Below the pieces are notes generated by a model. That model had not been told where the DNA came from. It searched no databases and was given only the letters and a program-made list of their open reading frames with translations. 21,745 nt of DNA from a virus, in the IMG/VR virus record IMGVR_UViG_3300006305_000046, positions 1 through 21,745 of that record; one strand, 5' to 3'. Positions 1 to 21,745 of the stretch are shown in pieces (positions within the stretch are counted from its first letter, which is position 1; every line of letters begins with the position of its first letter). Position numbers and translations under genes: made by a program.

Positions 1-2
1 TG

Positions 3-863
3 CCGAATGAAGAGTTTGGTCTGCATATCAAGGACAAGCCAATCATTAGGATGCTCGACGAGTATGGTAAGGCGAACAAGTCGGTCAAGATGGCGTTGAC
101 CCGACTAACACTAGAGCGACAGTTGGGCAGTATCAAGTTACACCCCGACAGTATCGTTTTTGCTACGACGAACAAAGGCTCAGAAGGTGTTGGTGACATA
201 CTAGAGCCACATCAACGTGATAGGCTAATCATTGTCACAGTTCGTAAGACTACTAACACAGAGTGGTTGACATGGGGTTTGAACTTTAAAGATAAGCATG
301 GCAATAGTATCCACCCTGCTGTTCTTGGTTGGGCAAAAGATACACCGCAAGTGTTTGAATCGTTTGAGAACGTGAAGAACCCAGATGACAATCCTTATAT
401 CTTCCACCCTAATCAGCAACGTGTAGCATTCGTTACGCCACGTGGTATGGAGATGGCAAGTGACTTGGTATACAAGCGTGACGTGTTAGGAGACCACATA
501 GTAACGGCAGGTTTGATGGGTACGATTGGCGACAGAGGTGCGTTGGACTTGATGGCATACGTCAAGCTAGCAGATAAGATGCCAAGTCGTGACGATATCA
601 AGAACTCACCGAGTACGGCAAAGATACCCGACAACGTGAGTGCCACAGTTATGGTTGTGTTCCGTTCACTTGGTTCAATGACCAAAGACTTTGTTACACC
701 ATTCATGGAGTATCTTGTTAGGTTGGACATTGAGGCACAAGCTATGTTTGTCAATGGTGTTCGTGCCAAGAACTATCAGCACCAATCAATGGTAATGACC
801 AACGCCAAGTTCACGGAGTGGGCAATGAAGAACCAACATCTCTACCAAGCGGACAAGAAGTAA
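3..863 (+). CDS. MoxR-type AAA+ ATPase, C-terminal part (5' end outside window)
   Basis: The frame is open from the left edge (first full codon at 3), so the ATG at 51 is internal and the protein is truncated. The visible part begins just before a Walker B-like motif: hydrophobic residues then Asp-Glu, encoded at about 57-62 (IIRMLDEYGKA). It continues with the MoxR-type helix LTRLTLERQLG and a sensor-1 strand IVFATTN about 20-25 residues later. LEPHQRDRL follows and probably carries the arginine-finger and sensor region. The Walker A loop must lie upstream. MoxR ATPases act as ATP-driven chaperones or remodelling enzymes, usually beside a VWA-domain partner; such a partner sits two genes downstream (1063-2274). 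The stop TAA at 861-863 shares a base with the next ATG, suggesting translational coupling. The MoxR call is an inference from motif order and context; the target is unknown. Confidence 0.75.
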   Translation, partial: PNEEFGLHIKDKPIIRMLDEYGKANKSVKMALTRLTLERQLGSIKLHPDSIVFATTNKGSEGVGDILEPHQRDRLIIVTVRKTTNTEWLTWGLNFKDKHGNSIHPAVLGWAKDTPQVFESFENVKNPDDNPYIFHPNQQRVAFVTPRGMEMASDLVYKRDVLGDHIVTAGLMGTIGDRGALDLMAYVKLADKMPSRDDIKNSPSTAKIPDNVSATVMVVFRSLGSMTKDFVTPFMEYLVRLDIEAQAMFVNGVRAKNYQHQSMVMTNAKFTEWAMKNQHLYQADKK

Positions 864-1066
864 TGGGTAAGTTCTTTAGTCCAGAGATGGAGGAGTGGCT
901 TACGTACCTTAACGACTTATGCGTGAGGTACGAAGTCAACCCGCATATGGCTCTACGTAGGAGACATATAAAGAAACTGTTTTTCGATAACATTGTTACC
1001 CCTCCAGACGATTGGAGGGAGGTATTGGAAAGCAAAATCAAAAAGATAGGGAAGGAGAAAAGATGA
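863..1066 (+). CDS. Small hypothetical protein between the MoxR-like and VWA-like genes
   Basis: This is a 67-residue protein. The ATG at 863 overlaps the upstream stop (TAATG) and is preferred over the in-frame ATG at 818, which would lie 46 bases inside the ATPase gene. The stop TGA (1064-1066) overlaps the next ATG (1063). The sequence is a short amphipathic helical protein with a charged run (MALRRRHIKK), a PPDDW turn and a lysine-rich tail. No signal peptide, membrane segment or known domain is visible. Its exact fit between the ATPase and the VWA-like gene suggests it belongs to the same complex, perhaps as an adaptor; this is inference from position only. Confidence 0.7.
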   Translation: MGKFFSPEMEEWLTYLNDLCVRYEVNPHMALRRRHIKKLFFDNIVTPPDDWREVLESKIKKIGKEKR

Positions 1067-2274
1067 ACCTATTAATTAAACAGAACCTTACTGTCGAACA
1101 ACGATTACAAAAGGCAGTATCAGATATTATGATGAACGACAAGTACATTGCACTAGCAGGACTACTTGCCATTGGTGGTAGGAGTGTCAGAGATGACATT
1201 CCTACTGCTTGCACTAACGGACGCGACGAGAAGTATGGTCGCATATTCTGTGATGGATTGAATGACCCCGAACTTAGGTTCTTGGTGTTGCATGAGAACT
1301 ATCACAAGTTAGCACGTCATCTACATATCTATCATCATCTATACAAGATAGACCCAGAGGTGGCAAACATGGCGTGTGACTTCTGGATAAACGACAAGCT
1401 AGTCGAGGAGAACAAAGACGATAAGTTCGCCACAATGACTGGTGGACTTGCTATGGGTTGTTACAGCGAAGAGTACAAAGACATGAGCGTCACCGAGATA
1501 TTCAACGCCTTACTTAAAAAGAAAAAGCAAGGTGGTGGTCAAGGTCAGCCGAACGATGGTGGAGGTAAGCCATTCGACACACATGAGTGGGAAGATGCTC
1601 AAGAGTTGTCAACCGAAGAGCAGGAAGAACTAGCCAGAGACATTGATGACGTAATACGTCAAGGTGACATAGTTGCAGGTAAGATGGGTTCGGGTGGCAA
1701 TCGTACCCTTGAAGAGTTCTTGCAACCACAAGTCAACTGGCGTGAAGTCATGCGTGAGTTTATCACAGACACGTGTGCAGGTGGTGACTTCTCAACGTAC
1801 AACAAACCTAATCGACGCTATCTACATCTGGACATCATCATGCCTAGTGGTGTATCGGAGAGGGTCGAGGAACTAGTTTTGGCTATCGACACATCTGGTT
1901 CTATTGGTCAGATGGCGTTGACCACGTTCTTATCCGAAGTCAAAGGTATATGCGACACAGTAAAACCTAGTAAGGTGCGTGTACTCTATTGGGATACGCA
2001 GGTGTGTCGTGACGAGGTGTATGAGATAGATGAGCTTGACGTGTTACCACGATCTACAAAACCAAGTGGAGGTGGTGGTACTATGGTCGAGTGCGTTCCT
2101 CAGTACATGGCAGAACATGGCATCAAACCACAAGCAACTATCATACTAACAGATGGTTACTTGGGTGGGTCATGGGGGCAATGGAATTGTCCTACATTAT
2201 GGGTAATCTTGGATAACAAGAGTACCACAGCAAAGGTGGGTAAGACGTTACACGTTGAATCCGCAAATCTTTAA
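1063..2274 (+). CDS. DUF2201-like protein: HExxH metallopeptidase-like domain plus VWA/MIDAS domain
   Basis: The protein has 403 residues. The ATG at 1063 is preferred because AAGGAG lies at 1052-1057 and it overlaps the previous stop; the in-frame ATG at 1012 would sit deep in the upstream gene. The N-terminal domain has HENYH at residues 77-81, followed by ACDFWIN at about 105-110, the arrangement of the DUF2201 putative metallopeptidase domain. A Gly/Gln-rich linker (about 157-170) and an acidic helical stretch follow. The C-terminal domain looks like a VWA fold with a metal-ion-dependent adhesion site: DTSGS at 276-280, the Thr at 340 after GGGG, and TD at 363-364. In known systems VWA proteins pair with MoxR AAA+ ATPases, as with the gene at the left edge. 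The peptidase activity is unproven; the metal motif could be structural. Domain assignment is fairly sure, role unknown. Confidence 0.8.
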   Translation: MNLLIKQNLTVEQRLQKAVSDIMMNDKYIALAGLLAIGGRSVRDDIPTACTNGRDEKYGRIFCDGLNDPELRFLVLHENYHKLARHLHIYHHLYKIDPEVANMACDFWINDKLVEENKDDKFATMTGGLAMGCYSEEYKDMSVTEIFNALLKKKKQGGGQGQPNDGGGKPFDTHEWEDAQELSTEEQEELARDIDDVIRQGDIVAGKMGSGGNRTLEEFLQPQVNWREVMREFITDTCAGGDFSTYNKPNRRYLHLDIIMPSGVSERVEELVLAIDTSGSIGQMALTTFLSEVKGICDTVKPSKVRVLYWDTQVCRDEVYEIDELDVLPRSTKPSGGGGTMVECVPQYMAEHGIKPQATIILTDGYLGGSWGQWNCPTLWVILDNKSTTAKVGKTLHVESANL

Positions 2275-2277
2275 TCA

Positions 2278-2296
2278 GTTAGTCAAGTTGACTAAC
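2278..2296. repeat. Perfect 19-bp inverted repeat, possible operator or mRNA hairpin
   Basis: GTTAGTCAA and TTGACTAAC are exact reverse complements around one central G. The element starts three bases after the stop of the VWA-like gene and ends 23 bases before the next ATG. As RNA the innermost pairs would open to form the loop; as DNA it would suit a dimeric repressor. No T tract follows, so it does not look like an intrinsic terminator. A second inverted repeat with the same arms (CAGTTAGT and ACTAAC) lies at 4550-4571. Confidence 0.55.
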
Positions 2297-2319
2297 ACAA
2301 CCTTTAGAAGGATATAATT

Positions 2320-3243
2320 ATGGTACTAAGACATACAGATAATAGAGTAAATAGTTTCAGAGATATTGCAAACCGATACGCAACCACTAACCCCATACGT
2401 GGTACGAACATCATACCCATAGGCGATAGGAAGTACAAGTGGGAGCGTATCATCAAGAGGTCGGACACACACTATGACATGGTAATAGATGAGACCTTGT
2501 TTCACTACAACTATGGTAGGAACGACGTAAGAACGCTCGTGTCGTGGGAGATGAAGAACGACATTGAAGTGGTGACAATATACAACGACGGGTTTACTAT
2601 GACATACACGTTCCTTGATAACTTGTTACCTCATGACCTACGTTTCTATGTGTTGGGTAGTTCGGGTCGGCAATACATCAGTATGAATTGGAGGGTTAAT
2701 GATAGAGGTTGGTCATGGGCAGAACCTAACCAAGGCGACAAGGACTTCTATCTACCCAAAGACATGGACAAGCCGTTACAGTTCGCACGTAAACATGCTA
2801 AGTGGCAACACGTCGGTACAGAGTATGTGTTCAAGTATGCCATGACGCAAGTGAACAAAGAGGCAAAGTCAAATATCAAGCCGTACTCTGACAAGTTCTA
2901 CGAGTGGGTCATAACAATGCACGGTATGTTACCATGTGATGATTATCAGTATAACTACAAGATGGAACAAGAGATGTACAAATATATGCAGGACAGTGGT
3001 CTTTCGTATTATGATCGCATTGACGAATACAAGAAGATCATGCGTGACGAGAACCACCCCATGCGTTTACATCTAGCCGTCGATTGGTTACGTGAAAGTC
3101 CATTGTTTGGTTATCGTGGACGGCAGGATATCGATACCAAAGAACAAGCGTCGAAGGTACGAGCGAGTTGGAACAGATGGGTTAACAAGACACTCGGTCT
3201 TACTAAGAACATACATGAAAACAGAGTAGAGGAGGTGAAGTAA
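2320..3243 (+). CDS. Hypothetical protein, 307 residues
   Basis: The ATG at 2320 has AGAAGGA at 2306-2312. The protein is rich in Tyr, Trp, Asp and Lys, lacks a signal peptide or membrane segment, and looks soluble. The first half seems beta-rich (alternating strands around residues 35-130); the second half is more helical and ends in a basic tail. I do not recognise a family or catalytic motif. The stop at 3241-3243 overlaps the next start, so it is the first gene of a four-gene run to 4556. The palindrome just upstream may regulate this run. Composition and codon use look like the neighbours. Confidence 0.75.
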   Translation: MVLRHTDNRVNSFRDIANRYATTNPIRGTNIIPIGDRKYKWERIIKRSDTHYDMVIDETLFHYNYGRNDVRTLVSWEMKNDIEVVTIYNDGFTMTYTFLDNLLPHDLRFYVLGSSGRQYISMNWRVNDRGWSWAEPNQGDKDFYLPKDMDKPLQFARKHAKWQHVGTEYVFKYAMTQVNKEAKSNIKPYSDKFYEWVITMHGMLPCDDYQYNYKMEQEMYKYMQDSGLSYYDRIDEYKKIMRDENHPMRLHLAVDWLRESPLFGYRGRQDIDTKEQASKVRASWNRWVNKTLGLTKNIHENRVEEVK

Positions 3244-3461
3244 TGGCTAAATGGAGTGGTGTATATCTTGAGGACTGTCACAAGTTACTCAAGAAGATTG
3301 AGAAGAAGTTGGAAAAGGTTGTGGACGAAGAAAGCAACCACCAATGGATATCCGTAGGCATGGAGACCGAAATCGAAAACGGAAGATATGCTCTTGCCAA
3401 GGAGCTACAAGAGAGAATTAAAAAATGGAGAAGAGAAATGTTTAGAGAAGGAGAGAAGTAA
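3243..3461 (+). CDS. Small charged helical protein, 72 residues
   Basis: The ATG at 3243 overlaps the previous stop (TAATG), with a strong AGAGGAGG ribosome binding site at 3229-3236 inside the upstream gene. The protein is dominated by Lys, Glu and Arg with periodic Leu/Ile (CHKLLKKIEKKLEKVV), which suggests one or two long amphipathic helices or a short coiled coil. No domain is recognised. The stop at 3459-3461 overlaps the next ATG, so expression is probably coupled on both sides. It could be a small partner of one of the flanking proteins. Confidence 0.7.
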   Translation: MAKWSGVYLEDCHKLLKKIEKKLEKVVDEESNHQWISVGMETEIENGRYALAKELQERIKKWRREMFREGEK

Positions 3462-4303
3462 TGGATATACGATTAGAAACAAAAGTAAGTGAGCTAACGG
3501 AGGTCATACCAAATCGGGGTACGTTCGAATGGAACGTGAAGCAAGCAATACCTCGTGTGAAGATTGGTCAACGCACCAACGGAAAAGATGGTGCGTATCA
3601 TTATGTTTACATGGACGGACACCCACACGTCATGGGGTATCTATACTATGGAGATATGAGAGAGAACCCTAAAGACTTTATCGACCACTACTGTGTAGCG
3701 TCTATCTTCATAAAGAATGGTAAGTATGCTGACTACAACAATAATCACAATGTTGCTATGTCAACTAACTTAGACCAAGCCGTGAAGAACGCCAAGAAAT
3801 ACTTACGTCCTTTACCCTGGGGTGAAGTATCGGGCATACACTATAGGAAGTTTAGACACAAATTCTACGAAAGTCGCAACCACTATCGTGATGAGTTCAA
3901 TGTCTCTACGAACAAAGTTGGTCTAAGTCGTGACTATCTAATACCCGAACTGCAACAGCTTATAGATAGTGGTCACGTGTTTATGGACAACGAATTGCAC
4001 AACAACATCGTGGAAATGTTGAACAAACACAAGGCACACCAAGAGGACAAGCAGAAAGAAATTCGTTGTTCGTTTGTGTATGGCTACATGAAATGGAACA
4101 CAGAAAACTATGTTGTAGTGGATATAGAGAAACAACCATCTAAGTCACTATGGCAGACTTTGGAGTCAACGACCTATACTGCGGATACTCTTCCTGAAAA
4201 TATCAAAGGTAGGGTAATGGCTCTTAACGTGTTAGACGATGATATGTTTGTTGATGATGTGGGCTACAAGATTGGAGACAATATGTTCTATGTCTTACCA
4301 TAA
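3461..4303 (+). CDS. Hypothetical protein, 280 residues, with a C-terminal module repeated in the next gene
   Basis: The ATG at 3461 overlaps the previous stop, with AGAAGGAGAG just upstream. The protein is soluble and rich in Tyr, His and Asn. No known catalytic motif is visible. The last 40 residues (LPENIKGRVMALNVL, then DDVGYKIGDNMFYVLP) match the end of the next protein (LPKWVQEKLALLMML, then SDIGYRASDSEFYIKL) in order and spacing. Both end with a D-x-G-Y then F-Y-aliphatic pattern, so the two C-termini look like copies of one small domain. Function unknown. The 3' end overlaps the next gene by 14 bases. Confidence 0.75.
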   Translation: MDIRLETKVSELTEVIPNRGTFEWNVKQAIPRVKIGQRTNGKDGAYHYVYMDGHPHVMGYLYYGDMRENPKDFIDHYCVASIFIKNGKYADYNNNHNVAMSTNLDQAVKNAKKYLRPLPWGEVSGIHYRKFRHKFYESRNHYRDEFNVSTNKVGLSRDYLIPELQQLIDSGHVFMDNELHNNIVEMLNKHKAHQEDKQKEIRCSFVYGYMKWNTENYVVVDIEKQPSKSLWQTLESTTYTADTLPENIKGRVMALNVLDDDMFVDDVGYKIGDNMFYVLP

Positions 4304-4556
4304 CACACAGGATTACACGTTATACCAAGTTAAGATAGACGCTGATACAAAAAGAGTTCATGTGTCATGTTTAGGTATGTATTGTGTTGACAGCGAATTG
4401 AAAGAGTGGTATGAGTGTATAGACGATTTACCTAAGTGGGTTCAAGAGAAGTTGGCATTGCTGATGATGCTTGAACCCGAACTGGATTATAAATCAGATA
4501 TAGGATACAGAGCAAGCGATAGCGAGTTCTACATTAAATTAAAAGAAAGCAGTTAG
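4290..4556 (+). CDS. Small hypothetical protein, apparent partial paralogue of the preceding gene
   Basis: The ATG at 4290 gives 88 residues and a 14-base overlap with the previous gene; GGAGA lies at 4274-4278. The in-frame ATG at 4239 would overlap by 65 bases and is less likely. The C-terminal half resembles the last 40 residues of the upstream 280-residue protein: an LP then helix, a variable acidic segment, then D-I-G-Y and F-Y-I. This suggests tandem duplication of a small alpha/beta domain. Two Cys residues (CLGMYC) lie about 30-35 residues in. No known family is recognised. The TAG stop (4554-4556) lies inside an inverted repeat. Confidence 0.7.
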   Translation: MSYHNTQDYTLYQVKIDADTKRVHVSCLGMYCVDSELKEWYECIDDLPKWVQEKLALLMMLEPELDYKSDIGYRASDSEFYIKLKESS

Positions 4557-4571
4557 TTGTGTTACTAACTG
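4550..4571. repeat. Inverted repeat with the same arms as 2278-2296, overlapping a stop codon
   Basis: CAGTTAGT (4550-4557) and ACTAACTG (4564-4571) are perfect 8-base arms separated by six bases. The arm CAGTTAGT and the core ACTAAC also occur, spaced by seven bases, at 2276-2296. A weaker hairpin follows (GGGTG at 4576-4580 with CACCC at 4589-4593). The non-coding gap before the nuclease gene (4557-4634) therefore holds two consecutive potential stem-loops and then a GAAAGGA ribosome binding site. No T tract is present. It may be an operator or an mRNA-processing or stabilising hairpin. Confidence 0.5.
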
Positions 4572-4634
4572 ATGGGGGTGGGGCGACTCACCCTCAGAAA
4601 CCAGTGACACCAGTTTTTGAAAGGATATGACGCA

Positions 4635-4976
4635 ATGATGGTAATGACCCCAGAGGCAAAAGTAAAAAAGAAAGTAACCGAACAGCTTAAGAAGTTAGGA
4701 GCGTATTACTTCTACCCTGTAACAGGTGGGTATGGACGTAGCGGAGTGCCTGATATTGTTGGTTGCCATAGAGGTAACTTCTTTGCGTTTGAATGTAAGT
4801 CAGGAAAGAACAAGCCTACAGCATTACAGGATAAGAACTTATCAGACATAGGTGGAGCGGGAGGCATAGCCTGTGTGGTTAATGAAGATAACATGATGGA
4901 TATAGAGAACATACTAAAAGGTATAGACCCCAAACCCGAACAAATAGAAATGGACTTCCCAGTTCAATACGAATAA
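4635..4976 (+). CDS. VRR-NUC domain nuclease (stand-alone)
   Basis: This is a 113-residue protein, close to the size of single-domain phage VRR-NUC proteins. The ATG at 4635 lies nine bases after AAGGA (4621-4625); an in-frame TTG at 4617 sits before that site and is unlikely. The catalytic signature is visible: G-x-P-D at 37-40 (SGVPDIVG), E53-C-K55 in the strand AFECKSG, and a downstream Gln (ALQDKN, residue 65). This is the D...ExK(...Q) PD-(D/E)XK pattern of VRR-NUC. Family members include Holliday-junction or structure-specific nucleases, and phages often carry this short form near replication genes. A role in recombination or branched-DNA resolution is inferred. The substrate cannot be read from sequence. 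Confidence 0.88.
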   Translation: MMVMTPEAKVKKKVTEQLKKLGAYYFYPVTGGYGRSGVPDIVGCHRGNFFAFECKSGKNKPTALQDKNLSDIGGAGGIACVVNEDNMMDIENILKGIDPKPEQIEMDFPVQYE

Positions 4977-4977
4977 T

Positions 4978-5010
4978 CTACCAAGTTTTTTAATATTTTT
5001 GTCTTGGTAG
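4978..5010. repeat. Inverted repeat with AT-rich loop after the nuclease gene
   Basis: CTACCAAG (4978-4985) and CTTGGTAG (5003-5010) are exact reverse complements enclosing 17 mostly A/T bases with two T-rich runs. It begins two bases after the VRR-NUC stop codon (4974-4976). The stem could act as a weak terminator or 3'-end hairpin for the upstream genes, but no T tract follows the 3' arm, so a DNA-level or RNA-processing role is equally possible. Confidence 0.4.
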
Positions 5011-5029
5011 GACGTAAGCAGTGAGAGCG

Positions 5030-5057
5030 TTGAGGACACATGTAAGCATATTATAAT
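5030..5057 (+). promoter_or_regulatory. Sigma70-like promoter candidate
   Basis: TTGAGG (5030-5035) and a perfect TATAAT (5052-5057) are separated by 16 bases. They lie in the largest non-coding gap of the + strand block (4977-5181). A transcript would start near 5064, just before two stable hairpins, and would read into the gene at 5182. The -10 box is exact and the -35 box matches four of six positions. The call rests on motif match and position only. Confidence 0.5.
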
Positions 5058-5064
5058 CGAAATC

Positions 5065-5158
5065 CACTGCAATGAAGGCAGGTTTATCATATATCCTTCC
5101 CTGTAACTTCATCATGGTAGTGCATGTAAAAACTTAGACCCCCCTCGTAGAAGGGGGG
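5065..5158 (+). ncRNA. Structured leader or small RNA candidate with two hairpins
   Basis: The first hairpin pairs ATGAAG (5072-5077) with CTTCAT (5107-5112) and GCAGG (5078-5082) with CCTGT (5100-5104), with a two-base bulge. CACT (5065-5068) with AGTG (5119-5122) may extend it. The second hairpin is very GC-rich: six C (5139-5144) plus T pair with A plus six G (5152-5158) around a six-base loop. It lies 23 bases before the next ATG. No T tract follows on the + strand, so it is not a + strand terminator. On the minus strand the same stem is followed by a T-rich run, so termination of a minus transcript is possible. I read this as a structured 5' leader of the 5182 operon; a free small RNA is an alternative. 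Confidence 0.4.
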
Positions 5159-5181
5159 CAACCAAAGAGAAAGAGAGAGAC

Positions 5182-5409
5182 ATGAAAACAACTTACTATG
5201 TATTACATCTATTGCTAGTCCCTGACATTACAGATCACCACATAAAAATGGGTAGGGTTCACTTCCACGACCACGAAACGTGCATGTATGTAGCACAGAG
5301 CCTACACCAAGTGCGTGACCCAATAATCGGAAAAGCAAACTGCGTAGAGGTAGACAACTTTATAACAGAAGTTAGAATACCATTACCAAAACCAGAGTTT
5401 ATGAAATGA
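5182..5409 (+). CDS. Small hypothetical protein, 75 residues
   Basis: The ATG at 5182 follows a purine-rich ribosome binding region (AAAGAGAGAGA) directly after the GC-rich hairpin. The N-terminus TTYYVLHLLLV is hydrophobic but short and looks like a beta strand rather than a signal peptide. A His-rich segment (HFHDHETC) carries the only early Cys. No known domain or metal-site family is recognised. It is the first gene after the promoter-like motif and heads a tightly overlapping run; its TGA (5407-5409) overlaps the next ATG at 5406. Confidence 0.65.
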   Translation: MKTTYYVLHLLLVPDITDHHIKMGRVHFHDHETCMYVAQSLHQVRDPIIGKANCVEVDNFITEVRIPLPKPEFMK

Positions 5410-5585
5410 CAGATGATTTTAACGACAAGTTCAAACTAAAGCCGATTGCCAAAGATGAAAGACTAAAGCAGGTGCGTCACCTCAAGCCAGAGGTAGTCAA
5501 GAAGTATAAAGACATGATAAGACGTGACATTGCGAAGGGTCTCATTCAACCTGACCAGTTTAACAATAAGGGTAAGAAGAAATGA
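5406..5585 (+). CDS. Small charged protein, 59 residues
   Basis: The frame starts at ATG 5406 (ATGA overlap with the previous stop) and ends at TGA 5583-5585, which overlaps the next ATG at 5582. It begins MTDDFNDKFKLKPIAKDERL and ends in a basic tail NNKGKKK. The sequence is highly charged with an amphipathic middle (VVKKYKDMIRRDI). No family is recognised. Support comes from precise ATGA junctions on both sides and from phage-like composition; alternative frames here give no better gene. Confidence 0.6.
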   Translation: MTDDFNDKFKLKPIAKDERLKQVRHLKPEVVKKYKDMIRRDIAKGLIQPDQFNNKGKKK

Positions 5586-5767
5586 CTGTTATTGTTAGAA
5601 AGGTATCTGAGCGACTGAAAAAGGCACGAGAGAATGCCAAGTTGCACAGAGATTATTTACTACAACAAATAAGAGAAGAGGAGAAATCTAAATGCGTAAA
5701 ATTGCTAAGAAAGAAAGAGTATGGAAGTATGTACTCAAAAATAGGCTTGCAACGCCCAAAGAAGTAG
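5582..5767 (+). CDS. Small basic helical protein, 61 residues, with long out-of-frame overlap
   Basis: The ATG at 5582 overlaps the previous stop (ATGA). Residues 1-36 form a charged helix (VSERLKKARENAKLHRDYLL). The final 25 residues overlap the start of the next gene in another frame for 76 bases (5692-5767). That overlap is unusually long for this window, where most are 1-35 bases. Either the C-terminus is real and the region is dual-coding, or one of the two starts is wrong. The ATGA junction and helical content favour a real gene. No function can be assigned. Confidence 0.55.
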   Translation: MTVIVRKVSERLKKARENAKLHRDYLLQQIREEEKSKCVKLLRKKEYGSMYSKIGLQRPKK

Positions 5768-6150
5768 CGAAGGCGTGTAAGGTATCGTACGGATATGCTT
5801 TGAAACTAATCAATGATTCGGGTACACCAAAAGAAGTTATCATAGCCGAGTCCAAACCCCCTGTCCGCTGTCAGCTACTTGATGAAGCGTCGAGCCTTAC
5901 AGCTACAACTCGTAACAAAGACTATGGTGATGCTGTGGACAACCACGAACATATCGCCCGCATCTATAATGCCATCACAGGACAACGTCTTACAGCAAGA
6001 GACATCACTCTGGTCCACCAGGCGACGAAGTTAGCAAGGCGACAAACAAGTCCGTTGAAAAAAGATCACTACATAGATAACATGGCGTACGTCGGTATCG
6101 AATACGAATGCGCTGTGAAGGAGAAGAATAGTGGACTTAATCACTCTTGA
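5692..6150 (+). CDS. HTH-like N-terminus plus DUF6378-like domain protein
   Basis: This is a 152-residue protein. The ATG at 5692 has AGAGGAGA at 5677-5684. Residues 18-45 (LATPKEVAKACKVSYGYALKLI) look like a helix-turn-helix. Residues about 70-145 fit the phage DUF6378 pattern: R-x-K-x-Y-G, then H-x-x-I-A-R-I-Y, then a helix with K-L-A-R, then D-H-Y-I-D-N-M-A-Y. The function of DUF6378 is not established; its conserved His/Asp/Lys in an all-helical setting is suggestive of nucleotide binding, but that is speculation. It ends 20 bases inside the DNA polymerase gene, so it is likely co-translated with it. Confidence 0.75.
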   Translation: MRKIAKKERVWKYVLKNRLATPKEVAKACKVSYGYALKLINDSGTPKEVIIAESKPPVRCQLLDEASSLTATTRNKDYGDAVDNHEHIARIYNAITGQRLTARDITLVHQATKLARRQTSPLKKDHYIDNMAYVGIEYECAVKEKNSGLNHS

Positions 6151-7936
6151 TTTTGAAACATACTACAACAAAGAGTATTCTTTAAAGAAACTGACAACGG
6201 AAGAATACGTACGCGACCCTAGGTTTGAAGTGCTTGGGGTCGCTATAAAAGTTAATAACAGAATAACGGAGTGGGCAAGTGGTACACAGGAACAACTTAA
6301 GACATTCTTACAGAGGCACGACTGGAACAACGCGATGGTATTGGCTCACAATACTATGTTTGATGGTGCTATCCTCTCTTGGGTATTTGATATTAAACCT
6401 CGTGCTTATACTGATACAGTTTGCATAGCGAGAGCCGTCAACGGAGTTGAGGAGAGCGTATCGTTAAAAGCATTGTCAGAAAAGTATGGCGTGGGTAAGA
6501 AGGGTGACGAGATACAGAACACTCTCGACAAACATAGACAAGACTTTACCGACGAAGAACTAGAACGCTTGGGTGACTATGCTGTCAATGACGTGGACTT
6601 GACATACGACTTGTTTACAATCATGGCGAAGGGGTTCCCAAAGAAAGAACTTAAGCTTATTGACTTGTCACTGCGTATGTTTGTAGAGCCTGTTTTGGAT
6701 CTGGATCTGGACTTGTTAGAAGACCATCTCAGCAACACACGTCAACGTAAGGAAGAACTACTGATGGACGCTCGTGCATCAAAAGAAGATTTGATGAGTA
6801 ACGACAAGTTTGCAAAGTTACTTGCTGCATATGACGTAGAGCCACCTAAGAAGTTAAGCCCCACCACAGGCAAGGAGACATGGGCTTTTGCGAAGTCGGA
6901 CGAAGAGTTCAAACGCCTGTTAACACATCAGGACGAGAGAGTTCAATCACTTGTTGCGGCCAGGTTGGGTAATAAAAGCACACTTGAAGAAACGCGAACG
7001 CAAAGATTCATAGACATAGCAAAACGAGGCACTTTACCCGTGCCTGTTAGATATTACGCGGCTCATACAGGACGTTGGGGCGGTGATGATAAGATAAATT
7101 TACAGAACTTGCCAAGCCGTGGCACGAACGCAAACATGCTAAAGCGTGGCATAATTGCACCACAAGGATACTCTATAATAGATGCGGATTCGGCACAGAT
7201 AGAGGCAAGAGTGTTGGCGTGGCTTGCCGAACAAGACGATTTGACAGAGGCGTTTGCCAAGGGTGAAGATGTTTACAAGAAGATGGCATCAAAAATATAC
7301 GGTGTAGCAGAAAGCGAAATTACGAAAGACCAACGATTTGTTGGTAAAACTACAATTCTAGGCGCAGGGTATGGCATGGGAGCGCAGAAGTTCCAAGACC
7401 AACTTAAGACATTTGGATTTGACATGGAGCTACATGAAGCACGACGTGTCATAAAGATATACAGAGAAACAAACCACAAGATAAATAAACTGTGGCGTGA
7501 CGCTCAGTTGTTCCTAAAAGATGGTAACACGTTTGGTCTGTATGGTGTTTTGTTTGTAGAAGATGGCAAGATACTTCTACCCTCTGGACTACACTTACGC
7601 TATGACGACTTACAGTTTACCACTACAGACAAGGGCGTGGAGTTTGACTACAAAACAAGGCGCGGTCGCACCAGAATATATGGGGGTAAGATAATAGAGA
7701 ATGTATGCCAAGCGATAGCTCGTTGCATTATTGGTGAACAAATGTTACAAATAGCAAAGAGGTACAGAGTTGTCTTGACAGTGCATGACAGTATTGCGTG
7801 TTGTGTCAAAGACGAAGAGGTGGACGAGGCACAGCAATACGTCGAAGAATGTATGCGTCAGCCACCAGAATGGGCAGAGGGTTTACCGATAGATTGTGAG
7901 TCGGGGACAGGAAAATCTTATGGAGAATGTGATTGA
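6131..7936 (+). CDS. Family A DNA polymerase with 3'-5' exonuclease domain
   Basis: The protein has 601 residues with a GTG start at 6131 and AAGGAG at 6118-6123. The N-terminal DnaQ-like exonuclease shows ExoI D7-F-E9, ExoII HNTMFD (73-78) and ExoIII Y150-x3-D154, so proofreading looks intact. The polymerase part has TGRWGG (313-318) and NLQNLPSRG. Motif A is DADSAQIEAR (351-360) and motif B is R402-x3-K406-x3-L410-G-x2-Y414-G. Motif C is H552-D553-S554. No 5' nuclease domain is present, and about 600 residues is normal for T7-like and other phage Pol A enzymes. The residue matching E. coli Pol I Phe762 is Leu410. It should be the replicative polymerase, working with the primase-helicase and SSB-like genes. 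The TGA overlaps the next TTG start. Confidence 0.95.
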   Translation: MDLITLDFETYYNKEYSLKKLTTEEYVRDPRFEVLGVAIKVNNRITEWASGTQEQLKTFLQRHDWNNAMVLAHNTMFDGAILSWVFDIKPRAYTDTVCIARAVNGVEESVSLKALSEKYGVGKKGDEIQNTLDKHRQDFTDEELERLGDYAVNDVDLTYDLFTIMAKGFPKKELKLIDLSLRMFVEPVLDLDLDLLEDHLSNTRQRKEELLMDARASKEDLMSNDKFAKLLAAYDVEPPKKLSPTTGKETWAFAKSDEEFKRLLTHQDERVQSLVAARLGNKSTLEETRTQRFIDIAKRGTLPVPVRYYAAHTGRWGGDDKINLQNLPSRGTNANMLKRGIIAPQGYSIIDADSAQIEARVLAWLAEQDDLTEAFAKGEDVYKKMASKIYGVAESEITKDQRFVGKTTILGAGYGMGAQKFQDQLKTFGFDMELHEARRVIKIYRETNHKINKLWRDAQLFLKDGNTFGLYGVLFVEDGKILLPSGLHLRYDDLQFTTTDKGVEFDYKTRRGRTRIYGGKIIENVCQAIARCIIGEQMLQIAKRYRVVLTVHDSIACCVKDEEVDEAQQYVEECMRQPPEWAEGLPIDCESGTGKSYGECD

Positions 7937-8598
7937 GTATAGCACCTTGGTCATATAGTAGAATGAAGGCGTTTGAACAATGCCCCAAACAGTTCTACCA
8001 TATGAAAATAGCTAAAGATTATAAAGAGCCACACACAGAGGCGATGCGTTACGGCACGGAACTGCATGCTGTAGCGGAGGACTTCATACGTGATGGAACA
8101 CCAATACCAGATAGGTTTGCCTTTCTCAGAGGTCCCCTCGAAGCACTTGGACGCAGACAGGGTAACAAGTTTACAGAGATGCGTATGGGTTTGACCGCAG
8201 AGCTTGAGCCTTGTGGGTTCAAAGACAAAAACGTGTGGTGGCGTGGCATAGCAGACTTGGTAATAGTTGACGACACAAAAGCATGGGTGGTAGACTATAA
8301 GACTGGACGTAACGCAGAATATGCGGACAAAGGACAACTGGAGCTTATGGCGATGGCTACATTTAAACACTTTCCCGCAGTGGAACAAGTCAACGCGGCT
8401 TTGATGTTTGTCGTTGCTAACAAATTTATAAAAGCAAAATACACAATAGACATGTTGACAGACCTATGGGATAAGTGGTTAGCTAACTATAAACGTATGC
8501 AAGTCGCACATGACAACGATATATGGAACGCACGACCAAGTGGATTATGCCGTAGGCACTGCGCGGTCATAGAGTGTGTTTACAATGGGAGTAACTGA
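7933..8598 (+). CDS. Cas4/RecB-like PD-(D/E)XK nuclease with probable Fe-S cysteines
   Basis: This is a 221-residue protein starting at TTG 7933 (TTGA overlap with the polymerase stop), six bases after GGAGA (7922-7926). RecB-family features are visible: SYSRMKAFEQCPKQFYH near the N-terminus, H45 in TELHAVAEDF, D108 in GIADLVIV, D121-Y-K123 in VVDYKTGR and Q135 in QLELMAM. One Cys near the N-terminus (C17) and three near the C-terminus (C206-x3-C210-x4-C215) resemble the four-Cys Fe-S layout of Cas4 and AddB nucleases. Such phage proteins act as single-strand exonucleases in recombination and DNA processing. No cas genes are nearby, so this is not part of a CRISPR locus. Nuclease assignment is strong; the Fe-S cluster is inferred. 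Confidence 0.88.
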   Translation: MSIAPWSYSRMKAFEQCPKQFYHMKIAKDYKEPHTEAMRYGTELHAVAEDFIRDGTPIPDRFAFLRGPLEALGRRQGNKFTEMRMGLTAELEPCGFKDKNVWWRGIADLVIVDDTKAWVVDYKTGRNAEYADKGQLELMAMATFKHFPAVEQVNAALMFVVANKFIKAKYTIDMLTDLWDKWLANYKRMQVAHDNDIWNARPSGLCRRHCAVIECVYNGSN

Positions 8599-8849
8599 TG
8601 CCGTACACTAAATCACCCAGACCTTATAAAAAAGAATATAAGAAACAAAAGGAACGTGGAGAACACCCAGCTAGAATGGAGCGACAACGTGCGAGAAGAG
8701 CGTACGACAAGAAAGGTATCAATCGCAAAGGTAAAGACATATCACATAATAAGATGTTAAGCAAAGGTGGTTCAAACAAAGATGGCACGAGGTTAGAAAG
8801 TCCCTCAAAGAACAGAGCAAGAAACGGACAGAAGAAGAAAAAGAAATGA
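8598..8849 (+). CDS. Very basic small protein resembling degenerate HNH-type phage proteins
   Basis: This is an 83-residue protein; the ATG at 8598 overlaps the previous stop (TGATG). It is packed with Lys and Arg. The core GKDISHNKMLSKGGSN, then a Leu and ESPSKNRARNGQ, follows the D-x-x-H...L-x-x-GG-S-x-x...N-R-x layout of small phage HNH-like proteins. The second metal-binding His and the usual Cys pairs are not evident, so activity is doubtful. It may bind DNA or RNA. It is the first of three consecutive lysine-rich mini-genes. Assignment to the HNH group is from pattern memory. Confidence 0.65.
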   Translation: MPYTKSPRPYKKEYKKQKERGEHPARMERQRARRAYDKKGINRKGKDISHNKMLSKGGSNKDGTRLESPSKNRARNGQKKKKK

Positions 8850-9154
8850 AAAAGAAAGACCCCAAAGTCGGAACAGGTAAGAAACCAAAAGGAACAGGAA
8901 GGAGGCTTTACACAGATGAAAACCCCAAAGATACAGTCCCTATTAAATTTGCCACTGTGGCAGATGCCCAAGCAACTGCTCGTAAGGTTAAGCGTATCAA
9001 TAAGCCGTATGCTAGGAAAATTCAAATCCTTACTGTGGTGGAGCAAAGAGCGAAAGTCGCAGGAAAGCCAAGGCAAGCCGCCATCGCAAAAAGAGCAAAG
9101 CAAGAACTCAGAGCCAAACACGAAGCGAAAAAGGGGGCGACCAAGAAAAAATGA
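8846..9154 (+). CDS. Small basic phage protein of unknown function, 102 residues
   Basis: The ATG at 8846 overlaps the previous stop (ATGA). The N-terminus carries GTGKKPKGTGRRLYTDENP, followed by DTVPIKFATVADAQAT and a helical basic C-terminus ending AKKGATKKK. I recognise this pattern as one that recurs in tailed phages from environmental samples, but I know no function. The Gly/Lys/Arg start suggests nucleic-acid binding. A longer overlapping frame (8916-9158) is an out-of-frame shadow. The TGA at 9152-9154 overlaps the next ATG. Confidence 0.72.
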   Translation: MKKKDPKVGTGKKPKGTGRRLYTDENPKDTVPIKFATVADAQATARKVKRINKPYARKIQILTVVEQRAKVAGKPRQAAIAKRAKQELRAKHEAKKGATKKK

Positions 9155-9282
9155 CTAGACAGATACAAAACAAACTAAAGAAAGTAGCGAAGGGTTTAAG
9201 TAAAGCGTCAAAGACCCATGCGAAACAGGCAAAGACTATACAGTCTGTATTAAAAAAGTCCAACAAGAAGACTAAAAAATAA
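9151..9282 (+). CDS. Tiny lysine-rich protein, 43 residues
   Basis: The frame runs from ATG 9151 (ATGA overlap) to TAA 9280-9282. It starts MTRQIQNKLKKVAKGLSKAS and ends SNKKTKK; about one third of residues are Lys and only one is His. It is predicted to be a single basic amphipathic helix. Precise coupling with the previous gene and similar composition support a real gene. It may be a nucleic-acid-binding or condensing peptide. No function is known to me. Confidence 0.62.
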   Translation: MTRQIQNKLKKVAKGLSKASKTHAKQAKTIQSVLKKSNKKTKK

Positions 9283-9303
9283 ATATAAAAATGAGAAAGA
9301 GAA

Positions 9304-10839
9304 ATGCAAATAATAGACAACAAGGCTTTACGCCTACGGCTACGTGACCCTGATAAGGTTATAAACGCCATACCCAAGAGCCGAAAGGTTGGGGATAACG
9401 AAGTTATAGTTAACTGGGGTCTGGAAGAGGCACAGAGCCTGAATCAGCTAGGTATAAAATCACCATCACCCATAGAAGCAAAATACACATGGACAGGAAG
9501 ATACCAACCATTTGACCACCAAATTTCAACCGCATCATTCCTTACCATAAACCAAAAAGGCTTTTGTTTCAACGAACAAGGTACAGGTAAGACCGCAAGT
9601 GCCATATGGGCATCTGATTTCTTGATGAAACAAGGTATAATAAACAGAGTGCTTGTAGTATGCCCGCTCTCGATCATGGATAGCGCATGGCGTGATGACT
9701 TGTTTACATTTGCCACACACCGTACAGTTTCTGTAGCACATGGGTCAGCAGATAAGCGTAGTAAGATAATACAAGAGGGGTCAGATTACGTGGTTATAAA
9801 CTACGATGGTGTAGGTATCGTACTAGATGACCTCAAAAAAGGTGGGTTTGATTTAATTATTATAGATGAAGCCACACATTATAAGAATGTCCAGACGAGG
9901 CGTTGGAAGCTACTACGTCAACTAATACATGATAACACGTGGCTGTGGATGATGACAGGTACACCAGCCGCGCAGAACCCTACAGACGCATATGGTCTGG
10001 CAAAGCTTGTTAGCCCTCATAGAGTACCAAGATTTTTTGGTGCGTTTAAAGATATGGTCATGATAAAGGTATCGCAGTTCACATGGAAGATACGACCAGA
10101 CGCTACAGACATAGTGTATAGAGCGTTGCAACCTGCCATACGTTTTACGAAGGACGAGTGTCTTGATTTACCATCTATGGTGTATACAAAAAGACAGGTG
10201 GAGCTTACAGCGCAACAGAAGAAATACTACAAAGAGTTAAAAACAAAGCTTGTGTTAGATATCACAGGCGAACAAGTAACAGCTATAAACGCGGCTGTAA
10301 CTCTTAACAAGTTACTGCAAATATCAGCAGGGGCAATCTACACAGACGAAGGCGACGTGTTGGAGTTTGACATAAAGAACAGATACAAGGTGCTACGCGA
10401 GGTGATAGATGAGTCTAGTCAAAAGGTTCTTGTATTTGTACCTTTCAAACATGCCATAGATATACTGACAGATAAACTACGTTCGGAAGGTATAGCCACA
10501 GAGGTCATACGTGGAGATGTCCCTGCATACAAGCGCACACAGATATTTAAAAGGTTTCAAGAGGAGACCGACCCAACAGTCCTGGTGATACAACCACAAG
10601 CAGCATCACACGGTGTTACGTTAACACGAGCTAACACAGTGGTGTGGTGGGGGCCAACGAGTTCGTTAGAAACATACGACCAAGCAAACGCACGTGTGCA
10701 TAGGTCAGGACAAACACATAAATGCACAGTCGTGCAACTACAAGGTTCTGATGCAGAAAAGCACGTATACAGACTATTAGATAGAAAAATAAACGTACAC
10801 ACAAAATTTATAGAACTTTACAAAGAAGTACTTGACTAA
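9304..10839 (+). CDS. SNF2-family (SF2) helicase/translocase
   Basis: The protein has 511 residues; the ATG at 9304 follows GAGAAAGAGAA. The motifs appear in order. The Q-region is FDHQISTASFL (70-80) and motif I is EQGTGKTA (91-98). Motif Ia region is VLVVCPLSI, motif II is DEAT (188-191) and motif III is MTGTP (217-221). Motif V is ASHGVTLTRANTVVWW (434-449) and motif VI is QANARVHRSGQ (460-470). The ending R-x-H-R-x-G-Q and TGTP are typical of SNF2-type enzymes. These move on double-stranded DNA and remodel protein-DNA complexes or drive branch migration. Both RecA-like lobes are complete with no extra domain. Its place between nucleases and SSB fits recombination or replication restart. 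Confidence 0.92.
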   Translation: MQIIDNKALRLRLRDPDKVINAIPKSRKVGDNEVIVNWGLEEAQSLNQLGIKSPSPIEAKYTWTGRYQPFDHQISTASFLTINQKGFCFNEQGTGKTASAIWASDFLMKQGIINRVLVVCPLSIMDSAWRDDLFTFATHRTVSVAHGSADKRSKIIQEGSDYVVINYDGVGIVLDDLKKGGFDLIIIDEATHYKNVQTRRWKLLRQLIHDNTWLWMMTGTPAAQNPTDAYGLAKLVSPHRVPRFFGAFKDMVMIKVSQFTWKIRPDATDIVYRALQPAIRFTKDECLDLPSMVYTKRQVELTAQQKKYYKELKTKLVLDITGEQVTAINAAVTLNKLLQISAGAIYTDEGDVLEFDIKNRYKVLREVIDESSQKVLVFVPFKHAIDILTDKLRSEGIATEVIRGDVPAYKRTQIFKRFQEETDPTVLVIQPQAASHGVTLTRANTVVWWGPTSSLETYDQANARVHRSGQTHKCTVVQLQGSDAEKHVYRLLDRKINVHTKFIELYKEVLD

Positions 10840-10889
10840 GTTATCTTTTGATATTATATGTTATTAGATAATAAGAATAGGAGAGAGAT
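10840..10889 (+). promoter_or_regulatory. AT-rich spacer with possible promoter and operator-like palindrome
   Basis: This 50-base gap breaks the otherwise overlapping gene run. TTGACT at 10832-10837, inside the helicase gene end, is followed 17 bases later by TATATG at 10855-10860; the -10 box is weak. TTATTA-GA-TAATAA at 10861-10874 is a near-palindrome. AGGAGAGAG lies just before the next ATG. A secondary promoter for the 10890-12190 genes is possible but weakly supported. Confidence 0.3.
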
Positions 10890-11285
10890 ATGGGTGACAA
10901 AGTAACCCCTGACAAGTTGGCAAAAACGTATTTACGTATACGAGCAGAAAGATCCATGCTGTCAGCCAAGTATAAGGAAGAAGATGGCAAACTTATACGG
11001 CAGATGGACACCGTAAAGCAGGCAATGCTAGATCATTGTGAAGCTCACAATGTAGAAAGCGTGAGAACTTCTGAAGGATTGTTCTTTCGTTCGACTAAAA
11101 AGAAATACTGGGTTAGTGAATGGGATGCTATGCACAGGCTTATTGTGGAAGAAAACGCACCTCAATTACTTGACAAACGTATCAATCAGGCGAACATGAG
11201 AGAGTTCTTAGAAGAAAATCCTGATCTCAAGCCAGAGGGATTAGAGATTGAAGAAGAAGTAACAATTTCTGTGAGGAAGAAATGA
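10890..11285 (+). CDS. Coiled-coil phage protein, Gp157-like in layout
   Basis: This is a 131-residue protein; the ATG at 10890 has AGGAGAGA upstream. Residues 5-55 form a charged, probably coiled-coil helix (KTYLRIRAERSMLSAKYKEE). A short beta segment follows (ESVRTSEGLFFRSTKKKYWV), then a helical part and an acidic end (GLEIEEEVTISVRKK). A helix followed by an exposed beta hairpin resembles the phage Gp157 group, but similarity is of layout only. No catalytic residues are apparent. It overlaps the HTH gene by four bases (ATGA) and precedes the SSB-like gene, suggesting a role in DNA metabolism. Confidence 0.65.
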   Translation: MGDKVTPDKLAKTYLRIRAERSMLSAKYKEEDGKLIRQMDTVKQAMLDHCEAHNVESVRTSEGLFFRSTKKKYWVSEWDAMHRLIVEENAPQLLDKRINQANMREFLEENPDLKPEGLEIEEEVTISVRKK

Positions 11286-11518
11286 ATGAACCTTTTATAA
11301 CAATAGAAGACGTAGCTAAACATTTTAGTGTGTCTGTATCGACTGTTCGTGCTTGGGTACATCAGAAACATATACCAGAGGATACTTATATAAAAATAGG
11401 TAAGACCTACAGGTTTCGTGTTAGTGATGTAGCTACCGCACTGACGAAAGCATCTAGTAAACGTAGCGAAGAAACAGAGAGCGAAGACTCCCTAGCGGAA
11501 CTAGATGAAGACTTATAA
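11282..11518 (+). CDS. Helix-turn-helix (MerR/excisionase-type) DNA-binding protein
   Basis: This is a 78-residue protein starting at ATG 11282 (ATGA overlap). Residues 5-50 form a winged-helix pattern of the excisionase/MerR type: ITIEDVAKHFSVSVSTVRAW as the HTH, then HIPEDTYIKIGKTYRF as the wing and RVSDVATAL as the closing helix. The C-terminal tail (after about residue 57) is acidic and Ser-rich and probably disordered. No integrase gene is visible, so a recombination-directionality role is not supported. A transcription regulator or replication accessory factor is more likely. A possible target is the inverted repeats elsewhere in the block, which is speculation. Confidence 0.8.
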   Translation: MNEPFITIEDVAKHFSVSVSTVRAWVHQKHIPEDTYIKIGKTYRFRVSDVATALTKASSKRSEETESEDSLAELDEDL

Positions 11519-11539
11519 TATAGAGAGAAGGAGAGATAA

Positions 11540-12190
11540 ATGGAACAATATATTATAAAAAACGTAGAGGCTCTATGGCCTAAAATAAACACGACTTATC
11601 ACTTTGATAGTAACGAAGGACGGTCTGTACCGTGTGAGCCTAATGCTCAGAACGCAGAATATTCTATACAGTTTCGTATGGATAACGCTACTGCAAAGGG
11701 ATTGTTTACCGCTATGTCAGAATGTTATCAAGCTAACAAGAAAGACAAGTGGGCAGATAAGTTAGAGAGAACTTTTGTCAAAGACGATGAGGGCATGTTC
11801 ACTCACAAGGCTAACTTGAAAGGCGCATACAAAAACCAAAAAACTCAAAAACCTTTGCAAGTTGATGCCAACAACCACAAGTTACCAGATGAGTTCTTGT
11901 TAACGACGGGCAGTACGGTAAATATAGCTGTACAGTTTGTTCCATATGACATGGGAGGCAAGCAAAACGTGTCGTTACGTTTGAGAGCCGTGCAGGTCAT
12001 AAAGTATGTGCCTATGGAAGAGAGAAATCCTTTTGAGGCAACTGATGGGTTTGTGTTCAATAAGACTGAAGATAACCCTTTCACTGAAGATGCGGTGGCA
12101 GAACCAAAGAAGGTCGTTAAAAAGCCCTCCCCTCCCACCAAGGATGCTGATGACGACTTGAGTTCTATCGTTGACGATTGGGACGATTAA
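11540..12190 (+). CDS. Probable single-stranded DNA-binding protein
   Basis: This is a 216-residue protein; the ATG at 11540 has AAGGAGAG upstream. The beta-rich core (about 1-160) includes an aromatic-rich start (ALWPKINTTYHF), SIQFRMDNATAKGLF and STVNIAVQFVPYDMG then SLRLRAVQVI, compatible with an OB fold. The C-terminus (about 175-216) is Pro/Lys then strongly acidic, ending SSIVDDWDD. An acidic tail with a buried aromatic is the classic feature of phage and bacterial SSBs (for example T7 gp2.5) used to bind polymerase and helicase. Context between HTH and primase-helicase genes fits. Family membership is inferred from architecture, not a diagnostic motif. Confidence 0.72.
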   Translation: MEQYIIKNVEALWPKINTTYHFDSNEGRSVPCEPNAQNAEYSIQFRMDNATAKGLFTAMSECYQANKKDKWADKLERTFVKDDEGMFTHKANLKGAYKNQKTQKPLQVDANNHKLPDEFLLTTGSTVNIAVQFVPYDMGGKQNVSLRLRAVQVIKYVPMEERNPFEATDGFVFNKTEDNPFTEDAVAEPKKVVKKPSPPTKDADDDLSSIVDDWDD

Positions 12191-12197
12191 TAGAACT

Positions 12198-12261
12198 ACA
12201 CCACGACTAGGCTTTTGCCGAAAGGATAACGTGCCGTATCTTGTCGTGGTGTCTTCGGCAC
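12198..12261 (+). ncRNA. Structured, possibly pseudoknotted RNA element before the primase-helicase gene
   Basis: Four pairings can be read. P1: ACACCACGAC (12198-12207) with GTCGTGGTGT (12243-12252), 10 perfect pairs. P2: GGC-TTTT-GCC (12210-12219). P3: AGGATA (12223-12228) with TATCTT (12237-12242), six pairs including one G-U, leaving an eight-base loop. The P3 loop GTGCCG (12231-12236) can pair with CGGCAC (12256-12261) downstream of P1, giving a pseudoknot. A competing pairing joins TGCCGAA (12216-12222) with TTCGGCA (12254-12260). The 3' arm touches the ribosome binding site AAGGTGGGA (12262-12270) of the gene at 12274, so the element could control translation. No T tract follows. I do not recognise a known riboswitch or ribozyme. 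The linker after P1 is only three bases, so all helices may not form together. Confidence 0.5.
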
Positions 12262-12273
12262 AAGGTGGGAAAA

Positions 12274-15015
12274 ATGGAAACAAAAAAATTTTTAGAGAGA
12301 GTTTTAGGTGATGGATATTATTCTGTACTAGGTCTTGGTGACAAGAAAGTACAGAGCTTCCATGCAACTATAGATGATGTAATAAGCAGGGCTAACGAGT
12401 TAGATGCTGAAGGTATAAACGCATACTTTGGATTAGCCACTTTTACAACAAGTAATGATCGAAAAGTAACAAACGTAAAGAGTCTGAGTTCTTTTTACTT
12501 AGACTTGGATTGTGGTGTTGGTAAAGAGTACCCTGACCAGAATACAGCTTTTCATGATTTAAAAAGGTTTATCAAAGAGACAGGTCTACCTCGCCCGATG
12601 TTAATTAATTCTGGGTATGGTATACACGTATACTGGGTGCTTACAGAGAGTGTATCCTATGGTGAGTGGCTACCCGTGGCCCAGGGACTGAAGGATATGT
12701 GTATACAGCATAACTTGTCAGCAGACAATGGTGTAACTGCCGATGCTGCGCGGGTACTTAGAGTTCCTGGCACACGTAACCACAAACGTGGCACACAGAA
12801 ACCTGTCATGTTCTTTGGTACAGGTGAGTTTCGTGACGTGGAGTTTGATGAGTTTGCACGATTGATTGGTAAAGAGGGGGTGACTGTACCTACCAAAGTG
12901 GACAACGAAGAGAGTGCGTTTAAGAAAGCTATAATAGAAAACTCAGAGTTTGGTTTTAAAAACATACTGACCAAGACCATGAAAGGTGGAGGATGCGAAC
13001 AGTTAAAAAATATAATGGAGAACCAACAAGATATAAGCGAACCGTTGTGGAGAGCAGGGCTGTCTATCGCAAAGTTCTGTAATGATGCAGACAAAGCCGT
13101 GCATAAGATGTCTGAGAGACACCCAGAGTACAGCAAACACTTAACAGATGAGAAGGTGGAACTTATAAAAGGTCCTTATACGTGTGCTAAGTTTGCAGAA
13201 GAAGACCCAGAGCCATGCTCGACTTGTTCGCATTGGGACAAGATAACTTCTCCAATATCTCTAGGTAAGAGTATAAAGAAAGCACCTGCGTCAAAAGACA
13301 TACCTCTATATCCAGAGCCGTACTTTCGGGGGGCGAATGGTGGCGTGTATATGCGTTTTAAAGATAAAGAGGGTAATACAGAAGATAAGATGATATACCA
13401 GAATGACTTGTATGTTACTAAGCGTATTCGTGACGAGGACACAGGTGAAGCTGTCGTCATGCGATTACACTTGCCGCAAGATGGTATTAGAGAGTTTACA
13501 GTTCCTCTAACTTCTGTAACATCTAGGGAAGAACTTAGAAAACAACTAGCTATGGAAGGTATAGCTGTGTTGGGTATGGAGGATATAATGAAGTATACAA
13601 CGACATGGATAACACAACTGCAAGCAAAGACGACAGCTGACATGGCTCGCACACAGTTTGGTTGGTCAGATGAAGAGCTTGGAGGTTTTGTTCTTGGTAA
13701 GGAAGAGATACGTAAAGATGACGTGCGGTCTAACCCTCCATCAGTGCAAACAGCAGGATTAATGAAAGCATTTGAACCCAAAGGCACGTTAGAGGAGTGG
13801 AAGAACTTAGCTAACTTTTATAACCGTGACGGGTTTGAACTGCATCAGTTTGTGGTTGGCACGTCATTTGGTTCGCCTCTCATGTCTCTTTTACCAATAA
13901 ACTGTGCAGGATTACACCTAAATGGTGGGTCAGGAGTTGGTAAGACTACAGCTATGAACACAGCTTTGTCTGTATGGGGTAATCACGCTGACTTGTTAAT
14001 ATTTGAAAAGGATACGCACAACTCTATGATGAACAGAGGGGAGCTGTATCACAGTCTACCATTATATATGGACGAACTTACGAACGCTTCGGCTAGAGAA
14101 TTGTCTGACCTTGTGTATCAGCTTACAAGCGGTAAACAAAGAAACAGAATGTCTCAAGGTGGAAACGTAGAACGAAAGCGGGGTAAGCCTTGGAAACTCA
14201 TAGCAGTCACAAGCGCAAACCGTAGTCTAATAGAAAAAATAAGCACAGCCAAAGCCATGCCAAAAGCTGAAGCGCAGAGACTTATGGAGATACGTGTCCC
14301 AGATATGAAGTTTGGTTCGAAAGAAGAAACAGACAAGTTTAACTTACAGCTACAACGTAACCACGGTCATGCAGGTAGGATATACATAAAATATGTTATC
14401 AACCACTTGGAAGAAGTACAGAAGCTCCTACAAAAAGTACAAGTCAGAGTAGACACTCAAGCAGGATTAAAAGCGGAGAATAGATTTTGGTCTGCTCTGG
14501 TAGCGGCTAGTATGACAGGCGTTATATTAGCAAATCGTTTGGGGCTTGTGGATTATGATCCAAAGAAAGTGTTTAAGTGGGCGATAGATCGTTTGAAAGA
14601 GAGCAAGAACGAAGTATCAGACATGAGTGTATCTGTAGAAGAAACACTTAATGATTACATACACGAACATTGGAGTAACGTATTATGGATAAAAAGCACT
14701 GACGACCTGCGTAAGCAAGAAGATGGTGTCACTAATATTGTTATACCTGAAGCATTACCAAGAGGTAAATTGGTTGCACGTTATGAAACTGATCTGAAAC
14801 GTGCTTATCTTATACCAAAGCCCTTGAAGGCATGGTGCGGACAACAGCAGATAGATTATACATCTTTTATGCAGGATCTTAGAACCAAGCTAGGTGCAAC
14901 AAACACTACTATGCGTCTAAGTAAAGGCACACACATGAACCTGCCTGTAACGAGAGTTATAGCTGTAGATTGCTCTATAGAGAATGAGAATAAGACAAGG
15001 CATATTGAAGTCTGA
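12274..15015 (+). CDS. Primase-polymerase/helicase fusion (AEP-like primase plus P-loop ATPase)
   Basis: The ATG at 12274 gives 913 residues with AAGGTGGGA at 12262-12270; the in-frame TTG at 12241 lies inside the structured element and is rejected. The N-terminal part is primase-polymerase-like: YLDLD with D77 and D79, SGYGIHVYW (113-121, H118), and R163-V-P-G-T-R-N-H-K (163-171). A cysteine cluster C304, C315-x2-C318 then SPISLG is probably a zinc site. The helicase part (about 350-750) has Walker A GGSGVGKTT (551-559), Walker B LYMDE (597-601) and a sensor-like VTSAN (645-649), similar to DUF927-type phage ATPases. It should unwind DNA and make primers for the family A polymerase. The far C-terminus (after about 800) is unassigned. 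Confidence 0.88.
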   Translation: METKKFLERVLGDGYYSVLGLGDKKVQSFHATIDDVISRANELDAEGINAYFGLATFTTSNDRKVTNVKSLSSFYLDLDCGVGKEYPDQNTAFHDLKRFIKETGLPRPMLINSGYGIHVYWVLTESVSYGEWLPVAQGLKDMCIQHNLSADNGVTADAARVLRVPGTRNHKRGTQKPVMFFGTGEFRDVEFDEFARLIGKEGVTVPTKVDNEESAFKKAIIENSEFGFKNILTKTMKGGGCEQLKNIMENQQDISEPLWRAGLSIAKFCNDADKAVHKMSERHPEYSKHLTDEKVELIKGPYTCAKFAEEDPEPCSTCSHWDKITSPISLGKSIKKAPASKDIPLYPEPYFRGANGGVYMRFKDKEGNTEDKMIYQNDLYVTKRIRDEDTGEAVVMRLHLPQDGIREFTVPLTSVTSREELRKQLAMEGIAVLGMEDIMKYTTTWITQLQAKTTADMARTQFGWSDEELGGFVLGKEEIRKDDVRSNPPSVQTAGLMKAFEPKGTLEEWKNLANFYNRDGFELHQFVVGTSFGSPLMSLLPINCAGLHLNGGSGVGKTTAMNTALSVWGNHADLLIFEKDTHNSMMNRGELYHSLPLYMDELTNASARELSDLVYQLTSGKQRNRMSQGGNVERKRGKPWKLIAVTSANRSLIEKISTAKAMPKAEAQRLMEIRVPDMKFGSKEETDKFNLQLQRNHGHAGRIYIKYVINHLEEVQKLLQKVQVRVDTQAGLKAENRFWSALVAASMTGVILANRLGLVDYDPKKVFKWAIDRLKESKNEVSDMSVSVEETLNDYIHEHWSNVLWIKSTDDLRKQEDGVTNIVIPEALPRGKLVARYETDLKRAYLIPKPLKAWCGQQQIDYTSFMQDLRTKLGATNTTMRLSKGTHMNLPVTRVIAVDCSIENENKTRHIEV

Positions 15016-15217
15016 TGATTTGAACCCAGATGGTGTGAGAATTATAGTAGACTGGGATAATATGGTAACAAGTTCTTCTGTATTCATCCTATGTATCAAT
15101 ACCCAGGCGGCTATACAACAAATAAAAAATATAGCAAAAACAAAAGGTTGGGATATAAAAACGCATGTGCGTGTAGAAGATAATAAATTAGGTGTTCGCA
15201 TTTGGAGAATTTTGTGA
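14984..15217 (+). CDS. Small conserved-looking phage protein, 77 residues
   Basis: The ATG at 14984 gives a 32-base overlap with the primase-helicase gene; TTG codons at 15005 and 15020 are alternative starts. The core reads VRIIVDWDNMV, a hydrophobic segment SSVFILCIN, then a helix (AAIQQIKNIAKTKGW) and a strand pair ending LGVRIWRIL. This suggests a small alpha/beta fold (beta-beta-alpha-beta-beta). I recall similar short proteins beside phage replication genes, with no known function. It is the last + strand gene; hairpins follow 10 bases after its stop. Confidence 0.72.
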   Translation: MRIRQGILKSDDLNPDGVRIIVDWDNMVTSSSVFILCINTQAAIQQIKNIAKTKGWDIKTHVRVEDNKLGVRIWRIL

Positions 15218-15227
15218 TAAATGTAGG

Positions 15228-15248
15228 GTGACAGGTTACACTTGTCAC
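15228..15248. repeat. Hairpin between the convergent gene blocks
   Basis: GTGACA (15228-15233) pairs with TGTCAC (15243-15248) around a nine-base loop, 10 bases after the last + strand stop codon. A pyrimidine run with many T (15249-15260) follows. It shares the GTGAC/GTCAC arms with the terminator just downstream, so the two may act in tandem, or one may be a degenerate copy of the other. Confidence 0.45.
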
Positions 15249-15262
15249 TCTCTTTCTCTTAT

Positions 15263-15291
15263 GTGACCATCTTCGGGTGGTCACTCTTTTT
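15263..15291 (+). terminator. Rho-independent terminator with C(UUCG)G tetraloop
   Basis: GTGACCATC (15263-15271) pairs with GGTGGTCAC (15276-15284), nine pairs with one G-U, closed by the very stable C(UUCG)G tetraloop. TCTTTTT (15285-15291) follows. It should end the whole + strand transcription block. The T tract overlaps the stop codon (15290-15292) of the convergent minus-strand gene, so the two blocks meet with no spare sequence. On the minus strand the flank is purine-rich, so termination there would be poor. Confidence 0.8.
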
Positions 15292-18200
15292 ACCCAAAAA
15301 ATCTATAGTCTTTGTCGTACTCGCTCTCATTCATCAATAAGAGCATTCTGTTTGCTGAAGATATGTTTATACCATTATTCATACGTATATCTTTAGATGT
15401 CTCTCTATGTCGTTTCATAGATCTCATTATGTCCTCACCTGTTATGGTGGATAGAGGGTGTCGTTTGTTGTGAGCTATCAACTCTTTATATGCTTCCTCG
15501 TACAATTCTAAATTACCTTGACGCATGCTTACATAAAGTTTCTTTGTTAGTTGTGTCTTCTTTCGGTTTATAGATGTGTCTATGCCTTTTTTGATATTGT
15601 TCTTTTCCATTTGCCGTGTGTACTCTACGGGAGGAAACCCTGCGAACTGACCAAGTAGGTCTCCGAAAGTAGGATCTCCGTATATGGCATCACCTCTACG
15701 TGTAAGATAACCCTCTCTGGTTATTCTACCAAACGGACCTGCTTTCCATGCGTTAGCCAATGCGGCAGGTAAAGCATTTTCTACGCCTCTTTCGAAGTTA
15801 CCTTCTTTAAAATCGTTGGTAGCTCGTAATAGTCTGTCAACTGTGCTTAACGCAGGACCTCCCAGATAGAACAGCAAGTTCTCTTCGAATGAAGCGTCTT
15901 TGTTATAACGGTTTTCTTGTATTAGTAGTCCTGTAAGACGAGTTCTGGATGCTATATCCATACCTGTTATAAGGTTTACAGCTCCTTTGTACCACTCTTC
16001 TCCTACTGTTTTTCTTACGATGGTGTCTGCATCGTCTTCTTCATCATCTAAAAACAAGTCCCATATCATAGTTATAGCCCCATACAAAGGAAGACCTTGT
16101 ATACCTGCAAAGAACAATGCGCTTAAATGTATACCTGCCAACTGTTTTAAAGCCACTATCCTGTCAGGGTCAGTTAAATCTTTATCTCTTCTTATAAGCT
16201 CACGTACGGACTGTATCATGGTGGTGTACATGCGTATTCCATAACTTTTGTACATCATGGCGACACGACCAATATTCTGCTGTGCTATACGTGGAGCCGT
16301 CTCTAACACCGTACCTCCGTTAGTTTCTTGTGTTTTACGAAGTGCCAGCTCTACAGCATCTTGCACTTGCTTGTCAGTAGCTGCATCGGCTAGCTTACTG
16401 AAAGAGTACTCACCCTCTTTAAACATAGTGTTATTTGGGTCTACAGACTTTCTGAGGGCTAACTCATAAGAAGCTAGAAGCGTTGCTTGACGGTTAGCAC
16501 GTTCCGCAAAGTTAAACATGGCTGCAGAAAATCCTGCCACCTTATCTATCATGTTGTAGTCCCCTCGCGTATCTCGTCCTGTCTCTCCTAGTCCTAGGGC
16601 ATCTAGTATCCAAGACCGCGTGAGCTGCCCTCTTTCATCTGCCTCTTTTATGAGAGGGGCAAACGCCTTCATTTTTAACTTCTCTCCTTCACGAAGCTGC
16701 CTGTTACCTATCTTATCTCTAACGGTGTACTCTCCGTCTTTGATGTCGTAGTAAGATGTTATATCAACTTTACCGTTACCAACAATCTTCGCGGCTTCCA
16801 TTATCGTGCCGTATGTCCTACCATACCCATACTCTGCACCGAAATAGGGGTACACAAACAAGGGTATCTGAGACAAGTTAACAAGTGCCGACGATATGTT
16901 AAAACCAATGGTGTAAAGAAACGCTGTCTGGTTTGCTGTTTTTGCTATTTTCTCTACCCCTTTGTAATCAGGGCCTTGCCTCGCAAACTTAGATCTTTTT
17001 AGAAGGTCGTCACCTATTCTCTTTACACTTGGATAGCCTATACCTAAGTCTCTTAGGAAAGAATTACTTTGATAAGCCTTCTCGTCTTTGGACTTTTTTA
17101 TAACTGCACGTATGTCGTTCTCTATATTTCTAAGCTCTCTACCTTTTTCTAACTGCACAACCTGACGAGCAAGACTAAAACCTTTATCTTTAAATGCTGC
17201 AAAAGAGTCAGGGTCAAAACCTACAACACCTTTTCTGGCGGTGAGTGATTTAGCAAATGATGTTTCTGGTAACGTGTTTATATACAGTTTTACAATTTCG
17301 TCTTTTACAGCTTTCTTTTCTTCTGCGGGTAGTTTGCCTTCGTTTATGGCTGTGAGTATATCCCCTACAAACCCAGTCGGTGGTGAGTTAACAAAGTCAG
17401 AAGTGGCATCTTGTTGGCTGTATACACGCACAGAGTTCGCAACCACCGTATCATCCGCGTCTAGCTTTCGGGCAAGATTATCAGCAGCGGTTTGCGTTTT
17501 TGTTAGAAGTGTAACTCTTGGATCACCGTCTTTTTCTGGGTCTTTAACTTCATATGTTACTACGTAGTCTCCTTCACGTATGAGAGGAAAATACACATCT
17601 AAATTTCTTGGGTTAAATATTTTAGCAAGTGGGCCTTTCTTCATATTCTCAACCTGCTTTGCGTCCATTGAACGCCTTAGTTCTGTTTCTATTGACTTCT
17701 TTAGTTTATCATATTCTTTTTTATAATACTCACGCATATCCTTGTACGCCTGTTTACCTGCAGGACTTAACTTTCTCCACACTTTTTGATTCTGCTCCCA
17801 CTTCTCTCTTAGGTTATTACCGCCTTCTTTATCAAATTTATCTTGCCCTTTTAATTTGCCTGACTGATAAATGTAATCACTTCTTTTCTTCAACGGGTCT
17901 ACTTGATATATAGTAGCCCCATACTTCAGGCTGTATATTACGTCATCAAGCACAGCTTTGTCTGAATTAGGGTCTGTCATGTAAGGTTTTAGTTTTTGCA
18001 CAACTTCGTCAAACTCTTGCCCTGCTCGTTCCAAACCACCTCTTTGTTTCTGCACAAGTATGTTTAGTTTATTGCCCAGACCGTTAAACCCTGCTCTGTC
18101 TGCTATGGTGGTTGCTGTTAACAGGTCATTTACCCCCATAAACAAGTCTTTTGCAAAATTAGTTACCCCTCCTCTAGCTAGAGTTTCAACAGCACGGTCT

Positions 18201-21200
18201 ATAAACGTATCTTGTTCCTGATTGTTCATAAACTTTTTACGTTTCTGAGGACCGTTTAAGAAAGAATTAAAACTTTTTTTCATGTCTGATGGACTCATAA
18301 AGTACGTACCTGCATCACGATACTTTGGCGCAGGAGCTAGTAAACTGTCTATAATATCACTTGTTATAGAGAGAGCATCTATGTCTACCCTGGGCTGCTT
18401 GGTTAAACGTCTCCACAGATTACCAAAGAAATTTCTAATCCTTTGCATGGCTGTTATCTTTTCCCCTCGTATATTTATACGACTTAGTTCCTGTTGGAAA
18501 AGATGATTACTTAATATTTCAGATACAAACTCGTCTACATTCTTTGTGCCATATGCTGTGCCTAACCTGTCTTTTACTTGGTCAAATATAGTTTTTATCT
18601 GATTAGCAAACGCACTTGACGGGTTGGCTAGCTCTGCAGAAGCCAAGGCGTGTCCCATCTCGTGTAATAACACGTGAGGTGTCATACCAGATTCTGCGTC
18701 TAATTTTATAGTGTTAGTCTTAGGGTCAAACAACCCTGCTGCTTTTCTTCTACCAACTTTTAAATTCTTTACGATAACAACTTCAGTTGTGCCTACTAAG
18801 TCAGCAAACTTGTTAGCAACTTGGGCTACTATTCTGTTATCAGTATCTAAGGCTAATACTTTTAAGGCTTCAAATAGTCTATTGTTAGCTAAATGATCTA
18901 CAGCTATGGTAGATAATGAATATTCAAGGTCCATAACAGCCTTTATTGGCAGTAAGAGTTCCTCCCCTTTTCTAGCGTCCACCTCTTTTCTTATTAGCAT
19001 GCCGTTCTCACGAGCATATTTCATAGCTATAGCTACGGCTTCTTCAGATGTTAACGTTGTTTTCTTTTTTCTCTGTTTTAAAAAACGCTCCTCTTTCTTA
19101 CGTTCAACAGCTTTAGCCCCAAACTTCTCCAACTCCTTTCTTTTCTTAATTGTTTCTGCTTCTGCTGACCCTCTACCCGTGCCTTCATATTCTGCTTTAT
19201 ATCTGAAGTAGTACAAGTCTTTTGCCACATCTTTTAGATCGTTTTTGGTGTAGGCTGGTTTTGTTAAGCTAGTGGTTGTTAACAAGTCAAGTGATGGTCT
19301 AGTATCAGAAAAAGTTGGTACAAGATTAAGTGTGTTTTCTAAATATTTTTTTGCTTCCTGAACCGACTTCTTCCAAGCTTTTTGTCTTCTTTCTTCAGCA
19401 CCTACAGGGTCAACTCCAGGTGCGTAGCGGTCATACCTTTTCATGTCAAGATAGGACATGCCTAAAAGGTCAGCTAAATCTTTTCTGATCGTTTCTTTTT
19501 CTTTTTTAGTAAACTGCCTTTGTTTGTCTGTAATAGGTATTATTCTATTTTGCTTTATGCTGTAAAAACCAAGGTCTCCTACTAGGTCTTCATCAAACCG
19601 CTTTCCTGTTGTGGGGTCCACCACTTGCTTCTTAAAAAGTTTTTCATCTTTTTTACTCTGTTCTCTGTCTTTCTCGGCTTCTTTTTCAACTTCTACAGGC
19701 TTTGCTGTTCTAACTATGTTTTGTTGTGCTTTAGTGCCTATGGGTTTGTCTTTACTGTAAAACTCTACTCTGTTGTTAAACCAAGCCTTTCCTTCTGGGG
19801 ACAAGTTATTATCTACCCAAACCGCTACTCTTAACGCAGCTTCCTGCCCTGTATTATCTAAGAAATACGCATCCTTTGCTTTTGGGGTAGAAGGCCCAAT
19901 CTTTTTTCTCATCCCCTTATAGTAGACTCCTCCAACATCTTGTTCTTTGCCGTAGATAAATATTTTTTCCCCTGCTTCTTCTCTTTCCACTAACTTTTGT
20001 ATGTAAGTGTCAAAATCTCCGTCTACGGCAGGATTAAATGGAGCTACATCAGGATTTATTATTGCTCTTGGTTTTGCTTTAAACTTTTTTATCTCTTTAG
20101 TTTTAGCTTTTTCTATGGCTTTCAGTTTTTGTAAAGATGTAGCATTGTCAGGTATTTCCGCTTCTCTTTCAGGAAACCGCATCTGATAAGCTGCTTCATC
20201 TAAAGCGTTTTCTATACTAGGGTCTTTACTAAGAGTTTGAGCCACAAGAAAATCCATATTAGGGTAATCTGCGTCTAGATCTTCTTTAGGATCTCCTTCA
20301 AACTTTCCTCTTTCTCGTGGAGGTTTTGACTCTATCAAAGCTATTATCTTGTTTTTATCTTGCAAGGGTAGATCGTCCATATCTAACGAAGAAGTTCTTT
20401 TTGAAAGATTAAACTGTTCTAAATCTCTAGGTTTTTGCCCTGCCTCAAGGTAATATTTTGTCTCTAGATTCTTCTTGTATACAGACTCTGCTTTTTCATT
20501 TGCCTCTTTCGTCTCTTTAGGTTGAAACCCTCTTAAAAACTTAGGAGGTATCTTAACAACATCTTTACCTGCTTTTTCAGATAATTTATCTCTAGCATCT
20601 CCTATTGTCATACCGTCAGAAACGGGTATTTTATTACTTTCAAGTATTGACTCTGTTTCAGGATCAATCTTTTCCGATAGGTTGGCATAGTATTGGTCAG
20701 GAGTCTGATCTACACGGTTCACTCTTTTTAAGAAAATTTCACCTGCTGGAGTTATATTTAAAAACTCTCTATCACCTCTACCAAGCCGATCTAGCCCCTC
20801 TTTTTCTCGTTCTTTTACTTTCTTTATAGCCTCGACTAACTCACCTCCGTACTCCTCATCTAGTGCAGCAGCAGCCTCATCTATATTAGCAGCTTCAATG
20901 TCTTTTGGCACTCCTGTAACATCTGGTCCCATTCTTGACCTAGGAAACCCTTTTTCTTGTAAAACGCTTTGTTGTTGTTTTATTTCTAAAGCGTCCATAT
21001 CAGCATCAGGGTCTTGTATACCTGCTTTAAAGTCTTCTGTTAGTGTAGCGTCTTTCTTTCTTTTTCTTGTAATATCATCTGTAGCAAGTTTTCCAGAAGG
21101 ACCCACTCTAGTGCGTCCAGTTTTCTTAGATTTGGAGGGATCAACACGTCTTCCTGTTTCTCGTTCGCCTCGTAAATTAGCTTCAGTGCCTTCTCCACTT

Positions 21201-21745
21201 CCGTCGTCGTCAGTCTTTGTAACATCTGCTTTAGCTCCTCTTCTAGGTGCAATCATTTCTACGATAGTTTGCACAAACCCACCAACACCTGCACCGTACC
21301 CAAAGGCTTCTCCAGACCCCTCAAATGTGCCTTGTTCTGGGTTGTATACACCACGTTCAATTAAGTTTTGTCCTATCGCAGCTGCATATTCCTGCAGACC
21401 CTCAACACCTGCTTCCTGTAGTATACGTCCTCCCTTATCGTATATGTCGTCAGCAGCAGTCTTACCCAAGCCACCTCTTAACTTGTTAAGTATTCTTGTA
21501 GGAGATATAAGCTCTGATAGCCCTACTCCTGCCCCCAGCACAGCGGCTTTTGTTCTTTCACCCTCTGTGGCTTCTGATTCTCTGGCTCGCTCACTGGCTT
21601 CACCTGCACCCGCTGTAACCGCTAGACCTGCCGCTGCAAGGGGGTTTATTGCGGCTGTACCAAGAATGCCACCAAAAGATCCTAGGGCTTCTGCAAACTT
21701 ACGTGGTACAGCTGATGCCCCATACCCTATATTTGCATCAGGAGC
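15290..21745 (-). CDS. Giant polyvalent/internal virion-type protein with zincin motif (N-terminus outside window)
   Basis: The frame is open from the right edge to TAA at 15290-15292, at least 2,151 codons. A GTG at 21541 is a possible but unnecessary start, since 68 open, Ala/Gly-rich codons precede it. The visible N-terminal part is Gly/Ala-rich and hydrophobic, then comes a long Lys/Glu/Asp-rich, probably disordered or coiled-coil region. A zincin motif HEMGH lies at 18664-18650, in the context TPHVLLHEMGHALASAEL. The C-terminal third has large helical stretches, hydrophobic segments (ALVNLSQIPLFVYPYFG; LSALFFAGIQGLPLYGAITM) and FNFAERANRQATLLASYELA. Such regions are typical of LPD38-type large polyvalent or internal virion proteins of tailed phages, thought to be packaged and injected. 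A virion role and peptidase activity are inferred. Confidence 0.82.
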   Translation of the reverse strand, partial: APDANIGYGASAVPRKFAEALGSFGGILGTAAINPLAAAGLAVTAGAGEASERARESEATEGERTKAAVLGAGVGLSELISPTRILNKLRGGLGKTAADDIYDKGGRILQEAGVEGLQEYAAAIGQNLIERGVYNPEQGTFEGSGEAFGYGAGVGGFVQTIVEMIAPRRGAKADVTKTDDDGSGEGTEANLRGERETGRRVDPSKSKKTGRTRVGPSGKLATDDITRKRKKDATLTEDFKAGIQDPDADMDALEIKQQQSVLQEKGFPRSRMGPDVTGVPKDIEAANIDEAAAALDEEYGGELVEAIKKVKEREKEGLDRLGRGDREFLNITPAGEIFLKRVNRVDQTPDQYYANLSEKIDPETESILESNKIPVSDGMTIGDARDKLSEKAGKDVVKIPPKFLRGFQPKETKEANEKAESVYKKNLETKYYLEAGQKPRDLEQFNLSKRTSSLDMDDLPLQDKNKIIALIESKPPRERGKFEGDPKEDLDADYPNMDFLVAQTLSKDPSIENALDEAAYQMRFPEREAEIPDNATSLQKLKAIEKAKTKEIKKFKAKPRAIINPDVAPFNPAVDGDFDTYIQKLVEREEAGEKIFIYGKEQDVGGVYYKGMRKKIGPSTPKAKDAYFLDNTGQEAALRVAVWVDNNLSPEGKAWFNNRVEFYSKDKPIGTKAQQNIVRTAKPVEVEKEAEKDREQSKKDEKLFKKQVVDPTTGKRFDEDLVGDLGFYSIKQNRIIPITDKQRQFTKKEKETIRKDLADLLGMSYLDMKRYDRYAPGVDPVGAEERRQKAWKKSVQEAKKYLENTLNLVPTFSDTRPSLDLLTTTSLTKPAYTKNDLKDVAKDLYYFRYKAEYEGTGRGSAEAETIKKRKELEKFGAKAVERKKEERFLKQRKKKTTLTSEEAVAIAMKYARENGMLIRKEVDARKGEELLLPIKAVMDLEYSLSTIAVDHLANNRLFEALKVLALDTDNRIVAQVANKFADLVGTTEVVIVKNLKVGRRKAAGLFDPKTNTIKLDAESGMTPHVLLHEMGHALASAELANPSSAFANQIKTIFDQVKDRLGTAYGTKNVDEFVSEILSNHLFQQELSRINIRGEKITAMQRIRNFFGNLWRRLTKQPRVDIDALSITSDIIDSLLAPAPKYRDAGTYFMSPSDMKKSFNSFLNGPQKRKKFMNNQEQDTFIDRAVETLARGGVTNFAKDLFMGVNDLLTATTIADRAGFNGLGNKLNILVQKQRGGLERAGQEFDEVVQKLKPYMTDPNSDKAVLDDVIYSLKYGATIYQVDPLKKRSDYIYQSGKLKGQDKFDKEGGNNLREKWEQNQKVWRKLSPAGKQAYKDMREYYKKEYDKLKKSIETELRRSMDAKQVENMKKGPLAKIFNPRNLDVYFPLIREGDYVVTYEVKDPEKDGDPRVTLLTKTQTAADNLARKLDADDTVVANSVRVYSQQDATSDFVNSPPTGFVGDILTAINEGKLPAEEKKAVKDEIVKLYINTLPETSFAKSLTARKGVVGFDPDSFAAFKDKGFSLARQVVQLEKGRELRNIENDIRAVIKKSKDEKAYQSNSFLRDLGIGYPSVKRIGDDLLKRSKFARQGPDYKGVEKIAKTANQTAFLYTIGFNISSALVNLSQIPLFVYPYFGAEYGYGRTYGTIMEAAKIVGNGKVDITSYYDIKDGEYTVRDKIGNRQLREGEKLKMKAFAPLIKEADERGQLTRSWILDALGLGETGRDTRGDYNMIDKVAGFSAAMFNFAERANRQATLLASYELALRKSVDPNNTMFKEGEYSFSKLADAATDKQVQDAVELALRKTQETNGGTVLETAPRIAQQNIGRVAMMYKSYGIRMYTTMIQSVRELIRRDKDLTDPDRIVALKQLAGIHLSALFFAGIQGLPLYGAITMIWDLFLDDEEDDADTIVRKTVGEEWYKGAVNLITGMDIASRTRLTGLLIQENRYNKDASFEENLLFYLGGPALSTVDRLLRATNDFKEGNFERGVENALPAALANAWKAGPFGRITREGYLTRRGDAIYGDPTFGDLLGQFAGFPPVEYTRQMEKNNIKKGIDTSINRKKTQLTKKLYVSMRQGNLELYEEAYKELIAHNKRHPLSTITGEDIMRSMKRHRETSKDIRMNNGINISSANRMLLLMNESEYDKDYRFFG

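Follow-up and report, generated by a model that had tools for sequence, protein, structure and literature searches.

Comparative computational analysis shows that a conserved RNA, folded into a three-way junction with a pseudoknot, lies between the single-stranded DNA (ssDNA)-binding protein gene (ssb) and the primase gene of a marine phage, and that it belongs to the int-alpA class (Rfam RF02996). The reading that we hold, with moderate confidence, is that of a divergent int-alpA RNA that sits between two genes and works in cis as a leader for translation of the second. The source DNA is IMGVR_UViG_3300006305_000046, positions 1 to 21,745 (IMG/VR), and the window denotes all 21,745 nt. The upstream gene (11540–12190, plus strand; stop codon TAA at 12188–12190) encodes a Gp2.5/Enc34-like ssDNA-binding protein (Pfam PF10991, 2.5e-7; phrog_112, 2.1e-19) and the downstream gene (12274–15015, plus strand; ATG at 12274) a DUF927 primase-helicase (PF06048, 2.5e-34; phrog_25314 and phrog_8841). 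The element begins 7 nt 3′ of the ssb stop codon and extends to the ribosome-binding site (RBS) of the primase gene. An SNF2-type helicase (9304–10839) and a family A DNA polymerase (6131–7936) are encoded in the same replication block, and a protein of 2083 aa that contains a large polyvalent protein domain (LPD39, PF18858) is encoded on the minus strand (15290–21541), convergent with the replication genes; in Rhizobium phage RHph_TM27A, a very large minus-strand gene is likewise located downstream of the primase gene.

All parts of the element are on the plus strand. Helix P1 is formed by ACACCACGAC (12198–12207) and GTCGTGGTGT (12243–12252), supported by the sequence itself and by compensatory changes. 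It is followed by J1/2, a UA (12208–12209) conserved in alignments A1, A4 and A5 as part of CUAG, and by the P2 hairpin GGC-UUUU-GCC (12210–12219; GGC at 12210–12212, GCC at 12217–12219), which is predicted by folding and paired in 98.6% of the cells of A4. The conserved J2/3, GAA(A) (12220–12222; CGAAAAG in int-alpA), leads into P3, folded from AGGATA (12223–12228) and TATCTT (12237–12242), the outer pairs of which co-vary in A4. The loop of P3 (L3) contains the 5′ strand of the pseudoknot, GTGCCG (12231–12236), which pairs with CGGCAC (12256–12261) across a pyrimidine linker (12253–12255); the linker is mostly 5 nt in phages, measured from the end of an 8-bp P1, and mostly 6–9 nt in bacteria. 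The RBS, AAGGTGGG (12262–12269), is located immediately 3′ of the pseudoknot, and Shine-Dalgarno (SD)-like GGGTG(G) recurs 5′ of the start codon in many homologues. The nested fold is the minimum-free-energy structure (−26.3 kcal/mol), but its energy is only modestly better than that of shuffled sequences (z about −2 to −2.3), so that the comparative data are decisive for the fold. The motif series CUA...GAAA...GUC had also prompted consideration of a hammerhead ribozyme, which was rejected because co-variation identifies the GAC/GUC part of P1 as paired.

Relatives were collected by primase searches of IMG/VR down to about 46–50% amino acid identity, and 342 loci displaying the primase start yielded 149 distinct upstream regions. 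Automatic parsing placed 102 of them in the junction type and left 47 as a remainder, a few being misfiled in either list (5 with odd parses were excluded; in the remainder, L053, L425 and L432 resemble junction types). Across these loci, the P1 pair CACCACGAC/GTCGTGGTG is replaced by CACTGCGGC/GCCGCAGTG, CACTATGGC/GCCATAGTG, CACCGTGGC/GCCACGGTG and others, with complementarity always kept. In a 37-sequence alignment from which the window's clade was left out, 96.9% of the cells are paired, and 81 cells display double changes; shuffling gave 24, and sliding the partners gave no more than 19. When P1 was mapped onto the primase tree, 32 pairing-keeping double changes were inferred compared with 2.0 in mispaired columns, and 5 breaks (mismatches) compared with 66.6; P1 was located through complementarity, which introduces some bias toward structure, a bias shared by the mispaired-column control. 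Arms mutated without compensation, named in the first-pass annotation as one observation that would speak against the element, are rare by this count. Among the P1 and P2 pairs, G-U occurs 34 times and A-C twice, indicating that the conserved molecule is the plus-strand RNA. A blastn search with the element against annotated phages returned chance matches only, and most matches of a permissive motif scan were false, though 8 were true and distant.

The pseudoknot strands change jointly, with GTGCCG/CGGCAC, GTGTCA/TGACAC (L015), TACCGA/TCGGT, TGCCGA/TCGGCA and CCACA/TGTGG all occurring among the phages. Here and below, the permutation tests used one representative per L3 type and ignored phylogeny. 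For 41 phage representatives, L3 and tail score 11.05 with their own partners and 9.73 (sd 0.34) with permuted ones (p = 2e-4). The pseudoknot also co-varies in bacterial int-alpA RNAs (p = 5e-5; CCTTCA/TGAAGG, CCCTG/CAGGG, ACTTCA/TGAAGT and ACCTAC/GTAGGT) and in a third, viral set, consisting of the 61 of 121 pattern-found places with a P1 of at least 6 bp (p = 5e-5; CGCCGCA/TGCGGCG, TCCGCCT/AGGCGGA and CCCTCCA/TGGAGGG). Some clades (L405, L414 and L428) have a tight tetraloop closing L3 and no pseudoknot. The 10-bp helix, the 2 hairpins inside it and the loop-tail pairing abutting the RBS had been proposed from the window alone; each is present where it was placed, P2 and P3 show compensatory changes as P1 does, and the comparative evidence as a whole bears out a conserved, pseudoknotted RNA beside the primase RBS. 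The mutually exclusive pairing proposed alongside them, TGCCGAA (12216–12222) with TTCGGCA (12254–12260), fared differently: the letters are complementary in the window, but a conserved switch found no support, with p = 0.58 for own against permuted partners in the phage set and p = 0.08 in the 20 sequences without the L3 pseudoknot. Complementarity of the conserved CYGAA with UCGG is found in many sequences, with no sign of selection as a pair.

The view that the element belongs to no known family proved wrong at one remove. A search of Rfam gave no int-alpA match for the window itself even at E ≤ 10, but 4 of the 18 loci with orthologous phage elements subjected to the threshold test exceed the RF02996 gathering score of 35.8 bits (L433, 41.8; L123, 40.5; L453, 37.4; L157, 36.8). 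Since the window has no Rfam match of its own, its membership rests on these relatives and on 2 covariance models, the E-values of which are rough owing to shortened calibration. Model R1, built, as had been suggested in the first-pass annotation, from homologous phage loci, here only from those outside the window's clade, recovered the window's element (12200–12267; 44.8 bits, E = 1e-10) as the single match. It also matched 44 of 62 bacterial int-alpA loci at the RNA and nowhere else, which is not a free recall rate, as 60 of the 62 had been picked with an int-alpA-consensus pattern; the bacterial sources are E. coli, Klebsiella phage P12620-1 and 60 genome contigs, mostly of beta- and gammaproteobacteria. 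Model R2, built from bacterial int-alpA alone, matched 30 of 61 phage loci, every time at this element, and, with filters off, gave its best score within the window to 12200–12270 (16.7 bits, E = 0.005).

The int-alpA consensus gcCgcGcCUAGccC..GggCGAAAAGCGGG..CCCGCCUGgCgcGgc describes the three-way junction seen in the phages, P1-UA-P2-GAAAA-P3-CU-P1′, where CUAG, CGAAAAG and CCUG are conserved. In the R1 alignment, the window has the 3 helices with CUAG and CGAAA, and it shares with int-alpA the loop-tail pseudoknot, found here in the bacterial copies and co-varying in all 3 sets, and the intercistronic position adjoining an RBS. It differs in the shorter J2/3, a weak and A/U-rich P3, the lack of CCUG and a pseudoknot strand, CGGCAC, unlike the AAGG/AGGG-like strand of int-alpA. 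Furthermore, the window copy lies below Rfam detection, and its setting is a marine phage operon of ssb and primase genes, not the 3′ side of an integrase or HTH gene; the integrase and alpA flanking genes are not its context. In the literature searched, int-alpA is named only in a genomic listing and RF02996 in no article; the pseudoknot may already appear in the original description, reportedly that of Weinberg et al. 2017.

Placement between genes is a recurrent feature of the family. In phages, the end of P1 (taken as 8 bp) is separated from the start codon by 17–34 nt (median 23, interquartile range 23–26). In bacteria, the upstream stop codon is mostly 6–24 nt before P1 and the start codon, with its SD, about 28–40 nt after it, the RBS being just 3′ of the pseudoknot. 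The Rfam type of int-alpA, "Gene; sRNA," would point to a small RNA acting in trans, a reading to which we give almost no credence: the element always lies between 2 genes of the same direction, at a fixed distance from each, the 3′ strand of its pseudoknot adjoins the RBS, and a search for a promoter-like or terminator-like site belonging to the window element found none. Two other candidates for this gap were rejected, namely, stop-codon readthrough into the primase (an in-frame TAG directly follows the TAA in the window) and an intrinsic terminator (P1 is not followed by a U-run, and no terminator was found at the site).

The neighboring genes, by contrast with the placement, are variable. 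Those upstream include integrase, HTH regulator and SSB genes; those downstream code for, among others, primases, KilA-N, Rha and HNH proteins, many proteins of no known family, a helicase-domain protein and a glycosyltransferase, so that a regulator specific to SSB or primase is unlikely. Translational control is still our best guess. If the analogy to gene 32 of T4 drawn in the first-pass annotation is taken to mean that the phage SSB binds the pseudoknot and represses the primase or its own operon, it appears quite improbable. The position directly between the SSB and primase genes speaks for such an operator, and gp32 of T4 and RB69 does recognize an H-type pseudoknot 5′ of an RBS among phage replication genes, together with UUAAA repeats (PMC535899). 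However, that operator precedes gene 32 itself rather than the next gene, whereas the window has a three-way junction after an SSB gene of the Gp2.5/Enc34 type, not gp32, and the stretch from the pseudoknot to the start codon (12262–12274) contains no extended, unstructured UUAAA tract. The same RNA, moreover, precedes many unrelated genes and follows integrase, HTH or other genes with no SSB adjacent. Nor do the downstream genes have a metabolic theme, which, with the loss of the junction in sister clades, makes a metabolite riboswitch very improbable, even though the UA, GAAAA and CU residues that would form its ligand pocket are strongly conserved in phages and bacteria.

In 5 other viral contigs (L613, L633, L587, L534 and L582), the element precedes KilA-N, Rha, helicase-domain and glycosyltransferase genes; in L613, it follows a gene that by eye resembles a capsid type. 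Model R1 found at most 1 place in each of 10 large viral records, apart from an overlapping weak match on the opposite strand. Of 185 genomes sampled from the class to which G015, the genome with the Marinobacter locus L480, belongs, 22 contain RF02996. PADLOC assigned no defence family to the proteins encoded downstream of the bacterial copies.

The full junction is not universal among the relatives. Nearly all 47 regions of the remainder have a simple hairpin at the equivalent place, and in L050, L058, L061, L297, L306, L419 and L452, a plain long hairpin replaces the junction between ssb and primase genes; the relatives that keep only a simple P1 hairpin (L050, L061, L297, L419 and L452) suggest that some lineages can do without the complete fold. 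In Pseudomonas phage Rollin and Rhizobium phage RHph_TM27A, model R1 did not find the element at the primase homologue, and at the Rollin locus the simple hairpin was not seen either.

The constancy of the junction core, pseudoknot and stop-to-RBS position, set against neighboring proteins that are not constant, points to a generic cis-acting mRNA device rather than to an operator dedicated to a single protein; the device probably helps to set the level of the downstream protein. The mechanism that we infer, including the action on translation, its sign and its trigger, would be as follows. Within the bicistronic ssb-primase mRNA, the element, with P1, P2 and P3 connected through UA, GAA(A) and a short strand of pyrimidines, is closed by the pseudoknot of the P3 loop with the tail just 3′ of P1 and would most likely serve as a translational leader in cis. 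In the folded state, the pseudoknot might stack on the SD and hinder ribosome loading; relief could come if P1 were melted, for instance by a bound factor or by ribosomes that terminate at the stop codon of ssb.

Pairings that involve the SD bear on this mechanism. The 5′ flank and the SD are paired in several phage clades, and sequence changes support this pairing (CACCAAGACC/GGTTTTGGTG and CACCATA/TATGGTG; p = 0.0075); in one group of phages, L069, L258, L263, L423 and their relatives, an extra outer helix joins the primase SD to the bases that follow the ssb stop codon. In bacteria, L3 is complementary both to the SD and to the pseudoknot strand, and L3 and SD co-vary (p = 3.5e-4), which is not the case in phages (p = 0.66); in the window's clade, no strong pairing covers the SD. 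Many bacterial tails hold 2 SD-like copies, such as TGAAGGGCGCTTGAAGG, and the bacterial L3-SD complementarity may partly reflect this repeat. Among L462–L521, the 2 copies (such as TGAAGGGCGC TTGAAGGAGCGC) are often 3′ of P1, and L3 can pair with either, an arrangement of the tails that suggests a decoy or switch. Together, the 5′-flank pairing in phages and the L3-SD co-variation in bacteria favor regulation of translation initiation, which may be coupled to termination at the stop codon of the preceding gene.

The main rival to translational control is an mRNA-stability or processing element, in which the junction and pseudoknot would act as an exonuclease barrier or block nuclease entry and so set the relative amounts of ssb and primase mRNA instead of acting on initiation; we regard this as rather unlikely, and the SSB operator discussed above as less likely still. 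The topology, a three-way junction with an L3-to-downstream-strand pseudoknot, is that of the xrRNAs of mosquito-borne flaviviruses, which also stop bacterial RNase J1 (PMC5760640), and a barrier of this kind would fit both the variable neighbor genes and the persistence of simple-hairpin variants at the equivalent site. The comparison concerns topology alone, with no homology claimed: the conserved junction residues differ, and exonuclease resistance and the ring around the 5′ end are features of xrRNAs. In addition, a stability element has no need of tight coupling to the start codon, and E. coli-like gammaproteobacteria carry int-alpA but, to our knowledge, lack RNase J.

A wider reading, which we offer tentatively, is that int-alpA is one case of a widespread "junction-pseudoknot leader" of phages and satellites, a portable intercistronic gate before the next RBS rather than an integrase-alpA small RNA, with the P3 loop as a partner-switching anti-SD or barrier strand, used by lytic marine phages on primase. 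Known by its consensus only and filed as a bacterial small RNA, int-alpA is found here to be common in phages and satellites and to have a strongly co-varying pseudoknot (which may be already described) adjoined by the RBS of the next gene. Its "function unknown" can be replaced by a concrete hypothesis, testable by reporter fusions in E. coli, and the element offers a structural starting point for asking how phages keep SSB and primase synthesis in balance. In an integrated element of E. coli (L458:7993–8058) and in Klebsiella phage P12620-1 (L459:7980–8047), the RNA is located immediately 3′ of an integrase-like gene and immediately 5′ of an unannotated one, and the E. coli element also carries a DUF927 gene, an ssb pseudogene, 2 C4 antisense RNAs and isrK-like RNAs.
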